Shown: positions 1 through 64,000 of the stretch, piece after piece | How the letters are laid out: each line of letters begins with the position of its first letter | Numbering within the stretch: the stretch's first letter is position 1 | Assembly: GCF_014695385.1 (NCBI RefSeq) | Contig: NZ_JACJOD010000024.1 | Location: forward strand, 62,001 to 126,000 | DNA length: 64,000 nucleotides | Direction of reading: 5' to 3' | Origin: Trichocoleus sp. FACHB-46 | GTDB taxonomy: Bacteria; Cyanobacteriota; Cyanobacteriia; FACHB-46 | Program-made: the position numbers and the translations under genes | The notes under the pieces: generated by a model | Told to the model about the DNA's origin: nothing | Database searches by the model: none | What the model saw: only the letters and a program-made list of their open reading frames with translations

Positions 1-509
1 CAATCCACAATTAAGATTTTCTCAAAGCCTTGCTCTTGGGCATACTTTGCAGCTGCGGCTAAAGGATTGAGCAAGCAATAGCCATGTCCCCAATTAGCAT
101 GAGCATGATGGCCAACCAAGCTAAAGCAGTAAGCTCGCTCTAAGTTGCCTTGTTTCATCTGGGCGATCGCCTCAAATAAGCCACCCAGCCCGTAAGCATA
201 TCCAGGTAGGCAATGCTCCAGTCCCCAGCAACCACCGAGAAGATGCGGCATCTCCAGGTTGAACTTCTCTAGTGGTTTTTCTGCCGCCAGCAACACTAAC
301 TGTTGCAAATACTCTCTCGTGTGAACTCGCAAGTATTCACTGTATTTCACTCGTCTGACTGGGAGCGATGGATAATCAGAGAGGCTTTTTTCAAGTTCTT
401 GCCGAACCTTGCTGTAGTGCGGAAATGAATAACCTTTGAAGGGAATCAAATGACTCGGCTTAGACGTTTGACAAGTCTGGGGGTGAAGATAGGTGGCGAA
501 TTTAGGCAT
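1..509 (-). CDS. Histone deacetylase-like amidohydrolase (5' part, cut by window edge)
   Basis: The frame is open from an ATG at 509 down to base 1, so about 169 N-terminal residues are visible and the C-terminus lies outside the window. The start MPKFATYLHP is followed by a segment with two adjacent His (LVGHHAHANWGHGYCLLNP) and then KILIVDW at the edge. This matches the active-site region of the arginase/deacetylase fold (HDAC, acetoin-utilisation AcuC and acetylpolyamine amidohydrolase family), in which the His pair and the Asp that follows build the zinc site and charge relay. These enzymes remove acyl groups from lysine or polyamine amides. The substrate cannot be told here. It is divergent from proA, with about 118 bp between the starts. 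The family is confident; the subfamily is open. Confidence 0.85.
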   Translation of the reverse strand, partial: MPKFATYLHPQTCQTSKPSHLIPFKGYSFPHYSKVRQELEKSLSDYPSLPVRRVKYSEYLRVHTREYLQQLVLLAAEKPLEKFNLEMPHLLGGCWGLEHCLPGYAYGLGGLFEAIAQMKQGNLERAYCFSLVGHHAHANWGHGYCLLNPLAAAAKYAQEQGFEKILIVD

Positions 510-627
510 AGATGGTCAGGAGAAAAAGTTAGAGGAATGATGGATAGACAGCATTCACCGCTACGATTTAAAGGACAAGTCGAGATTTGCTAAATTTTGG
601 CTTGCTTGTGGCTTTCTATCTAAACCT

Positions 628-1932
628 ATGATCGCGTCTCAAGTTGCTTCCCTGTCTCTTCCCGATCTGGCTCGGCAAACCCGTCAAGCTGCGCGTAAGT
701 TAGCGACCTTGCCAGCCGAGGCGAAAAATCAAGCGATTGAAGCGATCGCCCAAGCCTTAGAAGTTGCAGCTCCAGAAATCTTGGCTGCCAATGCTGCCGA
801 CTGTGAAGCCGCCCAAACCGCAGGCATTAGTAGTTCTCTCTATGCTCGCTTAAAGCTGGATGAAAGCAAACTAAAAGCCGCGATCGCCGGAGTCAGAGAT
901 GTGGGTCGCTTAGCCGATCCGGTAGGACAGGTGCAAATTCACCGCGAACTCGACCAAGGCTTGGTGATGAAGCGGGTTTCTTGCCCGTTGGGTGTGTTGG
1001 GCGTAATTTTTGAAGCTCGTCCCGATGCGGTGATGCAGATTTCCTCACTGGCGATCAAGTCTGGGAATGGCGTGATCCTCAAAGGCGGCCAAGAAGCGGT
1101 ACGTTCCTGCGAAGCCCTTGTTAGAGCGATTCATACAGGTTTAGCCCAGACCGAAATTGATCCTGCTGTAGTGCAACTCTTGACCACTCGCGAAGAAACC
1201 TTAGAACTGCTCAAGCTCGATCAATATGTGGATTTGATTATCCCCAGAGGTTCCAATTCTTTTGTGCGTTTCGTCCAAGACAACACGCGGATTCCAGTCT
1301 TAGGACATGCCGATGGTATTTGCCATTTGTATGTTGATAAAGGCGCGGATATTCGTAAAGCTGTGGCGATCGCCGTAGACTCTAAAACCCAATATCCTGC
1401 GGCTTGCAACGCGATCGAGACGTTGCTGGTTCACAAAGACATTGCTTCTGAGTTCTTGTTAGGGGCCACTTCTGCGCTTCAGGCCAAAAATGTAGAACTG
1501 CGGGGAGACGATCGCACCAGAGCCATTTTGAATATTGCTGCTGCGACCGAAGCCGACTGGTCTACTGAGTACAGCGATCTGATTCTGTCGATTAAAGTTG
1601 TGGATGACTTGGCCGCTGCGATCGACCATATCAATACCTATGGATCTCGACATACCGAAGCGATCGCCACCGAAGATCCCAAAGCTGCGGCTCAGTTTCT
1701 CGCTGAAGTGGATGCTGCGGGGGTATACCAAAACTGCTCGACTCGCTTTGCTGATGGTTTCCGCTACGGCTTTGGAGCTGAAGTGGGCATTAGCACCCAA
1801 AAAATGCCGCCTCGCGGTCCTGTGGGTCTAGAAGGGTTGGTAACTTACAAATACGAGATCACCGGAGACGGGCACATTGCTGCCACCTACGCTGGCCCCG
1901 ACGCCAAACCATTTACCCACCGAGATCTGTAA
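628..1932 (+). CDS. proA: Gamma-glutamyl phosphate reductase (glutamate-5-semialdehyde dehydrogenase)
   Basis: 434 aa, the usual length for ProA. It catalyses the second step of proline synthesis in the cytoplasm: NADPH-dependent reduction of gamma-glutamyl phosphate to glutamate-5-semialdehyde. The sequence shows the aldehyde-dehydrogenase-superfamily layout: [14 protein letters not shown] and [10 protein letters not shown] in the nucleotide-binding half, [13 protein letters not shown], the catalytic-cysteine segment [16 protein letters not shown] (Cys near residue 261), and a C-terminal segment [20 protein letters not shown] that is a ProA hallmark. folB follows 94 bp downstream on the same strand, with a palindromic repeat between them. 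proB is not in the window. Confidence 0.97.
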
Positions 1933-1955
1933 TAACTACCTCTCTTGCAACACAT

Positions 1956-1988
1956 CACTAAGGGCGAATGGCCATTCGTCCCTACAGA
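1956..1988. repeat. Imperfect palindrome AGGGCGAATGGCCATTCGTCCCT
   Basis: The core GAATGGCCATTC (1966-1977) is a perfect 12-bp palindrome. It extends outward with C-G, G-U, G-C and G-C pairs to form a hairpin of about 10-12 bp. It lies between proA and folB. A related sequence (TAGGGGCGAACGGC...GGCCCTAC) lies at 55070-55096, so it appears to be a member of a dispersed palindromic repeat family of the type common in cyanobacterial intergenic DNA. As RNA it could act as a read-through hairpin; there is no T-run to make it a terminator. Confidence 0.6.
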
Positions 1989-2026
1989 CCACTTTGGTTT
2001 CAACTGCCTTACCGCTGAATCGACAC

Positions 2027-2401
2027 ATGGATTGCATTCAACTCACAGGAATTCGCGCTTACGGTTACACAGGCTTTTTGCCAGAAGAACAAGTTCTGGG
2101 CCAATGGTTTCAAGTAGATTTAACCTTGTGGCTGGACTTGTCTAAATCGGGATCCAGCGATCGCATTGAAGACACTCTGGACTACCGCAACGCCATCGAA
2201 ACGGTGAAGCAACTGGTTAAAACCAGCAAATTCGCTTTGGTCGAGAGATTAGCCAGCGCGATCGCAGAAGCTTTGTTGGAACTACCTGCCCACCCCGATC
2301 AACCCGTCGTGGAGCAAGTCCGAGTGCAGTTGTCTAAACCTGCTGCCCCCATTCCCGATTTTGGTGGCAGAATTACCATCGATATTACCCGTACTCGTTA
2401 G
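2027..2401 (+). CDS. folB: Dihydroneopterin aldolase
   Basis: 124 aa from the ATG at 2027; a longer in-frame extension to 1877 overlaps proA and has no family similarity. FolB converts 7,8-dihydroneopterin to 6-hydroxymethyl-7,8-dihydropterin in folate synthesis. Recognisable parts are the N-terminal IQLTGIRAYGYTGFLPEEQ, then GQWFQVDLTLWLDL, SDRIEDTLDYRNAIETVK (the conserved D..DYR), FALVERLASAIAEALL (conserved V/LE.LA) and the C-terminal VRVQLSKPAAPIPDFGG. The domain is complete and of normal size. It is probably cotranscribed with proA. Confidence 0.95.
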   Translation: MDCIQLTGIRAYGYTGFLPEEQVLGQWFQVDLTLWLDLSKSGSSDRIEDTLDYRNAIETVKQLVKTSKFALVERLASAIAEALLELPAHPDQPVVEQVRVQLSKPAAPIPDFGGRITIDITRTR

Positions 2402-2433
2402 CAATCCTCATCCAAACCCACTCAAAACAGAAA

Positions 2434-2468
2434 CTCCACCTCCGTGCATGCCGCTACAAAAGGTGGAG
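2434..2468. other. Inverted repeat downstream of folB
   Basis: CTCCACCT (2434-2441) and AGGTGGAG (2461-2468) form an 8-bp perfect stem with a 19-nt loop, 33 bp after the folB stop. No T-run follows on either strand, so a classical intrinsic terminator is not supported. It lies in the gap between the converging folB and prohibitin genes. Confidence 0.4.
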
Positions 2469-2678
2469 CTATAAAACCCAGTTAGGAGGTATCTTAAAAA
2501 CCAAGGTAGCCCTAGAAATCTAGACTTTTCCTGACTTTTAACAAGTTCTTAAGCTATCAGGTTGAGGTAAGTCTGCTTTGGTGGCGATCGCTACCATTTA
2601 ACTGATCACGCCTCTTAAAGGTCAATGCTGTTGATCCATGCGTTACGGCTGCGCCTAACACGCGCTACCCGATACGGC

Positions 2679-3542
2679 CTAACGACGTTGGTTTAATGTC
2701 GCAGGATCGATATTGACTAGCGGCAGAGTGCCATTGCCACCCATGACAGTCGGAAAGCGGCCATCCCATTTTTCGATCGCCTGCTGCTGCAATAGCTCTG
2801 AGGTTAAAGTCAGTCGTTGCAATCGCTGAGCTTCAGCTTGGCCTTTAGCGCGGTTCACAGCGGCCTCTGCGTCTTGCTTGGCCCGAAGTGCGGTGAATTC
2901 TGCTTGTTTTGCCTCTTGTTCAGCAATTTGCTTCGCTTCGATCGCTTTGTTGAACTCTGGTGAGAATCCAAAGTTGACCAACGAGACATCATCTACCAGC
3001 AGCCCATAAGATGCTAAGCGCTTCTTCAGCTGGTCATCAATTTCGCCTTTTAGCTCGGTGCGCTTGGTAAGAATCTCTTCGACGTTCTTCTTAGCAGTCG
3101 CGGCTTTCACTACTTCAGAAACCGCAGGCGTAATAATGCCGCTGACAATTTGTTCTTTGTTACCAATTCGTTGATAGACCGTATTAACTTGCGCCGGGTC
3201 GATATGCCAGTTGATGGCTACTTCTGTGGTGACATCTTGTAAGTCCTTAGAAGCGGCACGGGCATTAATGTCGTCCTTCTGTACTCGGACACTCATTTTC
3301 TTTACCGAGGTTAGAACTGGCATTACTGGGTGGATGCCTTCATCTAACACTTGATTTTGGACTTTGCCAAAGTGCATCACCACGCCCCGCTCCCCAGCGT
3401 TGACGATGACAAAGGGGCGAAAAAGCACTGCTCCTAGGAGAAGGGTCACTCCCCCAGCAATGTAGAGAGCCGTATTAGCAGATGGCAGGGGTGGCATTCC
3501 ACGTGAGTTGGGTAATGCAGACCGAGTTGACTTTCCAGTCAT
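2679..3542 (-). CDS. Prohibitin-like SPFH/Band-7 membrane protein
   Basis: 287 aa from the ATG at 3542; an in-frame ATG at 3587 would add 15 residues and cannot be excluded. A single N-terminal membrane segment (IAGGVTLLLGAVLF) is followed directly by RPFVIVNAGERGVVMHFGKV, the signature of prohibitins, then the SPFH domain. A long charged, Ala/Gln-rich coiled coil (AKQIAEQEAKQAEFTALRAK and onward) completes it. Family members assemble into large membrane rings and are linked to membrane organisation and protease control; cyanobacteria carry a few SPFH proteins of this kind. The function here is inferred from the family only. It is transcribed alone, convergent with folB. Confidence 0.9.
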   Translation of the reverse strand: MTGKSTRSALPNSRGMPPLPSANTALYIAGGVTLLLGAVLFRPFVIVNAGERGVVMHFGKVQNQVLDEGIHPVMPVLTSVKKMSVRVQKDDINARAASKDLQDVTTEVAINWHIDPAQVNTVYQRIGNKEQIVSGIITPAVSEVVKAATAKKNVEEILTKRTELKGEIDDQLKKRLASYGLLVDDVSLVNFGFSPEFNKAIEAKQIAEQEAKQAEFTALRAKQDAEAAVNRAKGQAEAQRLQRLTLTSELLQQQAIEKWDGRFPTVMGGNGTLPLVNIDPATLNQRR

Positions 3543-3947
3543 GAGAGTTGCTCTGAATTTTAAGTTCTTTAAGTAGAAGCGGGTCACTTCTTACCTAACA
3601 AAGTGCCCTTGTTTACTTCAACAGTTGCGATCGCTTTGATTCCGCAGAAACTTTGTACATCACAAATCCAACTTAAGGCGCTACCAGTTGCCACGTAATG
3701 ACTTAGAGCAAACTTTCGTTCCGTGCTGAAGGTGCTGAAGGTTAAAAACCGCACTGCTGATTCGTAGGAAGTATCAAATAAAAAACAACTACCTAAGTAG
3801 GTAAATTTTATCGGGAATAAGAAAGGTAAAAACGCCCGTGTGGTAAATTAATGAAAAGAAATCATTCCTAATAAAGCTCCAACAAGGTTTGCACAGATTT
3901 ACATCGCTAAATCTCAAACCTTTCATTCCTTGGTTACCCTTTTGTCT
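3543..3947. other. Divergent promoter region with short palindrome
   Basis: This 405-bp AT-rich gap separates the prohibitin start (leftward) from the DUF2294 start (rightward). It contains the palindrome TACCTAAGTAGGTA (3790-3803), a possible regulator site. A 61-codon leftward frame inside it shows no coding character. No promoter boxes could be assigned with confidence. Confidence 0.35.
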
Positions 3948-4355
3948 ATGACAGCTACCCCTACCCGTGGGCAACTAGAACGCACTCTCTCGCAGCGGAT
4001 TCAAGCGCTCTATCGCGAGCAGCTTGGGCATCAGCCTAGTAAAGTAACCTGCCAACTGTTTGATGAGAAATTAGCGATCGTTCTAGAAGACTCCATCACC
4101 CCTCCCGAGCAGTTGTTGGCGAACAGTGGTCAAGAAGAACTCGCTAAACAAGTCCGGGCGGATCTATCTAAAGCCATTGAGCCGCAGTTGAGAGAGTTGA
4201 TTAAGGAGGTGCTGGGGGTTGAGGTGCTAGATTTACTCAGCGACGGCAAAATCGATACTGGACGAACTGGCACGATTGCCGTTTTAGGAGCAACGCCCAC
4301 CGTTCGTGATCCAGCTTCTACCCCTAAAGCTAAAAGGCAGGGGGAGGAGAACTAA
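3948..4355 (+). CDS. DUF2294 family protein
   Basis: 135 aa from the ATG at 3948, chosen over 3930 because the family domain begins at TRGQLERTLSQRIQALYREQ. The middle (GHQPSKVTCQLFDEKLAIVLEDSITPPEQLL) and end (RELIKEVLGVEVLDLLSDGKIDTGRTGTIAVL) follow the DUF2294 pattern: a helical N-part, a short beta hairpin, a helical segment and a final strand pair. Family function is not established. The last 26 bp overlap the 3' end of the convergent response-regulator gene, so the two transcripts would be complementary at their ends. Confidence 0.85.
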   Translation: MTATPTRGQLERTLSQRIQALYREQLGHQPSKVTCQLFDEKLAIVLEDSITPPEQLLANSGQEELAKQVRADLSKAIEPQLRELIKEVLGVEVLDLLSDGKIDTGRTGTIAVLGATPTVRDPASTPKAKRQGEEN

Positions 4356-4758
4356 GATAGCGGTGAATCAGCTCTTCTAGGTCATCAACCATGTAGGGCT
4401 TGCTGATGTAATCGTTGCAACCCGCTTCTAGAAGGCGATCGCGATCTTCTTTTCTTGCCATCGCCGTGACTGCAATAACCGGAATCCTCAGGGTTTCGGG
4501 ATTTCGTCTTAAGCAGCGCACAATTTCTGCACCGTCCAGATCGGGGAGCATTACATCTAACAAAATTAGATCTGGCAGCTGCTCTTCAGCCATACTCAAA
4601 GCCATTAAGCCATTCGTTGCAGTAATGAACGAATAGTTTCCTAAACTCAGGACTTGGCTAATGAGTAACAAATTGTCCTCATCATCATCAACCGCCAAAA
4701 TCAATGGTTGTTTCACACAATTTGGCTGATCGGTTTCCAGGAAACATTTCAAATCCAT
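4330..4758 (-). CDS. Single-domain response regulator (receiver only), copy 1
   Basis: 142 aa, a CheY-like receiver with a short N-terminal tail and no output domain. The acidic pocket is DDD (24-26), the phospho-acceptor Asp68 is in LILLDVMLPD, the switch residue is Thr98 in VIAVTA and the conserved lysine is Lys120 in YISKPY. All key residues are present, so it should be phosphorylatable. It probably relays phosphate or docks to a partner kinase. Its paralogue at 5407-5841 has the same key residues at the same positions. The extended EDRDRLLEAGCNDYISKPY segment resembles receivers associated with hybrid kinases of cyanobacteria. Confidence 0.92.
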   Translation of the reverse strand: MDLKCFLETDQPNCVKQPLILAVDDDEDNLLLISQVLSLGNYSFITATNGLMALSMAEEQLPDLILLDVMLPDLDGAEIVRCLRRNPETLRIPVIAVTAMARKEDRDRLLEAGCNDYISKPYMVDDLEELIHRYLSSPPPAF

Positions 4759-5406
4759 ATCCTGCCTCTGGGACGAAACGAGCGCACCTGCGATCCCTAA
4801 CAGAAGCTTGGACGAGGCATTTCCGAAGCGGCAATTTGGCGCTTACTTGTGGCGAACTGGCTCGTAGCTATTTGGTCAGGTTGAACGCTCTAGATTTTCT
4901 CGATAAAGCATGAATCAACCATTTACAAGATTTCTTGGTTCTTGATTCTACAAGAGATTCGTAAATAAACCGAACTTTCTGAGACGAAATAATACTGAGT
5001 GTAACTGTCTTTAATGTAGTTTTGGACCTCACTGGATTCAAATGTTGCATTACTTTAAGACAGTCTTTCAATAAGAGCTGGCTCAGTTGATAAATCCAAT
5101 GATGAAGCCAACTTTTATAGATGCCTTATAAAGTCATCGTCACCCCAAGCTGAGCAAACGAGGCATTCTCTTAGCGACTACGGGCAAATATTGAGAATGT
5201 CTCGGAATTAAAACCACAAGGTTGACAACTTACTTGAGTAGATTGAAGCAAGTTGTGAAGCTTCTGACAAAAACTACCAGCACTTAAACGGAGTCTAAGG
5301 TCAAATCTTAGTTGATTTCGCGAAAAAACTGAACAGTTTGCTTAAAAGCTTAGCTCTCAGCCTTTTTTCGGCTGAATTCTTTTGTTTCTACGACTTCTCT
5401 GACAAA
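4759..5406. other. 648-bp gap between paired response regulators
   Basis: No convincing gene. The only frames are short, with no homology and poor codon use. Visible structure is an imperfect hairpin at 5225-5256 (ACAACTTACTTG / GAAGCAAGTTGT, 10 of 12 paired, 8-nt loop) and a small hairpin with U-rich flanks at about 5358-5377. It presumably holds the promoter of the leftward copy-1 regulator and the 3' end of the copy-2 transcript. A small RNA is possible but unproven. Confidence 0.4.
5358..5391. terminator. Weak hairpin near end of response regulator copy 2
   Basis: TCAGCC and GGCTGA form a 6-bp stem around a TTTTTTC loop, followed on the plus strand by a T-rich stretch (ATTCTTTTGTTT). On the minus strand it lies shortly after the stop of the 5407-5841 gene but is followed by only a short T-run. 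It is a possible terminator of modest strength; the orientation is uncertain. Confidence 0.3.
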
Positions 5407-5841
5407 CTAGCTAGCTTGGTAAAAACCAATCTGGTTTAGCGTGCGATAGATTAAACCTTCTAGGCCCTCTAGAGTATAGGGCTTGCTAATGTAGTCATCC
5501 CAGCCTAGCTGCAAGATTTGTTCTCGGTCTTCTACTCTAGCCAGAGCCGTTACGGCAATGACGGGAATTGCCTGAGTTTGAGGATGTTGTTTGAGTTGTT
5601 GAATGACTTCAACGCCGCTGATATCTCGCAAGACAACATCCAACAAAATCAGATCGGGTTGGTATCTCTTAGCTAAGTTGAGGACCGTTTGACCTTGCAA
5701 AGTATTGATACAAGCAAAGCCGAACACCTTCAGAATCTGGGAGAGAAGCAACAAGCTATCCTCATCGTCATCCACTACCAAGATTAGAGGCTGTTTCACC
5801 CAAAGATGTTGGTGCTTATGGCGGAAGGGCTCCATGTTCAT
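5407..5841 (-). CDS. Single-domain response regulator (receiver only), copy 2
   Basis: 144 aa, the closest paralogue in the window of the 4330-4758 protein. Acidic triad DDD 24-26, phospho-acceptor Asp68, Thr98 and Lys120 sit at identical positions. The motif after the Asp is VVLRD rather than the usual MxP-type turn, a small deviation near the active site. No DNA-binding or enzymatic output domain is present. A tandem duplication is the simplest origin. The N-terminus is rich in His/Gln (RHKHQHLW) and lies where the copy-1 tail differs most. Confidence 0.92.
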   Translation of the reverse strand: MNMEPFRHKHQHLWVKQPLILVVDDDEDSLLLLSQILKVFGFACINTLQGQTVLNLAKRYQPDLILLDVVLRDISGVEVIQQLKQHPQTQAIPVIAVTALARVEDREQILQLGWDDYISKPYTLEGLEGLIYRTLNQIGFYQAS

Positions 5842-6210
5842 GGGCGATTCGTCAATGATTTGTCATGAGCTTAGTGATTCTGAGAGAAATCCGGGTACTG
5901 TCTGCACCCAAAGCGCCAAATTTCATCTCAGTCTAATACAAATCATCGGAAATCTAAATAATTTCTTAAGGATTTTTGCTTGAGGTGATCTATGCTGTAC
6001 TCTAAGAAACTTTTTTTTCAGCAGAGTAGATAAAATGTTTGGCTTGAGTCTGGCTCTAAGCCAATTGGCGGAATCATTCGAGGCGATCGCTTTCTAGCCA
6101 AAGGTGGAGGTTAGGTTTTATGAGGACGTGTTACATTCGTTAATAATACTTAATAAGCACTAAGTAGTATTGCCCTTGCTCAAGTTCTTGATACCGTAAC
6201 TTCTGCCCTT
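5842..6210. other. 369-bp gap upstream of a small unknown gene
   Basis: Divergent region between response regulator copy 2 (leftward) and the 106-aa protein (rightward). It is AT-rich, with an A/T tract near 6008-6016 and one HIP1 octamer. The sequence just before the start contains TTAATAATACTTAATAAG, which could include promoter elements, but no clear box pair was found. Confidence 0.35.
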
Positions 6211-6531
6211 ATGTTGCCAATAGTTGTTAACGAAGAGCTAGTCCACCGTTTCAATTTCTATCTCCATACTTCTGTCAAACAAGGGATGCGGCATCAAGAC
6301 GAGCTGTATGCCCTCGCTCAGGAATTTAGCCAAACGGCTCGGCTAACGGCTTATCAAAAGGCTTGTGAGCTGGTAGAGCAGGGAGTTCCAGTTGTGGTTA
6401 CTGCCTCCAGCGTAGGATATGCGGTTTGGGTAAGCTTGCGATCGCTAACCCAAGTTCCCGAAAAAACGACTCGGCAGCCCAGGCCTACTCTCTCTAGTTT
6501 GCCTTCAAGGCTGGAGCTTTGCTCAGCTTAA
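6211..6531 (+). CDS. Small conserved unknown protein, paralogue of the 53095-53376 product
   Basis: 106 aa, soluble, with no signal peptide or membrane segment. It aligns along about 78 residues with the protein at 53095: both start MLP(I/L)V, then ELVH.F.F, (Q/E)GM, ELY.L, a helix rich in Ala, EQ.....(V/I)T, and end in (V/I)WVSLR(S/T)L. The shared pattern (helix, helix, beta strand) indicates a real protein family with two copies here. I do not recognise a named domain. The C-terminal 25 residues are low-complexity (PTLSSLPSRL) and not shared. Confidence 0.75.
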   Translation: MLPIVVNEELVHRFNFYLHTSVKQGMRHQDELYALAQEFSQTARLTAYQKACELVEQGVPVVVTASSVGYAVWVSLRSLTQVPEKTTRQPRPTLSSLPSRLELCSA

Positions 6532-6588
6532 CCTTTAGCTGGCTGGCGTTCAGCTACCTCTACCCTTGCAACTACGGTTCCCTAAACA

Positions 6589-6948
6589 ATGAAAATTCGG
6601 ATTTCTTCAGAGTTGTCTGACGCAGACTTATATGCAATTTGCGAAGCTGCGGATGTGCTGGCTTGTGAGTGCCCTAGCTATTTAGTCCGTCTGGTGCAAG
6701 AGGTGAGAGCTTTTCGTCAATATACGACTGACTGTATCCAGCAGTTTCCAGAAGATGCTACGACTCATCACTGGCTAACGGGTCGAGCCAAGCAGGTGGA
6801 AAGTCTGCTGTGTCAAACGATTGTGGAACTGTTGCAGAAAGAAAATCTGATTGATGAACAGGATCAAGTTTGTCTAACTCAGCTTTCCGATCGCTCACGG
6901 TCTTTAGCATTAGCAGGGTATCAACCTGAAGTGCGCCTAGCAAGTTAA
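6589..6948 (+). CDS. Unknown small helical protein
   Basis: 119 aa, starting MKIRISSELSDADLYAICEA, predicted all-helical and soluble, with four Cys (CEAADVLACECPSYL and later CIQQ, CQT, CLT). It follows the 106-aa gene by 57 bp on the same strand and may be cotranscribed. No known domain was recognised. It has normal coding character and a HIP1-type GATCG motif inside, so a genuine gene is likely. Confidence 0.65.
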   Translation: MKIRISSELSDADLYAICEAADVLACECPSYLVRLVQEVRAFRQYTTDCIQQFPEDATTHHWLTGRAKQVESLLCQTIVELLQKENLIDEQDQVCLTQLSDRSRSLALAGYQPEVRLAS

Positions 6949-6974
6949 CCTGAGTAGGCAGCGATAATCGAGAG

Positions 6975-7421
6975 CTAACTCCACTGACTCAAGTACTGAT
7001 TGAGCTGTTGCTCGATTTGCTGTAAGTGTGCCTCGCCGTTGACTAGACTTTGCTCGTAACATTGCGGGGGTGTGGGTTCTGGTTTGAACTGGATTAGCTT
7101 AAACTCAAACCCTTTACCAGTCCCCAAACCAAGGATTAAAACTTCTTCCTCAGGTTGATTAGCATCAATAATTCCCAGAATTTCTTGGATTTGGTTGTCT
7201 ACTTTGCGGTTGAGTTCGGCGATCGCGGCGACGGAGCAAAATACTAGATGGGGAGTCGGTTGAAAGTCAACTCCTAAAACCCCTGGCTCCGCCTCCGAGT
7301 GTTGCGCTAGTCCCCAAGCCAAGGCCGCTAATTCTGGTTTGTGCGATTCAACAAATAGTTCTAGCTGCTGCCGCCAACTTTGCTCAGTGGGGTCGAGTTT
7401 GGAGCTGAAGAATTCTGGCAT
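6975..7421 (-). CDS. Unknown cyanobacterial-type small protein (possibly CcmS-like)
   Basis: 148 aa from the ATG at 7421; the 17 residues upstream in frame look non-coding. The N-terminal part (SWRQQLELFVESHKPELAAL, then AWGL) is helical. A mixed beta region follows (VLGVDFQPTPHLVFC, EEEVLILGLGTGKGFEFKLI) and a C-terminal amphipathic helix ends in NQYLSQWS. The overall look recalls small cyanobacterial proteins annotated as carboxysome assembly chaperone CcmS, but this is from memory of general pattern only and is weak. It is the last gene of a leftward run of membrane/periplasmic genes. Confidence 0.65.
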   Translation of the reverse strand: MPEFFSSKLDPTEQSWRQQLELFVESHKPELAALAWGLAQHSEAEPGVLGVDFQPTPHLVFCSVAAIAELNRKVDNQIQEILGIIDANQPEEEVLILGLGTGKGFEFKLIQFKPEPTPPQCYEQSLVNGEAHLQQIEQQLNQYLSQWS

Positions 7422-7504
7422 CGTATTGGTTCCTTTCCAGGTGGTTGCACACAGCAAAAGCGGGACTGCCAATGATTTTAGATGGAAGTGGTACCCGTAG
7501 CATT

Positions 7505-8215
7505 TTAGGTTGCGGCACAGGCTGCTGGTAGAGGTGGCTGAGTTGTAACTACAACTTGCGAGTACCCAGTGGTGCGGAGGAGCTGGCTAACCACTTGCTG
7601 AGCGCGATCGCTAGCTTTTTGCAATACTCCTTCTTGGCAAGCAGTGGCCACAATTTTTTTCAGGGCTTGTTGCTCTGCTAAGGTTTGTAGATTTGGTGCG
7701 ACATCTGGCCCTAACCCTAAAAGACCGCGATCGTAGTCGTACACTTGCGATCGCGTCACATCAATTTTGGCATCAAGGATACGCGGAGGAGGCAGGCGGA
7801 TTTGGATGATGTCGCCATTAATAACCACGTCTTGGGGTTGTAGCTGTCCTAAATCAACCCCTGCTCGCACTTCACCATAGGCAATGTACAGCAGCTTGGT
7901 AGTTCCGACTACAAACCCTGCCAACTCGCGATTTTGATGCGTCGGTACAATGGCTTCCATCGCAAAGACTGTGGTACTCAGCTCACTCACGCCTTGAATT
8001 TGCCGCAACGCTACCGATCGCACATCCACTTGGGGCGCAGTTTCAGTCGGTCGCCACAGGGCTTGTAAATCAAGCCAAAACTGCTGCCCAGAACGCCAAA
8101 CTCCCAACAACATAATTAGGGCCATAAGGGCGATCGCGCCGGTTGACATCCAAATTAGTTGATACAGAAACCCATTTTTGTGAGTCGGCGATTGCTGAGG
8201 ATGTGCGTCTCTCAT
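7505..8215 (-). CDS. DUF4230 domain protein with N-terminal membrane anchor
   Basis: 236 aa. One membrane segment near residues 23-43 (STGAIALMALIMLLGVW) anchors a predicted extracytoplasmic DUF4230 domain. Hallmarks are LRQIQGVSELSTTVF, LLYIAYGEVRAGVDLGQLQ, ING..IQIRLPPPRILDAKID and SQVYDYDRGLLGLG, all in the family order. The function of DUF4230 is unknown; members are membrane-tethered and common in bacteria. It lies 49 bp downstream of the coiled-coil membrane gene on the same strand and is likely cotranscribed with it. Confidence 0.88.
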   Translation of the reverse strand: MRDAHPQQSPTHKNGFLYQLIWMSTGAIALMALIMLLGVWRSGQQFWLDLQALWRPTETAPQVDVRSVALRQIQGVSELSTTVFAMEAIVPTHQNRELAGFVVGTTKLLYIAYGEVRAGVDLGQLQPQDVVINGDIIQIRLPPPRILDAKIDVTRSQVYDYDRGLLGLGPDVAPNLQTLAEQQALKKIVATACQEGVLQKASDRAQQVVSQLLRTTGYSQVVVTTQPPLPAACAAT

Positions 8216-8264
8216 GGTCCACAGTTGTAGGTTTGCCTAACTCGATCTTAGGCGGGAACTGCGA

Positions 8265-8648
8265 TCAGCGCGATCGTGGGGCAGGGTTAGCTTTTTCTAG
8301 CTGAGTCATGCGAGCTTCTACATTCGTCACTCGCTCTTTTAACTCAATCAGCAACGTTGCCAAACGGTCCAAAATGGGTGTGGTTGCAGGAGTTGGCCTG
8401 GGTGGTGTAATAGCAGGTGCTGCAGGACGACTAGGCTCAGGTAGACGGGTGCCAGAGCGACTCAAACTGTAGATTTGCGCCTCTAAACGGCTGATCTCAG
8501 CTCGGAGTTGATAGCCATCTGACTCTAACCGGGCCAAACGAGATTCTAGTAGGGCTGTGGATTGAGCTGCCAAACGCCCTGGCAACAGCACTAACCCCAC
8601 GATGACTAAACCCGTAAAACCTAGAATTTTCAGCCAGCGACGATTCAT
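8265..8648 (-). CDS. Membrane-anchored or exported coiled-coil protein
   Basis: 127 aa. The N-terminal hydrophobic segment (ILGFTGLVIVGLVLLPGRLAAQ) reads as a signal peptide or anchor with a possible cleavage after AAQ. Two heptad-rich coiled coils (LLESRLARLESDGYQLRAEI and LLIELKERVTNVEARMTQLE) are separated by a Pro/Thr/Ala-rich linker near residues 70-92. This is consistent with a periplasmic spacer or scaffold. No named family was recognised. It is the second gene of the leftward 9.1-7.0 kb run. Confidence 0.7.
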   Translation of the reverse strand: MNRRWLKILGFTGLVIVGLVLLPGRLAAQSTALLESRLARLESDGYQLRAEISRLEAQIYSLSRSGTRLPEPSRPAAPAITPPRPTPATTPILDRLATLLIELKERVTNVEARMTQLEKANPAPRSR

Positions 8649-8768
8649 AGAAGTTGCCCCTTAAATAGATTCGGGATTGACTTCAGGAGGCAAGTCTGGA
8701 GCAGAGGGAAGCAGCCATACAAGTACCTATCAGTCGTATGGTCAACAGGGGAAACCTTAGCCGATCGC

Positions 8769-9086
8769 TTAGCTGCCAGATCGCTCTAGGGGAGCTTGAT
8801 TCGTTTGGGGCGTAGGTGCTGTAAAAGCCAAGTTCCAAGTAGAAGTCACTCCTAGCATGCAAACACCCGCAACCAGCCACGCTAAGGCTACCTCAATGCG
8901 ATTAGGTTTAGATGCCAGAGTGGTGGGCGAAGCCGCGATCGCCAGTTGCATAATTGGGGGCTTGTGGTCAGATAGCTCTAAGGATTCAGGTTCGGTATAA
9001 GGCTCTAGCGCTTGTCTGTAGGCGGGAGAAATGAGGGGACGAGGACTAACTGCAAGCTTGTTTTCCGAAGGGGACACAGGGAACAT
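8769..9086 (-). CDS. Small single-pass membrane protein, unknown
   Basis: 105 aa from the ATG at 9086, chosen because residues further upstream in frame look untranslated. It has a soluble N-terminal part (ENKLAVSPRPLISPAYRQAL) and one membrane helix near the C-terminus (VALAWLVAGVCMLGVTSTW) followed by a short polar tail. No family was recognised. It is the first gene of the leftward run. Confidence 0.55.
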   Translation of the reverse strand: MFPVSPSENKLAVSPRPLISPAYRQALEPYTEPESLELSDHKPPIMQLAIAASPTTLASKPNRIEVALAWLVAGVCMLGVTSTWNLAFTAPTPQTNQAPLERSGS

Positions 9087-9304
9087 ATAAAACAGGGATT
9101 TAATAGAAGCTATTTTTAGATTTAACTTGAAGGCAAGTAGCCTAGCCTCCTTCAAGTGAGACAGGTTCAGCCTTACCCAGTCTCTATCACAGGCATAGTA
9201 CAAGGTGTCAAAATAATGTTGTTAGCGACACTCCAGATAGAGACCTTGCAAGTGCTGCCTGAACGAGTCCCAATGAGCCTGCTGCGAAGAAAATTTAGAC
9301 CACC

Positions 9305-9523
9305 TCATTGGCCTGGCTGCTGTTGTTGCTTTTCGGGGTCAATTTGCTCTCGCTCTGACGCTTTCTGCTGAGCATCTTGAGCGGCATTTTTAACTTTATT
9401 CACTGGAGGTAAGCCTGGCGTTGTTGCTTGCGGCGGTTCACTCTCAGTTGCACACCCAATCGTCAATACCACGAACACTAAAGCGATCGCTCCGTGTCTC
9501 AATCTGTGTACAAGTTTGGGCAT
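9305..9523 (-). CDS. Small lipoprotein
   Basis: 72 aa. Basic N-terminus (KLVHRLRHG), hydrophobic core (AIALVFVVLT) and lipobox LTIGC with Cys24, which would be lipidated after signal peptidase II cleavage. The mature part is only about 49 residues, highly polar, Pro/Gln/Lys-rich with a short helix (VKNAAQDAQQKASEREQ). Size and composition match small cyanobacterial lipoproteins of unknown role. It stands alone, 219 bp upstream of the 105-aa membrane protein on the same strand. Confidence 0.7.
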   Translation of the reverse strand: MPKLVHRLRHGAIALVFVVLTIGCATESEPPQATTPGLPPVNKVKNAAQDAQQKASEREQIDPEKQQQQPGQ

Positions 9524-9774
9524 CCTGCTCCCCTAGAACCAGAACCTAGCTCTAGCATACCCATTAACTGGCCTTCAGTGGATCTATCTAGGTATCGAGG
9601 ACAAATCACATCTACTTGTGATGATCTTAACGCATCCTTATATGGGTCAGCCGTGCCCCAGTGGAGATGCCATTGCTAAGCTATTTAGCTGAGCCTGATT
9701 AGCTGAACCTGGGGCGCTCGCCACTAGCAGGTAACCTTCATTCAACTGGTTGTAGAAACTACCGCAATCCCGGT

Positions 9775-10839
9775 ATGACTGATTCTGAACCGATGGCAAC
9801 CCCTGACTTACCTACCCCGCTCGGGCCTTTGTTAGTCACCTATGACGACATTACTAGTGCGGCTCAAAGGCTAATGGGCCAAGCAACACGGACTCCTGTA
9901 ATCACTTCGCAAACTGTCAACCAACGCACTCAGAGCCAAGTTTTCTTTAAGTGCGAAAACTTTCAACGCACAGGCTCATTCAAGTTTCGAGGAGCCTATA
10001 ACGCTCTGGCCCAACTGACAAAAACCCAGAAAAAGCAAGGTGTTTTGGCTTACTCCTCTGGGAACCATGCTCAAGCGATCGCCCTAGCGGGAAAAATTTT
10101 AGAGATTCCCACGACGATTGTGATGCCAGAAGATGCGCCAGCGGTGAAGCAAGCAGCCACGCGAGAGTATGGGGCAGAAGTAGTGCTTTACAACCGCCAA
10201 ACCACTTCACGCGAAGAGTTGAGCCAAAGCTTAGTTCGCGATCGTGGCCTCACCTTAATTCCTCCGTTTGATCATCCTCAGGTTGTGGCAGGGCAAGGGA
10301 CTACTGCGAAGGAATTAATTGAGGAAGTGGGACCACTGGATCTCCTGTTGGTGTGTTGTGGCGGTGGAGGATTGCTGTCTGGTTGCGCGATCGCAGCTCA
10401 AGCTCTTTCGCCTCAATGCCAAGTAATGGGGGTAGAACCTGCCCGCGCCGACGATGCTACCCGCTCTTTTTATACCCGCACACTGCAAACAGTTCACAAT
10501 CCGGATACAGTAGCCGATGGAGCCAGAACGCCTGCTTTAGGCCAGGTGACGTTTCCTTTGGTCTTGCACTACGTCCATGACATGGTGACGGTTTCAGAAA
10601 CAGCAATTTTACGAACCATGTTTTGGCTCTGGGAACGCCTCAAGATTGTGGTGGAACCCACAGGAGCGCTAGCGGCAGCGGCTTTACTAGAGGGAGTGGT
10701 TTCTGTCCCTAATGCTCGCATTGGTGTGATCATCAGTGGCGGCAATGTAGACCTGAGCCAAGTCGGGCCACTGATGGCTAAGGTGAGAAAAAAGCCCAAG
10801 TCAGAAAAACCCTTACCCCTAGCCAGAGAGCTGAGTTAG
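9775..10839 (+). CDS. PLP-dependent threonine/threo-3-hydroxyaspartate ammonia-lyase family
   Basis: 354 aa. Fold-type II PLP enzyme of the serine racemase/threonine dehydratase group, without the C-terminal ACT-like regulatory domain of biosynthetic IlvA. Lys70 in TGSFKFRGAYN is the Schiff-base lysine, SSGNHAQA binds substrate, CGGGGLLSG is the phosphate-binding glycine loop and SGGN lies near the C-terminus. The short single-domain form is closest to threo-3-hydroxy-L-aspartate ammonia-lyase, serine racemase or catabolic threonine dehydratase, which cannot be separated by eye. The first ATG is used; a second one six codons later is also possible. The C-terminus is Lys/Pro-rich (RKKPKSEKPLPLA). 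Confidence 0.88.
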   Translation: MTDSEPMATPDLPTPLGPLLVTYDDITSAAQRLMGQATRTPVITSQTVNQRTQSQVFFKCENFQRTGSFKFRGAYNALAQLTKTQKKQGVLAYSSGNHAQAIALAGKILEIPTTIVMPEDAPAVKQAATREYGAEVVLYNRQTTSREELSQSLVRDRGLTLIPPFDHPQVVAGQGTTAKELIEEVGPLDLLLVCCGGGGLLSGCAIAAQALSPQCQVMGVEPARADDATRSFYTRTLQTVHNPDTVADGARTPALGQVTFPLVLHYVHDMVTVSETAILRTMFWLWERLKIVVEPTGALAAAALLEGVVSVPNARIGVIISGGNVDLSQVGPLMAKVRKKPKSEKPLPLARELS

Positions 10840-11233
10840 ACGGCTCAGTGAGTGCTTCTCCATCTTCAGTCCAGCAAATTTTTTCTATGAGTAGAGATCG
10901 GGAAAATCGCTGATCTGAGAGGGCAATCGCGCGGATATAAATCAGGAGATAGAAACTAGGAGAAGCATTATGGGTCTGGGTAGAGCGCACCACCACGCGA
11001 CCACATCCGATTCCAGAGGCATTGTTACAGGGTTTTCGAGTTCAAGTGCGATCGCCTAAGTGATCTTAAAGATTTGGTTAAGTAACATCCCCCTTTAGAA
11101 TGAAAATTTTTAATTTAGTCTAGGCAGTGCCCGGTCGGGAAGGCTAAGGTTGTGGAGCAGTTCCTTGCCTGCTTCAGATCCAAACCTGGGTTAGGCATCT
11201 ACTCACTCCACCCCGTCAGGACTTTCACGACCC
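10840..11233. other. 394-bp leader region with a possible structured RNA
   Basis: No gene fits. The part at about 11120-11225 is GC-richer than the rest and holds interleaved complementary segments: TTGCCTGCTTCAGATCCA against TGGGTTAGGCA, and GGGAAGGCTAAGG against CCTTGCC. This could fold as a structured 5' leader ahead of the gene at 11234. It does not match the conserved core of SRP RNA, RNase P RNA, tmRNA or the cobalamin riboswitch as I know them. Confidence 0.35.
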
Positions 11234-11566
11234 ATGAACCCTAGCAGTAACCCAGAAGAAGAATTGCGACGGCGAGAAAAAGAATTGCGAGAGCGAGAAC
11301 ATGCCTTGCGGCTCCGGGAGCTAGAAGCTGAAATCAATCAAACACATCAGCCCCCTCTCTATGAAACCGCGAAACACCAGCCATCTAAAAAGTCATTGCA
11401 GCAATGGTCCAAGCAGCTGGTGAATGTGGCTCAGTTTATGGGCATTGCAGTTGCAGTGATCATCACGATTCGGATTGCAACCTGGCTCACGGGAGTGGTG
11501 ATTGTGGGAGGAGTAGCTTGGGTCGCGTACAAACTGTTTTTTGAAAGCGATCGCGCTAGACGTTGA
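11234..11566 (+). CDS. Coiled-coil protein with C-terminal membrane hairpin, unknown
   Basis: 110 aa. The first 36 residues are a highly charged helix (EEELRRREKELREREHALRL). A Pro-rich linker follows, and then a hydrophobic stretch from about residue 68 to 102 (GIAVAVIITIRIATWLTGVV and IVGGVAWVAYKLFF), probably two membrane passes or one long hairpin. No family was recognised. It is the first gene of the rightward run that leads into a second membrane protein and two dynamin-like GTPases, so a membrane-remodelling role is possible but inferred only from position. Confidence 0.65.
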   Translation: MNPSSNPEEELRRREKELREREHALRLRELEAEINQTHQPPLYETAKHQPSKKSLQQWSKQLVNVAQFMGIAVAVIITIRIATWLTGVVIVGGVAWVAYKLFFESDRARR

Positions 11567-11677
11567 AAATAGCTACGTTTCGAGGCAGCAGCTACTAGAC
11601 AAGAATCAATCGAGACGTTCCCTCTCTAAAGCTACTTTTACAACGCCCTCTTCCTCCCCTTCATAGGGGTTTTACCC

Positions 11678-12235
11678 ATGAAAAACTGGCCTGCTTGGAT
11701 TCCGGTACCGAGTGCATGGATGAGCGCTGTACTGTTGGTTTTGCTGACGGGTAGCCTTGCTTTTGCAGTGAAACTAATTTGGCAAATGGGCTATTTTATG
11801 GCTCGATTCCTGCCACCTGTGGCAATCTCCTTTGGCGTGTTGGCGCTGCTCTCTCCCATTGTGATCATTGCGATTTTTCATCATTTATTACACCTATTTC
11901 TCGATCGCTTCTTTCCCGAAACGCGATCGCCTGAAATGGAGCCCAATTTAGGGTTTTTTCCCAGCCTCATGAGTTGGTGGGAAGGCGTGATGGGATGGTC
12001 AGCCATTCTATTAGCGACTTTGGCAACCGTTGGGATTGTGGGCCCCTTCTTGCCCACTTGGCGATCGCTTTACCCCTTATATTCCATGTTTTTAGCTTGG
12101 GATAAAACTCACTATTTATTCACGATTCCGACAGTAGTTTGGGTGATTGCGGCTGCCTACATTTATCACTTCGAGCATGTAGTTCGTCATCATCTGATTG
12201 CAGTTGGGGCAGCAAATCGAGCGAATCGACGTTAA
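11678..12235 (+). CDS. Multipass membrane protein, unknown
   Basis: 185 aa with four predicted membrane helices: residues about 10-32 (MSAVLLVLLTGSLAFAVKLI), 42-70 (FLPPVAISFGVLALLSPIVI), 105-125 (SAILLATLATVGIVGPFL) and 145-162 (YLFTIPTVVWVIAAAYIYHF). Loops contain charged His/Arg-rich pieces. No family was recognised. It starts 112 bp after the coiled-coil membrane gene and ends 48 bp before the first dynamin gene, all on the same strand, which suggests a transcription unit. Confidence 0.7.
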   Translation: MKNWPAWIPVPSAWMSAVLLVLLTGSLAFAVKLIWQMGYFMARFLPPVAISFGVLALLSPIVIIAIFHHLLHLFLDRFFPETRSPEMEPNLGFFPSLMSWWEGVMGWSAILLATLATVGIVGPFLPTWRSLYPLYSMFLAWDKTHYLFTIPTVVWVIAAAYIYHFEHVVRHHLIAVGAANRANRR

Positions 12236-12283
12236 ACCAAGATTCCATTTAGGCATCAAGTTATTTCAATTGAGGCAGGATTC

Positions 12284-14359
12284 ATGAGCGTCAAAGTTGA
12301 GGCGGAAGGTTTGTTACTCGATCTAGATCGAGTTGCTAGAGTGCGGCATCAAATGGCTCAACATTTAGACAATATTTCGGGAGCCTTGAGTAGAGCTGAG
12401 GTCGAGAGTAGCCAAGCTTCTGGCAAGCTGGAGTTAGACGGAGAGATTCAAGATTTAAACCTCACTAGCCAGAACTTACGCCAAGGTGTGTTCCGCTTGC
12501 TAGTTTTGGGAGATATCAAGCGGGGTAAAAGCACATTGCTCAACGCCTTGATTGGCGAGAACCTGCTGCCCAGCGATGTCAGCCCTTGCACTGCTCTGCT
12601 AACTGTATTGCGCTATGGCCCGGAGAAGCAAGTTACGGTTTACTTCAAAGGCGATCGCCCGCCTGAGCGCCTAGACTTCACCAGCTTCAGGCAAAAGTAC
12701 ACAATAGATCCGAGCGAAGCCAAACAGCTAGAGGAAGTCAAGCAACTCGCTTTTCCCCAAGTTAGCCATGCTGTGGTGGAATATCCTTTACCCTTCCTGG
12801 AAAAGGGTGTGGAGATTGTTGATAGTCCTGGACTAAATGACACCGAAGCACGCAACGAATTATCGCTTAGCTACATCAACAATTGCCATGCGGTTCTGTT
12901 TGTCTTCCGAGCTTCCCAACCCTGCACCCTAGACGAACGCCGCTATTTAGAGAATTATCTCAAAGACCGAGGGCTCACCGTTTTCTTCTTGATTAATGCT
13001 TGGGACGAAATTCGTAAAAGCTTAGTTGACTTGGATGATGCCGATGAACTGCGAGAGGCAGAAGCCAAGCTACGGCAGGTGTTTCGCACGAACTTAGCGG
13101 AGTATTGCCGCGTCGATGGTCAAGATCTGTATAACCAGCGCGTCTTTGAACTGTCCTCACTTGATGCTCTGCGTCGCCGCCTCAAAGATGCTGCCGACCC
13201 GCTAACCGGAACAGGTTTCCCGGAATTTGAAGCCGCGCTTAGTCGCTTTCTGACTCAAGAACGTGCTGTGGCAGAACTGCGCCAAGCGACGACCCTGGCT
13301 CGCCAAGCCTATAACCATGCTCACGAAGCGATCGCCCGTCGTATCCCCCTGCTCGATCAGGATGTGCAGGAACTAAAGGAACGCCTGAAGTCTGTGGAGC
13401 CAGAATTTGCCAAACTGAATGAGATTCGCGATCAGTTCCAAGCGGAAATCCGAGAGCTACGCGATCGCAAAGCCAAGGAGATTGCGACTGATTTCTGCTC
13501 CTACATTCTCAATTTAGGCACCACGTTCGACACTGATTTCTTGCGCTATCAACCAGGCATTAGTTTTTGGGATTTTCTCTCTCAGGGACGGCGAGAAGAG
13601 TTTAATGCTGCTTGTCGGCAAGCGTTTGAGCGTTACATCAACGAAAAGATTGTAGCTTGGCAACGTACGGCTGAGCAGGAAATCAGTACCGCCTTTGCTG
13701 AGCTGGGTAGAAGTGCTGCCAGCTATGGCACTGATTACAACCGCATCACCGACACCATCACTGAGAAGTTGATTGGGCAAACCATCTACACAGGCAACGC
13801 TTCATCAGAAAATAACTCTCCGACTTGGGCGAGATGGGCGATGGGATTCTTCTCCCTAACATCGGGCAATATTGCTGGGGTGTTTCTGGCGGGAGCAGGG
13901 TTTGATTGGAAAAACATCCTGGTCAACTATATTGCGGTGATTGGTATTACCAGCTTTCTAGCGCTGTTTACAGGTGCCTTTATTGGGCCGATTGGTATTA
14001 TGTTGGTCGGTTTAGGAATTGGTGCTTTGCAACTGGATCAAGCTCGCCAAGAGTTTGTTAAAGCTACGAAAAAAGAGTTCGTCAAACATCTTCCTGATAT
14101 CGCTCGTGATCAATGGAACCCAATCAATCAACTGATCAAAGATTGCTTTGATGCTTATGAGCGAGAAGTAATGAAGCGGATCAATGATGATATTCAAGCA
14201 CGCAGAGCTGAACTGGACAATTTAGTAGCGCAGAAGGAATCCCATGAGATTAATCGAGAAGCGGAAGCCAAGCGTTTACAAGCCTTAGACGCAGAAGTAT
14301 TGTCTGAAATCCGTACCGTTGAATCAGTTTATAACTCCATGTTGCTTCTATCCGTTTAG
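12284..14359 (+). CDS. Bacterial dynamin-like GTPase, tandem copy 1
   Basis: 691 aa. The N-terminal dynamin-type GTPase domain has P-loop GDIKRGKS (76-83), switch I threonine in PCTALLT, G3 DSPG (180-183, in EIVDSPGLNDTEAR) and G4 NAWD (238-241). A long helical stalk follows. A hydrophobic paddle-like segment near 545-585 (ILVNYIAVIGITSFLALFTG, then IGIMLVGLGIGAL) and a final coiled coil (RINDDIQARRAELDNLVAQK) complete the bacterial dynamin plan. Such proteins bind, tubulate or fuse membranes on GTP hydrolysis. Copy 2 follows 98 bp downstream and shares the motif positions exactly, suggesting heteromeric partners. The membrane role is inferred from the family. Confidence 0.9.
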   Translation: MSVKVEAEGLLLDLDRVARVRHQMAQHLDNISGALSRAEVESSQASGKLELDGEIQDLNLTSQNLRQGVFRLLVLGDIKRGKSTLLNALIGENLLPSDVSPCTALLTVLRYGPEKQVTVYFKGDRPPERLDFTSFRQKYTIDPSEAKQLEEVKQLAFPQVSHAVVEYPLPFLEKGVEIVDSPGLNDTEARNELSLSYINNCHAVLFVFRASQPCTLDERRYLENYLKDRGLTVFFLINAWDEIRKSLVDLDDADELREAEAKLRQVFRTNLAEYCRVDGQDLYNQRVFELSSLDALRRRLKDAADPLTGTGFPEFEAALSRFLTQERAVAELRQATTLARQAYNHAHEAIARRIPLLDQDVQELKERLKSVEPEFAKLNEIRDQFQAEIRELRDRKAKEIATDFCSYILNLGTTFDTDFLRYQPGISFWDFLSQGRREEFNAACRQAFERYINEKIVAWQRTAEQEISTAFAELGRSAASYGTDYNRITDTITEKLIGQTIYTGNASSENNSPTWARWAMGFFSLTSGNIAGVFLAGAGFDWKNILVNYIAVIGITSFLALFTGAFIGPIGIMLVGLGIGALQLDQARQEFVKATKKEFVKHLPDIARDQWNPINQLIKDCFDAYEREVMKRINDDIQARRAELDNLVAQKESHEINREAEAKRLQALDAEVLSEIRTVESVYNSMLLLSV

Positions 14360-14457
14360 CTGTGATCAACGATTAGGGATATGTCAATTCCTGACTGGCT
14401 GGCGATCGCGTCTACTTTTAACTGCTCATTTCGCTCCACTAAAAAATATCAACAACC

Positions 14458-16530
14458 ATGAGTGCCAAAATTGAAGCGACAGGATTTCTCAACGATTTAG
14501 ATCGCGTGGCTCAAGTGCGATCGCAGGTCGCCAACTCTTTGGGCCGCATGGTAGATACTCTGAAACAATCCGAGCTAGAGGGAGCCAGTAGTTCGGGGCA
14601 GCTCGGTTTAGAACGTGATATCGAAGATCTCGCTGTAGCCAGCAAAAACTTGCAGCAGGGCGTATTTCGGCTGTTGGTATTGGGTGACATGAAGCGGGGC
14701 AAGAGTACCTTCCTGAATGCGCTGATCGGAGAAAACCTGTTACCTAGTGATGTCAATCCTTGCACCGCTATCCTCACAGTGTTGCGCTACGGGCTGGAGA
14801 AGAAAGTGACAGTGCACTTCAATGACGGCACTCGTCCAGAACAGCTCGACTTCAAAACTTTTAAGCAGCGCTACACAATTGATCCAGGAGAGGCTAAACA
14901 ACTAGAACAACAGAAAAAACAGGCTTTCCCCAACATCGATTGCGCGATCGTAGAATACCCGCTTCCCCTACTGCAACGTGGGGTAGAAATTGTGGACAGT
15001 CCGGGGTTGAACGACACGGAAGCGCGGAATGAGTTATCTCTCGGATACATCAACAACTGCCATGCGATTCTATTTGTCTTACGGGCTTCTCAACCTTGTA
15101 CGTTGGGTGAACGCCGCTACCTAGAAAACTACATCAAGGGCCGAGGTCTGACGGTTTTCTTTCTGGTGAATGCTTGGGACCAGGTGCGGGAAAGCTTGAT
15201 TGACCCTGATGATACTGAAGAATTAGAAGAGGCCGCAACCAAACTACGACGTGTTTTCAAAGCCAACCTAGCAGAATATTGTGTGGCTGATGGCTATGAC
15301 CTCTACGAAGAACGGGTATTTGAGTTATCTTCGCTCAAAGCCCTGCGCTTGAGAGTCAAGAATCCAGACGCTGCTCTCGCTGATACAGGCTTCCCAGAGT
15401 TTATGGGCGCACTGAACATCTTTTTAACCCAGGAGCGAGCCATCTCTGAGTTGCGGCAAGCCAGAACTTTAGCGCGGCAAGCAGCTACTCATGTAGGAGA
15501 AGCGATCGCTCGGCGCATTCCCTTGCTCGATCAAGATGTGAATGAACTTAAACAACGAATTAACTCGGTAGAACCAGAGTTCGTCAAACTCACCGAAATT
15601 CGCGACCAGTTTCAAGATGAGATCCGCAACTTGAGAGATCGTCGAGCTAGAGCGATCGCAGACTCTTTCCGCACCTATGTGTTGAACCTGGAGCATACCT
15701 TTGAGCAAGACTTTTTGCAGTACCAACCGAATCTGCAATTCATGGACTTTTTCAGTCAAGGCAAGCGAGAAGCATTTGCAGCAGAGCTAGAGAAATCCTT
15801 TCAGCAATATGTCAATGACAAGTTCTGCGCCTGGAGCCTCACCGTCCAAAAGGATATGGAAGCTGCCTTTACCCAACTCTCCAGCAGGGCTGCGAACTAT
15901 GGTGCCTCTTATACCCAAGTCACCGACCAAATCACGGCCAAGTTAACCGGACAAAAGATCCAGACTCGCACCAACGCCTCAACTGAAGATGATTCTCCTG
16001 CTTGGGCGAAGTGGGCAATGGGTTTAGTCTCTCTCGCCAGAGGTAATTTAGCAGGCGTGGCAATGGCGGGAGCAGGCTTCGATTGGCAAAATATTTTGCT
16101 CAACTTCCTGACTGTGACCAGCATTGCCGTGGTGGCGTCGTCTATGTTCGGTATTATGCTCGGTCCCTTGTGGCTGGGCTTAATTGGCTTAGGAATGGGA
16201 GTGGCGCAAGCCGATCAATCCCGCAAAGAATTGGTAAAAGCCACGAAAAAAGAGCTTGTGAAACATTTGCCGCAGGTGGCTCAAGAGCAGTGGCAACCCA
16301 TTTACAGTGCAATCCAAGAATGTTTTGATTCCTACGAGCGCGAGGTGATTAAGCGCATCAACGACGATATTCAATCGCGTAAAGCCGAGCTAGAAAACCT
16401 CTTGCAACAAAAAACGTCCCATGAAATTAATCGTGAGAATGAAATCAACCGCCTCAAAGGAATTGAAAAATCTGTCCTCTCTGACAGTCAAAACGTTGAG
16501 ACGGCTTATCAAAACTTACTCAGGGTTTAA
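14458..16530 (+). CDS. Bacterial dynamin-like GTPase, tandem copy 2
   Basis: 690 aa, collinear with copy 1 along its entire length, including the N-terminal helix (IEATGFLNDLDRVAQVR), P-loop GDMKRGKS (76-83), DSPG (180-183), NAWD (238-241), a hydrophobic paddle at about 545-585 (ILLNFLTVTSIAVVASSMFG) and the terminal coiled coil (RINDDIQSRKAELENLLQQK). Divergence is spread over the protein, so the duplication is not recent. Its stop codon lies inside a perfect palindrome (16529-16544). A convergent Mn catalase gene begins its 3' end 30 bp later. Copies 1 and 2 may form a hetero-oligomer, as reported for paired bacterial dynamins. Confidence 0.9.
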   Translation: MSAKIEATGFLNDLDRVAQVRSQVANSLGRMVDTLKQSELEGASSSGQLGLERDIEDLAVASKNLQQGVFRLLVLGDMKRGKSTFLNALIGENLLPSDVNPCTAILTVLRYGLEKKVTVHFNDGTRPEQLDFKTFKQRYTIDPGEAKQLEQQKKQAFPNIDCAIVEYPLPLLQRGVEIVDSPGLNDTEARNELSLGYINNCHAILFVLRASQPCTLGERRYLENYIKGRGLTVFFLVNAWDQVRESLIDPDDTEELEEAATKLRRVFKANLAEYCVADGYDLYEERVFELSSLKALRLRVKNPDAALADTGFPEFMGALNIFLTQERAISELRQARTLARQAATHVGEAIARRIPLLDQDVNELKQRINSVEPEFVKLTEIRDQFQDEIRNLRDRRARAIADSFRTYVLNLEHTFEQDFLQYQPNLQFMDFFSQGKREAFAAELEKSFQQYVNDKFCAWSLTVQKDMEAAFTQLSSRAANYGASYTQVTDQITAKLTGQKIQTRTNASTEDDSPAWAKWAMGLVSLARGNLAGVAMAGAGFDWQNILLNFLTVTSIAVVASSMFGIMLGPLWLGLIGLGMGVAQADQSRKELVKATKKELVKHLPQVAQEQWQPIYSAIQECFDSYEREVIKRINDDIQSRKAELENLLQQKTSHEINRENEINRLKGIEKSVLSDSQNVETAYQNLLRV

Positions 16531-16545
16531 ACGCGATCGCGTTTT
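16529..16545. terminator. Palindrome AAACGCGATCGCGTTT at a convergent gene junction
   Basis: A 16-bp perfect palindrome built on a HIP1 octamer, starting in the stop codon of dynamin copy 2 and followed by a short T-run. As RNA it gives a 6-bp stem with a GATC loop. It could be a weak bidirectional terminator between copy 2 and the Mn catalase gene, or just a HIP1 site. Confidence 0.35.
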
Positions 16546-16559
16546 CCCGTTCTTCAGAC

Positions 16560-17255
16560 TTATTTAGCAGAAGTATTTAGCGGATCAGCCACATATTCGA
16601 AGGTAGGCTCAGAGTTCCAGGGGCCACGTTCGTCTGGCTTATCCCCATCCGTCGATAAGTTGAAGTAGAGTGCTACAGTCTCATCTGGCTGGATGTTGCC
16701 AAACATCGGATCAGTGAGTTTGCCCATAGAATCTAGCGCTTTCATAAACATCTGCGTGTGCGAAATTTCGCGTGTCAACAGATGAACGAGGGTTTTTTTG
16801 GTTCCTTCATCGGTACATAACTTGATCAACTCTTCGTAGGTTTGACGAGCACCCGCTTCTGCGGCAATATTTGCTCTCAAGTCACGCACCACATCTCCGC
16901 CTTCGTTCAAGTAGCTAGCAGTCCAGTTGTTTCCTTGACTATCTAGAAAATGAGGCCCCTTACCGCGCACTGCAAAGAGCGTACTCTTGTAGGCTTCTGT
17001 TTGGTCCACATCTTTTGTATGAACTTCAATCAATTTGCCTACCATTTCGAGGTGGCTAAATTCCTCGATCGCGATGTCTTGCAGCATGTCTCGAATCCCG
17101 GCATTCTCCACATGGAAAGACTGCACCCAGTACTGCAAGGCGGCTGAGAGTTCTCCGGTGGCTCCACCAAACTGCTCTAGCATCAACTGAGCAAACCGAG
17201 GATCGGGCTCATTAACCTGAACTGTATGAATGGGTTCTTTTTTATGAAAAAACAT
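16560..17255 (-). CDS. Manganese (non-haem) catalase
   Basis: 231 aa, ferritin-like four-helix bundle. The dimanganese ligands fit the family pattern: Glu35 (TGELSAAL), Glu65 and His68 (EEFSHLE), Glu132 (AEAGARQTYEEL) and His165 (REISHTQMF). The N-terminal VNEPDPRFAQLMLEQFGGAT matches Mn catalases. The C-terminal domain is short (ends DPLNTSAK), as in compact cyanobacterial forms. It disproportionates hydrogen peroxide in the cytoplasm without haem. It is read leftward, convergent with dynamin copy 2 and divergent from the third dynamin gene, so it interrupts the dynamin cluster rather than belonging to its transcript. Confidence 0.93.
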   Translation of the reverse strand: MFFHKKEPIHTVQVNEPDPRFAQLMLEQFGGATGELSAALQYWVQSFHVENAGIRDMLQDIAIEEFSHLEMVGKLIEVHTKDVDQTEAYKSTLFAVRGKGPHFLDSQGNNWTASYLNEGGDVVRDLRANIAAEAGARQTYEELIKLCTDEGTKKTLVHLLTREISHTQMFMKALDSMGKLTDPMFGNIQPDETVALYFNLSTDGDKPDERGPWNSEPTFEYVADPLNTSAK

Positions 17256-17638
17256 AATCTTGGCCTCAGGCTCCTAATAAATTCGGTGCAATGAAATTAA
17301 GAGATATCTCAAAATTCACTGTGGATTTTCACAATCCTGCGTTCAGCTTAGGAGGCCTTACAGATTCATTCGTACCGCTGGAGGTATAGTTAATCGAAAT
17401 AATTGATTTTCCTAAAGGGAGTATAAATACTTGCCTGAGCGCACTCTCTCCCCTTTTTTTAACAAAATTTTCAGCCAAAATTCCCTTCAAATTCTGAGCA
17501 AAAATATCACTTTAATACAAGTATTGATGAGGCTCTTTGCGATCGCTTCCCCAGACGCTCCTAAAGACACTTCCACAGACATTTCTAGACAAATTTTTTG
17601 AGATTGATATCTTATAAACAGGCGTTCAAGTCAACCGT
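17256..17638. other. Divergent promoter region between Mn catalase and dynamin 3
   Basis: 383 bp, AT-rich, without a gene. It must hold both promoters. TATAAATAC at about 17422 and TCTTATAAAC at about 17611 are candidate -10-like elements on the plus strand, but neither has a well-placed -35 box. Runs of T and A (17456-17470) may mark the catalase leader. Confidence 0.35.
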
Positions 17639-19318
17639 ATGCAGTCACCCAACGCTTCCCAGAATTTACTAACGACGCTTAAAACAGCGGTAGGTCTGCT
17701 GGACTTAGAACCCAATTCACCCTTGAAGCAAGATGTCATCGCAGTTTGCGATCGCCTAACCAGTTCTGATTTTCGCATCGCAGTATTCGGCCCCTTCAAC
17801 TACGGCAAATCCACGCTGCTGAATGCCCTACTCGGTGAAAAAGCTTTACCCATTGACCTGATTCCTACCACAGGCGCAGCGATTCGAGTTAAGTACGGCT
17901 CTGACTTATCCACTCGGATTTTGTTGAGCAGTGGCGCTGAGATCTGCGAAACGGGCACCGATGTTTTGAAGCGATTTGCCACCTTAGATGATCAGCGGCG
18001 GATGCGAGAGGATGTGGCTGCGGTTGAGGTGTACTGTCCCCATCCTTTTTTGCAAACAGGCGTAGAGCTGCTAGATTTACCCGGAACTAACGATCGCGAA
18101 GCTCAAGATGCCTTAGTGAAAGACCAACTCTTAACCGCAGATCTGGTCGTGCAAGTCTTGGATGGCCGCAAACTAATGACCTTGGGAGAGCGAGAAAACC
18201 TGCGGGATTGGTTGCTCGATCGCGGCATTACCACGGTGGTATTCGTCGTCAATTTCCTCAACTTACTGGAAACCGACGACCAAAAAGAAGTGTATCGGCG
18301 CATGCGATTTGTCGCTGAGAGTTTTCGTTCACAATTACCTCCGGGTGTTAGCAATCTATATCGTGTCGATGCCTTACCTGCCCTGAGATCCCGCCTAAAA
18401 GGAGATATGGCAGCGGCTCAGACGGCAGGACTCCCTATGTTTGAATCTGCTTTGCAGAGCATTGTCCAAGCACAGCGTGGTCAGAGCGAACCTCGTTTAC
18501 CGCGTGTAGTCGTGTTAGCGAACCAAGTACAACAAGCCTTACAAGCTAAGCGAGAAGCGATCGCCCATGAAATCGCCACAGCAGAACAAACCCGCAACAA
18601 AAAAGTAGAAATCCGCCAAAAAGTCCAAAAACTGATCAAAGATGGGTTTCTCGCCAGTGCTACTCAATGCCGCGATTGGCTATCTCTCCCTAACCTGCTC
18701 GATCGCTACCAAGCCGATGTTGCCGACGCTCTCCAGAGATTTGACTTCGTTACCTGGGAAACCAACACACTGAAACCTGGCTGGAACGAGCAAAAGCGAT
18801 CGCTCGCCGCATGGGTTTACAAAGCTTGTGATTTTCTCAACTGTCCTCGACCCACAGATCCGTGGTTTGCTTTCCCTGAAGCGCCTCAAGTCTTCCTGAC
18901 ACAAGACCCACCCACAACCAAAAGCTCCAGTTCATCGAGTGATTCTACACCTGTCGCGATCGCCACTGGGCTAGGTTGGGTGTTAGGAGGCCCATTAGGA
19001 GCCGCAGTTTTAGGAGGAGCCAGCTATCTGCTCAATCAAACCACTGATACTTCCGCCTCGACATCGCCCACTTCTGCCGCAGCTTACACAGTCCAAACTC
19101 AGCAAGCTTGTTCGGAGGCTGCGAAAGATTATTTAATTCGCTTCAGCACTCTGGCTTTGGCAGCACTGCGCGACTACGAAATCACCGCCGAGCAAATCTT
19201 CAATTTCTCTGTACCCGTCGAACCCCTAGAACTTTCCCACCAACGCCATCAACTGCGATTGCTAGACTCGACGTTAAACAACCTCAGTGATGCTCTTGCT
19301 AGCTGTATTACAACCTAA
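17639..19318 (+). CDS. Divergent dynamin-like GTPase, short form
   Basis: 559 aa. The GTPase domain has P-loop GPFNYGKS (51-58), switch I region IPTTGAA and G3 DLPG (146-149, in ELLDLPGTNDREAQ). The usual G4 N-x-x-D is replaced by NFLN (205-208) in VVFVVNFLNLL, so guanine recognition may differ. A helical region follows, and near 440-465 a glycine-rich hydrophobic hairpin (GLGWVLGGPLGAAVLGGASY), typical of membrane-inserting paddles in bacterial dynamins. It is shorter than copies 1 and 2 by about 130 residues and only distantly related. It may act with them because of location; this is inference. Confidence 0.85.
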   Translation: MQSPNASQNLLTTLKTAVGLLDLEPNSPLKQDVIAVCDRLTSSDFRIAVFGPFNYGKSTLLNALLGEKALPIDLIPTTGAAIRVKYGSDLSTRILLSSGAEICETGTDVLKRFATLDDQRRMREDVAAVEVYCPHPFLQTGVELLDLPGTNDREAQDALVKDQLLTADLVVQVLDGRKLMTLGERENLRDWLLDRGITTVVFVVNFLNLLETDDQKEVYRRMRFVAESFRSQLPPGVSNLYRVDALPALRSRLKGDMAAAQTAGLPMFESALQSIVQAQRGQSEPRLPRVVVLANQVQQALQAKREAIAHEIATAEQTRNKKVEIRQKVQKLIKDGFLASATQCRDWLSLPNLLDRYQADVADALQRFDFVTWETNTLKPGWNEQKRSLAAWVYKACDFLNCPRPTDPWFAFPEAPQVFLTQDPPTTKSSSSSSDSTPVAIATGLGWVLGGPLGAAVLGGASYLLNQTTDTSASTSPTSAAAYTVQTQQACSEAAKDYLIRFSTLALAALRDYEITAEQIFNFSVPVEPLELSHQRHQLRLLDSTLNNLSDALASCITT

Positions 19319-19350
19319 AGATAGTGCTGTAAACTGCAACCAACTCCGCA

Positions 19351-20418
19351 TTATTTCTGAGGATTACTTAGCTCAGTCACAGACTTATTGGTGAGTTGTA
19401 CCATTTGCAGCAAAGCAATAGAGAGAAACAGGGAGGCTCCATTTTTAGCGACAAAAAACCAGGAAGATAGATTTTCCTCACTGCCCAGTCTCACGCTTAC
19501 TCTATAAACTTGATCTAACAGGTTAGAAGTAATCAGGGCAATGTAGAACCACGGTAGCCATTGGCGTATAGCGATTGCTCGTTGCGCTAGACTCTTGCCT
19601 TGAGACTTTAGATGCTCTGCTAGCGTGGTAAAGATATTCCAGATTCCCCAGAGGCTGTACAAAGGAATTACAAATCGAGCGATCGCTCCCCCACCAGAAA
19701 TCGGATAGCGCTGGAAGATGTGTTTCAGTCTCGCATGGGTTTGGTGTAGCCAAACTAACATCAAAAGCAACGCGGTTAAATACACCCAGCCACTGAAACT
19801 ATCTAGGGGTGACCATAAATTGTAAATGAGCTTGATGACTGCATTAATTAAGCTTGCCAAGAATCCTGTAGCATCGGCAATCCCCAGCAAATTGTAGACA
19901 TAGTATGAGGTAGCCCAAACGATAAAGTAGACGACGAATAAAACATCAAGGCTTAGGCGCACCCATAGGCTAGTCATGAGCAGCCTACTTAACCAAATCA
20001 GAGCCTTAGGTTGAGGTAGTTTTGCCCCTGTTACGTTCTGAGATACATCAGAAGCAATCTTGGAAGACTGACGCGCTGAAATATCTGACGCAGTATCCGT
20101 GACAAAATCATCGCTGGGGTTAGTCTCGATCAAATTCAAGGTTTGGCTCCAAGCTGGCATCGTTTGACCGCTTCTTTGCCCATATACCTGAACCGTTTCT
20201 AGCCCTGGAACCTGCAACTTAGCAATTCCTTGATCAATGAACCGAATCATGATTTGTTGATCGGGCAGCTGATCCGACTCCAGCAACACTCGGAGAGAGC
20301 CTTCCTTGCGGTTCACTTTTGCTGTGATGCCCTTACTTTGCAGCGAACGGTTCATCAACTGGGCGATCGCCTGGGGGTCTCCTTGTTTTGCTTGTGCTAA
20401 AACCTCTGATTGCGTCAT
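19351..20418 (-). CDS. Membrane protein with a duplicated cyanobacterial N-terminal domain
   Basis: 355 aa. Residues 1-95 form a soluble domain (AKQGDPQAIAQLMNRSLQSK ... VYGQRSGQTMPAWSQ) also found at the start of the neighbouring 556-aa protein. Its helix-strand layout recurs in many cyanobacterial proteins of unknown role. After a Ser-rich linker come about five membrane helices (from about residue 145), including VRLSLDVLFVVYFIVWATSY, WVYLTALLLMLVWLH and FVIPLYSLWGIWNIF. The domain pairing suggests a cytoplasmic sensing or docking domain attached to a membrane module. No catalytic motif was seen. Confidence 0.78.
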   Translation of the reverse strand: MTQSEVLAQAKQGDPQAIAQLMNRSLQSKGITAKVNRKEGSLRVLLESDQLPDQQIMIRFIDQGIAKLQVPGLETVQVYGQRSGQTMPAWSQTLNLIETNPSDDFVTDTASDISARQSSKIASDVSQNVTGAKLPQPKALIWLSRLLMTSLWVRLSLDVLFVVYFIVWATSYYVYNLLGIADATGFLASLINAVIKLIYNLWSPLDSFSGWVYLTALLLMLVWLHQTHARLKHIFQRYPISGGGAIARFVIPLYSLWGIWNIFTTLAEHLKSQGKSLAQRAIAIRQWLPWFYIALITSNLLDQVYRVSVRLGSEENLSSWFFVAKNGASLFLSIALLQMVQLTNKSVTELSNPQK

Positions 20419-20526
20419 GGCATATCTCGCTCATTGATGATGGCAAACCAAGGCATGTCCCACCTGTACCCTGCGTTCTAAGGCACTACAAATCCTATCT
20501 GTAGGAATCCCAATTCTGTCCAACTT

Positions 20527-22197
20527 TTATCGACCCAATTTTTGCAACAACTCTCGCTTTGTCCTTTCTACAGCCGGAAAAGAGCCTGCTTGAATGGCTT
20601 TATCGTAAGATGCTAAGGCTTCTTCATAGCGTCCTAGCGTCTCTAGTAATAGACCTCGGTTATACCAAGCCCAACCAAACTCCGGATCAACCTGAGTAGC
20701 TTTATCGTAGGAGGCTAGAGCTTTCTCATACCGCCCTAGATCTGATAAATTCCAACCCCGACTATTCCAAGCATCCACATCTTTGGGATCGATCTGCACA
20801 GCCTTATCTAAAGCCATCAGATTCAGTTCCTGTGAATTAGCTACTGTATAGGATAACAAGCTAGCTTGGTAGTACCAAATTCCTGCTTGTTTCAGCTGAG
20901 TTTGCCGTCTTGTATCTTGATTAGCGGTTGCTTCTCGGTACCATTGCCACTTACGCTTTAAGACAATTTGAGCGACTGTCACCGAGTTACGATCCTCGTT
21001 AGTCCTCAAAGCTTTAGTGTATGCTTGCATCGCATCCTCATACCTTTGCTGACTCGCCAAGATGTGCCCTCGTACCAGCCAAACCTCACCAATGGGGCCT
21101 TCTGCTTGCAGCGCTCGATCTGAAGCGGCTAAAGCATCCTCAAATCTTTGCAACATTGCTAAAGTTGCGCTCTTAGCTCGCCAAGCACCGCCATAATTAG
21201 GCTTAACCTGAGTTGCTTGATCGAAGTCAGACACAGCTTTCTCATATTGCCCCATCTGCACTAGCACCAGTCCACGGTTATACCAAGCTTGCGGAAAATC
21301 TGGCTTAAGCTTAATGGCTTGATCGCAAGCAGCAACAGCTTCAGTCGAACGATTCAAGGTAAATAAAGCACCACAGCGGTCTTTCCAACCCTCAGCAAAT
21401 TTTGGGTTAATTTCGAGAGCTTTGTCAGCCGCCAGTAAAGCATCATCATCGTACCCTAGTCGGCGTAGGGTCAGGCTACGACCACTCCAAGCAGCAAAAT
21501 CAGCAGGGTTAATCTCAGTAGCTTTTTCATAAGCGCTCAAAGCTTCAGAGTGACGATTTAACCCAGCTAAGGCTTGGCCTTTGCGATACCAAGCTTCGTG
21601 GTTGTTGGAATCAGTTCGCAGCTCTCGCTCTGCCTCTGCCAATGCTGCTTCATGGGACTTGATGTTCTCTTGACTTAAACCTGTTGGTGCTTGTTGTTTT
21701 CGCATCAACGCTGCAATGTCACGTTGCACATACACCAAGGACCAGCCTACAACCACGACAGCCGCAACACTGGTGAGTACTAGAGCGGGAATCTGCCATT
21801 TTGCTAAATGTTGCTGTAACGGTTGCTGGGAGGGTAACTCTGGCTTAGCAAAGGCTGGTGCTATAGAGGTAAGTGGAGTCTTTGGATCTGGAACCTCAAA
21901 ACAAGTAGCATTGGATTCAAAGCTACGAGTCCAATCAGGAATTGCCTCACCTTTCTGCCTACCGTATATCTCAACTCGCTTCCAGGACTCAGACTCTAAC
22001 TGAGTAAGTCCTTTTTGAATTCCGCTCACTAAGGTAACAGGAGGTACTTGAGCAGACTCTAATAGAATCTTTAAACATTCCTCCTCTAAGGCAACCGTTG
22101 CTTCGATGCCTTTAGTCCGCAAGGAGCGATTAATCAACGCTGCGATCGCTGTAGGGCTTCCAGACTTCGCTTGTTCCATTAGGCTGACTTGTGTCAT
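20527..22197 (-). CDS. TPR-repeat protein with N-terminal cyanobacterial domain and membrane anchor
   Basis: 556 aa. Residues 1-95 are the same domain as in the 355-aa neighbour (AKSGSPTAIAALINRSLRTK ... IYGRQKGEAIPDWTRSFE). A Pro-rich linker and a single membrane helix at about 134-154 (LVLTSVAAVVVVGWSLVYV) follow. From about 190 to the C-terminus is an array of roughly nine tetratricopeptide repeats (repeated patterns like AWYNRGLVL...GRYEEALASYDKAIQ). TPR arrays are protein-interaction scaffolds. It is upstream of the 355-aa gene on the same strand (108-bp gap), so the two may share a transcript and interact. Confidence 0.85.
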   Translation of the reverse strand: MTQVSLMEQAKSGSPTAIAALINRSLRTKGIEATVALEEECLKILLESAQVPPVTLVSGIQKGLTQLESESWKRVEIYGRQKGEAIPDWTRSFESNATCFEVPDPKTPLTSIAPAFAKPELPSQQPLQQHLAKWQIPALVLTSVAAVVVVGWSLVYVQRDIAALMRKQQAPTGLSQENIKSHEAALAEAERELRTDSNNHEAWYRKGQALAGLNRHSEALSAYEKATEINPADFAAWSGRSLTLRRLGYDDDALLAADKALEINPKFAEGWKDRCGALFTLNRSTEAVAACDQAIKLKPDFPQAWYNRGLVLVQMGQYEKAVSDFDQATQVKPNYGGAWRAKSATLAMLQRFEDALAASDRALQAEGPIGEVWLVRGHILASQQRYEDAMQAYTKALRTNEDRNSVTVAQIVLKRKWQWYREATANQDTRRQTQLKQAGIWYYQASLLSYTVANSQELNLMALDKAVQIDPKDVDAWNSRGWNLSDLGRYEKALASYDKATQVDPEFGWAWYNRGLLLETLGRYEEALASYDKAIQAGSFPAVERTKRELLQKLGR

Positions 22198-22392
22198 AAC
22201 AAAGGCACCTTTCCCAGCTCAGATTACGAAGCTGCTTGTGATCATATCTACTGATCACAGTTGTAGTCTAGCTGACAGCTATCCTACTTATGCTTTGGCT
22301 CTGGCAAGAACAGATGAATATGCTTAAGGGTGATGCGGCAGCGAGAATTACTTGGATAGGCTAGAAGGTAAAACCTCCTATAGAAACCTTTT

Positions 22393-22674
22393 ATGCATAC
22401 GACCCAAGATCCGTTTCAGAAGGCCAACTATTTCTTTAGAAAAGCCGACTATGTGAAATGGCATCGGCAGCAAAGTAAGCAACAAATTCTGCGATCGCAA
22501 GTTGGGTTTATTGAGACTGCACCCTCTCGTCCGAAAGCTTGCCAGGGTTGCGCTCACTACCACGGCGTGGCTTACGGCACTGCTTACGAGAGCCGACATA
22601 TGTTGATTTGTGGGTTCCATCCCTATGGTTGGGGCAACCAAGGGACTTGCCCTGACTGGGAAGGCGGCTTCTAA
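22393..22674 (+). CDS. Small Cys-containing protein, unknown
   Basis: 93 aa. The C-terminal half carries four Cys in the spacing C-x2-C (KACQGCAHYHG), LICGFHPYGW and GTCPDWEGGF, with His between them, suggesting a small zinc- or metal-binding fold. The N-terminal half is basic and helical (KADYVKWHRQQSKQQILRSQ). The pattern is familiar from small cyanobacterial proteins, but I cannot name the family. It is convergent with the VOC-family gene, with stops 6 bp apart. Confidence 0.7.
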   Translation: MHTTQDPFQKANYFFRKADYVKWHRQQSKQQILRSQVGFIETAPSRPKACQGCAHYHGVAYGTAYESRHMLICGFHPYGWGNQGTCPDWEGGF

Positions 22675-22680
22675 GGCAGT

Positions 22681-23118
22681 TTAAGCGCTGGTATCTGGAT
22701 CTGTATCTGGGTCGCAGCGAATCTCAATTAAAAAGCCATCGGGGTCATAAAAGTAGATGCCGCGTCCGGTGGGGCGGGTGACTGGGCCTTCTGCGATCGC
22801 GACTTGATTTTGGTGCAGTACTGCCACAGCTTGATTAAATAATTGCGGCTCGATATCAAAGGCTAAATGATTGGCACGGGTAAAGCCTCGACTAGGATCT
22901 AGATCGGGTGGTGTGAGATCTGGCTCCCAAAACAAATCGAGCACAGTACCATCAGGCATGACAAAATTAGCAACTTTCCCTGCTTCTACAAGCGATCGCA
23001 ATGTACTTGGAATCGCATCTCCGGTTAGCTCTTGTAGCCCTAACAAAGTGCCATAGAACTGTCGCGAGGCTTGCAGATCTTGCACATTCAACGCGATGTG
23101 ATGCATGCGACGCAGCAT
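22681..23118 (-). CDS. VOC (glyoxalase/bleomycin-resistance) superfamily protein
   Basis: 145 aa from the ATG at 23118; starts at 23163 or 23175 are also in frame. Vicinal-oxygen-chelate fold: RMHHIALNVQDLQASRQFYG opens the first beta-alpha-beta module with the metal-ligand His, LDLFWEPDLT is the middle, NHLAFDIEP starts the second module and GIYFYDPDGFLIEIRCDPD closes it with the expected Glu ligand. Members include lyases, dioxygenases and resistance proteins. The substrate cannot be told. Confidence 0.85.
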   Translation of the reverse strand: MLRRMHHIALNVQDLQASRQFYGTLLGLQELTGDAIPSTLRSLVEAGKVANFVMPDGTVLDLFWEPDLTPPDLDPSRGFTRANHLAFDIEPQLFNQAVAVLHQNQVAIAEGPVTRPTGRGIYFYDPDGFLIEIRCDPDTDPDTSA

Positions 23119-23245
23119 ACCAAGAGCCAAAGTGGGGTTGCAGGTAGAGAAACTAGATTGCATAACGAGCACCATTCCATTCAGAACATATTGCCAGAAC
23201 GATCACCAGCACTTCTATTCAATCTAAATCAGACCTAGAGTAGCC

Positions 23246-23746
23246 ATGTCATTTGATTATTCTTTGGACTTCAAAACCATTGATTTCCGCCAGCACCCAG
23301 AACTGTACCGCGTCGGCAAAGGTGAACAGGGTGTGCTGATGGTAGAGCCATACAAGGCAGAAATCCTGCCTCACTGGCGTTTCAAAACTCCTGCGATCGC
23401 TAAACAGTCTAGCGAAACGATTTACCAGATGTTTCTGGACTATCTGGAACAGGGAGATTTTGTCGGAGCAGATATGGCTCGGAAATTTCTGCAAATGGGT
23501 TACACGCGATCGCGTCGTTATGCCAACCACAAAAACGGCAGAAAATACCAAGCCAATCCGCAAAAAGCGGGTTCTGAAGCTGAGCAGCAGGCAGCACGAC
23601 AGCAAGTTTTGCCTTACGACGTAGATCCGATCAAGGCCGAATCGGCGGCTATCTTTAAGGAGAAATGGGTTGAGGCCAAGACGAACCCGCACTATCTCCA
23701 ACTCTTAGCCGAGCATCGCCAAAAGTACGAAGCAAAGCCTCTGTGA
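23246..23746 (+). CDS. DUF4385 family protein
   Basis: 166 aa, full-length match to the family pattern: FDYSLDFKTIDFRQHPELYR at the N-terminus, GEQGVLMVEPYKAEILPHWR, then FLDYLEQGDFVGADMARKFL and a basic segment (QMGYTRSRRYANHKNGRKY). The basic segment suggests nucleic-acid contact, but no function is established for the family. It is divergent from the VOC gene. Confidence 0.88.
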   Translation: MSFDYSLDFKTIDFRQHPELYRVGKGEQGVLMVEPYKAEILPHWRFKTPAIAKQSSETIYQMFLDYLEQGDFVGADMARKFLQMGYTRSRRYANHKNGRKYQANPQKAGSEAEQQAARQQVLPYDVDPIKAESAAIFKEKWVEAKTNPHYLQLLAEHRQKYEAKPL

Positions 23747-23822
23747 TCTCGCTACCTGGGGTGGGCATACTGACACGGTTACGTGCAGCAATTCAGCCCT
23801 AGCCCCTTGTCGGAAAAACAGC

Positions 23823-24167
23823 ATGAGGCACCCTGACGACCAACCCCAACCCTTAGGCCCAACTGATTGGATACTAGCGAAAGAATTGGGAGCTGTGATT
23901 AGCACTCAGCAACGCTTTTACCAATCCTGCGATGGAGCCTTGAGAGCTTTGCTCAGCCTCTCAGAGTGGGGCATTGTACAAGAAGCAAATGATGTCACTG
24001 TGTTGTTGGTGATGTGTCCCACGATCGTTGTTACCGATCGGTTGCTGAAGCGCTGCACGAGCCTAGCTAACAAACTATTGAAGGTTGCCGATACGCCCGC
24101 TCATCTGCATATTCAAGGGCCAGACTGCTGGTTTCGCTGTCCGGCGGATATTCTCCGGGGGCAATAG
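23823..24167 (+). CDS. Unknown small protein
   Basis: 114 aa. MRHPDDQPQPLGPTDWILAK leads into a helical region with Cys residues (QSCDGAL, CTSLANKLL) and strand-like segments (DVTVLLVMCPTIVVTD, AHLHIQGPDCWFRC). No family was recognised. It lies 76 bp after DUF4385 on the same strand and is convergent with the GH31 gene 6 bp beyond its stop. Coding is supported by amino-acid composition and compact packing only. Confidence 0.5.
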   Translation: MRHPDDQPQPLGPTDWILAKELGAVISTQQRFYQSCDGALRALLSLSEWGIVQEANDVTVLLVMCPTIVVTDRLLKRCTSLANKLLKVADTPAHLHIQGPDCWFRCPADILRGQ

Positions 24168-24173
24168 CTCGAT

Positions 24174-26510
24174 TTAGAAGGTGAGGCGGCGGGCTGTACC
24201 GTCATCCTTGAAGCGCTGTTCACCGATGCCCACGAGTTCCACAATAATTTCGCGATCGCTGGGTGTCCATTTGCCTTGACGCGCTGCAATTTCTACCACG
24301 GGTTGCTGACCTTCTGGGAAGACGCGATAGTGAGTCGTAGCCCAAGCACCATCCCGATACTCAAAGGTATGACCATCATCTTCATAATGAGTCCACTCGC
24401 CAGTTCCGGGCCAAACTCTTAGTCTGAGTTCGTCTAGCGATCGCTCATTCACATACTGCATCACAGGAGCCATTGGGATGATGCTCCCGGCGGCGACATA
24501 AAGCGGCATCCGTTCTAGCGGTGCGTCAGCCAGAATATGGGTTGGCCCTTCAAACTGCTCTCCACTCCACCAGTCGTACCAAGTCCCTGCTGGCAAATAA
24601 ACAGCTCGACACTCCACACCCGGACGGTAAACTGGCGCTGCCATCAAGGAAGGACCAAGCAACACTTGGTCGTACAAGCTGTAAGTTTTGGGGTCGTTTG
24701 GGTACTGGTAGAGCAGCGGTCGCAGAATCGGTTCTCCTGTGGTTGCGGCTGACCAGAACAGGCTGTAGAGATAAGGCAGCAATCGATAGCGCAGTTCAAT
24801 ATATTCGCGGCAGATGGCTTCCACGCGATCGCCAAATACCCAGGGTTCATGCTGAGCTGTACCCATCGAGGAGTGACCCCGCATTAAGGGGTACAGCATC
24901 CCTACCTGCATCCAGCGGGCAAACAGCTCAGCGGTGGCATTGCCTGCAAACCCCCCAATATCACACCCAACAAACGGCACTCCTGATAGCCCCATGTTGC
25001 AGAGCATGGGCAGGGACATTTCTAAATGCTCCCACAATGATTGGTTATCCCCCATCCAGACAGAAGACCAGCGCTGAACCCCTGCATAACCCGATCGCGT
25101 CAGGACAAAGGAGCGTTCAGTGGGACGTAGTTTTTCCAGGGCTTGAGCCGAGGCTTGTGCCATGTTTAAGCCATAGAGGTTGTGGGTTTCGGCGTGAGTA
25201 GCCTGCTCATCCTTCGGTCCTTGCGGTGCATCAAGGGGAAACCAAATTTTGTTTCCGTTGTCTCCAAAGGGGCGATCGTCTAAAGCAGGCTCGTTCATGT
25301 CGTTCCAGATCCCTGCTACACCTGCTTCGGTCAGGTTTTTGTGCCAGTCAGCCCACCAACTGCGAACTTCTGGGCGTAAGAAATCGGGAAAGACCGCTTT
25401 GCTGGGCCAGACGTAACCGTGAACTAGTTGTCCATCAGCTTTCCGGACAAAGTAGTCTTTTTCTAGTCCTTGGTCGAACACAGTATAGTCGGCTTCTGGC
25501 TCGTATTTCACCCCAGGATCAACGATGGTTACAGTCTTAAATCCATCCTCAGCCAAGTTGCGAATCAGTTTGTCAGGTTGGGGAAAGCGTTTGGGACTCC
25601 AAGTGAAGACCCGATAGCCATTCATGTAGTCGATGTCGAGGTGGATGACATCGCAGGGAATGCGGCGTTCTCGAAACTCATGGGCAATTGTTTGCACCAC
25701 ATCTTCAGATTCGTAGCTCCAGCGGCATTGGTGATAGCCGATCGCCCACTGCGGTGGCAGGGACATCCGTCCGGTTAGCTCTGTATAGGTATGAATGATT
25801 TGTGCTGGCGTGGGGCCGTAGATGATGTAGTAGTCGAGTTCTGGGCCACGGGTTTCCATTCGCCACACCCCTGCTTGATCTGCGCCAATGTCAAACTGGC
25901 TCCAATAGGTGCTGTTGAAGAAAATTCCATAGCCTACTTCGGGCCGCAGTGCCATAAAGACGGGAATGGCTTGGTACATCTCATCGCTGAGAGAACCGTA
26001 GTCCAGGGCGTCTGTGGTCCAGTTGGTTTTGACTTCGGCGAGTTTATCGAGAAATCCAGTGCGCTCTCCAAATCCGTAGAAGTGTTCGTCGGCTTCAATC
26101 TGTTTCCATGCGGCGATCGCGCCTGCCCGCCAAGCCATCCCAGGAGCTATATCTTGGGCAAAGGGACGATTTTGGTTGTCAAAGCAGGTGAATTGAGCGG
26201 TATCTCGCTGAATTGAAACTCGGATCTGGGCTGTTTTGATTTCGATCGTGGAAGGAGTTTCTTCTAGATCAAAGGAGGTAGCGGGCCAGTCTTGGTCGTC
26301 TTTGGTGACGGCCCAGGAGCGACGAGGTTGAAAGGTGCCTGTGGGGGCAAGGCGGACGCGAATCAGGTTAGGGGCGAGAATGGTGATCGCGAGTTTAGGG
26401 CCACCACAATCGAGGTGAAGGGTGCGATCGTCTTTTTGAATGGATTGAACTGCGCCAATGGTAGACCAGGGTTGTGTGGTGGTGGGGAGTTTTCCAAATA
26501 CTTGTGGCAT
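24174..26510 (-). CDS. Glycoside hydrolase family 31 alpha-glucosidase
   Basis: 778 aa. An N-terminal beta-sandwich domain precedes the catalytic barrel. The nucleophile Asp lies in GIWNDMNEPAL (about residue 405). The acid/base Asp lies in SSVWMGDNQS (about residue 480), with substrate-pocket segments IHLDIDYMNGYRVFTW, LSGVPFVGCDIGGFAG and LYPLMRGHSS. C-terminal beta domains end at RRLTF. GH31 members hydrolyse terminal alpha-linked glucose or xylose, or act as transglycosylases. The DMNEP motif favours alpha-glucosidase. It is presumably cytoplasmic, since no signal peptide is present, and may act on glycogen breakdown products or osmolytes. Confidence 0.93.
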   Translation of the reverse strand: MPQVFGKLPTTTQPWSTIGAVQSIQKDDRTLHLDCGGPKLAITILAPNLIRVRLAPTGTFQPRRSWAVTKDDQDWPATSFDLEETPSTIEIKTAQIRVSIQRDTAQFTCFDNQNRPFAQDIAPGMAWRAGAIAAWKQIEADEHFYGFGERTGFLDKLAEVKTNWTTDALDYGSLSDEMYQAIPVFMALRPEVGYGIFFNSTYWSQFDIGADQAGVWRMETRGPELDYYIIYGPTPAQIIHTYTELTGRMSLPPQWAIGYHQCRWSYESEDVVQTIAHEFRERRIPCDVIHLDIDYMNGYRVFTWSPKRFPQPDKLIRNLAEDGFKTVTIVDPGVKYEPEADYTVFDQGLEKDYFVRKADGQLVHGYVWPSKAVFPDFLRPEVRSWWADWHKNLTEAGVAGIWNDMNEPALDDRPFGDNGNKIWFPLDAPQGPKDEQATHAETHNLYGLNMAQASAQALEKLRPTERSFVLTRSGYAGVQRWSSVWMGDNQSLWEHLEMSLPMLCNMGLSGVPFVGCDIGGFAGNATAELFARWMQVGMLYPLMRGHSSMGTAQHEPWVFGDRVEAICREYIELRYRLLPYLYSLFWSAATTGEPILRPLLYQYPNDPKTYSLYDQVLLGPSLMAAPVYRPGVECRAVYLPAGTWYDWWSGEQFEGPTHILADAPLERMPLYVAAGSIIPMAPVMQYVNERSLDELRLRVWPGTGEWTHYEDDGHTFEYRDGAWATTHYRVFPEGQQPVVEIAARQGKWTPSDREIIVELVGIGEQRFKDDGTARRLTF

Positions 26511-26547
26511 GTGGGTTCAACCTGATTTTTATCGGTTTAAGTCTGGG

Positions 26548-26630
26548 AAATCCGAGCCCTTGGGGGCGCTTGCCCCCAAACCCCCACTGAGGGACGGCTG
26601 CGTCCCCCAGACCCCCTCCAGAGGTAACTT
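26548..26630. repeat. GC-rich dispersed repeat, copy A
   Basis: About 80 bp, containing CTTGGGGGCGCTTGCCCCCAA and GACGGCTGCGTCCCCCAGACC. The reverse complement matches copy B (29239-29321) and copy C (48190-48264) closely. It holds nested inverted repeats (TTGGGGGC / GCCCCCAA) and lies between GH31 and an SDR gene. Confidence 0.85.
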
Positions 26631-26658
26631 CTGTGTGAGGTGGCTATGTTTTAATTCT

Positions 26659-26709
26659 GGCTTCTCTGGCTCCCCTTCCCTGCCAGGGAAGGGGCTGGGG
26701 GTTAGGCCT
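26659..26709. repeat. Palindromic repeat CCCCTTCCCTGCCAGGGAAGGGG, copy 1
   Basis: The hairpin CCCCTTCCCTG / CCAGGGAAGGGG is followed by CTGGGGGTTAGG. It is shared with 39236-39344 and 48065-48120. It lies next to GC-rich repeat copy A, so the two families can occur side by side, as they do again at 48.1 kb. Confidence 0.8.
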
Positions 26710-26728
26710 CACAGCAAGGAGATCCACA

Positions 26729-27511
26729 CTACCCTTGCAACAGCGATTGAGCGCCATCGATCCAGACTTCTGTACCTGTGATGTGGCTGGAGTTGTCGGA
26801 GGCGAGGAAGAGGACGAGCTGGGCGACTTGTTCGGAGGTGCCTGGTTTGCCGTCGGTGAGGGGAATTTTGCCTTCCGGGAATTCGACGGGTTCTTGGATG
26901 TCTTCTAGGGCGCGGCGTTCGGTGTTTTCGTCGATGTTGGTAGTGATGGCTCCGGGGCAGATGACGTTGACGCGAATCCGGTGTTCGGCGAGTTCCAGCG
27001 CAGCCATTTTAGTGAAGGCAACCTGGCCAGCTTTGGAGCAGGCGTAGGCGGTGGCTCCGGTGTTGCTGAACATGCGGGTGCCGTTGACGGAGGAGGTAAC
27101 AATCACGGAGCCGCCTTGTTTCTTCAGCAGAGGGATGGCGTATTTGACGGTGAGAAAGGTGCCTTTGAGATTAATGTTGAGGGTTTTGTCCCACTCGTCG
27201 GGGTCTAGTTCTTCTAAGGCAGTCCAGACGCCGTTGATGCCAGCGTTGGCAAAGACAATATCTAATCTGCCCCATTTATCTGCGATCGCCTGAATCGCTT
27301 GCTGCATCGCCTCAGGTTGTGAGATGTCAGCTAGTACTGGGATGGCTTCTCCACCCGATTTTTGAATCTCTTCTAGGGTCTGTTGCACATCATCGTCACT
27401 GCGGCCTAAGGCGGCTACTTTGGCTCCTTCTTTTGCCAGGAGTTGAGCTGCGGCTTTACCAATTCCAGATCCGGCTCCTGTGACTAGTGCCACTCTCCCT
27501 GCCAGTTGCAT
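26729..27511 (-). CDS. Short-chain dehydrogenase/reductase (classical SDR)
   Basis: 260 aa from the ATG at 27511, which has a GAGGAG ribosome-binding site 8-13 bp upstream; the upstream in-frame start is a TTG inside that site. NAD(P)-binding TGAGSGIG near the N-terminus, the NAG motif in VFANAGINGV, the catalytic Ser in VIVTSSVNG, and Tyr/Lys in YACSKAG. The C-terminal VCPGAIT and GTEVWIDGAQSL are typical of glucose- or 3-oxoacyl-reductase-like SDRs. The substrate is unknown. A decayed SDR N-terminus lies just upstream on the same strand. Confidence 0.9.
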   Translation of the reverse strand: MQLAGRVALVTGAGSGIGKAAAQLLAKEGAKVAALGRSDDDVQQTLEEIQKSGGEAIPVLADISQPEAMQQAIQAIADKWGRLDIVFANAGINGVWTALEELDPDEWDKTLNINLKGTFLTVKYAIPLLKKQGGSVIVTSSVNGTRMFSNTGATAYACSKAGQVAFTKMAALELAEHRIRVNVICPGAITTNIDENTERRALEDIQEPVEFPEGKIPLTDGKPGTSEQVAQLVLFLASDNSSHITGTEVWIDGAQSLLQG

Positions 27512-27574
27512 ACGATCTGTTCTCCTCAAATGAATGGTAGCGATCGCTTACTTCACAAAATGAATCTCTCTATT

Positions 27575-27679
27575 TTTTAAGCCGTCTTTGGCTCCTGCTT
27601 GGCAAAACTGGTGGGCGATCGCTTCGCTAATTCCTGTGCCTGCTCCGGTGATAGTGGCAACCTTGTCTGCTAAACGTGC
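27575..27679 (-). pseudogene. Remnant of a second SDR gene (N-terminal fragment)
   Basis: Read leftward from 27679 the frame gives ARLADKVATITGAGTGIS, then EAIAHQFCQAGAK, a recognisable SDR start with cofactor motif TGAGTGI(S/G). After that the frame loses the SDR pattern, and no in-frame start precedes it (a stop lies in the upstream frame). The glycine that normally ends TGxxxGIG is Ser here. The rest of the gene is missing. It probably arose from deletion in an old tandem SDR pair. Confidence 0.65.
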
Positions 27680-27862
27680 GCTCGCAAACTACTCTTCTGG
27701 TTGAGATAGGCGCAGACAAAGTGCGACCTACTATCCCTCATGTTCTGCTTCCTTTAAGACTTTTCCTCTGTCTGTAGTAAGGTTTGGCTACCTCTATCTT
27801 CAGTGGGTTTAAGAGATGTAAATCCCCTGTTACCTTGCAGGAGTTGTATAAGTGAGATCCCG

Positions 27863-28363
27863 ATGACATTCACGAAAGACGAAACGATTAGAAGTAATGT
27901 AGAAGCCTTCCAAAGCTTAGATGTGGATCAGCAATTGGCGCTGTTCTATTTCATTTACAAAGAGATGGGTGGAGCCATTACGCCTGCTGCTCCTGGCGCT
28001 AGCACCGTTTCTCCTGAAATCGCTGAAGGGCTGTTCAACCAAGTCAAGGACATGTCCCATGAAGAGCAACTACAACTGCAACGTGATTTAATCACACACA
28101 AAAACGGTTTGCTGGCTCGTGAGTATGGCTCTATAGGCGACACTACCAAGTTGTTGTTCTGGTATCGCTTAGCTCAGGGGATGGATGCTGGCATTATCAG
28201 TCCATTGCCTGCTGACTATCAACTCGCCCCTGAAGCTCAAAGTCTGCTAGAGCAAATCAAAGGTCTACAATTCCAGCAGCAAATCACCCTCTTCCGTGAC
28301 CTAGTTTCCCCAATGGGTGTTGACTCCGCAACTGCTGAGCACGACAGCGAAACAGGTTTGTAA
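27863..28363 (+). CDS. Helical carotenoid protein (OCP N-terminal domain homologue)
   Basis: 166 aa from the ATG at 27863; an in-frame ATG at 27803 adds 20 residues without family likeness. It matches the all-helical N-terminal domain of orange carotenoid protein: LDVDQQLALFYFIYKEMG, then AAPGAS, TTKLLFWYRLAQGMD, PLPADYQL and a final helix QQITLFRDLVSPMG. Tyr32 and Trp100 fall near the positions of carotenoid-contacting Tyr and Trp of OCP. No C-terminal NTF2-like domain is attached or nearby. Family members bind a keto-carotenoid and quench singlet oxygen or phycobilisome energy. It ends in a strong terminator. Confidence 0.92.
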   Translation: MTFTKDETIRSNVEAFQSLDVDQQLALFYFIYKEMGGAITPAAPGASTVSPEIAEGLFNQVKDMSHEEQLQLQRDLITHKNGLLAREYGSIGDTTKLLFWYRLAQGMDAGIISPLPADYQLAPEAQSLLEQIKGLQFQQQITLFRDLVSPMGVDSATAEHDSETGL

Positions 28364-28471
28364 GTTAGCCTCAGAGCTTTCAAATCAAAAATTTTGATGG
28401 CAAGCTAAATCTCTTAGCCCTCTCAAATATTTCAATCACTCTTTAAATCACATTTCCTTCCAGAGTTAGAT

Positions 28472-28522
28472 AACTGCATTCATGTTGCTCAGTATTTGAG
28501 GCTCATGAATGCAGTTTTTTTA
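28472..28522 (+). terminator. Strong intrinsic terminator after the carotenoid protein gene
   Basis: AACTGCATTCATG (28472-28484) pairs perfectly with CATGAATGCAGTT (28504-28516). The loop contains a further CTCA/TGAG mini-stem, and a run of seven T ends the structure on the plus strand. It lies about 110 bp after the stop, in the 293-bp gap before the response regulator. Confidence 0.9.
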
Positions 28523-28656
28523 TGGTTTAAATCACTAAAAATTGTTTCAATCTGCTAATTAATTCTTGAGCAACGTGAAAACTGAAGCAGACTCAATCTC
28601 CACGTAGCCCTAGGGCGACCCTCAACTCTTAGTAATCAGTCATGTAGTAATCAGTC

Positions 28657-29211
28657 ATGGCAAATCAAAAAATTTTAGTCATCGATGATGGAAAAACCAT
28701 TCGCATGCAAGTGCGAGACATGTTGCCACAAGGCAGCTTTGAGTTTTTAGAAGCCAAAGACGGAGTTGAGGGCCTAGATTTAATTCGCAAAATTCGTCCC
28801 AACATCGTATTACTCGACTTCTTCATGCCGCGAATGAATGGCTGGGAAGTACTAGAGCAAATGCAAGCTCAACCAGAACTCCAAAGCATCCCGCTCGTAT
28901 TGATGTCAGGACGCAAAGAAGAAGTCGTCGAGAAAGTGCCAGACTTATTCGATCGCTTCGAGTTCATCGAGAAACCCTTCGGCCAAAAAGCCTTAATTGG
29001 AGCCTTACGCGCCGCGATCGCCAAATCCCGAACTCCAAAGCCAGCCGCGATCGCCACTCCCAAACCCGCCACCACTTCCACTGCTACCACCACTTCCAAC
29101 TCAGCCATCCCAGCCCTCAACGCCAAGCTCGATCAGATGCAAACAGACATCGACAGCTTGAAAAAACAACTCGTCCAAATCACCGGATTCATCAAGCAAA
29201 AACTCAAATAA
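28657..29211 (+). CDS. Response regulator with low-complexity linker and coiled-coil tail
   Basis: 184 aa. The receiver domain spans residues 1-120, with acidic Asp10/Asp11, phospho-acceptor Asp54 in VLLDFFMP, Ser84 and Lys106 in IEKPF. DDG replaces the usual DDS. A Pro/Ala/Thr/Ser-rich linker (about 123-147, e.g. ATPKPATTSTATTTS) joins it to a C-terminal coiled coil (LDQMQTDIDSLKKQLVQITG). There is no DNA-binding domain. The architecture fits a chemotaxis- or phototaxis-type output adaptor that dimerises through the tail. The partner is not in the window. Confidence 0.9.
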   Translation: MANQKILVIDDGKTIRMQVRDMLPQGSFEFLEAKDGVEGLDLIRKIRPNIVLLDFFMPRMNGWEVLEQMQAQPELQSIPLVLMSGRKEEVVEKVPDLFDRFEFIEKPFGQKALIGALRAAIAKSRTPKPAAIATPKPATTSTATTTSNSAIPALNAKLDQMQTDIDSLKKQLVQITGFIKQKLK

Positions 29212-29238
29212 CCCAATCTCGCACACCCCACAAAAATT

Positions 29239-29321
29239 CACTTCTGGAGGGGGTCTGGGGGACACAGCCGTCCCTCAGCGGGGGTTTGGGGGCAAGCGCC
29301 CCCAAGGGTTCGGATTTTCCC
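29239..29321. repeat. GC-rich dispersed repeat, copy B
   Basis: TCTGGAGGGGGTCTGGGGG onward to CCCCCAAGGGTTCGGATTTT. Opposite orientation to copy A and same orientation as copy C. It lies between the response regulator and hemC. Confidence 0.85.
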
Positions 29322-29450
29322 AAAACCAACAACACCCACCAACTTAATCATCTGTAACCATTCAACAGCAGTCATTCAAGCCCCTGCTGTCCATCGCTGC
29401 GGTAATCTGGAAAGAGTGACTTTAAGAAAACCCTTTCACTGCACTGCCTT

Positions 29451-30416
29451 ATGTCCTCCGCTGTTTCCAGTCCTGCTCGCACAATCCGCATCGGTTCGCG
29501 TAAAAGTCAGTTGGCTTTAGTTCAGACCTACTGGGTTCAGGAACAGTTACAAAAAGCCTTCCCGGATCGGACATTTGAAGTGCACACCATGAGCACTCAA
29601 GGCGACAAAATTCTTGATGTTGCGCTCGCCAAAATTGGTGACAAAGGGCTGTTCACCAAAGAACTAGAGCTAGGCATGATCAACAACGAGATTGACTTTG
29701 CCGTCCACTCCCTCAAAGATTTACCCACTCGCCTACCCGAAGGACTGATGCTAGGTTGCGTCACCGAGCGCGAAAACCCCGCCGACGCTCTAGTGGTTCA
29801 CGAAAAGCATAAAGACAAACAGCTCGCCACCCTACCCGCTGGAGCCGTCATCGGCACCTCCTCGCTACGTCGCTTGGCCCAACTGCGTCACCACTATCCC
29901 CACCTCAGCTTCAAAGACGTGCGCGGCAACCTCAACACCCGCCTCGCCAAACTGGATGCAGGTGAGTATGACGCTTTGATCTTGGCAGTCGCAGGTCTGC
30001 ATCGCTTGGGCATGGGCGATCGCATTCACCAAGCTATTCCTTCTGAGGTGTCTCTCCACGCTGTGGGCCAAGGTGCCTTGGGGATTGAGTGCCGTGAAGG
30101 CGACGCAGAAGTGCTGAACGTGATCAAAGCTTTAGAGCACACTCCTACCGCGCAACGCTGCTATGCCGAACGCGCCTTCTTGCGCGAACTCGAAGGGGGT
30201 TGCCAAGTACCCATCGGCGTGAACACCGAGATTAACGGCGATGCCCTTACCCTCACCGGACTAGTTGCCAGCTTAGACGGCCAAACCATCATCAAAGAGA
30301 GCATTACAGGCCCTGCCACTGAAGCCGAACGCTTAGGTACAGAGCTAGCCAACCAGGCCAAGCAGCAAGGTGCCCAAGAAATCTTGAATCAGATTACTGC
30401 TGAAATGCGTAGCTAA
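29451..30416 (+). CDS. hemC: Hydroxymethylbilane synthase (porphobilinogen deaminase)
   Basis: 321 aa, the usual length. It polymerises four porphobilinogen units in tetrapyrrole synthesis, feeding haem, chlorophyll and bilins. Conserved parts are [31 protein letters not shown] (the catalytic Asp and the Lys/Asp region), [26 protein letters not shown] and [10 protein letters not shown]. The cofactor-attachment Cys is in [10 protein letters not shown], near residue 250. A terminator follows the gene, so it is transcribed alone. Confidence 0.97.
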
Positions 30417-30440
30417 CTTAGTTTTGCCTTGTACTGTAGT

Positions 30441-30467
30441 GGCACCTCTCGTGGGTGCCTTTTTTTG
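30441..30467 (+). terminator. Intrinsic terminator after hemC
   Basis: GGCACC (30441-30446) and GGTGCC (30454-30459) form a stem with a 7-nt loop followed by seven T. It ends 50 bp after the hemC stop. Confidence 0.85.
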
Positions 30468-30619
30468 TGAAGTTTGCAGAGAAATAGGGCATGGAGTGCG
30501 ATCGCCATCTAGTCAGCTAGAGAGAAAGTGGCAGGAGTCGGTATGATGACGTTACCAGTTCGGCCAATTTGCCAATCTGACCTGTTCAGCTAACCATTTC
30601 AGGGGATACAGGAATTAAC

Positions 30620-32038
30620 ATGCGAATTCTGTTTGTTGCCGCAGAAGCAGCCCCAGTTGCCAAAGTGGGTGGGATGGGAGATGTTGTGGGTGCCCTACCA
30701 CAAGTGTTGCGCCAGATGGGCCACGATGTCCGCATCTTTATGCCCTACTACGGCTTCCTGCCAGATAAGATGTCAATTCCAGCCGAGCCTGTTTGGTCGG
30801 GTAGCGCCATGTTCCAGACATTTTCTGTTTACGAAAGTGTGCTTCCTGGGACTGATGTACCCCTGTATTTGTTTAGCCACCCAGCCTTCCTACCCCGGCA
30901 TATTTACTCTGGTGAGGACGAGGATTGGCGGTTCACCCTGTTTTCCAATGGAGCGGCTGAGTTTGCTTGGAACTATTGGAAGCCGAACATTATTCACTGC
31001 CACGATTGGCATACAGGCATGATCCCTGTCTGGATGCACCAAACGTCTGATATTGGCACCGTGTTCACGATTCATAACCTGGCTTACCAAGGGCCGTGGC
31101 GCTGGAAGCTAGAGCAAATGACTTGGTGCCCTTGGTATATGCAAGGTCATAACACAATGGCGGCAGCCGTGCAGTATGCCGACCGAGTCACTACCGTTTC
31201 GCCCACCTACGCCCAGCAAATCCAAACGGCTGCTTACGGGGAAACGCTGGAGGGGTTGTTATCTTTCATTAGTGGCAAGCTGAGCGGCATTGTCAATGGC
31301 ATTGACATGGATTCTTACAATCCAGAAACGGATAAGCGCCTGACGCAAACTTTTAATGCTGATACGCTCGATCGCCGTCCTGCTAACAAGATTGCGATCC
31401 AAGAAGAAGTGGGGTTAGAAGTCAACTCTAAAGCTTTCTTGATTGGCATTGTGACCCGATTGGTGGAGCAGAAGGGCATCGACTTAATTATTCAAGTGCT
31501 CGATCGCTTTATGTCTTACACAGATTCCCAGTTTATTTTGTTGGGAACGGGCGATCGCTACTATGAAACCCAGATGTGGCAAATTGCTTCTCGCTATCCC
31601 GGTCGGATGGCGGCTTATTTGCTTTACAACGATGCTTTAGCGCGGCGCATCTACGCCGGATCAGATGCTTTCCTAATGCCTTCTCGGTTTGAGCCTTGTG
31701 GCATTAGCCAAATGCTGGCAATGCGGTATGGCTGTGTCCCGATTGTGCGCCGCACAGGTGGTCTGGTAGATACCGTCAGCCACCACGACCCGATGAATCA
31801 TACAGGTACGGGCTACTGCTTCGATCGCTACGAACCGCTGGATCTCTATACCTGTATGGTGCGCGCTTGGGAAGGCTTCCGCTTCAAGCCGCAATGGCAA
31901 GAAATGCAGCAGCGCGGCATGCACACCGACTTTAGCTGGGATAAATCTGCTAGAGAGTACTCCAATCTCTATAACGACATCCTAGGCATCCCCAACGAGG
32001 CTCCAGAACCAGAGAAGCAACTCGAAGGTGTGCATTAA
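30620..32038 (+). CDS. glgA: Glycogen synthase (GT5, ADP-glucose)
   Basis: 472 aa, the usual length. It transfers glucose from ADP-glucose to alpha-1,4-glucan chains in the cytoplasm. The substrate-binding [13 protein letters not shown] lies at the N-terminus, ending near residue 28. [24 protein letters not shown] and [14 protein letters not shown] follow. The C-terminal Rossmann domain has [12 protein letters not shown] and [20 protein letters not shown], containing the catalytic Glu, then [10 protein letters not shown]. The stop codon abuts that of the convergent nuclease gene with no spacer. Confidence 0.97.
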
Positions 32039-32617
32039 CTAGCGATTTTGGGCGCGAAATTCCGCCGGAGTCAGGCGCATGGGTTCGTTAGGGTTCCAAA
32101 TGCCCACCCCCATGAGTCTGGCTTTTTCTTGGGCACGCTTTAATCGCTGGTCGTACTTGGTATTGGGCGATCGCGGTACTGCCAACGCATAGCCCGCTTC
32201 TACTAGCTTTTCGTTGAGTAGCTTGCCATCTAGCCAAACATAGGCCAGTGTTCGTTCATAGCGGTCACGGGATTCTAGCCCAGGTTCTAGTAGCACAGGC
32301 TTACTGCCGATCAGACGCTCTAGTTGTTGCTTAGCAGCGGGTCCCCAAGGTTGCTGGGCTAAATCTGGCGCATCAATGCCAATCAGCCGTACTCGTTCCG
32401 GTGTACCAGGGGAGTTATTAGCAGGACTGATCTCAATCGCCTGTCCATTGGCGATCTGCTCCACTTTTACTAAGGTGCCTTGAGCTGACATCGGGCTTTG
32501 GCAGGCTGTCAGTGAAGCTACTAGCAACCAGAGGCCGCAGCCAACTCCCAACCTTTGCCACCACCGCCAGCTCTGGAAACGCGATCGCTCCTGGTCTTGG
32601 CTCACTCTCAATCTCAA
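32039..32617 (-). CDS. Exported or lipid-anchored thermonuclease (SNase) family protein
   Basis: 192 aa. Long basic N-terminus and hydrophobic segment (GVGCGLWLLVASLTACQS) with a plausible lipobox LTAC, so it is probably a lipoprotein facing the periplasm. The SNase OB-fold follows: RVRLIGIDAPDLAQ (Arg and the Ca-ligand Asp), RDRYERTLAYVWLDG (catalytic Glu and Arg), LLNEKLVEAGYA and ARLMGVGIWN. All key residues for phosphodiester cleavage are present. The likely role is extracytoplasmic DNA/RNA breakdown. Confidence 0.88.
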   Translation of the reverse strand: MRLRVSQDQERSRFQSWRWWQRLGVGCGLWLLVASLTACQSPMSAQGTLVKVEQIANGQAIEISPANNSPGTPERVRLIGIDAPDLAQQPWGPAAKQQLERLIGSKPVLLEPGLESRDRYERTLAYVWLDGKLLNEKLVEAGYALAVPRSPNTKYDQRLKRAQEKARLMGVGIWNPNEPMRLTPAEFRAQNR

Positions 32618-32648
32618 ATCTAAAACCTCAAATCCTCAAGCGGCAATT

Positions 32649-33017
32649 CTAGTCTTCGTCCAAAGGCAGACCTACTTTGATCTTGCCTTTGCCAAAATAG
32701 CGACCAAATTGCAGCTCATAGACTTCATCTTCGTCTTGAGTTTCTACCTCTAAATCAGAGCGGGGGTAGCTGACACAGAGCAAGGCATAGCCGCGATCGC
32801 GCAAATGGGGAGAAAGACCCACTGCTTCCGGCTGAGCGAGTTCACCAGAGACAACGCGCACCGCACAGCTCGTGCAAGCCCCATTGCGACAAGCAAAGGG
32901 CAGCTCTACCCCTTGGTTCTCGGCGCTATGCAGGATATAGCGATCTTCTGGTACCTGAACCGTGTGGTGGGTACCTTTCTGGCGGTAATGGATGCGAACA
33001 GAATAGGAACGGGTCAT
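32649..33017 (-). CDS. [2Fe-2S] ferredoxin with C-terminal extension (FdC2-like)
   Basis: 122 aa from the ATG at 33017; nine extra in-frame residues upstream are not conserved-looking. Plant-type ferredoxin fold with cluster ligands Cys43, Cys48, Cys51 (FACRNGACTSC) and Cys81 (YALLCVSYPRSDLEVETQDE). After the normal domain end an extra tail begins YELQFGRYFGKG and ends KVGLPLDED. That QFGRYF tail recalls the FdC2 class of chloroplast/cyanobacterial ferredoxins linked to photosynthetic or chlorophyll metabolism. The class assignment is by memory of the motif. Confidence 0.88.
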   Translation of the reverse strand: MTRSYSVRIHYRQKGTHHTVQVPEDRYILHSAENQGVELPFACRNGACTSCAVRVVSGELAQPEAVGLSPHLRDRGYALLCVSYPRSDLEVETQDEDEVYELQFGRYFGKGKIKVGLPLDED

Positions 33018-33161
33018 GAATCTCAAAGCGCGCAAGCACTGCAATCAGGGATTTGTCCATTCAGTAGCAGAGAATTTCCGCAGAAAACTCAGTGCCACAA
33101 TGACAATGGACTATCTATAACTGTGCCAGCTTTTGACCATCCCTGAGACAAATCTAGGCGC

Positions 33162-33806
33162 TTAGCACTGATAAATCCGTTTTTTCGAGTAAAGATTTTT
33201 GATATGAGTTTTGACGGTGTTAAGGCTGACTTGCAAGGTTTGAGCGATCTCTTGGTAGCTATACTCCTGTTTCAGCAACAGCCAAATCTCGGCTTCTCGC
33301 TTGGTTAGTTCCAGTTGGGTTTGCACCAACTGCAATTCTTCTTCTAAGATGGCTTGGCGATCTTGCAGCACAATTAAGATTGCCTGCTCTAGGTTAGCAG
33401 CCGCAGTTGGTTCACCGGAGTTGGGTAGACCTTTGAGCCAGCGAGCCGAAACTTGTAGTCTCATCGTCGGCTCAATTTGGTAATCCGCTAAGACCACCTG
33501 GCTTTCTGGGCAGTTACGTCGCAGAAAGAGGCGGCAAAAGGTTTCCAGCTCCTCTGGCAAAGTTGAGCGCGAGGGCGGGAACCAACGGCACAGTTCTACC
33601 GCCCGCTGATTCCAATAAATCAGCTGGAGGGTGGGGGACACCACCACAAACCCTTGGCCTAATGAATTCAGGACAACCTGTAACAGCGCCAAATCCAGCC
33701 TGGCAACCTGCTGTTCTAAGCTAGGGGCAGGCGATCGCTCTGAGTCCACCGCTACAGCAGAGGTAGAGAGTGGAAATGAGTTGCTCATCTGAGCCTTCGA
33801 GTTCAA
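33162..33806 (-). CDS. LuxR-type transcriptional regulator with PAS-like sensor
   Basis: 214 aa. Residues about 30-140 look PAS-like (VVLNSLGQGFVVVSPTLQLI then YWNQRAVELCRWF). The C-terminal helix-turn-helix of the LuxR/GerE class spans LTKREAEIWLLLKQEYSYQE, then IAQTLQVSLNTVKTHIKNLY. No receiver domain is present. It probably binds DNA as a dimer in response to a small ligand or redox signal. The start at 33806 is likely, with a second ATG 6 codons on. It is in the same direction as the ferredoxin gene 144 bp downstream, so cotranscription is possible. Confidence 0.85.
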   Translation of the reverse strand: MNSKAQMSNSFPLSTSAVAVDSERSPAPSLEQQVARLDLALLQVVLNSLGQGFVVVSPTLQLIYWNQRAVELCRWFPPSRSTLPEELETFCRLFLRRNCPESQVVLADYQIEPTMRLQVSARWLKGLPNSGEPTAAANLEQAILIVLQDRQAILEEELQLVQTQLELTKREAEIWLLLKQEYSYQEIAQTLQVSLNTVKTHIKNLYSKKRIYQC

Positions 33807-34185
33807 AGCTTTTCCTCCAAGCCGAAATAGGGGTTGAACTCAACTCCTAGAGAAGACATAGAGCAATAGGTAGGTGAATAATTTCAGAGAAAAGTCAGTG
33901 GTGTTACTAGCGCCAGTCAGTCTAGTGTCGTTAGTAACAGCGTCAGCGATAGGCAATTGGCTAGATGCCTTACGAAAACGTAGCTTCTCAAGCGGGTGAT
34001 ATAAATTACATTAGCTGATGCAGATTTTTGTTTATAGCGGTAAAAGTCAGATAAAAGTCAGATCTAGGTCAGTAAAAGTAAATGATGGAAGCTTATTTAG
34101 AAATAACTCGCCAAAACCTAGCCACTTCTGGTAGTATTTGCTAAGATAGAAATCCTGTGCTGAAATAAGCAGTACAGACCCCCCA
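33807..34185. other. 379-bp gap with inverted repeat and small direct repeats
   Basis: No gene. GTTACTAGCG (33903-33912) pairs with CGTTAGTAAC (33929-33938) except for one base, a 10-bp inverted repeat with a 16-nt spacer, a possible regulator site upstream of the LuxR-type gene. AAAAGTCAGAT occurs twice in tandem at about 34043-34062, with a related AAAAGTCAG near 33893. The region leads into tRNA-Ser on the plus strand. Confidence 0.4.
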
Positions 34186-34270
34186 GGAGAGATGGCCGAG
34201 TGGTTGAAGGCGCAGCACTGGAAATGCTGTTTAGGGCAACTTAACGAGGGTTCGAATCCCTCTCTCTCCG
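34186..34270 (+). tRNA. trnS-GGA: tRNA-Ser (anticodon GGA)
   Basis: 85 nt without encoded CCA. The acceptor stem is GGAGAGA / TCTCTCC with discriminator G. The anticodon stem is CAGCA / TGCTG with loop CTGGAAA (anticodon GGA, reading UCC and UCU). A long variable arm typical of tRNA-Ser and a T-arm GAGGG-TTCGAAT-CCCTC complete the cloverleaf. It stands alone. Confidence 0.97.
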
Positions 34271-34399
34271 TTCCCAAAGATATTCTGCAAATATTAGGTT
34301 AAGGCGATCGCCCTGTCCTTGTATCACACTACGCACTTCCACCTTAGAGAGGTTGGGCTATGATCCCCATAGCTTCCTAGGGATAAGGTGTGAGTCAGA

Positions 34400-35050
34400 A
34401 TGAATGTGAATGAGCTGCTAAAGCGTTATACAGCGGGTGAGAAGGATTTTGGTGCCATAGAACTACCAAAAGCACCGCTACAGGCAGTCATTCTAAGGGG
34501 AATTAGCCTGAAAGGAGCTGATTTAGTAGGCGCGAACCTGAGTGGCGCTGATCTCAGCGGCGCTGACCTGAGTGGTGCTAACCTAACAGGCGCTAATTTA
34601 ACGGGTGCCATTCTGAGCCGAGCCCGTTTGATAGACGCAATTTTGAGAGTGGCTAATTTGACCCGAGCTGATTTAGTCAAAGCTGATCTCAGTCGAGCTA
34701 ATTTAGTAGGGGCGAAACTAAAAGCAGCAAACTTAGTTCAAGCCAATCTCAGCCGCGCTAGTTTAGGAGAAGCCGACTTACACGGAGCGAATCTGTATCA
34801 GGCTAATCTGCGACGGGCTCACTTATATGAAGCAGATCTGATTGGAGCAACGTTGCAAGGCGTAGATTTGAGCAGTGCTGACCTGCTAGGTGCCAGTTTA
34901 ATCCGGGCTGACCTGACAGATGCTATTTTGACTGCCGCAGATTTAAGCCATACTCAATGGACAGGCATCAATCTAACAGGGGCGAAGTTGCATGGGGCTA
35001 CGTTGCCAGAAGGAATGCTGGCTCTGGTGCAGTCCTACTCGCTGAGCTAG
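34400..35050 (+). CDS. Pentapeptide-repeat protein
   Basis: 216 aa. From about residue 33 to 205 the sequence is an uninterrupted array of A(D/N)Lxx pentapeptides (e.g. ADLVGANLSGADLSGADLSG), which folds as a right-handed quadrilateral beta-helix. The short N-terminal cap (VNELLKRYTAGEKDFGAIEL) is the type seen before many cyanobacterial repeat proteins. No signal peptide is seen, so it is cytoplasmic. The function is unknown; some relatives mimic DNA, most have no known role. A second pentapeptide gene lies at 54212. Confidence 0.9.
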   Translation: MNVNELLKRYTAGEKDFGAIELPKAPLQAVILRGISLKGADLVGANLSGADLSGADLSGANLTGANLTGAILSRARLIDAILRVANLTRADLVKADLSRANLVGAKLKAANLVQANLSRASLGEADLHGANLYQANLRRAHLYEADLIGATLQGVDLSSADLLGASLIRADLTDAILTAADLSHTQWTGINLTGAKLHGATLPEGMLALVQSYSLS

Positions 35051-35070
35051 CGCCGTTCTTGCCCCCTGGT

Positions 35071-35628
35071 CTATTCAGCTCCTTTGGTCACAACGTCACG
35101 CTTCAAAGTCCGATAAGCCACAGATCGAGGCTTCTCTGGGATGACACTAACACTGCCATCCGCTTCCATATAAGCAGCCTTGACATCTGCAAGTTCTTCA
35201 ATCCCTTGTTGGCGAAATTGACTCATTAATTCATCTTCGGTGATCAGTTCTCGCCGCAGGTTGCGCCGTAACAGTTTACCTTTTTCAACTAAGAGCAAGG
35301 GTGGGGGATTGAGGAATTGCTGCACCGCTGGAAAACGAAAGCCTAACCAATTGAGAGCGTAGCTCCAAAAAATGACGGTGCCAATCAGAACCGCCCCTTC
35401 TGTAATGGAAGTGTAGTCCCGCGCCATCGCGTTCTGAGCAGCCTCAGCAAATAAAACTACGACTAACAAATCTGTAATTGCCAAGCTGCCTAATTGCCGA
35501 CTGGGGAGCGATCGCAGAACCCCAAACAACACTAGATAAACAATTGAACCCCGCACAAAAAGCTCAACCAAAGAGAGGTTAGGGACAAATAGCTCTCGCC
35601 AATCAACGCTGAATAAGGAACTCATCAA
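35071..35628 (-). CDS. DUF421 (YetF-like) membrane protein
   Basis: 185 aa. Three N-terminal membrane helices (about 24-115: LFVRGSIVYLVLFGVLRSLP, SLAITDLLVVVLFAEAAQNA, GAVLIGTVIFWSYALNWLGF) are followed by a cytoplasmic alpha/beta domain, LLLVEKGKLLRRNLRRELIT then ELMSQFRQQGIEELADVKAA, typical of DUF421. The function is unsettled. Its start overlaps the 3' end of the alpha/beta hydrolase gene by 26 bp on the same strand, a sign of translational coupling. Confidence 0.88.
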   Translation of the reverse strand: MMSSLFSVDWRELFVPNLSLVELFVRGSIVYLVLFGVLRSLPSRQLGSLAITDLLVVVLFAEAAQNAMARDYTSITEGAVLIGTVIFWSYALNWLGFRFPAVQQFLNPPPLLLVEKGKLLRRNLRRELITEDELMSQFRQQGIEELADVKAAYMEADGSVSVIPEKPRSVAYRTLKRDVVTKGAE

Positions 35629-36424
35629 GCTTTATACCTCCCTGCTGCTTTGCTTCGATGCCATCCAGAAAATTCAAGATAATGCTGCTAGATTTTTCCA
35701 CAAGGAATAAATTCCATTCATGAAATCCTTCGTCAACGACAACAAGCTGAGAGTTAGGGATATGACCTAAAAACTCTTGAGCCACGCTTAGAGGGGTTGT
35801 TAAATCCTGACCACCCCAAAGTAAGAGACAAGGCGCTTGGATCTGGGGAAGTAACGGTTTCAGGTCTCCTTCCAAAGCTACCTTCAGGGTTTCAACGACA
35901 TTCTGGAGATGAAAGAAACAGTTGTATGTAAAAGCTTGAAAAATCTGCTGAAGCTGCGGCAACCGAGCTTGAGGCATCTGACCTAACATTTCCACCAAGC
36001 GACGCGGCAACACAGTTGGAATAGTGCCAGAAGGAATCCCTGTGCTATCAATCAACACCAAGCTATCTACGACACCAGGCAGCGTGGCGGAAACTTGGGC
36101 CGAAATGCCACCGCCTAGGGAGTGACCGATCAGATGCACTTTTTCTAAATTAAGAATGTTAATAAAGTCGATTAAAAATTGGGTGTAATCATCGTAATTC
36201 CAGACAGATTTTGGTCCCGTTGTTTTGCCCAGATTGGGTAAGTAGGGAGCGATCACCCGATACCGTTGGGCCAAGAGGCTCAGCATCTCTTGATAGGGTT
36301 CTACCGAAACGCCCCAGCCATGCACAAACAAGATTGGTGGTGTAGCGGTGATCGGTCCCCCAATTAAATAGGAAACATTGCATCCAGCGAAGTGAATTTG
36401 CTTTTCAATTAACTGTGTGTTCAT
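35603..36424 (-). CDS. Alpha/beta-fold hydrolase
   Basis: 273 aa. The oxyanion region is ILFVHGWGVSVEPYQ. The nucleophile elbow GHSLGGG carries the catalytic Ser. The acid lies in LLLWGGQDLTTPLS. The base His is in DEGFHEWNLF. An esterase, lipase or haloalkane-dehalogenase-like activity is possible; the substrate is unknown. It is cytoplasmic. It overlaps DUF421 downstream, and the RecQ-like helicase stop lies 34 bp upstream of its start. Confidence 0.9.
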   Translation of the reverse strand: MNTQLIEKQIHFAGCNVSYLIGGPITATPPILFVHGWGVSVEPYQEMLSLLAQRYRVIAPYLPNLGKTTGPKSVWNYDDYTQFLIDFINILNLEKVHLIGHSLGGGISAQVSATLPGVVDSLVLIDSTGIPSGTIPTVLPRRLVEMLGQMPQARLPQLQQIFQAFTYNCFFHLQNVVETLKVALEGDLKPLLPQIQAPCLLLWGGQDLTTPLSVAQEFLGHIPNSQLVVVDEGFHEWNLFLVEKSSSIILNFLDGIEAKQQGGIKLDEFLIQR

Positions 36425-36458
36425 CCCATCCCCTTTGTGGTTTGTAACTCCTTAAGGA

Positions 36459-38129
36459 TTAGCTCCTAATGGTTGAATCTGCGACAGCTGTATCCATCCG
36501 CTTGAGCAAGCCACGCAGTAGCACCATGCCCACGCCTAACGTCTTGTATCCAACGGTTTCAAATAGCACAGTGATTTTGTCGCCTTCGTAGCGCATGACT
36601 GTGCCTATGCCCCAGCTTTTATGCACCACCTGACTGTTGATGGGGAAAGGCTGATGACCTGTTTCTGGCTCATTCGTGATTCCAGCTTTGCAGTTATCAC
36701 AGAAACCACAAGATTCTGAAAGGCCTTCACCGAAGTAATTGAGGACAAAACGGCGTCGGCAGTCGCGTACTTCGGCATAGCCCCGCATCATTTCAATTCG
36801 CGATCGCACATATTGTTGGCGATGTTCTTGTAGGCGCACTGCTTCCTCGACGGCCTCTTCTAGGTCAGGGAGTGATTCGTTGGGTACCACTTCCCCGTTA
36901 GGCAAAGTCTCTAGGACTCCCACTTCGCCCAAACGGTTGAGGGTATTTTTGAGTTTGGAGCGGGACAAGTTCGTAGTTTCTTGCAGTTCGCGGGGAGCCA
37001 TTGGTTCCTCGCGCTCTTGCAACGCCTGCACCACTTGCTCCACATCCTCAGTCTCAATTTTGCCGCCACTGGCAAAGAAGCGACGCAGGTTAAAGTCTTC
37101 GGGGTTGTAGAACAAAACTGCCTGAGCCGATTCTCCATCGCGTCCTGCTCGACCGATCTCCTGATAGTAGGAATCGATGGAGTCGCTAATGTCGTAATGG
37201 AAAACGAAGCGCACATTTGGTTTATCCACACCCATCCCAAAAGCAGTCGTCGCCACGATCACTTCTGCTTCATCATCCATAAAAGCGCGATAAGCAGCTT
37301 CACGAACTTGAGGAGATTTTCCAGCGTGGTAGACCACGGCTTTCACCTCCTGCTCTTCGAGGGCTTCCGCTAGCTCCTCCGCTCGTTTGCGAGTGGCTAC
37401 ATAGACAATGCCTGGTTTCTCAGCTCGCACCACGCGATCGAGTAGGGCTTCCTGTTTCTCACGAGTGTCTTCGTAACGTTCTACCGCTAACCAAATGTTG
37501 GGGCGATCGAACCCTTGCACCACAACCTTGGCCTTTTGCATGCCTAGGCGATCGACAATTTCCTCCCGCACAGGGGGAGCGGCAGTAGCAGTCAAAGCCA
37601 GAACCAGCGGATGACCTAGAGCCTCAATTATCGTACCCAAGCGGAGATAGTCGGGTCGAAAATCATGGCCCCATTCACTAATGCAATGGGCTTCATCGAC
37701 CACAAACAGCGAAGGTGCGGCTGCTTGGAGTTGCTCTAGCACTTCCTCATTGTTGAATTGCTCAGGGGCTAGAAATAGAAACTCTAGATTCGACTCGGCT
37801 AACTGTGCAAAGGCAGCGGCTCGTTCAGCCTCGGCGATCGTGGAGTTGACCACGCCAACCTCTGCTAACTTCTGGGCTTCAATGGCTGCTTTTTGATCTT
37901 GTTGCAACGCGAGTAACGGTGAAACAACCACGGTAGCGCCTGGAATCAGCAACCCAGCGAGTTGATAAATGGCAGATTTACCCGAACCCGTGGGCATCAC
38001 AGCTAGCGTGTCCTGTCCTTTTAGGAGAGCGGCGATCGCGTCAGCTTGGCCAGGGCGGAGTTGCTCGTAGCCAAGTTGCGCTTGCGCTATTTGCTGAATC
38101 TGCTGTTTGGTTTTACGCTGTTTTGCCAT
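36459..38129 (-). CDS. RecQ-family ATP-dependent DNA helicase (short form)
   Basis: 556 aa. Superfamily 2 helicase: GYEQLRPGQADAIAALLKGQ, Walker A MPTGSGKS (45-52), DEAH in FVVDEAHCISEWGHDFRPDY, RATP region VATTAFGMGVDKPNVRFV, and motif VI QEIGRAGRDG. A Zn-binding segment (CRRRFVLNYFGE ... CGFCDNC) follows, but no HRDC domain. The C-terminus, INSQVVHKSWGIGTVMRYEG then DKITVLFETVGYKTL, looks like the small beta domain of the actinobacterial-type short RecQ proteins. It unwinds DNA 3' to 5' in repair or recombination by family inference. Confidence 0.92.
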   Translation of the reverse strand: MAKQRKTKQQIQQIAQAQLGYEQLRPGQADAIAALLKGQDTLAVMPTGSGKSAIYQLAGLLIPGATVVVSPLLALQQDQKAAIEAQKLAEVGVVNSTIAEAERAAAFAQLAESNLEFLFLAPEQFNNEEVLEQLQAAAPSLFVVDEAHCISEWGHDFRPDYLRLGTIIEALGHPLVLALTATAAPPVREEIVDRLGMQKAKVVVQGFDRPNIWLAVERYEDTREKQEALLDRVVRAEKPGIVYVATRKRAEELAEALEEQEVKAVVYHAGKSPQVREAAYRAFMDDEAEVIVATTAFGMGVDKPNVRFVFHYDISDSIDSYYQEIGRAGRDGESAQAVLFYNPEDFNLRRFFASGGKIETEDVEQVVQALQEREEPMAPRELQETTNLSRSKLKNTLNRLGEVGVLETLPNGEVVPNESLPDLEEAVEEAVRLQEHRQQYVRSRIEMMRGYAEVRDCRRRFVLNYFGEGLSESCGFCDNCKAGITNEPETGHQPFPINSQVVHKSWGIGTVMRYEGDKITVLFETVGYKTLGVGMVLLRGLLKRMDTAVADSTIRS

Positions 38130-38153
38130 CGTCGTTTCTCCGTCCTCACTTAT

Positions 38154-39158
38154 CTAAACTTCGTTGCCCCAACCCAAGAGTGCGGCTGCTCCCAAAGCGG
38201 CTGTGGCTGCGATCGCCCCCCAAGTGACGGTGGGGTGAGTATCGAGCCAAGTGGTCAGACTGGGCTGAGTGGGAAATTCTCCATTCACTTGGTCGTAGCC
38301 AGAGATCGGCTCATACAAGTTGTCAGGAGCATTTTCAGATTTGGGTTTATCAGTGCGCTGAGCCTCAAACCCACTCTGGCGCATGAAGGCATCCACGAGT
38401 TGGGGTGACAACCGCTGGAGTAGAGCGATCGCCTTACCTGCATCTCCCACCACAATGTCGCGCGTCGGATGCTCGGCCACATAAAGAATGACTTTTGCCA
38501 CATCAGCGGGCGCATAGAGCGGAGGCACCCCCATAGGCTTTACCCCTAACTTAGTGCGAGCTTTGTCAAAGACGGGTGTATTGATCGAAGCAGGCTGCAC
38601 TTCAGTAACGCTGACTGGCACTTTGTCGTGCATCAGTTCCACCCGCAGCGACTCCAGGAAGCCGTTGATGCCATGTTTAGAAGAAGCGTAGGCACTTTGC
38701 AGCGGTAGGGCTCGGATCGCTTCCACGGAAGAGACATGAATCAGCGCCCCGCGTCCTTCCCGCTTCAGATGGGGCAGAGCCGCCATCGCGCCAAACACTT
38801 GCCCCATCAAGTTGATATCAATGATTTGCTTAAACTCTTCCGGGGTGGTCTGTTCAAAGGAAGCATAGAGTTCTACTGCGGCGAGATGCACCCAGGTATC
38901 GAGGCGGCCATATTGCTGAATTGCTTTGTCTGCGATCGCCTGGACTTGCCTAAACTCCCGTACATCTGCGGCGATCGCCGTGGCATCTCCGCCTGCTTGC
39001 CGAATTTCCTCAACTAAGGAATCTAATCCTGCTTGGTTCCGGGCGGAAACAATGACTTTGGCTCCTTCGCGAGCAAATTGCAGCGCGGTTTCTCGGCCAA
39101 TGCCACTAGAAGCGCCGACGATCGCAACCACTTGCTGGTTGATCGGCTTAAGTTGCAT
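38154..39158 (-). CDS. SDR with C-terminal membrane anchor, tandem copy 1
   Basis: 334 aa. Classical SDR core: VGASSGIGRETALQFAREGA, an LAAV segment in place of NAG, catalytic Ser in LIHVSSVEAIR and YASSKHG. Unusually it has about 80 extra C-terminal residues, with SVTEVQPASINTPVFDKART followed by a variable linker and a final hydrophobic helix (VTWGAIAATAALGAAALLGW). It appears to be membrane-tethered. A paralogue follows at 39348. The substrate is unknown. Confidence 0.9.
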   Translation of the reverse strand: MQLKPINQQVVAIVGASSGIGRETALQFAREGAKVIVSARNQAGLDSLVEEIRQAGGDATAIAADVREFRQVQAIADKAIQQYGRLDTWVHLAAVELYASFEQTTPEEFKQIIDINLMGQVFGAMAALPHLKREGRGALIHVSSVEAIRALPLQSAYASSKHGINGFLESLRVELMHDKVPVSVTEVQPASINTPVFDKARTKLGVKPMGVPPLYAPADVAKVILYVAEHPTRDIVVGDAGKAIALLQRLSPQLVDAFMRQSGFEAQRTDKPKSENAPDNLYEPISGYDQVNGEFPTQPSLTTWLDTHPTVTWGAIAATAALGAAALLGWGNEV

Positions 39159-39235
39159 GATATAGAACTCCTTGGTTGGGTTTTTTAACTGGGCTAAAGA
39201 TGAAGAGGTAGAAATTTCCGGTTGTTAAATTAGAT

Positions 39236-39344
39236 GACCTCTCTCCCAACCCCTCTCCGCGTCGGAGAGGGGCTATGAAAAGGGTTTATGGCTCTGGCTC
39301 CTGGCTTCCCTTCCCTATCAGGGAAGGGGCTGGGGGTTAGGTTC
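39236..39344. repeat. Palindromic repeat family, copy 2 (two adjacent hairpins)
   Basis: CCCCTCTCCGCGTCGGAGAGGGG (first hairpin, about 39250-39272) and CCCTTCCCTATCAGGGAAGGGG followed by CTGGGGGTTAGG (second). The second is near-identical to 26659-26709. They occupy the gap between the two tandem SDR genes. Confidence 0.8.
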
Positions 39345-39347
39345 TTA

Positions 39348-40385
39348 TTAAGGTTGTTGGGAATTGTTGAACATTCCGTTGGCTAGCAAAGCCAATGCTC
39401 CGACTGCCACTGTTCCCGCCACTGCGCCCCAGGCAAAAGGCGATCGCATGGCGAACCAGTCGGAAACGCTGGGAATAACTAAGTTGCCAAAATCACCATC
39501 CACGCGATCGAGTCCTTGATCGGCGGCGATCGGAGCGAAAACGTTATCTGGAGATGCTTCTGATTCTGGCTCAGTGGTGTGCTGTCCTGGAATTCCCACG
39601 ACTGTTAAAACGGCATCAATTAGAGGAGGAGAGATCCGCTGCGCCACATCCAACACTCGACCGACATCTCCCACAATAAAGTCGCGGGTGGGATGCTCAG
39701 CCACATATAGAATTGCATCTACGACTAAACGCGGATCATAATAAGGCGGAATTCCAGTGGGCTTGACACCCAACTTGGTCTTTACCTTGTTGTAATACGG
39801 CGTATTAATTACAGAGGGCAGAACACTGGTGACGCTAATCGGTATCCCTTCATGTTGCAGTTCTACTCGCAGAGACTCCAACATTCCTTGCAGTGCATGT
39901 TTGGACGCACAATAAGGGCTTTGCAGTGGCAAACTCCGCCGACCCTCCATAGAAGAGATATGAATCAGGGCACCCCGACCTTCTCGCCTTAAGTAAGGTA
40001 ATGCTGCCTTCGCACCGTAAACTTGCCCCATCAGGTTGACATCGATCACCCGCTGAAATTCTTCTGGGGTAATCTGCTCAAAGCGAGCCAGCACACCCGT
40101 AGCAGCGGCATGCACCCAAGTATCTAGGCGACCATAACGTTCTACTGCCTTATCAGCGATCGCCTGCATCTGTTGCATATCGGCGACATCGGCAACCACA
40201 GCGATCGCGTCACCTCCCGCTCGTTGGATCTCCTCCACCAGAGAATCCAGCCCAGGTTGGCTCCGAGCCGCTACGACTACCTTGGCCCCTCGCTGAGCGA
40301 ATTGCAGCGCTGCTTCGCGACCGATGCCACTAGAGGCACCCACGATCGCGACTACCTGCTGACTAATTGGCTTAAGTTGCATCAC
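39348..40385 (-). CDS. SDR with C-terminal membrane anchor, tandem copy 2
   Basis: 345 aa, collinear with the 334-aa paralogue downstream: VGASSGIGREAALQFAQRGA, HISSMEGRRSLP (catalytic Ser), YCASKHALQG (YxxxK) and SVLPSVINTPYYNKVKTKLG. The C-terminal extension again ends in a membrane helix (WGAVAGTVAVGALALLANGM) plus a short polar tail. Tail anchoring is therefore conserved between the copies and probably functional. The two genes are separated by a repeat-filled 189-bp gap. Confidence 0.9.
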   Translation of the reverse strand: MMQLKPISQQVVAIVGASSGIGREAALQFAQRGAKVVVAARSQPGLDSLVEEIQRAGGDAIAVVADVADMQQMQAIADKAVERYGRLDTWVHAAATGVLARFEQITPEEFQRVIDVNLMGQVYGAKAALPYLRREGRGALIHISSMEGRRSLPLQSPYCASKHALQGMLESLRVELQHEGIPISVTSVLPSVINTPYYNKVKTKLGVKPTGIPPYYDPRLVVDAILYVAEHPTRDFIVGDVGRVLDVAQRISPPLIDAVLTVVGIPGQHTTEPESEASPDNVFAPIAADQGLDRVDGDFGNLVIPSVSDWFAMRSPFAWGAVAGTVAVGALALLANGMFNNSQQP

Positions 40386-40464
40386 CTCTGTATCCTTATA
40401 ACTACAAATCTCTCAGGGACAAATCCGTCAGGGAATTACTCTGACACCCAGTTAACTTTGCTTA

Positions 40465-40489
40465 GTTGGACAGGTGAACCCTGCCCAAC
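40465..40489. other. Hairpin between DUF6335 and SDR genes
   Basis: GTTGGACAGG and CCTGCCCAAC pair 9 of 10 with a 5-nt loop. It lies in the gap after the DUF6335 stop and before the SDR copy 2 start, both leftward. It could attenuate read-through, but there is no clear T-run. Confidence 0.35.
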
Positions 40490-40517
40490 ATAACTGCAAA
40501 TCTAATTTGGTGAATCC

Positions 40518-41042
40518 CTACTCTTCTTGATGTCGATTCTGGTAATCCTCAGCAGAGGCAGGATCTAAGTCCCAACGATGCTCATCTCGCTGAGCAAATT
40601 TGTCGTTACCATAGAAGTCCTCGCGATCGCGCATTTCTGTGCCCATCGCTGCACCCAAGTCATCCACAATATCTTGGTCTGGGGTGGCGACGGTGCCGCC
40701 TACCATTTCTTCGCCTTCCATATGCATGGTCCAGGCTGCGTCAACATCCCCACCGCTCAGCTCTGGGCTAGTCTCGTTATAGGCCTGTCTACGGTTGTAC
40801 ATGGTGCGTCCACCAGTGGTCCAACCTGGTTGATCTTTCACCCCCGTGCCATAGGATTCTGTAACTTCCTGAGGCACGTCATCATCCGCAATCTCTTCTG
40901 CTCCTTCCGCTTCGTCACTAAACAATGCGGGATTGGTATCGGTATATTCATTCAGTTCTGGTGCGTCCACATGTTGGCTCGCGTTCAGTCCTGGTTCTGA
41001 ACCTGGTCCTGACTTGGCACCAGATGAGGTTTGGTTAGCCAT
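40518..41042 (-). CDS. DUF6335 family protein
   Basis: 174 aa, very acidic and hydrophilic, without membrane segments. The core matches the family: DDVPQEVTESYGTGVKDQPG, then a repeated Asp/Glu-rich helix, GGDVDAAWTMHMEGEEMVGG, TVATPDQDIVDDLGAAMGTE. The N-terminal 40 residues are disordered (Ser/Gly/Pro/Asn-rich). The function is unknown. In cyanobacteria such proteins often sit among stress genes, which fits the tail-anchored SDRs here. Confidence 0.85.
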   Translation of the reverse strand: MANQTSSGAKSGPGSEPGLNASQHVDAPELNEYTDTNPALFSDEAEGAEEIADDDVPQEVTESYGTGVKDQPGWTTGGRTMYNRRQAYNETSPELSGGDVDAAWTMHMEGEEMVGGTVATPDQDIVDDLGAAMGTEMRDREDFYGNDKFAQRDEHRWDLDPASAEDYQNRHQEE

Positions 41043-41299
41043 TGCCCTGCCTCTCTGTTTTGCAGTTCTATAGTTTGTAGTTCTATAGTTGCCAAGGTAA
41101 CGAAGATAAATCTGAACTCACTCCACAAATAGGCAGAAACGCAGGAGTAAGGATGGGGCGTGTCCTTGGGACTGCAACTGTTTCGCTCGGTTGGCCCTCT
41201 GCAATTAGATAGATAACGGCTTGAGACGTAAGGGAAATTAGAGTGATTATTTGGATAGGGCGATATGTGATCGCTTAGAAAGGCCTAGTTCCAAAGTTC

Positions 41300-42103
41300 A
41301 TGAATCAATACAAGCAACAGGTGATTGATTTCTTTAATCAGAGAATTGCCTATGACCAAGAAGGTTCTCGACACCCTCAAGAAGCAGCCCAGCTCTTAAG
41401 TTTCGTACCCTTGCAAAAGCAGCAAAGAGCGCTTGATATTGCTACAGGTACCGGATTAGTGGCAATTTCGGCAGCACAGAAACTTGGAGTGCAGGGTTAC
41501 GTGGTGGGAGTCGATTTTTCTCCTGGGATGCTGGCTCAGGCTAAGCAGAAGGTTGAACCTCTAGGATTAACAAACATTGAGTTCGTTGAAGCAGATGCAG
41601 AAGCTGTAGACTTTATGCCCGAAAGCTTTGACGTAATTCTCTGTTGCTCTGCAATCACATATTTGCCTGATATTCCTAAAACCTTAGAGAAGTGGTATCG
41701 GTTTCTGAGACCAGGAGGATTTGTGGCTTTCACCTGTCCTGCTGACACTGCTTACTTGGCCCCACTCCAAGGTAAAGTTTACACAGAGCTATTCAATCTT
41801 TCCTTACCTCACATTAACGAACCGCTTAACACGCCTGAGAAGTGTCGTAATTTGTTGCTTCAATCGGGTTTCAGAGAGATTGAGGTTGTAATTGAGCCGT
41901 CTGGATGCTATTTGAGCTTAGATGACGGTAGATTAAGCTGGAGCGAAAGTAGTTTTTACCCAAGAGGTAATCCCTTATCTCTATTATCTGCTCAACAACT
42001 GGAGCAACTTCAGAGGAAATATCGAGCAGAAATTGAGCAGTTGGCAACGGATGCAGGAGTATGGCAAGACATGACGACCTTCTTTGTGAAGGCTCGAAAG
42101 TAA
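41300..42103 (+). CDS. SAM-dependent class I methyltransferase
   Basis: 267 aa. Motif I LDIATGTGLVAISAAQKLG and the acidic loop VVGVDFSPGMLAQAKQK bind S-adenosylmethionine. VEADAEAVDF and SFDVILCCSAITYLPDIPKT follow, then LRPGGFVAFTCPA. The extended C-terminal part contains no recognised substrate domain. The overall pattern is UbiE/Coq5- or biosynthetic-type. The substrate is unknown. A bidirectional terminator follows, separating it from the repeat-protein gene. Confidence 0.9.
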   Translation: MNQYKQQVIDFFNQRIAYDQEGSRHPQEAAQLLSFVPLQKQQRALDIATGTGLVAISAAQKLGVQGYVVGVDFSPGMLAQAKQKVEPLGLTNIEFVEADAEAVDFMPESFDVILCCSAITYLPDIPKTLEKWYRFLRPGGFVAFTCPADTAYLAPLQGKVYTELFNLSLPHINEPLNTPEKCRNLLLQSGFREIEVVIEPSGCYLSLDDGRLSWSESSFYPRGNPLSLLSAQQLEQLQRKYRAEIEQLATDAGVWQDMTTFFVKARK

Positions 42104-42139
42104 GGGCGATCGCGTCTCGTCAGGCTCTTACAAATAGTT

Positions 42140-42175
42140 AAAAACTCCGTCCAGTTTTTCCTAGGCGGAGTTTTT
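42140..42175. terminator. Bidirectional intrinsic terminator
   Basis: AAAAACTCCG (42140-42149) pairs with CGGAGTTTTT (42166-42175), giving a strong stem with A-run and T-run on each side. It lies between the rightward methyltransferase and the leftward repeat-protein gene and can serve both. Confidence 0.88.
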
Positions 42176-42201
42176 GAATTACAAAATCAATTTAAATTGC
42201 T

Positions 42202-42687
42202 TTACCAGCCTTGGTCAGCGGGGTCACCGTAGGGGTCTTCGCTGGCGGGACGAACGTTTCTCCGGTAGCGAGGGTCATCTGCTGGATCGCCGTAGGGGTC
42301 TTCACTGGCAGGGCGGATATTTCTAAATGGGTCCGTGCCATAGCCAGCTTGGTCAGCAGGGTCACCGTAGGGGTCTTCGCTAGCCGGGCGGACATTGCCG
42401 TAGGGGTCTTGATAACCAACGCCGTAACCACCTTGGTTAGCTGGGTCGCCGTAGGGGTCTTCGCTGACGGGCCGAACATTACCATAAGGATCGTAACCGT
42501 AGCCAGCTTGGTTAGCTGGGTCACCGTAAGGATCTTCGCTAGCGGGGCGAACATTACCGTAAGGAGGTTGGTCCGCTGGATCGCCGTAGGGGTCTTCACT
42601 AGCCGGGCGGACCCGGCGGTCATAGTTCACATCTGGGTCATCTCCCAGTAGGGCATCCTGCATTCTCCGGAAAAAATCATCAACCAT
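42202..42687 (-). CDS. Tandem-repeat protein with RPASEDPYGDPADQ units
   Basis: 161 aa. A short N-terminal helix (MVDDFFRRMQDALLGDD) is followed by six copies of a unit with core RP(A/V)SEDPYGDPA(D/N)(Q/D), separated by Gly/Tyr-rich spacers (e.g. YGYDPYGN). The protein is acidic, Tyr/Pro/Gly-rich and probably disordered. The repeat DNA keeps several other frames open by chance. No family was recognised; the regular Asp/Glu-Tyr pattern suggests a multivalent binding or metal-contacting chain. It is leftward, between a terminator and the 170-aa lipoprotein gene. Confidence 0.75.
   Translation of the reverse strand: MVDDFFRRMQDALLGDDPDVNYDRRVRPASEDPYGDPADQPPYGNVRPASEDPYGDPANQAGYGYDPYGNVRPVSEDPYGDPANQGGYGVGYQDPYGNVRPASEDPYGDPADQAGYGTDPFRNIRPASEDPYGDPADDPRYRRNVRPASEDPYGDPADQGW
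42205..42612. repeat. DNA tandem repeat encoding the 14-residue units
   Basis: The element CCGTA(G/A)GG(G/A)TCTTC recurs six times at spacings of about 60-87 bp, with variable spacers. It is a coding repeat, not a CRISPR: spacers are not equal in length and the reading frame is continuous. It is prone to copy-number change. Confidence 0.85.
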
Positions 42688-42819
42688 GATGGATCTCCTA
42701 TTTCAGTTTGGTTATCAAGCTGCTCACGGAGGCTCAATCTATCTCAGCCTGTATCGACAACCGCTGAGCAGCAGTTTTTCAATGTGTCCTGTAACAACTA
42801 ATCGCTACTTAAACCTAAT

Positions 42820-43332
42820 TTAATAAGCGGGAGCGGGCTCACCACTTGCGGCTAAATCGCGAAGGTCGCGCCCTGTTTCTCGACCGTTGTAGCCTTGGAA
42901 CTCTTGATAGCGTCGAGCTTCTGCTTCAGGTACTCGAATGCCTTCTCGTGGTGGTGTCACCCAATGCACCTTACGCTGAGCATCCCGGTAGTAGACTCGA
43001 CCATTTTTGGAGAGGTAATACTGTCCTTCTGGCCCTTGCGCCTGTTTGTTGCGATGCTGATTGTAAAGATAGTAAAGCGCGGCTGCTCCAGCCAAAATGG
43101 CAACTTTCTGCTTGTTGTTCAACCCTTGGTTTACCCGTGTATCATTACGGGGAGGCGCATATTGCCTGTCATTACGAGTGTTGTAAGTAGGCGGTTGCTG
43201 AGGCGAGGTGACTTGAGAATCGCCACAGGCAGCAAATAAGGGGAAGGTTAAAATCAGAGTTAGTACAAGCGCAAACCAACGAGTCGATTTGTGGGTGGTC
43301 GATTTGTCAGTGGTGGATAGGCTCTGGCTCAT
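42820..43332 (-). CDS. Lipoprotein of unknown function
   Basis: 170 aa from the ATG at 43332; a much longer in-frame extension to 43515 shows no signal features. The N-terminal KSTRWFALVLTLILTFPLFA carries the hydrophobic core of the signal, and the lipobox LFAAC gives a lipidated Cys. The mature part has a Thr/Asn/Gln-rich segment, a short hydrophobic stretch (KVAILAGAAALYYLYN) and a C-terminal domain GQYYLSKNGRVYYRDAQRK then VHWVTPPREGIRVPEAEARR. The domain is unknown. The mature hydrophobic segment suggests a second membrane contact. Confidence 0.75.
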   Translation of the reverse strand: MSQSLSTTDKSTTHKSTRWFALVLTLILTFPLFAACGDSQVTSPQQPPTYNTRNDRQYAPPRNDTRVNQGLNNKQKVAILAGAAALYYLYNQHRNKQAQGPEGQYYLSKNGRVYYRDAQRKVHWVTPPREGIRVPEAEARRYQEFQGYNGRETGRDLRDLAASGEPAPAY

Positions 43333-43809
43333 AACAAAAAGATTTGCTAAATGGACAGGATGCTGTTTCTCACTAATTGAACAAGTCAGGAATACCGTTT
43401 TGGGAGATCTCGTAAATAGCAGCCCAGCTGGGGGAGAAGCAAGGCGATCGCTGGAGTTTTGGAATGCACCCCAACACAACTTTGAATGCAAGTGATCAAG
43501 GCGCTCTATAGGCACTCATTAACGCCAAATTTTGGCAAAGTTCCATGCTGCTTGAGGCAGAAGTTAGCCATCAACTTCCCCCCTTGAGGAGTAGGTAATT
43601 TAGAAGAGTTCGACGAAATGCAGTGCAAAAGCTTGAAATTAGATTTTCTAGCTTTGGTAGCTTTGAGATCCGTTGAGTGAGGTCTACTGAGATTTGGTTG
43701 AGATCTGTCTGTAGGGCGAGGAGAGGTTGTCCTTGGCGGACGTACGCTGAGACGTGCTTACACACAGCATAAGCGTCCAATTAATGTGCCAACCCTTAGG
43801 AGGATCACC
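43333..43809. other. 477-bp divergent region between lipoprotein and stress cluster
   Basis: No supported gene. A leftward frame of 69 codons (43571-43780) has no homology or ribosome-binding site. The region must drive both the lipoprotein and the rightward cluster. The cluster's first gene has an unusually clear ribosome-binding site AGGAGG at 43798-43803, 7 bp before its ATG. Confidence 0.4.
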
Positions 43810-44055
43810 ATGTCTCATCACGGCGAACATATGACTGGCACTAGCGACGAGCAGTACGACCTAGTCAGTGTGCTCTACCATGCCTTAGAAGGGGCTGCCA
43901 CTTGCGAAGTCTACATTCAGGACGCGGAGGAAGCAGGCGACAGCGAGTTGACTCAATTTTTCCAGGAACTACAGGAAGAAGAGAACAGACGAGCAGAACG
44001 GGCGAAAGCGCTACTTGCAGCCAGGCTGACTCAATCAACGGCTGCGGCTCGGTAA
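43810..44055 (+). CDS. Ferritin-like helical mini-protein, first gene of the stress cluster
   Basis: 81 aa from the ATG at 43810, selected by the AGGAGG just upstream; an in-frame start at 43786 lies before that site. Two amphipathic helices with Glu-rich motifs: VLYHALEGAATCEVYIQDAE and ELTQFFQELQEEENRRAERA. The pattern (A-x-GA, E-x-Y, ELxxFF, EE) resembles half of a ferritin-like or DUF2383-type bundle, as in the C-terminal part of the following 371-aa protein, so it may dimerise into one. The role is unknown. Confidence 0.7.
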   Translation: MSHHGEHMTGTSDEQYDLVSVLYHALEGAATCEVYIQDAEEAGDSELTQFFQELQEEENRRAERAKALLAARLTQSTAAAR

Positions 44056-44252
44056 GCATCTATACCTTTGCACTTAATGAGCCAGGTTGAGGAGTCACAA
44101 GACAAGTTAATTCTGGATTTAGTTTATTTCTCTGTCTGCTTGTTTCTCTGTCTACGGACAAGAATTCAAGAATTAGTTTCGGCTATAACCGGTAATGCTT
44201 GCGTTTTTCATTGCAGCATTAATGCCCGCAATCAGAGGTACGGAATTCAATC

Positions 44253-45368
44253 ATGGTATCCAATTACGCTCAAAATGGAACTCCCACCTCTTCGAGACGA
44301 GTTGCCATTTTAATTGAAAACGGTGTTGAAGATTCAGAGTTTCATGTTCCTTACACAGCTCTGAAAAAAGCTGGAGCCGAAGTCGTCGTCCTCGGTTCCC
44401 GGATGAATGAGCAGTACAAAGGCAAGCAAGGCAGAGTGTCGCAGGAACCCGATGGCACTACTACAGAAGCCCGTGCCGCTGACTTTGATGCAGTGATTAT
44501 TCCGGGTGGCATGGCTCCCGACAAAATGCGGACCAATATGAAGACGGTGCGCTTCGTCCAAGATGCGATCGCCCAAAACAAGTTGGTCGCAGCGGTTTGT
44601 CACGGTCCTCAGGTTTTGATTGAGGGAGACTTACTTCAAGGTCGCACTGCCACAGGTTTCCGAGCCATTCGCAAAGATATGCAGAATGCAGGAGCTAACT
44701 ATGTGGATGAGCCGCTAGTTGTAGATGGCAATCTGCTCACCTCGCGTCGTCCAGGTGACTTGCCGATGTTTACCACTGCGATCTTGACTCGCCTGGGCCT
44801 AAGCATTCCTGACACGACTCTGCCGGATGTCAGCGATCGCGATGCAGGTTGGTGGAAGTTGGGCGAAGAGTGGGGTGGCTCTAGTAAACAGGAGATCGTT
44901 AGCGCCATTAATACAGCGATCGCCGGAGAACGTTACGGTTTAGAAGCTTTCCAGCAGTATGCCGAGAAGACAGATGACGGTGAATTGCGGTCTGTCTTTC
45001 AGCATGTCTGCACGGCTAAGAAACAACATATCCAGAAGCTAGAAGCAAGGTTGCGGCTGTTCGGGGAGCAAGAATCTCTTCAAGCGGTTGCCAGCGGCAC
45101 TCTAGCTACGCTCAAAGGTTGGTTACAAACACGTACCGATGATATTTCGATCTTGCGGCGAGCCTTGGGCGACTTGCAAACCGGAGTCGTTGATACCTAT
45201 GCCCTGCGTAATAAGCTGACCGACCCCACCACTACTCTAATTTTTGATGACATGGAGATCGACATTGCCAAGCATGAGCAGCAAGTCGCTGATCTTTACC
45301 ATGCTCGCATTAGTGTCGGCCCCGTCAGCCCCCCTCAACCTACCTCTGGTGCCGCAGCCAAGATTTGA
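44253..45368 (+). CDS. PfpI/DJ-1-type glutamine amidotransferase-like protein fused to a ferritin-like domain
   Basis: 371 aa. Residues 15-190 are a DJ-1/PfpI domain: RRVAILIENGVEDSEFHVPY, IIPGGMAPDK, then the nucleophile Cys in VAAVCHGPQVLIEGD (about residue 116) and NLLTSRRPGDLP. Known relatives act as glyoxalase, deglycase or protease-like proteins. After a linker, residues about 210-345 form a helical domain, NTAIAGERYGLEAFQQYAEK then VFQHVCTAKKQHIQKLEARL, with the ExxxY/ExxH pattern of ferritin-like folds. The fusion joins carbonyl or oxidative-damage handling with a possible metal-binding bundle. It is the core of the 43.8-50 kb cluster. Confidence 0.87.
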   Translation: MVSNYAQNGTPTSSRRVAILIENGVEDSEFHVPYTALKKAGAEVVVLGSRMNEQYKGKQGRVSQEPDGTTTEARAADFDAVIIPGGMAPDKMRTNMKTVRFVQDAIAQNKLVAAVCHGPQVLIEGDLLQGRTATGFRAIRKDMQNAGANYVDEPLVVDGNLLTSRRPGDLPMFTTAILTRLGLSIPDTTLPDVSDRDAGWWKLGEEWGGSSKQEIVSAINTAIAGERYGLEAFQQYAEKTDDGELRSVFQHVCTAKKQHIQKLEARLRLFGEQESLQAVASGTLATLKGWLQTRTDDISILRRALGDLQTGVVDTYALRNKLTDPTTTLIFDDMEIDIAKHEQQVADLYHARISVGPVSPPQPTSGAAAKI

Positions 45369-45422
45369 GGTGGCGGGCTATTGCAGATCACTAGCTCTCT
45401 AGGCTGGTCAGGAGATTGAATC

Positions 45423-46106
45423 ATGAAGCGATTTCAAAACCGAACCGAAGCAGGTCAATTTCTAGCATCTTTGCTGACGCAGTATAGCGATCGCGCTGAT
45501 GTGCTGGTTTTAGGCTTGCCTCGCGGTGGGGTGCCGATCGCCTTTGAAATTGCTGCTGCCCTCCATGTGCCGCTAGACATTTTTCTAGTGCGGAAGCTGG
45601 GAGTTCCGGGGCACGAAGAACTGGCGATGGGAGCGATCGCCTCAGGTGATGTGCGGGTGCTGAATCAAGATGTGGTGGAGATGCAACAGATCTCCGATAC
45701 CGCGCTAGAACAGGTGACGCAGCGCGAACAACAAGAGTTGCAACGCCGCGAGCATTTGTATCGAGGCGATCGCCCTATCCTGCCGATCACAGATCGAATT
45801 GTGATTCTGGTAGATGACGGTTTAGCCACAGGAGCCACGATGCGAGCCGCAGTCATGGCAGTGCGGCAACACCAACCCCAAGAAGTTGTGGTGGCGGTTC
45901 CGGTCGGAGCGCGGCAAGCCTACGAGCAGATCAGTCCACAAGTAGAGGCGATCATCTGTGCTGTGCTGCCAGAGCGCTTTAACTCGGTCGGAGCCTGGTA
46001 CGAAGCGTTCCCTCAAACCAGCGATCGCGAGGTCTGTGAGTTGCTGCAACGCGCACAAGAACGGACACAAGATAGTGCTCCGCTCTCGTCTCGGCTAGGT
46101 GTTTAG
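45423..46106 (+). CDS. Phosphoribosyltransferase family protein
   Basis: 227 aa. The type I PRTase signature ILVDDGLATGATMRAAVMAV is the PRPP-binding loop (acidic pair, then the ATGAT turn). Upstream are VLVLGLPRGGVPIAFEIAAA and a basic motif VRKLGVPGHEELAMGAIASG. This layout is the stand-alone PRTase found near stress genes in many bacteria, often with an esterase neighbour. The substrate is unknown and may not be a purine or pyrimidine. It starts 55 bp after the fusion protein. Confidence 0.9.
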   Translation: MKRFQNRTEAGQFLASLLTQYSDRADVLVLGLPRGGVPIAFEIAAALHVPLDIFLVRKLGVPGHEELAMGAIASGDVRVLNQDVVEMQQISDTALEQVTQREQQELQRREHLYRGDRPILPITDRIVILVDDGLATGATMRAAVMAVRQHQPQEVVVAVPVGARQAYEQISPQVEAIICAVLPERFNSVGAWYEAFPQTSDREVCELLQRAQERTQDSAPLSSRLGV

Positions 46107-46144
46107 TTAACAAACTCAAATTTGAAACTCTAAAGGAAAAACAA

Positions 46145-46879
46145 ATGGAACAAAGTAGTAATCAGCCAATTGTGCCTAACCAGTCTGGCAGCAGCGAGGC
46201 CAGTGATACTGAGCGTTGGGCCTCTCTCATCGGGGGAGGTGCCTTGGTGCTTGCAGGTTTACAACAGCGATCGCTCCGGGGCGTTTTGACCGCAGTCGCA
46301 GGTGGAGGATTGCTCTACCAAGGCGTGACTAAGCAAAGCACTGTGCAAAAAGCTCAGGGAGTGCTCCAGCAAGCTCAAGACGCTGTGGGTCTCAACAAAG
46401 GCATCAAAGTTGAAAAAACTGTCACCATCAACAAGCCTGCTGAAGAGCTATATCGCTTCTGGCGCAACTTAGAGAACCTCCCCCGGTTCATGAAGCATCT
46501 CAAATCTGTTACTGCCTACAACGACACGCGATCGCACTGGATTGCCAGTGCTCCTTTGGGCACCAGCGTCGAGTGGGATGCTGACATCATCCAAGAAGAA
46601 GAAAACCGCTTCATTGCTTGGGCTTCTGCCGAGAACGCTGACGTTGATAACTCTGGCTTTGTGCGCTTCCAACCTGCGACTGGTGGTCGGGGCACCGAAG
46701 TCAAAGTTGTGATGGAATATAACATTCCGGGCGGTGCCGTCTCCGCTGCGATCGCCAAACTCCTGGGCGAAGAACCCGAACAACAAATTGGCGATGAATT
46801 GCGCCGCTTCAAGATGCTGATGGAAGCAGGCGAAATTGCGACCACCGAAGGACAAACGTCCTGTCGTGCATCTCATTAG
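46145..46879 (+). CDS. SRPBCC-domain protein with N-terminal membrane segments
   Basis: 244 aa. Residues about 25-62 are Gly/Ala-rich and hydrophobic (ALVLAGLQQRSLRGVLTAVA), probably a membrane hairpin. From about 90 a START-like SRPBCC domain follows (VEKTVTINKPAEELYRFWRN, SVEWDADIIQEEENRFIAWA, GTEVKVVMEYNIPGGAVSAA), the ligand-binding fold of the cyclase/dehydrase group. Such proteins bind lipids or isoprenoids; the ligand is unknown. It begins 39 bp after the PRTase and ends 18 bp before the first alcohol dehydrogenase. Confidence 0.87.
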   Translation: MEQSSNQPIVPNQSGSSEASDTERWASLIGGGALVLAGLQQRSLRGVLTAVAGGGLLYQGVTKQSTVQKAQGVLQQAQDAVGLNKGIKVEKTVTINKPAEELYRFWRNLENLPRFMKHLKSVTAYNDTRSHWIASAPLGTSVEWDADIIQEEENRFIAWASAENADVDNSGFVRFQPATGGRGTEVKVVMEYNIPGGAVSAAIAKLLGEEPEQQIGDELRRFKMLMEAGEIATTEGQTSCRASH

Positions 46880-46896
46880 GCAGGAGTAATCATTCG

Positions 46897-48066
46897 ATGA
46901 GAGCAGTTTGCTGGCATGGGGCGAATGATGTCCGCGTGGACACAGTCCCCGATCCCAAGATTCTCAATCCGCGAGACGCGATTATTAAAGTCACAGCCGC
47001 CGCCATCTGTGGCTCTGATCTGCACATCTATGACGGCTACATTCCCACCATGCAGCCCGGTGACATTATTGGTCACGAGTTTATGGGTGAAGTAGTCGAG
47101 ATTGGCAGCAAAGTAAAGAAATTGCAACGGGGCGATCGCGTCGTGGTTTCTTCGATCATTGGCTGCGGTCAATGCTCCTACTGCAACTTGCAACAGTGGT
47201 CTCTGTGCGACAACTCCAACCCTGGAGGTTGGCTTCAAGAGCAAGTCACAGGTTACTCTACTGCTGGAATTTTTGGCTACTCTCATGCCTTCGGTGGCTA
47301 TGCGGGTGCCCATGCCGAATATATTCGCGTTCCTTTCGCCGATCACGGAGCAATCAAAGTTCCTCAAGGCATTCCAGATGAGAAACTACTCTTTCTCTCC
47401 GATGCCTTCCCCACCGGATATATGGGCGCAGAAATGTGCGACATCCAACCGGGAGATACCGTCGCGGTTTGGGGGGCAGGTGCTGTAGGTCTCTTCGCCA
47501 TGCATAGTGCCTACATGCTCGGTGCCGAACGAGTCATCGCGATCGATCGCTTCCCCGAACGACTCCGGATGGCAAGAGAGTTGGTCAAAGCCGAAGTAAT
47601 CAACTACGAAGAAGTAGACGCAGGCGAAGCCCTCAAGGAAATGACCGGAGGACGCGGCCCCGATAGCTGCATCGACGCGGTGGGTCTAGAAGCCCACGGC
47701 ATGGGTGTAGAAGGCTTCTACGACAAAGCCAAACAAGCTGTACGACTAGAAACCGATCGCCCCAACGTGCTGCGACAAATGATGGTTGCCTGTCGCAAAG
47801 GCGGCACCCTCTCCATCATGGGAGTCTACTCTGGCTTCGTAGACAAAATGCCCTTTGGCGCTGCCTTCAACAAGAGTCTCACCTTCAAAATGGGGCAAAT
47901 GCACGGCCAGCGCTACATCCCCATGTTGCTAGAACATGTCCTCAACGGCGGCATCGACCCCTCCGCTGTCCTCACCCACACCCTACCGCTAGAAGAAGCC
48001 AAACGTGGCTTCGAAATGTTCAAAAACAAACAAGACAACTGCATGCGGGTCATGTTCAAGCCATGA
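46897..48066 (+). CDS. Zinc-dependent alcohol dehydrogenase, tandem copy 1
   Basis: 389 aa, medium-chain MDR superfamily. Catalytic-zinc ligands are in [12 protein letters not shown] (Cys and Asp/His) and [10 protein letters not shown] (His-Glu). Structural-zinc Cys cluster CGQCSYCNLQQWSLC. NAD(P) Rossmann motif GAGAVGLFAM. The long insert and the [13 protein letters not shown] region resemble glutathione-independent formaldehyde dehydrogenases. Both zinc sites look intact. It may detoxify aldehydes in the same cluster as the DJ-1-like protein. A paralogue follows. Confidence 0.92.
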   Translation: MRAVCWHGANDVRVDTVPDPKILNPRDAIIKVTAAAICGSDLHIYDGYIPTMQPGDIIGHEFMGEVVEIGSKVKKLQRGDRVVVSSIIGCGQCSYCNLQQWSLCDNSNPGGWLQEQVTGYSTAGIFGYSHAFGGYAGAHAEYIRVPFADHGAIKVPQGIPDEKLLFLSDAFPTGYMGAEMCDIQPGDTVAVWGAGAVGLFAMHSAYMLGAERVIAIDRFPERLRMARELVKAEVINYEEVDAGEALKEMTGGRGPDSCIDAVGLEAHGMGVEGFYDKAKQAVRLETDRPNVLRQMMVACRKGGTLSIMGVYSGFVDKMPFGAAFNKSLTFKMGQMHGQRYIPMLLEHVLNGGIDPSAVLTHTLPLEEAKRGFEMFKNKQDNCMRVMFKP

Positions 48067-48120
48067 CCTAACCCCCCGCCCCCTTCCCTAGTAGGGAAGG
48101 AGGAGTCAGAGAGTGAGGGG
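48065..48120. repeat. Palindromic repeat family, copy 3
   Basis: GACCTAACCCCCCGCCCCCT then TCCCTAGTAGGGAAGG. It is the reverse orientation of 26659-26709 in content, with the same CCTAACCCCC arm and TCCCT/AGGGA stem. It directly follows the stop of alcohol dehydrogenase copy 1. Confidence 0.75.
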
Positions 48121-48189
48121 AGAGAAGTGAGAAGCCAATGGCCAACTACTCACCCAACCCAAGGCTCGAAACACTTACACCCAAACTTG

Positions 48190-48264
48190 TTTGGAGGGGG
48201 CCTGGGGGACGCAACCGTCCCTCAGCGGGGGTTTGGAGGCGAGTGCCCCCAAGGTTCGGTTCTT
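48190..48264. repeat. GC-rich dispersed repeat, copy C
   Basis: TTTGGAGGGGGCCTGGGGGA, then the shared CGTCCCTCAGCGGGGGTTTG and TGCCCCCAAGG. About 75 bp; same orientation as copy B. It lies in the 248-bp gap between the two tandem alcohol dehydrogenase genes. Confidence 0.85.
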
Positions 48265-48314
48265 CAATGCTTATATCAAAACCTAACTTGAAAGTAGTAC
48301 AGGAGCAAAACTAG

Positions 48315-49484
48315 ATGAAAGCACTTTGCTGGCATGGAGCCAACGACGTTCGGATCGGCAACGTCCCCGATCCCACCATCCTCAATCCCCGCGACGCCAT
48401 CATCAAAATCACCTCTACCGCCATCTGCGGCTCCGATCTACATATCCTTGACGGCTATATCCCCACCATGAAAGAGGGAGATATCCTCGGGCATGAATTC
48501 ATGGGAGAAGTGGTTGAACTTGGTAGTGCCGTCAAGAACGTGAAAATCGGCGATCGCGTTGTCGTTCCCTTCACCATCTCCTGCGGCGGCTGCTTCTTCT
48601 GTCAGCGGGATTTGTGGTCTTTGTGCGACAACTCCAACCCCAACGGCTGGATGGCAGAAGCAGCAATGGGGCACTCTCCCTCTGGATTATTTGGTTACTC
48701 CCACATGTTCGGCGGCTATGCGGGCGGTCAAGCCGAATATGCCCGTGTTCCCTTTGCCGATGTGGGTCTGTTCAAAGTGCCTGACGGGCTCAGTGACGAT
48801 CAAGTCTTGTTCCTGACGGACATTTTCCCTACAGGTTACATGGCGGCAGAAAACTGCAACATTGAGCCAGGAGATACCGTAGCAGTTTGGGGCTGTGGTC
48901 CTGTCGGCCAGTTTGCCATCAAGAGTGCTTTCATGCTGGGTGCCGAACGGGTGATCGCGATCGATCGCATTCCCGAACGCTTACAGATGGCGAAAGAGCA
49001 ATGTGGGGCCGAAATCATCAATTACGAAGAGATTGATGCGGGAGACGCTGTCAAAGAGATGACAGGCGGGCGCGGTCCCGATAGCTGTATTGATGCCGTA
49101 GGTATGGAAGCACATGGCACAGGCCCAATGGCGATGTACGACCAGGTCAAGCAAGCAGTACGCCTAGAAACCGATCGCCCCACTGCGCTGCGTCAAGTGA
49201 TTCTCTCTTGCCGGAAAGGTGGCCATGTCTCCTTGGCAGGTGTGTATGGTGGTTTCCTAGATAAAGTGCCTTTTGGGGCTGCTTTCAACAAAGGCTTGAC
49301 CTTCAAAATGGGCCAAACTCACATGCACCGCTACATTAAACCCCTGATGGAAGCGGTACAACAAGGCAAGATTGACCCCTCCTTTGTCATTACCCATAAA
49401 CTGCCTCTAGACCAAGCTCCTCATGGTTACGAGATCTTTAGAGATAAAAAAGAGAACTGCATCAAAGTTGTCCTCAAGCCGTAG
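48315..49484 (+). CDS. Zinc-dependent alcohol dehydrogenase, tandem copy 2
   Basis: 389 aa, exactly the same length as copy 1 and alignable without gaps. Catalytic zinc [13 protein letters not shown] and [12 protein letters not shown], structural zinc [15 protein letters not shown], cofactor motif [10 protein letters not shown]. The cofactor turn differs from copy 1 (CGP against AGA) and the N-terminal half is more divergent, so substrate range may differ. It belongs to the same rightward cluster, following the repeat-filled gap. Confidence 0.92.
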
Positions 49485-49493
49485 GCCGTAGTC

Positions 49494-49676
49494 ATGGAGA
49501 TTGACCCTGCTCCTCAATTTGAAAAGACAGCTTTAATCAACCAGTTGCTCTCAGAGCTGTATAACTTGGTTGAAATTCTAGAAGCTGAGCATATCAAGCC
49601 TGACTCCCTGCAACTCCACTCGCCTAGTCAGGCTGATGGGCTGGAGCCTGCCCCATTGCGATCGCCAATTGTTTAA
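49494..49676 (+). CDS. Very small protein, unknown, in the stress cluster
   Basis: 60 aa, starting only 9 bp after the alcohol dehydrogenase stop: MEIDPAPQFEKTALINQLLS followed by an acidic amphipathic helix (ELYNLVEILEAEHIKPDSLQ) and a polar tail. The tight spacing to both neighbours supports a real gene, although a short chance frame cannot be excluded. No family was recognised. Confidence 0.5.
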   Translation: MEIDPAPQFEKTALINQLLSELYNLVEILEAEHIKPDSLQLHSPSQADGLEPAPLRSPIV

Positions 49677-49700
49677 CTTGTCGTTATAGGTCGAAAAATC

Positions 49701-50042
49701 ATGAGCGATACCACAGTCATCAAAGTTCAATCTGCCCAATCTCCTCATGGTGAGTTGGGGCAGAAGTACCTGGCTGGAGGGGTGACCCTTGCCATGCGGA
49801 TGTGGGAAAACGAGCAACCGGGCGAATCCAAGCCTGAAACCCGCCGTGAATACGAAACTGTCGGTTATGTGATCCAAGGTCGTGCTGAGTTGCACCTAGA
49901 AGGCCAAATGGTGCTTCTAGAAACGGGTGATTCTTGGGTGGTGCCGAAAGGAGCCTCGCATACTTACAAGGTGTTAGAGCCATTTACAGCAGTTGAGGCA
50001 ACTTCACCTCCCGCCTTTGCTCACAGACGCGACGAGCAATAG
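49701..50042 (+). CDS. Cupin-domain protein
   Basis: 113 aa, a single small beta-barrel: YETVGYVIQGRAELHLEGQM contains motif 1, and LLETGDSWVVPKGASHTYKV is motif 2 (Gly-Asp ... Pro-x-Gly-x-x-His). The first motif lacks the usual His pair, so metal binding may be incomplete. Cupins include dioxygenases, isomerases and sugar- or redox-binding proteins; the role is unknown. It is the last gene of the rightward cluster, convergent with the histidine kinase, whose stop is 1 bp away. Confidence 0.88.
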   Translation: MSDTTVIKVQSAQSPHGELGQKYLAGGVTLAMRMWENEQPGESKPETRREYETVGYVIQGRAELHLEGQMVLLETGDSWVVPKGASHTYKVLEPFTAVEATSPPAFAHRRDEQ

Positions 50043-50043
50043 C

Positions 50044-52536
50044 TTACTCAGTGAGGGAAGCGATCGCAGATTTCTTACCCGCAGGCTTTTCAGTTGCAGA
50101 CTGATCAGCGATCGATTTGTGCACAGTGGGGATCTCAATTAAAAAGTGAGTACCTTGGCTAGGGGTGGAAAGACAGCGCAATTGACCGTGATGTTTTTCC
50201 ACCACAATTTGATAGCTAATCGCCAAGCCCAAGCCAGTTCCTTCCCCTACCTTCTTGGTCGTGAAGAAGGGATTAAACAATTGGTGCTTGACGGTTTCGC
50301 TCATACCAGGGCCGTTGTCACCAATGTCTATCAGCACCGTTTCTTTGTTGGTAGTGGTGCGAATCGTGATGCTGGGTATCGTTGCGGGATTAGCTAGCGA
50401 TCGCTGCTCATGATCTTCCTCTAGAGCATCAATAGCATTGCAGAGGATATTCATAAACACTTGGTTGAGTTGTCCGGCGTAGCACTCCACCAGTGGCAGG
50501 TCACCATATTTTTTCACCACGGCAATTTCTGGCCGATGGGGCTGCACCTTTAAACGATTCTGTAAAATCAGCAGCGTGCTGTCGATGCCTTCATGAATAT
50601 CCACAGGCTTCATTTCGGCTTCGTCAAGGCGGGAGAAGTTGCGGAGGGATAGAACAATTTGGCGAATGCGTTCGGCCCCAACTTTCATGGAGGCCAAGAG
50701 TTTCGGCAGATCCTCGACCAAGAAAGGCAACTCGATCGCTTCAATCTGAGCTTCAACCGCAGGGATTTTCTCGGTGGTATGTTGCTGATAAAGTTGCACC
50801 AGATCGAGCAGATCTTCGGCATAGCGGTTGATATAGGTGAGGTTGCCGTAGATGAAATTTACTGGGTTATTGATCTCATGCGCCACCCCAGCCACAAGTT
50901 GCCCTAAACCAGACATCTTCTCCGTTTGAATCAGTTGGGCTTGAGTACTTTGGAGATCTTGCAGCGCTTGCTGGAGCTGTAGGGCTTGCTCTTTGAGTTG
51001 CGTTTCTGAATCACGCAGAGCCGATTCTACTTCCCGCCGCTCGGTAATTTCGTCCTCTAGTTGAGTGATCACCTGGCTCAACTCGGTGGTGCGCTCTAGC
51101 ACCCGCTGTTCTAGTTCTTCGTTGTTGCGTCGCAATTTCTCACGGGCTTGCTCTAGGCTTTGTTCTCGGCTGTATACTTGCTCGGCCATTGAGTTAAACA
51201 AGCGCCCCAAATGCCCCAACTCATCTCGGCGTGACTCATCTAGCTGCATATTAAAATCACCTGCAGCCACTAGTTCTGTAGCCTGCATGAAGCTAGTTAA
51301 GGGTTTGGCAATCTGTTGGCGCAAGACAAAAAACAGCACCAAAATTTCTAGCAACAAAGACAAGAAGCCCAAGAGCAAGATGATGCGAGCCGTTTGGAAA
51401 GCGGGTTGCGCCAAGATCGACTTAGGATAGACCGTAACGAAATACCAATCTGGTCCTTTGATTTTGGCGACAGCTAGATATTCGTCATGCTGCGCGTTGT
51501 CAATAATCACCTGACCCGATCGCAGGGTCTGAATTTTCTGAAAGATTTGCTCTAGATGGCGATCGCCCGACTGCTGAATGTCAAACTCGCCTTTCTTGGC
51601 TTGAATCTCCGCTGTACGCTGCGGGTGGGCAATTAAGCGACCATCGGAGCGCACAATCATGTTGTAAGCCCCAGGCAAGCGATCGTGGATGGTGCGGTTG
51701 AGTAGCTCATCTAAGGTGATGTCTTGGCCCAAAGTGACAATGGGGTTGCCGTTGCGGCTGACAGGGGTGGCACAAGTCACCAACCAAGTTTTACCTACAA
51801 TGTCGTAGTACAAGCCTGTCCAGACTGTTTCTTGCGCTGGGTTATGTTTTAGGTCAGCCGCCCAGTAATACTCCTGGTCAGGCATGGATAAGTCTGAGGT
51901 AGCATCAGCGGCCCAAGTTGGCACTTGGGGCCAGTAGAGCACCATAATGTTCTCTGGCAATGTGAAATAGGTGTTTTGCAGCTGATGATGCCACGCCGCA
52001 CCATACATATTCGCCAGTTGATAGAAGGTGAGGACTCGCTGCCGAATATCTGCATTGAGCTGCACTCGCTGGTCGATGTATACGCCTGCTTCACGAGTGC
52101 CATCAAAGATTTCTGGGCGATTGCGAATAGCTCCATCAGGCGATCGCGCAAACAAGCGATCGAATTCAGTTTTGGGATCTTGATCCCCTAATTCCTCTAA
52201 GCGCCGGAGCAACTCAGTTTTCAAGACTGCTTGGTTCGTTTCTGCCAACGCAAAGATCGTATTTTCTCGCTCCACCCGCTCTTCTACATACTTTTCCAGT
52301 TGCCCCAGTGTTTGGGACTTGAAGCTAGAAATCATGTGGAAATAGCTGATCGTAGTTGACACCACAATCACACCCGCAATCCTTACTGCCAGCTTGATCA
52401 GCGTGCGACGAGTCAGAGAACCCGTAGTCCCAGGCAATAAAACTTTTGCTGGAGGTTGAGCTTCGAGTTCTGAGTTGTCCTCCTCCGGGCGTCCTCGCCA
52501 GCGCTGAGTCAAGATGTTAGGTAGTAGTGGCTTCAT
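50044..52536 (-). CDS. Sensor histidine kinase with dCache, HAMP and HisKA/HATPase
   Basis: 830 aa. A basic N-terminal tail leads to membrane helix 1 (about 45-67, LIKLAVRIAGVIVVSTTISY). An extracytoplasmic double-Cache sensor follows (about 70-375, e.g. YYWAADLKHNPAQETVWTGL, IVRSDGRLIAHPQ), then membrane helix 2 (about 385-410). HAMP linker, coiled coil, phospho-acceptor His in GVAHEINNPVNFIYGNL (near 554) and the ATPase boxes NQVFMNILCNAIDA, DIGDNGPGM and GEGTGLGLAIS complete it. dCache domains bind small organic ligands. No response regulator adjoins it. It is convergent with the cupin gene of the stress cluster. Confidence 0.93.
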   Translation of the reverse strand: MKPLLPNILTQRWRGRPEEDNSELEAQPPAKVLLPGTTGSLTRRTLIKLAVRIAGVIVVSTTISYFHMISSFKSQTLGQLEKYVEERVERENTIFALAETNQAVLKTELLRRLEELGDQDPKTEFDRLFARSPDGAIRNRPEIFDGTREAGVYIDQRVQLNADIRQRVLTFYQLANMYGAAWHHQLQNTYFTLPENIMVLYWPQVPTWAADATSDLSMPDQEYYWAADLKHNPAQETVWTGLYYDIVGKTWLVTCATPVSRNGNPIVTLGQDITLDELLNRTIHDRLPGAYNMIVRSDGRLIAHPQRTAEIQAKKGEFDIQQSGDRHLEQIFQKIQTLRSGQVIIDNAQHDEYLAVAKIKGPDWYFVTVYPKSILAQPAFQTARIILLLGFLSLLLEILVLFFVLRQQIAKPLTSFMQATELVAAGDFNMQLDESRRDELGHLGRLFNSMAEQVYSREQSLEQAREKLRRNNEELEQRVLERTTELSQVITQLEDEITERREVESALRDSETQLKEQALQLQQALQDLQSTQAQLIQTEKMSGLGQLVAGVAHEINNPVNFIYGNLTYINRYAEDLLDLVQLYQQHTTEKIPAVEAQIEAIELPFLVEDLPKLLASMKVGAERIRQIVLSLRNFSRLDEAEMKPVDIHEGIDSTLLILQNRLKVQPHRPEIAVVKKYGDLPLVECYAGQLNQVFMNILCNAIDALEEDHEQRSLANPATIPSITIRTTTNKETVLIDIGDNGPGMSETVKHQLFNPFFTTKKVGEGTGLGLAISYQIVVEKHHGQLRCLSTPSQGTHFLIEIPTVHKSIADQSATEKPAGKKSAIASLTE

Positions 52537-53094
52537 GTAAGGAGGCTCTTGAGTAGATTGCTACAGGGCAAATGAATCAACTGACATGAAAGCTGCTTAA
52601 AGAACGGGTTAATTGTATAGTCTGCTGCCCCTATGAAAATTAGGGTGATCAGGCTCACGGTTGAACAATTGTATAAAATGTTTCTTTCTTAGATTAGCTA
52701 GTTATTCTCTTTGAAAAACTTATAGCTTTTTCCCCTAGAAAACGGGAGGCGATCCGGACATTTTCAAAGTTTTTTATTATTTAGGGAGCTAATATTGGCC
52801 AAAGTTATGCGGATTATTGATGTGTCTATTATTACAAATAATGCTTCAGGTAAATTGCTTAGATTGATGCCGCCAAATGGCTTAATCTAGATGAGCTAAA
52901 GGCAGCCTCTGACCAAGCTCGTCTTATTAAGGGAAATCAGGAAGTGTGGCAATGCTTACTGTCGTTTTTTAACAAACCTATTAGTTATTTATAACAGTGT
53001 AAAGATTTAAATTGATTTTCCTTTAAGTAAGAGAGAATACATTTTTGTTGATAGAGCATTAAGGAAGATGAAGTAGCTCCTCCCTCGAAGTTTT
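52537..53094. other. 558-bp gap upstream of small protein 53095
   Basis: It is AT-rich. It contains a possible frameshifted small gene at 52807-52994 (separate entry). Nothing else gene-like was found. It also holds the promoter of the leftward histidine kinase, including GTATAAAATG near 52671 as a possible promoter-like element, unassigned as to strand. Confidence 0.4.
52807..52994 (+). pseudogene. Possible frameshifted small gene (remnant)
   Basis: An ATG frame from 52807 reads MRIIDVSIITNNASGKLLRL before a stop. The overlapping next frame from 52866 continues DAAKWLNLDELKAASDQARL and ends PISYL at a stop at 52994. The two frames join naturally with one base change, giving a plausible 62-residue helical protein. 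No known family. A true frameshift or a chance overlap cannot be decided. Confidence 0.3.
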
Positions 53095-53376
53095 ATGTTG
53101 CCTTTGGTGTTGTCTCACGAACTGGTCCACCCCTTTAAGTTTTTGTATGACCATGAGATTCGCGAAGGGATGTGTTCTGGCAAAGAGCTGTACTGCCTCT
53201 GGAGAAGGTTTCCTGCTGATAGCAGACAAGAAGCGTTTGCCCTAGCAATGGACTTGGCCGAGCAAGACAGTCAAGTATGTATTACCTGTATGAGAGTGGA
53301 GTACAAGATCTGGGTCAGCTTGAGAACCTTACCTTCAGATTTTGCTGCTGCTCGACCCATATCAGCAGTTGCTTGA
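53095..53376 (+). CDS. Small conserved unknown protein, paralogue of 6211-6531 product
   Basis: 93 aa. Same length core as the 6211 protein and the same motif order (MLPLV, ELVHPFKF, REGM, KELYCLW, CITCMRVEYKIWVSLRTL). It has five Cys, most of them absent from the paralogue, so a redox or metal role is possible in this copy only. The locus precedes ccmP by 181 bp on the same strand. Confidence 0.72.
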   Translation: MLPLVLSHELVHPFKFLYDHEIREGMCSGKELYCLWRRFPADSRQEAFALAMDLAEQDSQVCITCMRVEYKIWVSLRTLPSDFAAARPISAVA

Positions 53377-53557
53377 ACTGTGAGTTGTGATTGCTGCTCG
53401 AATAACTGGGTTGAGAGTGGTGGTACCTCAAGCGTGCATGAGGGATCTTTCTAACCCTCATGGCAAGTCATCTCTGCGGAACCATAGCCGGATGGCACAA
53501 TAGCTGAGATACTTTTACCCGTACACTGAGCAAATTGGTCTGTACTGAGTTTTAACC

Positions 53558-54199
53558 TTGGGCATAGAACTACGCAGCTACGTTTATCTGGACAATATTC
53601 AACCGCAGCATGCGGCATTTTTGGGAACCGTGGTGCCTGGTTTTTTGCCACTCCCAGGTGATACTTCGCTCTGGGTTGAAATTTCCCCCGGCATTGAAAT
53701 CAACCGGATCACAGATGTTGCCCTCAAAGCCACCTCGGTGCGACCAGGCTTGCAAATCGTTGAGCGTCTGTACGGCCTGCTAGAAGTGCATTCCCGTAAC
53801 CAAGGGGATACCCGGACTGCTGGGATGGCAATTCTGGAAGCATTGGGAGCGAAAGAGCGCGATCGCCTGAAGCCCCGGGTGGTTTCTAGCCAAATTATCC
53901 GCAACATTGATGCGCACCAAACTCAGTTAATCAACCGCTTTCGGCGTGGCAATCTGATTTTGGCAGGCCAAACCCTTTATGTTTTGGAAGTTGAACCTGC
54001 GGGATATGCGGCTCTGGCTGCGAATGAAGCTGAAAAGGCAGCCGGGATTAGACTGCTAGAGGTGCAAGCCTTTGGTAGCTTTGGGCGGCTGTATTTAGGC
54101 GGAGACGAGCAAGACATTCTCGCTGGCTCCAGTGCCGCTCTCGCAGCCATTGAAAGCGTGACTGGGCGTGAAAACCCCACTGATCGAGGCAAGGAATAA
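53558..54199 (+). CDS. ccmP: Carboxysome shell protein CcmP (tandem BMC domains)
   Basis: 213 aa, the length of known CcmP. It uses a TTG start: no ATG lies at the conserved N-terminus, and the residues from there ([20 protein letters not shown]) match the known start of CcmP. The first BMC module ([20 protein letters not shown]) and the second ([35 protein letters not shown]) form a tandem-domain shell protein that makes double-layered pseudohexamers with a gated central pore. It belongs to the beta-carboxysome shell and is typically encoded away from the main ccm operon, as here. A pentapeptide gene follows 12 bp downstream, so it is probably cotranscribed. Confidence 0.95.
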
Positions 54200-54211
54200 A
54201 GGAAGCACTCA

Positions 54212-55063
54212 ATGGCAAATCCAGAACATTTGGCGCTATTGAAAATGGGTGCTGTGCGATGGCTGGAGTGGAGAACTCACAATGGTGCTGTAGAACCAGA
54301 TTTGAGCGAAGCAGACCTGAGCGGCATTAATCTCCGAGGCGCAGATTTGCAAGGAGTCAATCTCAAGCGGGTAGACCTCAGCCATACGAAGTTGATTGCT
54401 GCCAATCTCAGCAACGCCATTCTCAACAACGCTAATCTTCAAGCGGCTGACTTGGTAGAAGTTTATTTGTGCAACGCCGAGTTGGTTGACGCTAGCCTGA
54501 TGCAGGCAGATTTGCGCGATGCCAACCTCAGCGGAGCCAACTTGATCGGCACGGATTTGCGGGGCACCAATTTTAAGCGGGCTGACCTGAGTGGAGCTAA
54601 CTTGATTGGCACCGATTTACGCGAAGCCAATCTCCGAGGCGCAGACCTCAGTGAAGCTCGTTTGAGCCGCGCCAACTTGAGCGAAGCCAACCTGATGGCG
54701 GTTAATCTAAGTCAAGCAGACCTTAGCAATGCCACTCTCTATAACGCGGAGCTGCTTACTGCTCATCTTTACCAAGCTAACCTCACCAAGGCCAACTTAA
54801 TCCAGGCGCATCTGGGGCGGGCGTATGCTTCTAGAGCTAACTTGAGCGAAGCGGATTTATCTAAAGCCGATTGCAGTTGGGCCAATCTTAGCAAGGCCAA
54901 TTTGCAAGGGGCTAATCTCAGTTACGCCTATCTGCGGGGCGTTAACTTGAGTGGGGCTAATCTGCAAGGAGCCAATTTGCAAGGAGCTGAGCTGGGCTGG
55001 GCCAACCTGCACAAAGCCAATTTGCAAGGAGCCACCCTCCCTGATGGTTCTATCCATCGTTAA
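54212..55063 (+). CDS. Pentapeptide-repeat protein linked to ccmP
   Basis: 283 aa. The short N-terminal cap (ALLKMGAVRWLEWRTHNGAV) is followed by A(D/N)Lxx repeats from about residue 31 to 275 (e.g. ANLSGANLIGTDLRGTNFKR), a long right-handed beta-helix of roughly twelve coils. Cytoplasmic, no signal peptide. It starts 12 bp after the ccmP stop, so translation coupling is likely. A structural or protein-binding role beside the carboxysome shell is a guess from position; pentapeptide proteins are too widespread to assign by sequence alone. Confidence 0.88.
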   Translation: MANPEHLALLKMGAVRWLEWRTHNGAVEPDLSEADLSGINLRGADLQGVNLKRVDLSHTKLIAANLSNAILNNANLQAADLVEVYLCNAELVDASLMQADLRDANLSGANLIGTDLRGTNFKRADLSGANLIGTDLREANLRGADLSEARLSRANLSEANLMAVNLSQADLSNATLYNAELLTAHLYQANLTKANLIQAHLGRAYASRANLSEADLSKADCSWANLSKANLQGANLSYAYLRGVNLSGANLQGANLQGAELGWANLHKANLQGATLPDGSIHR

Positions 55064-55069
55064 GTAGGG

Positions 55070-55096
55070 GTAGGGGCGAACGGCTGTTGGCCCTAC
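55070..55096. repeat. Palindromic repeat related to 1956-1988
   Basis: GTAGGGGCGAACGGCTGTTG with closing GCCCTAC, a hairpin with GTAGGG / CCCTAC outer stem and AAC / GTT inner pairs. It shares GGGCGAA and the G-C-rich centre with the 1.96 kb element. It lies just after the pentapeptide gene stop. Confidence 0.5.
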
Positions 55097-55125
55097 AGGT
55101 GGAACACAAAAGTTTTAATTCACAA

Positions 55126-55908
55126 TCATGATTTGGCGATCGCCCGGCGTTGGAGTTTTAGTTCCACGCGATCGCCGGGTTTTGGCTCTAATAGTTGGGT
55201 TGAGAGTTTGCTAGCCGCTAGTTGAGTGCGTAGTGTATCCGTGCTACCCATTGTTTGAATAATCGCCATCAGCACTCCCTCAAACGTGACATCTCCTCCA
55301 GCGGCGGTCGGTAGCATCACTTGAGGTTGCACCATCTCCGCCAGTTCCAAAGCGCTGTTTTTCCCTTGAATGATTGGTCCTAATACAGGCACTTTCATAT
55401 CAATGACTGGGGTGATCACTACATCCACAGGTGCCATCTCTTTCAGAACGGGGGCATGATAGCCGTGAGGCTCGTAATAAAGAGTGAGTTCAGAGGCAAG
55501 TTCTTTCAAGAAATAGGCGTTTTCAGTGACGAAGGGACCAATTGGTGATCCGGGTAGGGCTTGAATAGTGACTTGATTGTCTAGATTAAAGCTTTCTCCA
55601 TGTGCCAGAGTCGTTACTTGGTGGTAGCCCAACTCGCGCACCACTTTAGCAGCGCTGGGGGAAGCAACAACCGGAATCGAGCGATCGAGTTGTTTAAGTG
55701 TAGGCGGATGCGTATGGTCTTCTAACCCTTGAGACAGCAAAATCAAGTCGATGCGATCGGGAATTGGCCGCTCTTGGGGACGGCTGCCCTTAAACAGCCA
55801 GTTGATGTTACCGAAAACTAGCGGCCCGACTAACCAGGGGTCTAGCAGAATCCGCTTGCCTCCCATTTCAATCAGCCAAGAGTTGCTGTCTAGCCAGGTC
55901 AGGTACAT
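55126..55908 (-). CDS. Metallo-beta-lactamase-fold protein with altered metal motif
   Basis: 260 aa. UlaG/YtnP-like MBL fold: YLTWLDSNSWLIEMGGKRIL and LLDPWLVGPLVFG at the start, then the loop where the family carries HxHxDH reads LLSQGLEDHTHPPTLKQLD, so the first two His are Gln and Leu while Asp-His remain. Later strands include ITPVIDMKVPVLG. The second metal may be missing or replaced. A function in lactone, RNA or ligand hydrolysis cannot be told. It is leftward and convergent with the pentapeptide gene. Confidence 0.85.
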   Translation of the reverse strand: MYLTWLDSNSWLIEMGGKRILLDPWLVGPLVFGNINWLFKGSRPQERPIPDRIDLILLSQGLEDHTHPPTLKQLDRSIPVVASPSAAKVVRELGYHQVTTLAHGESFNLDNQVTIQALPGSPIGPFVTENAYFLKELASELTLYYEPHGYHAPVLKEMAPVDVVITPVIDMKVPVLGPIIQGKNSALELAEMVQPQVMLPTAAGGDVTFEGVLMAIIQTMGSTDTLRTQLAASKLSTQLLEPKPGDRVELKLQRRAIAKS

Positions 55909-56147
55909 ATTTGCTCGCGTCTCGCTTCCTGCTTTTATTTTACGCAGTTGTTACTGTTTACTCACACCGTGGCGATCGCAGTACTACCAATCGCTTGCTA
56001 GCATTGCCTCTGAAGCTTTTCTGTATTTTGAATCACTAAAAGTTTTTCTAGTCAGTTGCCCCCTATGAGGGGTTCAGATCCAGGCAATCCCTGCGATTTT
56101 GGTTTGTATGTAGATTGATCTCAGTTTTGCCCTGTTGTTGAATCACC

Positions 56148-56363
56148 ATGAGTTCTCCCGGACGCTTTGAAGAATTGATTGAAGCACGCGCCAAGACGCT
56201 TGATGATATCCGAGTCACCATTGAGCGCATTCACTACTTAATTGGTCTAATCGCAAAACAGATCGAATTAGAGCAGCAGTGGTCGAACGCTAATCCTGAC
56301 TCCGGGCCCACAAAGAGCGAGGAGGTAAGTTTATCAGTTATCGAAGATTGGCGGCTTAGGTAG
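56148..56363 (+). CDS. Small helical protein, unknown
   Basis: 71 aa. FEELIEARAKTLDDIRVTIE and the following segment ERIHYLIGLIAKQIELEQQW form amphipathic helices, and the tail is polar. It could be a small dimerising protein. No family was recognised. The next frame downstream (56364-56510) continues with coding-like but start-less residues (IAQLIQACSTSAELDDMGLW), so the gene may once have been longer. Confidence 0.5.
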   Translation: MSSPGRFEELIEARAKTLDDIRVTIERIHYLIGLIAKQIELEQQWSNANPDSGPTKSEEVSLSVIEDWRLR

Positions 56364-56577
56364 AAGCGATCGCTCAACTGATTCAAGCTTGTTCAACTTC
56401 AGCAGAGCTGGATGATATGGGGCTATGGCTCTATCAAGAGCTAAAAAATTTAAATATGACGAGTGGAACCGTCAGTACTTGCGCGAAACTTGGTCGCAAC
56501 GGCGAGCTGCACTCCTGACTGCGGCGCAACCAATCCGTCAGCCCCTCCTATTGGGGAGTCTAACGGCGTAAATCTGG

Positions 56578-57129
56578 TTAATCCGCGATCGCCCAACGCA
56601 AATAGGGTTGTCCCTTCACCACATTCTGATAGGTGATTTCGCTCAGAGGTCTCCCCTTTAAAACATCTAGATCGAAGCGGAAGTAGGCGTTGCCAAATTG
56701 CAACCAAATATTGTACTCAGGCGCATTGGGAGCGACGACCCAGCCGACACAAGAAGCGTAGGTTTTCTGCAAAGGCGCACCATAGATCACCACGCGATCG
56801 CGCACATCCATAAACTTGGCAGGCGCTGAGGCGATCGCCGACATATTCATGATCACGGTGTTTTCGGCTCCGCCTTCGTAGTAGCGCGAGGCAGTCCAGA
56901 GACGAATAGTAGAAGGACAATTCCCGGAAGACCGATGCACTGGCAACGTAGTGTTGGGTGGCCCGGAGAGAATTTCTGGCACCTTGACTGGAGTCGTTCG
57001 GACGGCAGCGGATTGGGTGGTAGATGGGCTATTGGGTTGAGCGATCGCAGGGGCATCAGTGGTTAGGAGCGCTGACAGCAGCCCCACAGCGGTTGAAGTT
57101 GTGGTTAAAGCTGACCAAAAGTTTGTCAT
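56578..57129 (-). CDS. Exported protein, unknown
   Basis: 183 aa from the ATG at 57129; upstream in-frame residues look non-coding. Signal peptide at TSTAVGLLSALLTTDAPAIA (cleavage after AIA). The mature protein starts with a Ser/Thr/Pro-rich stretch, then a globular domain with two Cys (SSGNCPSTIRLWTASRYYEG, KTYASCVGWVVAPNAPEYNI), which could form a disulfide in the periplasm, and ends with a beta-rich part (WLQFGNAYFRFDLDVLKGRP). No family was recognised. It is leftward, after the stress-like 57.2 kb gene. Confidence 0.65.
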   Translation of the reverse strand: MTNFWSALTTTSTAVGLLSALLTTDAPAIAQPNSPSTTQSAAVRTTPVKVPEILSGPPNTTLPVHRSSGNCPSTIRLWTASRYYEGGAENTVIMNMSAIASAPAKFMDVRDRVVIYGAPLQKTYASCVGWVVAPNAPEYNIWLQFGNAYFRFDLDVLKGRPLSEITYQNVVKGQPYLRWAIAD

Positions 57130-57227
57130 ACAGAAAAGTTGGGGGTGAGGAGCTGTGCATGGCTCCAAGAGCTTCACCCCCCATTTCTTAAGCTGTAGGC
57201 CAGTCTTTGATTTGTCTTACTTGTAGT

Positions 57228-57740
57228 TTAGGCCGCTGTGAGTTCGGCGTAACCTTGCAGGTTCTCCGGTTCAAACTGACGCAGCACATGAGTTGCTTGG
57301 TGAGTCAGTTCTTCCGACCCTTGCACCACCACTAAGTATTTCCCCGCATTGAGGCGATTGCGGTAGGGCAACGCATCTCCACTGCCCACAGATAAACCCA
57401 CGCCCCCACCAACCAAGAAAGCCCCCAAAGCCGCAGAAGCAGCTCCCAGAAGCCCGCCAATAATATGGTTGCCAACGGCAGCGATCGGCAAGATAGCAAT
57501 TCCGGTTAGATAGTTGAAGGCGTAACCCGCCACAAAGCCAAAAGGAATTAACCAGACAGCTAAGCTTGTTGCACCTTTTTTTGCTTGGCTGTTGGGGTCA
57601 ATCAAGCCGTATTCATCTGCACTTTTGTAACCCCTACCCAGAATATCTACCTGACTAAGAGGTAGACCTGATTTTTCTAAGGCTGTGTAAGCCGCCTCTG
57701 CCTGGTTCCGATCGGGTAAAACCGCCACTAGATAATTCAT
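57228..57740 (-). CDS. General-stress-type membrane protein with glycine zipper
   Basis: 170 aa from the ATG at 57740, which begins the conserved NYLVAVLPDRNQAEAAYTAL. The N-terminal alpha/beta half resembles the GSP17M-type domain (KSGLPLSQVDILGRGYKS). The middle is a hydrophobic Gly/Ala-rich pair of helices (WLIPFGFVAGYAFNYLTGIA, GGLLGAASAALGAFLVGGGV), a membrane or pore-like segment. The end is a small soluble domain (AGKYLVVVQGSEELTHQATH). Similar proteins are induced by stress in other bacteria; the role here is inferred. Confidence 0.78.
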   Translation of the reverse strand: MNYLVAVLPDRNQAEAAYTALEKSGLPLSQVDILGRGYKSADEYGLIDPNSQAKKGATSLAVWLIPFGFVAGYAFNYLTGIAILPIAAVGNHIIGGLLGAASAALGAFLVGGGVGLSVGSGDALPYRNRLNAGKYLVVVQGSEELTHQATHVLRQFEPENLQGYAELTAA

Positions 57741-57835
57741 ACAATGTCTCACTTTCCCGCGCATCCTTTACCTTGAATGGTAAGTAGGTGAGTGAGATCA
57801 GCTTCAGTCTGCGGGGAGAAATAGTCGTGGCTTCG

Positions 57836-58882
57836 CTAATGATTGGGTGTGACGGTGACAACTTGCGTATCTGGAGCGATCGCTACCTGAGCTAAACCAA
57901 ATTGCTCAATCACCCAAGCGTTGGTCGTGAGGTGCAAGCTCACCTCTGCGACTCGGTATTGGCTCAGCTCCGTAGCGAGAGCAGCAGGCAACAACAACTG
58001 ATCCGCCAAATGCACATCTATCGGCGCATCTGTAGCCTGAAATGCCAGGAACTCCTGTACGGCCATTTCTGCGACTTTTTCCGCCGCTAAACCGACTTTG
58101 CCGATGGCACTAAACCCAGCCCGAATATGTTGGTATTCTGCGGTGAGAAACATCCCTGCCCCAGGTGCAATCCCTTTTGCCCGCAGGGGTTGCACATCGG
58201 ATTGCAGTTGCGCTTGCTGTAACAGGTTATAAGCTCGGCTCGCCATCCGCTGAGGGATATGGGCAGGCAACTCTGTCACCACAGCCAATCCTTGCACCTG
58301 CTTCAGCTTGCCCCGCTCTAGCACTTCAATGCCTTGCAACGGTGTTTGGCTCCCTGTAATCTCTAGAGCGACCTCGCCGTTTCCCTGGGGATACCAACCC
58401 CAAGCTTGCAGTTGCATTTGTGCCTGTACCCCCATCTGCTGCACCGTCGGCAGATACACCTGTTCGATGTAGGTAATGGGTGGACTCCAAGCCACATGAG
58501 TCCCACCCCGGAGCATGACATGAGAATCACCTGGACTGAGGGCTAAAGGCAGCAGAATCGTTTGCAAAATCAGCGCGATCGCTCCAGCCGAGCCTGCCCC
58601 TGTCGTTTCTGCCACATCAAATTTGTATTGTCCTGGTTGCGGCGACGCCGTGGGCCGAAATTCTAGGGTAGTGGAGCCGACCGCATCTCCTACTAGCTCC
58701 GCTCGACATATCTCGGCAGCAGCTCGGACAGCCGTGAGGTGCTGAATCGCTAATCCTGGTTTCTTGCGTCCTGCTCGGATGCGATCGATCCGAATCGGTT
58801 GCCCTGTGATTGCTGCCAAACTCAAGCTGGTGCGGAGAATCTGGCCGCCCCCTTCACCATAGGAACCATCAATTTGCAACAT
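57836..58882 (-). CDS. rtcA: RNA 3'-terminal phosphate cyclase
   Basis: 348 aa from the ATG at 58882. It makes the 2',3'-cyclic phosphate at RNA 3' ends with ATP. LQIDGSYGEGGGQILRTSLS starts the fold. RAGRKKPGLAIQHLTAVRAA and the conserved LRGGTHVAWSPPITYIEQVY follow, with the catalytic-His region VHLADQLLLPAAL near the C-terminus. The length and order match archaeal/bacterial RtcA. It is downstream of the DUF99 gene on the same strand with a 44-bp gap, so the two likely share a transcript. RtcB is not in the window. Confidence 0.93.
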   Translation of the reverse strand: MLQIDGSYGEGGGQILRTSLSLAAITGQPIRIDRIRAGRKKPGLAIQHLTAVRAAAEICRAELVGDAVGSTTLEFRPTASPQPGQYKFDVAETTGAGSAGAIALILQTILLPLALSPGDSHVMLRGGTHVAWSPPITYIEQVYLPTVQQMGVQAQMQLQAWGWYPQGNGEVALEITGSQTPLQGIEVLERGKLKQVQGLAVVTELPAHIPQRMASRAYNLLQQAQLQSDVQPLRAKGIAPGAGMFLTAEYQHIRAGFSAIGKVGLAAEKVAEMAVQEFLAFQATDAPIDVHLADQLLLPAALATELSQYRVAEVSLHLTTNAWVIEQFGLAQVAIAPDTQVVTVTPNH

Positions 58883-58926
58883 AGCCCTACCCAACAGTTG
58901 CTTTTTTCTCTCTCAGGTTTACCGCA

Positions 58927-59511
58927 CTATGCTTGTCGCCCACTCTCCCCTTTGACTACTGCTGCGGTAATCAGGTGAGCAATTCGCAGCGCTTCTGGCA
59001 CATGACCGCGATCGCTCAGACGAGGGAGAGCTTGAGCAATCAATTCTGGCGGTGCTCCGCAGACTTGAAAGTAAAAAGGCGATCGCGCATAAATACAACC
59101 CGCTTTTTGCATCATTTCCAAGCGGCGATCTGCTTCTGGTAAGCGCTGCATTGCGTGTTTGACTGCCAGCAAGTCAGGCTGCCGTCGCATCACGGCCACA
59201 CAAGGTTTGCCGAGTCGTTCTGCCAGCACAGGGAGATCAATCACGTTGAAGCCGCCCAAGGAGATGCCATCGAGCAACACCAAATGCAGTTGTGGCAAAA
59301 ACTTTCGTCCGATCAGCAACCGACAAAGCTCCTCGGTGGCATCCCAGCCATCCGGTTGAATCTCACCCCAAACCATGCCTTCAAACCGAGTTCCCGCACA
59401 AACGACTCCCGCGACTGGCACCGGAGCAGGCGATCGCCGCACAAAAGGCGCATCATCAAACCCAATCACCCGAATCGTCCGATTATTTCGCAGCAAGCCT
59501 TCTAAATCCAT
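58927..59511 (-). CDS. DUF99 (endonuclease V-like) family protein
   Basis: 194 aa. NRTIRVIGFDDAPFVRRSPA, then VAGVVCAGTRFEGMVWGEIQ, LHLVLLDGISLGGFNVIDLP and a basic C-terminal half. This is the DUF99 fold, remotely related to endonuclease V and best known from archaea. Acidic residues (IGFDDAPF, LLDG) sit where a metal site would be. Function is not established. It precedes rtcA, so a joint RNA-end or nucleic-acid repair step is plausible by context only. Confidence 0.88.
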   Translation of the reverse strand: MDLEGLLRNNRTIRVIGFDDAPFVRRSPAPVPVAGVVCAGTRFEGMVWGEIQPDGWDATEELCRLLIGRKFLPQLHLVLLDGISLGGFNVIDLPVLAERLGKPCVAVMRRQPDLLAVKHAMQRLPEADRRLEMMQKAGCIYARSPFYFQVCGAPPELIAQALPRLSDRGHVPEALRIAHLITAAVVKGESGRQA

Positions 59512-59618
59512 GCAGTCCCGCTACAATCCCAAGTCTCAATCTTCTCATCTCCAAGACTGATGAAGTGATTTTAAGCCTATGCGACTATGCAAGAAATTTG
59601 CTCAAAAGGGAAACCGCA

Positions 59619-60287
59619 GTGGCGCTTAAAGGTGTAATTCTGGATGTAGATGGAACACTAGTGTTGAGCAACGATGCTCATGCTCAAGCCTGGGTGGAAG
59701 CCTTTGCTGCTTTTGGCTATGAAGTTCCTTTCGAGAACGTGCGGCCCTTAATTGGTATGGGTGGTGATCAGATCATTCCACAAATGGTGTCAGATCTAAA
59801 TAACAAAGAAGGGGTAGGAAAAGAAATTAGCACTCGTCGTAAAGAGCTGATTCTCAACAAATTTGGCAATGAATTAGATTCCGCCAATGGTAGCCGAGAC
59901 CTGGTTTTGAAGATGCAGGAACAAGGCTTACACCTGATTATTGCGACTTCCGCTACTAAGGAAGAACTGAAAATTCTACTAAAAGTCGCTCAAGTAGATG
60001 ATCTGCTCCATGAAGCCACTGCCTCTGGGGATGCCGAACATTCCAAACCTGCGCCAGATATTGTGGAAGCGGCTCTAGCTAAAAGCCAAATGACCCCCGA
60101 AGAAGTCGTGATGATAGGCGATACGCCTTATGACATTGAGGCCGCAGGCAAAGCGGGAGTTGGAGTGATTGCAGTGCGTTCTGGTGGCTTCCCAGATGAG
60201 CAACTGGCGGATGCGATCGCCATCTACAACGATCCAGCAGATCTCCTAGCTCACTATGACAATTCTCCTTTAGCTCAGGCAGCATAG
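59619..60287 (+). CDS. HAD-superfamily phosphatase/phosphoglucomutase-like
   Basis: 222 aa using a GTG start at 59619 (Met-Ala-Leu-Lys), since no ATG lies in frame before the conserved GVILDVDGTLVLSN. Motif I DVDGT, motif II region LIIATSATKEEL, motif III KPAPDIVEAALAKS, motif IV VVMIGDTPYDIEAA. The helical cap (HAQAWVEAFAAFGYEVPFEN) is of the subclass I, Gph/beta-phosphoglucomutase type. The substrate is unknown; a sugar phosphate is likely. It is divergent from DUF99. Confidence 0.9.
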   Translation: MALKGVILDVDGTLVLSNDAHAQAWVEAFAAFGYEVPFENVRPLIGMGGDQIIPQMVSDLNNKEGVGKEISTRRKELILNKFGNELDSANGSRDLVLKMQEQGLHLIIATSATKEELKILLKVAQVDDLLHEATASGDAEHSKPAPDIVEAALAKSQMTPEEVVMIGDTPYDIEAAGKAGVGVIAVRSGGFPDEQLADAIAIYNDPADLLAHYDNSPLAQAA

Positions 60288-60323
60288 CCAGAGTAGTTTG
60301 AGGCAGCGGGCAATGGTGGAGCA

Positions 60324-60833
60324 ATGGAGCAAGCCATAAAGTCAGGGACGCAAGTAGGAGTGATTGCGGATACTCACGGGCTTTTGCGTCCTGAAGCGAT
60401 CGCTGCCTTAAGGGGTTCTGATCTGATTCTGCACGCAGGAGACATTGGCAAGCCAGAGGTATTGGCAGGATTGCAAGCCATTCCTACTCCTGCGTCAGGG
60501 CAATCTCCCATGCCTGTCATTGCTATCCGAGGCAACAATGACAAAGCTAGTTGGGCGGAGGCGATTCCAGAGCAGGAGAGCATCAAAATTGCAGACATCT
60601 CCATCCACATGCTGCATATCCTCCAAGAGCTCAAGTTTGCTCCCCAAGCGGCTGGATTTCAAGTTGTGATTAGCGGACATTCCCACAAACCGTTGATAGA
60701 AGAACGGGGAGGTGTCTTGTATGTGAATCCAGGGAGCGCAGGGCCGAAGCGCTTTAAGTTGCCGATGTCAGTGGCCCGCCTATCCATCACAGGGGCGAAG
60801 GTACAAGCAGAAATCGTCCCATTGGCTGTGTAA
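60324..60833 (+). CDS. YfcE-like metallophosphoesterase
   Basis: 169 aa. Metal-site motifs in order: GVIADTHGLLRPEAIAAL (Asp-x-His), LILHAGDIGKPEVLAGL (GD), AIRGNNDKA (GNND), LHILQELKF, ISGHSHKPLI (GHxH) and YVNPGSAGPKRF. Small phosphodiesterase of the MJ0936/YfcE type with a two-metal centre. Cytoplasmic. It follows the HAD gene by 36 bp, so the pair may act on related phosphorylated metabolites. Confidence 0.93.
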   Translation: MEQAIKSGTQVGVIADTHGLLRPEAIAALRGSDLILHAGDIGKPEVLAGLQAIPTPASGQSPMPVIAIRGNNDKASWAEAIPEQESIKIADISIHMLHILQELKFAPQAAGFQVVISGHSHKPLIEERGGVLYVNPGSAGPKRFKLPMSVARLSITGAKVQAEIVPLAV

Positions 60834-60990
60834 GTGGCTTTTTCAAGCATCCGGGCGATCGCCTGTTTAGGCTGGTATCAAGGGCGATCGCTGATTGGGT
60901 TCTCACTCAACCGAATAAATTGCTAAAGAAAGCAGGGTTGCTGCGGCATAGCCAGTTTAATAAGGACAGGATGATCTGGAGGTTCACTTC

Positions 60991-61929
60991 ATGGCAACTC
61001 CTGTGCATAACACCGCTAGCAATAGTTTTTGGCCGAGCCTGCCAGTGACGGCATGGCAAGATACCTATGCAACTCTGCATCTGTGGACTCAAATTGTCGG
61101 CAAGATTCGGCTCGCCCTGGCCCCTAAGCTGAATCATTGGTGGCATTCCACGCTGTATGTCACGCCCAGAGGCTTGACGACCTCTGCTATTCCTTACCAA
61201 ACCCGTCTCTTTCAGATTGATTTTGACTTCCTCGATCACAACTTACGCATTGAAACGAGTGATCGCGCTACCAGAAATATCCCTCTCGTTTCTCGTTCTG
61301 TAGCAGATTTTCACCAAGAGATCATTGGCACCTTGCGTGAACTGGGGATTGCAGTCCAAATATGGACTATGCCGCAAGAAATCGCTGATCCCATCCGCTT
61401 TGAGCAAGACCATCAACATGCTACCTATGATCCAGAGTATGCTCAGCGACTTTGGCAGATTCTGGTGCAAACACACCGGGTCATGACTGTATTTCGCTCC
61501 CGCTTTATTGGTAAAGCGAGTCCGGTACATTTCTTTTGGGGCAGCTTTGACCTAGCAGTAACCCGCTTCTCGGGTCGTCTTGCCCCAGAACATCCTGGTG
61601 GCGTTCCCCACATGGCCGATTGGGTAACCAGAGAAGCTTACTCGCATGAAGTGAGCAGTTGTGGCTTCTGGCCCGGAGGCGGCACCGTGGCGGAGCCGAT
61701 CTTCTACGCTTACGCCTATCCTGGTCCTGAAGGGTTTCGAGATTATGTGATTCAACCTGCGGAAGCCTTCTACAGCCCCGATCTCCAAGAATTTGTTTTG
61801 CCCTACGCAGCTCTACAACAGGCAACCGATCCAGATGCCATGCTCCTTGCCTTCTTTCAAACCACTTATGAAGCTGCTGCCGACTTAGCTCATTGGGATC
61901 GAGCTGCGTTAGAGCCTACCAACCAGTAA
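60991..61929 (+). CDS. DUF5996 family protein
   Basis: 312 aa. Characteristic segments: AWQDTYATLHLWTQIVGKIR, LAPKLNHWWHSTLYVTPRGL, QIDFDFLDHNLRIETSDRAT, PVHFFWGSFDLAVTRFSGRL, and a Tyr-rich C-terminus (YAYAYPGPEGF). This is the DUF5996 pattern, widespread in bacteria and of unknown function. No signal peptide. It ends 7 bp before the DHFR-family gene, consistent with an operon. Confidence 0.9.
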   Translation: MATPVHNTASNSFWPSLPVTAWQDTYATLHLWTQIVGKIRLALAPKLNHWWHSTLYVTPRGLTTSAIPYQTRLFQIDFDFLDHNLRIETSDRATRNIPLVSRSVADFHQEIIGTLRELGIAVQIWTMPQEIADPIRFEQDHQHATYDPEYAQRLWQILVQTHRVMTVFRSRFIGKASPVHFFWGSFDLAVTRFSGRLAPEHPGGVPHMADWVTREAYSHEVSSCGFWPGGGTVAEPIFYAYAYPGPEGFRDYVIQPAEAFYSPDLQEFVLPYAALQQATDPDAMLLAFFQTTYEAAADLAHWDRAALEPTNQ

Positions 61930-61936
61930 CAGCAAG

Positions 61937-62467
61937 ATGCGCTCAATTCAACTATTCATTGCTACCAGTCTAGATGGATATATTGCCAGAACATCAGGAG
62001 ACGTGGATTGGCTATTTACAGACCAAGACTACGGCTACACTGAGTTTTTTGAACAAGTCGATACAGTTTTGATGGGGCGTAAAACCTATGAGCAAGTTTT
62101 GGGCTTTGGCGAGTATCCCTATCACGGCAAAAAAGGATATGTTTTCTCCAAAACACAACAACAGCAACAAGATGAAAATGTAGAGTTTGTCAGCGCTGAC
62201 TGGGTTAACTTCCTGAACCAGTTACGTCACGCTCAAGGGCAAAATATCTGGCTAGTAGGCGGCTCTGAACTCATTCGTTTTTGTCTCCAACATGGTTTTG
62301 TGGATGAACTGATTCTCTCAATTCACCCCATTATTCTGGGTGATGGCATTCCTCTGATTGCTCATGACCCCACTCTTGAGACATTGCTGAAGTTGCAACA
62401 TACCAAAAACTATGAAACAGGGCTGCTCCAAGTTACTTACGCAATTCAGAAGCAGGTAGAAAAATAG
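61937..62467 (+). CDS. DHFR/RibD-family reductase
   Basis: 176 aa. RSIQLFIATSLDGYIARTSG, then VDWLF, MGRKTYEQVL, and the ending WLVGGSELIRFCLQHGFVDE, LSIHPIILGDGIPL. This is the short stand-alone dihydrofolate-reductase-like family (RibD C-terminal type) found in many bacteria. It is likely NAD(P)H-binding; the true substrate is unknown and it is not the folate enzyme FolA by sequence. It is coupled to DUF5996. Confidence 0.9.
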   Translation: MRSIQLFIATSLDGYIARTSGDVDWLFTDQDYGYTEFFEQVDTVLMGRKTYEQVLGFGEYPYHGKKGYVFSKTQQQQQDENVEFVSADWVNFLNQLRHAQGQNIWLVGGSELIRFCLQHGFVDELILSIHPIILGDGIPLIAHDPTLETLLKLQHTKNYETGLLQVTYAIQKQVEK

Positions 62468-62572
62468 CTGCTCAAGCTTGCGATCGCCACAGGCCAGACC
62501 CTACCCATTCTGTTAGAGCTAATTTTGCTGGGGGAATACTAAAGATTAGGTAGAGTTTACTTAACTGTCACG

Positions 62573-63385
62573 ATGGCCATCTCTAATCAGACCCGTAGGA
62601 TTCTGTGGAAACGATCGGGCGATCGCTGTGCTGTTTGTCAGCGTCGATTGGTCGTGCACGCCACTGAATCATACTTAGAGTCGGCAATTGGGAATGAATG
62701 TCATATTGTGGCACCCAAACCCAATGGCCCCCGTGGTAATTTCCCGCTGACTGTGGAAGAGCTAGATGACTACTCCAATCTCATTTTGCTCTGTCAAATT
62801 CATCATCAACTGGTTGATGCTCAGCCCCACACATATCCTGTAGATAAGTTAAGGGAGATCAAGCGCAGACATGAAGCGTGGATCAGAGATGCATTTAACC
62901 TAGAGCTGCCAGCATCAGAACCAATTCAATCTCCTTTGCTACTCTACAGAATGGAGACTGGCCTTCAACTCATATCTCTATTGCGTGGTAGCCATGCTTC
63001 CCGGTTTCATCATGACCATCTAGATAGCGATAGAACCGAACTGGCAAACGAGTTTTTGCAAAACTTTCAGGAGCGTCTTGATAGCTGGGATGCGATCGCC
63101 AGTCAAGATAGAATCACTGCTCAACTGACGCTAAACCGTTCTATCTGCAACCTAGAGGCGAATGGCTTGTTGGTTTATGCGGCCCGGCAGCAGGAGCGAC
63201 ACCAAGTAGAAAATTTAGTCATAGATGACTGGCAAGTTGGTTACTTATTGGTCGTCAACCAAGTCAACCCCATTACTGCCAATCGGAGTGAAGCTCTAGA
63301 ACGGCTGATGGGATTCAAGCTGGCAACAGATCGTGAGTTTGCCAGTTATATCCTGATTCAGCTACAACATGAACAAATTCGATAA
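62573..63385 (+). CDS. HNH-endonuclease-domain protein
   Basis: 270 aa. The HNH module is at the N-terminus: Zn Cys pair at Cys19 and Cys22 (DRCAVCQRR), then ECHIVAPKPN (Cys43-His44), the Asn in NLILLCQIHHQ (Asn69) and Cys74, His77, His78. The ECHI replaces the common DHI form. The C-terminal 170 residues are helical and unlike known domains (LLRGSHASRFHHDHLDSDRT). A DNA nuclease of defence or mobile origin is possible, but no partner genes are visible. Confidence 0.82.
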   Translation: MAISNQTRRILWKRSGDRCAVCQRRLVVHATESYLESAIGNECHIVAPKPNGPRGNFPLTVEELDDYSNLILLCQIHHQLVDAQPHTYPVDKLREIKRRHEAWIRDAFNLELPASEPIQSPLLLYRMETGLQLISLLRGSHASRFHHDHLDSDRTELANEFLQNFQERLDSWDAIASQDRITAQLTLNRSICNLEANGLLVYAARQQERHQVENLVIDDWQVGYLLVVNQVNPITANRSEALERLMGFKLATDREFASYILIQLQHEQIR

Positions 63386-63478
63386 ACAACGAATCAGTAC
63401 CGCATCATCCGGGCTAAGCCTAAACTGACTCCTGTTTCTCGACTTGGTTCGTCTTGTACCAAGAACCAAACTCCTGTT

Positions 63479-64000
63479 TCAGGCTACAGAGGCAGGAGTT
63501 AGATAAAGATTGGCGTGGCTTTTCCTGCCTGTCAGTAAATAGGCTGTGATGGCTCCTTTCCCCTTGACCTCAATTGAACCTCTAGGCTCGAAGCTGTAGT
63601 CATCTCGGAGGCATTCGTAAGTAGCCGCAGTAACTTGAATTTCTCCTGGTAACCCATGAGATTCCATGCGGCTGGCAACGTTGACCGTATCGCCCCAAAG
63701 GTCGTAGATAAACTTCTTGGTGCCAATCACGCCAGCTACCACTGGACCTGTGTTAATGCCAATTCGGAGGCTGCAATTCTGGTGATAGCGGCTATTGAAT
63801 TTGTGAATCTCTTCACGCATGGCTAGAGCCATTTCGGCGATCGCTTGGGGATGGTCAGGTCGTAGCGTGGGTAAGCCTCCCACCACCATATAGGCATCTC
63901 CGATCGTCTTGATTTTTTCTAAGTCATATTGTTCGCTCAGGCGATCGAAGGCGGAAAAGATCTCATTCAACATCGCCACGAGTGCTTCCGGAGGCACTTG
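63479..64000 (-). CDS. Adenylate/guanylate cyclase, C-terminal part (cut by window edge)
   Basis: About 173 C-terminal residues are visible; the gene continues past base 64000. Class III cyclase catalytic domain: LEKIKTIGDAYMVVGGLPTL (second metal Asp), the transition-state and substrate residues in LRIGINTGPVVAGVIGTKKF and IYDLWGDTVNVASRMESHGL. The domain ends FEPRGSIEVKGKGAITAYLL, followed by a short tail. The Lys in EKIKTIGDA and Asp in YDLWGDTVN point to ATP rather than GTP, so adenylate cyclase is likelier. It usually sits after sensor domains, which lie outside the window. Confidence 0.9.
   Translation of the reverse strand, partial: QVPPEALVAMLNEIFSAFDRLSEQYDLEKIKTIGDAYMVVGGLPTLRPDHPQAIAEMALAMREEIHKFNSRYHQNCSLRIGINTGPVVAGVIGTKKFIYDLWGDTVNVASRMESHGLPGEIQVTAATYECLRDDYSFEPRGSIEVKGKGAITAYLLTGRKSHANLYLTPASVA

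Follow-up and report, generated by a model that had tools for sequence, protein, structure and literature searches.

A probable expanded version of the BDLP1/BDLP2 cassette of cyanobacteria in Trichocoleus sp. FACHB-46

The dynamin cluster of Trichocoleus sp. FACHB-46 is probably an expanded version of the BDLP1/BDLP2 cassette found in cyanobacteria, not a new system but a variant of one already known. The cluster lies in a window of 64,000 nucleotides, the whole stretch of DNA that was analyzed, and was compared with about 200 genomes, co-occurrence being counted in 194. Its conserved parts are co-inherited, including where their genes lie at distant sites, which suggests that they probably work as one machine. 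On these sequence comparisons we favor, with a probability of about 0.6, a heteromeric membrane-tethering or remodelling machine in which two active GTPases would act with a third dynamin, DLP3, carrying an altered nucleotide pocket, and with the small membrane protein m110 as anchor. The original suggestion of an unreported system is not supported in that form, as its core has been published: a BDLP1/BDLP2 tandem was noted in Nostoc (PMC4159319), Tandem A and Tandem B clades of these cyanobacterial proteins (cBDLPs) are described in PMC5827413, and the structure of BDLP1 has been solved.

Gene content and layout of the cluster

All five open reading frames predicted for the cluster were present, at the positions and on the strand claimed (Table 1). 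Both of the collinear 690-691-aa dynamins carried the Pfam domain Dynamin_N at residues 73-239, as did DLP3 at residues 47-205, with E-values for the three proteins of 1.5e-24 to 3.5e-32. The bacterial dynamin helical domain PF21808 was found only in copies 1 and 2 of the three (580-602 bits). The first four genes are separated by 111, 48 and 98 bp. A third dynamin had been placed 1.1 kb beyond copy 2, and the gap is indeed 1109 bp; what had been overlooked is the minus-strand gene for a Mn-catalase-family protein within it. The same-strand run is thus interrupted, and because this resident gene lies between them on the opposite strand, DLP3 cannot share one operon with the other four genes and forms a separate transcription unit. 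Promoter and terminator scans returned sites no more often than in shuffled sequence (5 vs 8.2; 7 vs 9.0) and therefore say nothing on transcription.

Table 1. Features of the dynamin cluster, with positions in the window
Feature	Position	Strand	Basis
m110, 110 aa, conserved cassette member	11234-11566	+	Open reading frame
m185, 185 aa, membrane protein with four helices, accessory part of a minority of cassettes	11678-12235	+	Open reading frame and hydropathy
BDLP1a (copy 1), 691 aa, upstream paralogue of the Nostoc BDLP1 family	12284-14359	+	G1-G4 intact, G4 NAWD
BDLP1b (copy 2), 690 aa, in the clade of Nostoc punctiforme BDLP1 (2j68/2j69/2w6d)	14458-16530	+	G1-G4 intact
Mn-catalase-family protein, 231 aa, resident gene outside the system	16560-17255	-	PF05067, 2e-51
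DLP3, 559 aa, shorter dynamin-like protein	17639-19318	+	G1-G3 intact, G4 NFLN
Block 1 (m110-m185-BDLP1a-BDLP1b)	11060-16550		Absent at empty site in congeners G040 and G025
Block 2 (DLP3 and two minus-strand genes: 355 aa, TPR protein)	17480-22318		Absent at empty site in congeners G040 and G025

The BDLP1-type pair, DLP3 and the membrane proteins

By sequence, both tandem dynamins are homologous to Nostoc punctiforme BDLP1 (PDB 2j68) over their full length. Copies 1 and 2 matched 2j68_A end to end over 683 residues, with 965 and 1090 bits respectively, a similarity of the tandem pair far beyond chance, and their G1-G4 motifs read GD[IM]KRGKST, DV[SN]PCTA, DSPGLND and NAWD. The two copies are adjacent and collinear, as a recent local duplication without functional meaning would leave them. 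They share only about 63% identity, however, and copy 1 is closer to an upstream copy of another lineage (68% identity) than to copy 2, which in turn groups with N. punctiforme BDLP1 (about 70% identity, same clade). In the tree all downstream copies fell inside clade b (support 98/97) and all upstream copies, drawn from seven lineages, fell outside it. This largely refutes a recent duplication, which we consider highly improbable and have rejected; the tandem copies are ancient paralogues by phylogeny, type a upstream and type b downstream, with Nostoc BDLP1 belonging to type b. The monophyly of type a is weak (support 57/25).

Sequence and position mark DLP3 as the equivalent of the dynamin whose gene directly follows that of BDLP1 in Nostoc. 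It was 53% identical to the dynamin in the same position in the Nostoc loci L014, L017 and L035, and up to 67% identical to orthologues in other lineages; judging from close Nostoc relatives, it would be the protein named BDLP2 in N. punctiforme. Described earlier as a divergent third dynamin, the protein is no stray, being the partner expected of BDLP1. At residues 205-208 the G4 motif has Asn in place of the guanine-specifying Asp. This replacement was seen in 30/30 DLP3 orthologues examined (NF[LI]N), compared with retention of the Asp in 69/69 BDLP1-type proteins, so that DLP3 lacks the NxxD signature of a canonical GTP-specific dynamin. G1, G2 and G3 are intact, and G56-K57-S58-T59, D146, P148 and G149 are invariant. 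The Asn in G4 need not rule out the use of GTP, as the Irga6-D186N protein reportedly still hydrolyzed it. A structure model of DLP3 had BDLP 2j69 as its best fold match (E 1e-18); confidence in the modelled arrangement of its domains is moderate (pLDDT 79, pTM 0.56), and the whole-chain TM-score to BDLP is only 0.37.

Both small membrane proteins had been proposed as parts of the system. This held for m110, which shares the recurrent order and the co-inheritance of the cassette; m185 is an occasional, loosely associated companion and was rejected as a core part, BDLP1 being absent from 4/8 genomes with m185. The m110 protein consists of an N-terminal charged coiled-coil helix (residues 7-38), a linker of the 'TxKHxP' type, a hydrophobic stretch (about 61-103) of two-helix length by hydropathy, and a positive tail, while m185 has four hydrophobic stretches. 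Searches of NCBIfam, PADLOC and PHROGs gave no name for either protein, a search of the PDB gave no fold match for m110, and the weak Pfam hits for m110 (E 0.04 at best) were dismissed as noise. Since 12/33 genomes with m110 do not have BDLP1, and no dynamin was found in those inspected out to about 7 kb from m110, m110 is not a dedicated subunit everywhere.

Conserved order, co-inheritance and distribution

Gene order was conserved across many cyanobacterial families as m110 - (m185) - BDLP1 (one to three copies) - DLP3, and the proposal of a conserved multi-dynamin system was borne out both by this recurrence and by strong co-inheritance. Among the 194 genomes DLP3 occurred with BDLP1 in 22/23 cases (Fisher 2e-21), often unlinked, and with m110 in 21/23 (1e-17); counted by genus, the figure for DLP3 with BDLP1 was 18/19 (5e-14). 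In further genomes with BDLP1, DLP3 was present in 14/14 and m110 in 11/14. In seven genomes a diverged BDLP1 was present while DLP3 and m110 were both missing. No other neighbor family was broadly conserved, chromosomal context being shared only within Nostocaceae.

Such co-inheritance is expected of the partners in a heteromeric pair. It would also arise if BDLP1a, BDLP1b and DLP3 each formed homo-oligomers with separate duties and were kept together only by an ancestral tandem and joint horizontal transfer. Nostoc BDLP1 on its own is described as forming dimers and lipid tubes (PMC2862293, PMC5827413), and DLP3 is often unlinked and in the window is transcribed separately. Against this, co-occurrence holds where the genes are unlinked (G015, G065, G072, G161), a pattern not accounted for by their joint transfer on a single segment, and in one family the m110/DLP3/BDLP1 set decays and is lost together. 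We therefore regard independent dynamins as rather unlikely.

The cluster is not confined to this lineage, as had been supposed: it recurs across cyanobacterial families and, within the genus, is missing from both of the other genomes (G040 and G025). Both have clean empty sites, with the Mn-catalase-family gene at the same place; this gene was rejected as a functional partner, being resident there without the dynamins and near no other cassette locus. The patchy presence in the genus and the clean empty sites, together with weak hits to Leo proteins in PADLOC (1.7e-18 and 65 bits for the best), could indicate a Leo-type dynamin cassette with an anti-phage or stress-island role, acquired and lost in the manner of an accessory element. 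The scores are, however, unspecific, with several Leo models matching at no more than 65 bits and one LeoA model ranking top for all three dynamins. Base composition equals the background (0.485 vs 0.484) and gives no sign of foreign origin, mobility and defence genes were not found in the dynamin blocks, and in Nostocaceae many copies occupy lineage-stable sites. A Leo-type island is accordingly very unlikely.

Comparison with known systems and proposed mechanism

The nearest known system is the Nostoc BDLP1/BDLP2 tandem, which, in the Nostoc relatives L014, L017 and L035, resembles the window in its downstream dynamin, its gene order and its upstream m110. The window differs in the added type a BDLP1 gene and m185, in the resident gene that splits DLP3 from copy 2, and in the length of DLP3 (559 vs about 747 aa). 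In PMC5827413 the BDLP1-type protein corresponds to Tandem B and its substantially different partner to Tandem A; its main text describes the pairs and makes no mention of m110, the a/b split, the G4 Asn or unlinked co-inheritance. In the same paper the GTPase activity of BDLP1 is reported to be unaffected by lipid or by self-assembly. The Cj-DLP1/Cj-DLP2 heterotetramer of Campylobacter jejuni (PDB 5owv, PMC6104087) is likewise built from tandem bacterial dynamins; it is heteromeric and tethers membranes, hydrolyzes GTP only as the heteromer, and has a fold that matches the DLP3 model. Its sequence similarity to the window proteins is low, no small membrane protein is reported for it, and it requires functional P-loops in both partners. 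LeoABC of enterotoxigenic E. coli (PMC4159319) is also a multi-dynamin gene cluster, but with weak profile matches and different neighbors. Mitofusins and Fzo1 share the fold class and the heterotypic fusion logic, with remote sequence similarity.

In the heteromeric machine that we favor, m110 would be embedded in the cytoplasmic or the thylakoid membrane, its coiled coil serving to recruit the dynamins. BDLP1a and BDLP1b would insert their hydrophobic tips into the membrane and assemble in a GTP-dependent manner; like Nostoc BDLP1 in vitro, they would bend or tether membranes. DLP3, itself with little or altered guanine selectivity, would pair with them through the G domain and/or the neck and regulate assembly or hydrolysis. 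The outcome would most likely be tethering or fusion, or curvature, of cell or thylakoid membranes.

BDLP1 is a structural model for mitofusin-type dynamins. The present comparison reveals that the nucleotide pocket of DLP3 carries a fixed substitution, and suggests that the co-inherited partners DLP3 and m110, and the ancient paralogue type a, may be missing from the BDLP1 in vitro system. A more far-reaching and speculative reading, which we hold to be doubtful, is that the Asp-to-Asn change re-specified the pocket toward xanthine nucleotides or weak base selectivity and that DLP3 is a regulatory or structural subunit of an m110-anchored three-dynamin heteromer. If this were true, the well-studied Nostoc BDLP1 would have been examined without its obligate partners.

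Cluster genes and their order in relatives

All five open reading frames of the original prediction were confirmed at their positions (see table). Copies 1 and 2 (BDLP1a and BDLP1b, 691 and 690 aa) carry a Pfam Dynamin_N domain at residues 73-239, with PF21808 (bacterial dynamin helical domain) spanning the second half, and among solved structures align over their full length with BDLP1 of Nostoc punctiforme (2j68/2j69/2w6d; 965 and 1090 bits). The third dynamin (DLP3, 559 aa) gave Dynamin_N alone with PF21808 below threshold, and matched the BDLP1 structure at 1e-24. The Mn-catalase-family gene, overlooked previously, is convergent with copy 2 and divergent from DLP3. The two minus-strand products beyond DLP3 have a similar N-terminal domain in common ('QAK.G.P.AIA.L.NRSL..KGI.A.V').

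Features of the cluster and of the matching empty site
Feature	Position	Strand	Description
Block 1	11060-16550		m110-m185-BDLP1a-BDLP1b
m110	11234-11566	+	110-aa coiled-coil membrane protein
m185	11678-12235	+	185-aa four-helix membrane protein
Copy 1	12284-14359	+	BDLP1a
Copy 2	14458-16530	+	BDLP1b
Mn-catalase family	16560-17255	-	231 aa
Intergenic region	17256-17638		presumed site of DLP3 promoter
Block 2	17480-22318		DLP3 and two minus-strand genes
DLP3	17639-19318	+	third dynamin
Two genes	19351-22197	-	355-aa membrane protein, weak DUF4328 match; 556-aa TPR protein
IS66-family transposase	G025:C1 ~2088.7-2090.1 kb (L185/L186)		empty site matching m110-BDLP1 block

With gaps of 111, 48 and 98 bp in block 1, a four-gene operon is plausible from spacing. 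Because an opposite-strand gene lies before it, DLP3 must have its own promoter, and the Mn-catalase-family gene may share the 383-bp intergenic region with that promoter. Pattern scans for transcription signals performed no better than chance.

Loci encoding BDLP1 relatives, from public genomes and a 194-genome spread of the class, were checked for each gene of the window. One arrangement, m110-(m185)-BDLP1-type (one to three genes)-DLP3, recurred, for example as m110-BDLP1-DLP3 in Nostoc (L014, L017, L035), m110-a-b-DLP3 in Symplocastrum (L010) and G051 (L107), m110-m185-b-DLP3 in G179 (L114) and m185-b-DLP3 in Aliterella (L011). The synteny that the original prediction named as a check is present in relatives, and the dynamin it set apart as a divergent third is no stray but the usual downstream partner. 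Clustering of all neighbouring ORFs yielded no widely common families other than m110 and, in a minority, m185.

Common to the 40 m110-family members are a charged helix built around RLRE[LM]E, a linker resembling T-x-K-H-x-P, a hydrophobic stretch of two-helix length and YK[LI]F; in the structure model residues 7-38 are helical, the linker is disordered and the hydrophobic part is again helical. m110 would most naturally be read as a membrane anchor whose coiled coil lies in the cytoplasm. Since m110 occurs in 12 genomes without BDLP1, with no dynamin within ~7 kb in those examined, it may have uses besides dynamins; homologues with no dynamin that near are those of G007, G056, G104, G148, G151, G191 and G021. 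Of the 8 genomes with m185, 4 lack BDLP1, and it is accessory; G151 carries m110 and m185 unlinked, without BDLP1 or DLP3.

Co-inheritance of the dynamins and m110

BDLP1-type proteins were present in 30, DLP3 in 23 and m110 in 33 of the 194 genomes. DLP3 occurred with BDLP1 in 22 genomes (Fisher 2e-21; by genus 18/19, 5e-14) and with m110 in 21 (1e-17), and m110 was found in 20/22 BDLP1 genomes with DLP3 versus 1/8 without (p 1e-4), shared ancestry being not fully corrected in these comparisons. The sole DLP3 genome without BDLP1 (G110) has only a weak partial match; BDLP1 genomes without DLP3 were G135, where BDLP1 is truncated, and seven in which it is diverged (49-58% identity), 0/7 of these having m110.

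Linkage does not explain this co-inheritance, because DLP3 lies on a different long contig from BDLP1 in G015, G065 and G072, and ~200 kb away, adjoining m110, in G161. A further 14 named genomes picked by BDLP1 alone contained DLP3 in 14/14 (interrupted in G204, partial in Paraprochloron G206) and m110 in 11/14, many unlinked. The set decays jointly in Nostocaceae: BDLP1 is cut at residue 543 in G135, G177 keeps an intact m110 adjoining short BDLP1 remnants, and G096 has an m110 relic with stops and nothing else. Co-inheritance supports the claim at the level of a system, and the biochemical roles of its parts are what we infer.

BDLP1 types and the DLP3 nucleotide pocket

Maximum-likelihood analysis of 43 BDLP1-type proteins placed N. 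punctiforme BDLP1, copy 2 and every downstream copy in one clade (98/97). Outside it fell copy 1 and the upstream-gene products of Moorena, Hydrococcus, Symplocastrum, Coleofasciculus, UBA11370 and G051, seven type-a proteins that may or may not form one clade (weak support, 57/25), and further out a second upstream type, c (L021, G188, G092). By sequence the window's tandem pair is ancient; Nostoc has kept type b alone at this locus. Type c is a deep third type at ~45-50% identity to copy 2 (L096, L120, L066, L021, L115), whose gene adjoins m110 in L096, L120 and L066; in L021, L115 and L120 it precedes a type-b gene. Conservation between copies 1 and 2 peaks in the G domain (73%) and is lowest in the N-terminal segment (49%) and across the membrane tip and C-terminal region (55%), a pattern that would fit catalysis kept and contacts diverging.

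DLP3 retained G1, G2 and G3, with G4 reading NF[LI]N in 30/30 orthologs (N205 and N208 invariant) versus an Asp kept in 69/69 BDLP1-type proteins; flanking 'RG[IL].TV.F..N' makes the alignment unambiguous. Asp-to-Asn at this site in other GTPases shifts preference from guanine to xanthine nucleotides, and dynamin-like Irga6 D186N favoured XTP over GTP ninefold in binding while retaining GTP hydrolysis (PMC3042988). The DLP3 model (pLDDT 79) was nearest to BDLP (2j69, E 1e-18), followed by IniA, the Campylobacter pair and mitofusins; its domain arrangement is uncertain because whole-chain superposition on BDLP was loose (TM 0.37). A glycine-rich hydrophobic stretch at 442-465, conserved in most orthologs, may be a membrane tip. 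Nostocaceae DLP3 proteins (L014, L017, L035, L106, L109-L111) measure ~745-785 aa, at least ~190 aa longer than the window's.

Empty sites and relation to known systems

Across its flanks the window is collinear with the two congeners, G040 and G025, which lack both blocks but have the Mn-catalase gene between them (98% aa identity). In G040, ~110 and 169 bp replace blocks 1 and 2; G025 has the same spacers, the first interrupted by the IS66-type transposase (PF03050, 5.5e-39). Gain or loss of the dynamin genes therefore happened to either side of this resident gene. Nothing in the base composition pointed to a foreign origin and no mobility genes marked either block; a single homologous exchange over the entire stretch would account for both at once. 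The two congeners that lack DLP3 also lack the 355-aa and TPR genes.

A BDLP1/BDLP2 tandem was reported in Nostoc (PMC4159319), Tandem A and B clades were defined with hetero-oligomers proposed (PMC5827413), and GTP hydrolysis by the Campylobacter pair requires both partners (PMC6104087). None of the open-access texts searched mentions m110, the G4 change, the split into types a and b or the joint inheritance of unlinked genes, so the novelty of these points is provisional. The cluster is real and conserved, a partly known dynamin system in enlarged form. In one lineage (G012, G108, G117, G134, G144, G175) BDLP1 is diverged (55-58% identity) and DLP3 and m110 were lost or never present. The diverged-BDLP1 lineage without DLP3 and m110 offers a natural contrast for function.

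Follow-up and report, generated by a model that had tools for sequence, protein, structure and literature searches.

Short-motif recognition pairs are well known in eukaryotes and are seemingly rarer in bacteria. Encapsulation peptides, LPXTG, and PEP-CTERM act as C-terminal recruitment or sorting tags, and CsoS2 of alpha-carboxysomes carries repeated short motifs. CsoS2 is described as a disordered protein that organizes partner proteins (PMC10484944). The cyanobacterial repeat protein analyzed here is likewise predicted to be disordered and has repeated short motifs; no sequence relation to CsoS2 is claimed, and its linked partner is a lipoprotein-like membrane protein rather than a shell protein or Rubisco. 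Similar to the C-terminal sorting tags, its repeat unit is a short peptide that can end unrelated proteins and is tied to one partner gene, but it is usually multiplied 4 to 10 times in one protein. The recurrent neighbors at 83 loci included nothing that resembled a sortase or shell gene. The letters of the motif were absent from 5.39 million open papers, and among the open-literature titles covered, none named the unit-partner gene pair.

The window is a stretch of 64,000 nucleotides from Trichocoleus sp. FACHB-46. The acidic, six-unit ORF of 161 residues that the first-pass annotation had described in it was borne out on the minus strand, with an ATG at 42687 and a stop codon at 42202-42204 (Table 1). 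Its units, which start at residues 28, 48, 73, 101, 126, and 147, read PASEDPYGDPA five times and PVSEDPYGDPA once, and the 12-residue consensus is P-A-S-[E/Q]-D-P-Y-G-D-P-A-D. The protein has a pI of ~4.05, 33 Asp plus Glu residues, 11.8% Gly, and no Cys, His, or Lys, and by computation it falls on the disordered side of the charge-hydropathy boundary. It lacks a signal peptide. The hydrophobic moment of its N terminus was reached by 3.5% of shuffles; for the first 14 residues of 81 homologues the mean moment was 0.62, a value reached by a median of 2.5% of shuffles. No Pfam or NCBIfam family matched the repeat protein above the cut-off, and no solved structure matched it. The hairpin downstream of the gene was found by RNA folding and was not listed by a consensus scan; a consensus promoter scan gave 0 matches versus 1.4 in shuffles.

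Table 1. Features of the repeat (tag) gene and its partner gene in the window
Feature	Coordinates	Strand	Basis
Repeat (tag) protein gene, 161 aa	42202..42687	-	ORF, relatives, purifying selection
N-terminal amphipathic segment MVDDFFRRMQDALLG, residues 1-15	42643..42687	-	kept in homologues
Unit 1, PASEDPYGDPAD	42571..42606	-	pattern count
Unit 2, PASEDPYGDPAN	42511..42546	-	pattern count
Unit 3, PVSEDPYGDPAN	42436..42471	-	pattern count
Unit 4, PASEDPYGDPAD	42352..42387	-	pattern count
Unit 5, PASEDPYGDPAD	42277..42312	-	pattern count
Unit 6, PASEDPYGDPAD	42214..42249	-	pattern count
Shine-Dalgarno-like AGGAG, 7 nt before the repeat-gene ATG	42695..42699	-	direct sequence reading
Strong two-way terminator hairpin separating the repeat gene from the convergent methyltransferase gene	42138..42177	.	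RNA fold, -19.1 / -18.1 kcal/mol
Partner gene (170 aa), encoding a signal peptide and lipobox (Cys36), a linker rich in Pro, a second hydrophobic helix, and an aromatic domain at the C terminus	42820..43332	-	linkage, alignment
Partner signal-peptide helix and lipobox, residues 17-36, invariant Cys36	43225..43284	-	alignment; AF2 helix 17-32
Partner second helix, residues 73-96, short possible membrane span	43045..43116	-	AF2 helix 73-96
Partner C-terminal domain GQYYLSKNGRVYYRD...HWVTPP...GRDL, 55 residues, proposed tag-binding part	42862..43026	-	alignment, predicted strands

A pattern scan across the bacterial and archaeal genomes of one collection picked out 264 stretches, and 196 of these code for relatives; thus, the tract is not without homologues, an outcome that the first-pass annotation had linked to a non-expressed repeat. 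The best 80 of the 196 relatives were kept. These best 80 are all cyanobacterial by name and include Nostoc, Scytonema, Microcoleus, Calothrix, Brasilonema, Leptolyngbya, and a Chroococcidiopsidaceae MAG. The 83 loci yielded 81 clean gene models (L002 and L032 were dropped by their start pattern; within the 83, L003 repeats L069, and L067 and L068 encode identical proteins). A comparison of copy number, also proposed in that annotation, showed 4 to 10 DPYGDP-type units per protein across the 81 homologues: 4 in 35 genes, 5 in 31, 6 in 13, and 7 and 10 in one gene each. No match was detected among 72,556 plasmid records that would point to plasmid-borne spread.

In equal-length homologue pairs (groups of 15, 209, 28, and 3 pairs), the median pS was 0.30 to 0.59 versus a pN of 0.04 to 0.13, and dN/dS was ~0.12 to 0.16 in the four groups with at least 3 pairs. 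By region, pN was 0.061 in the repeat part, 0.064 in the N terminus, and 0.141 in the linker, showing that the repeat part is constrained equally to the N terminus. A codon-position count is circular in that it selects units by their protein pattern, and we therefore base the claim of selection solely on the pS/pN pairs. Variation of the copy number between 4 and 10 is what a non-functional or non-expressed repeat tract could also display, but the 196 relatives, the low dN/dS, and the presence of a Shine-Dalgarno sequence and a terminator make such a tract hardly credible. We conclude that the repeat ORF is a real gene and belongs to a real family.

As the first-pass annotation had noted, two other frames are open across the repeats (minus strand, 42192-42623; plus strand, 42211-42651). 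In the repeat part of the 81 homologues, the +1 frame was open in 58 and the +2 frame in only one, while the three reverse frames were open in 67, 0, and 8. These frames look like a by-product of a repeat whose unit is free of stop codons and whose period is a multiple of three. Overlapping genes in the alternative frames were set aside, since the frames are inconsistently open across homologues.

The regular spacing of acidic residues and tyrosine had suggested binding of calcium, iron, or another metal by the unit. Asp5 of the unit is invariant and Asp9 is present in 383 of 384 units, counts that are biased by the selection of units by pattern. The composition does not support the suggestion: the 10,382 residues of the 81 homologues contain no Cys and only 5 His, and Glu is exchanged for Gln in 90 of the 384 units. 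Furthermore, no metal-site family of Pfam or NCBIfam matched, and metal binding would leave the linkage to a partner gene unexplained. We consider this reading very unlikely; the unit aspartates may bind calcium weakly.

The most informative feature of the locus, absent from the first-pass annotation, is the partner gene, which lies just upstream of the repeat gene. ORF clustering showed that the partner family is the same-strand upstream neighbor in 81 of the 83 loci, with a gap of 15 to 221 nt. In both exceptional cases, whole partner genes are present elsewhere in the assembly. At L044, the repeat gene adjoins a remnant of only the last ~29 partner codons, and a whole copy is found on a different contig. 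At L047, a contig end leaves 275 bases upstream of the repeat gene, and these contain no partner; its assembly has two partners elsewhere, one of them near a contig end.

The partner is lipoprotein-like as judged by a hydrophobic segment followed by a lipobox Cys, which is invariant in 31 of 31 aligned sequences and is predicted to be lipidated. The best 15-residue stretch of its second helix has a mean hydropathy of 1.40 (81 homologues). The C-terminal domain is rich in conserved Tyr and Trp (alignment of 31 members), and its mean column identity is 81% (alignment of 42 sequences). AlphaFold predicted three strands and a short helix in this domain, with a mean pLDDT of 63.9 for the whole protein and of 67.6, which is low confidence, for the domain alone. 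The partner had no Pfam or NCBIfam match above the cut-off and no enzyme family match, and the search of solved structures returned chance rows only.

To what extent the unit and the partner occur together was seen in 388 genomes of the class: the partner profile matched 23, the unit profile 24, and both profiles 22. By coordinates, the two were on the same contig and adjacent in all 22 genomes with both. Fisher's test on these counts (22/1/2/363) gave 1.4e-32, which, as the genomes are related, is a measure of tightness only. In G204, the 23rd genome with the partner, the N-terminal helix is encoded by the next gene, whose repeat stretch reads N. In one genome (G094), units occur at two loci, each truncated by the start of its contig, and the partner was not detected at E values up to 1. 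Its two loci (L097 and L098, on C134 and C34) are on contigs that begin inside the same tag gene, suggesting a duplicated region that broke the assembly. Another genome (G211) gave a weak unit match (E = 0.002) in a 25-residue frame. In the 388 genomes, the partner domain was not detected in other proteins at E = 0.01 or better (G188 gave 0.09), and the unit was not found elsewhere above chance level. The partner of G262 reads with one internal stop, and on C60 of G389 (L191/L198) one partner copy lacks an adjoining tag gene, while a repeat gene is located elsewhere in this genome. Two congeners (G001 and G002) lack both genes; therefore, the module is dispensable.

The repeat-protein profile matched 25 of the 388 genomes, including G086 and G128, both of which lack the partner. 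Their repeat genes (L090, 876-1157, and L091, 1141-1410) are located beside a malate dehydrogenase gene and have kept the N-terminal helix, but contain no units; acidic and arginine-rich low-complexity sequence forms the tails instead. The partner search in G128 gave one row (E = 0.185), which lies elsewhere in the genome and on the signal-peptide part. Both genomes belong to one genus, and the loss of the units was therefore possibly one event.

The unit also occurs on a different protein. This protein (type b, MNFLQNILGGG...), which carries a hydrophobic helix of its own, is encoded beside the partner and has one to three C-terminal units in three genomes. In G126, the type-b gene ends in two units and overlaps the start of the partner by a few bases; in G262, it carries one terminal unit; and in G388 (Komarekiella), three C-terminal units are encoded by an intact type-b gene located after a second copy of the partner. 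Furthermore, a broken type-b gene after the second partner copy of G333 still ends in a unit. In contrast, a type-b relative in G210, a genome with neither the partner nor the unit, has the C terminus GSGHGSGH, and a broken type-b paralogue of G262, located on another contig and away from the partner, also lacks the unit. A type-b search in a wider set of 276, which had controls, gave, beyond G126, G262, and G210, only weak rows (E values of 5e-4 to 0.009), and a search in 77 relatives, a set without a positive control, gave no match. We conclude that the unit is portable: a second protein type carries it beside the partner, and relatives away from the partner lack it.

On these grounds, namely, conservation, gene linkage, tag portability, and tag absence where the partner is absent, we propose with a probability of roughly 0.6 that the unit serves as a short tag recognized by the C-terminal domain of the partner, and that the window protein is a multivalent, membrane-side version of it. 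From the same data we infer direct binding, the residues involved, the membrane topology, and a cluster. In this two-gene module, the upstream gene would provide the partner, a lipoprotein-like protein anchored in the membrane and bearing a small aromatic domain at its C terminus, and the downstream gene a disordered acidic protein with many tag copies behind an amphipathic N-terminal helix. The tag would most likely be a linear motif recognized by the C-terminal domain. Because it carries six copies, the window protein may link several partner molecules together in a cluster or scaffold on the membrane side, and type-b proteins may be recruited likewise as single- or few-tag clients. If the second helix of the partner spans the membrane, the C-terminal domain would lie in the cytoplasm, the expected location of the repeat protein, which lacks a signal peptide. 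A cytoplasmic C terminus is a guess, uncertain because this helix is short and moderately hydrophobic; a domain facing outward would miss such a repeat protein. The interpretation in the first-pass annotation is partly upheld: its comparison to a multivalent scaffold chain fits the disorder, the 4 to 10 units, the amphipathic N terminus, and the linked membrane partner.

Disorder, a high Gly content, and an amphipathic N terminus are also properties expected of a stress-protective hydrophilic protein, such as a hydrophilin or an LEA-like protein, which would shield membranes or proteins from drying and whose partner would merely be cotranscribed. Many carriers bear names of terrestrial or mat-forming genera, and DJ-1/PfpI, ferritin-like, and DUF6335 genes are near the repeat gene in the window. 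However, a generic protectant needs no exact 12-residue unit, and this role predicts neither the tie to one partner nor a single C-terminal copy on another protein. No LEA family of Pfam or NCBIfam matched, and we regard such a protectant as unlikely.

Identical repeated cores after a helical, leader-like N terminus, and the C-terminal position of the unit on the type-b protein, could also mean that the unit is a substrate. It would then be a repeated site of processing, modification, or covalent attachment, as in a sorting signal or a multicore precursor, with the partner as anchor or acceptor. Recurrent neighbors at the 83 loci argue against this, since no conserved modifying or cleaving enzyme is among them: apart from the partner, they resemble housekeeping genes (mdh and fpg, for example, as named by eye), and 3 of the 83 loci have the methyltransferase that adjoins the repeat gene of the window. 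The partner itself has no enzyme family match above the cut-off, and a substrate role appears to us quite improbable. A RiPP precursor with repeated cores was rejected as well, as no linked modifying enzyme was found among the recurrent neighbors of the 83 loci, which were named by eye.

Returning to recognition of the tag by the partner, the C-terminal domain of the latter shares with the WW domain (PF00397) a G-R-V-Y-Y sequence and, further on, a Trp with x-x-P after it, and three strands are predicted in it. Both Foldseek searches listed WW chains first (2ysi and 7lp4; 2n4w), with top E values of 0.43 and 2.6. When the partner profile was compared to five WW sequences, the probability was 38% and the score 19.9 over 17 columns, versus a maximum of 16.9 in 60 column shuffles. 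Differences were also found. WW domains have two Trp residues ~20 residues apart, whereas the first of these positions is Tyr in the partner; the second aromatic residue of the pattern, Trp124, is conserved in 90% or more. Unlike WW ligands, the unit PAS[EQ]DPYGDPAD has no PPxY. The Pfam WW model did not match the partner, even in a search of its own genome at E values up to 10. The three-stranded sheet is predicted at low confidence, and the WW Foldseek matches are weak. Structural alignment of the whole partner model gave no WW or DUF903 chain at a Z score of 2 or more; its four rows were on other parts or on large unrelated chains. We did not file the partner as a WW protein because the Pfam model misses it, the first Trp is missing, and the unit lacks PPxY.

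Another likeness is to YgdI/YgdR (DUF903, SH3-like), small lipoproteins with a beta-hairpin fold, from which the partner differs by its second hydrophobic helix and Pro-rich linker. DUF903 chains appeared in both Foldseek searches (2ra2, 3bdu, and 3fif; 5cai and 2ra2), with E values of 1 and worse, which are not significant, and the Pfam DUF903 model did not match the partner. WW- or SH3-like recognition by the partner domain is thus a weak lead.

A more specific version of tag recognition would be a linear-motif/adaptor system of the eukaryotic style. In it, an undescribed aromatic-groove domain, WW- or SH3-like in function and carried by a membrane lipoprotein, would read the repeated DPYGDPA, and multivalent and single-tag proteins would build a membrane-side cluster, possibly on thylakoids. 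We hold this version as speculative and rather doubtful. CAAD is a thylakoid-membrane domain, and the paralogous partner loci L195, L196, and L198 (in G333, G388, and G389) adjoin a CAAD-domain gene, identified by a Pfam match in G388 and G389 and by a BLAST match in G333. This neighbor hints at thylakoids for the paralogous loci and does not apply to the window locus.

Should the tag bind the partner, the two would be a native, testable short-motif recognition pair in many cyanobacteria, with natural variants that comprise 1 to 10 copies, two carrier proteins, and natural loss of both tag and partner. Such recognition would assign a function to two families of genes that no Pfam or NCBIfam model matches above the cut-off, and would provide a small peptide tag to recruit proteins to a cyanobacterial membrane.

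The region from 36000 to 49500 of the window is a gene neighborhood of the stress type. It includes a DUF6335 gene (40518-41042), two SDR-like genes, a small ferritin-like ORF (43810-44055), and two tandem alcohol-dehydrogenase-like ORFs; the last two were judged by eye. On its plus strand, a DJ-1/PfpI domain is fused to a C-terminal DUF2383/EncB-like ferritin-type domain (44253-45368). Elsewhere in the window, 15-base tandem repeats at 34528-34596 and 54959-55034 were judged by eye to be of the pentapeptide-repeat-protein type.
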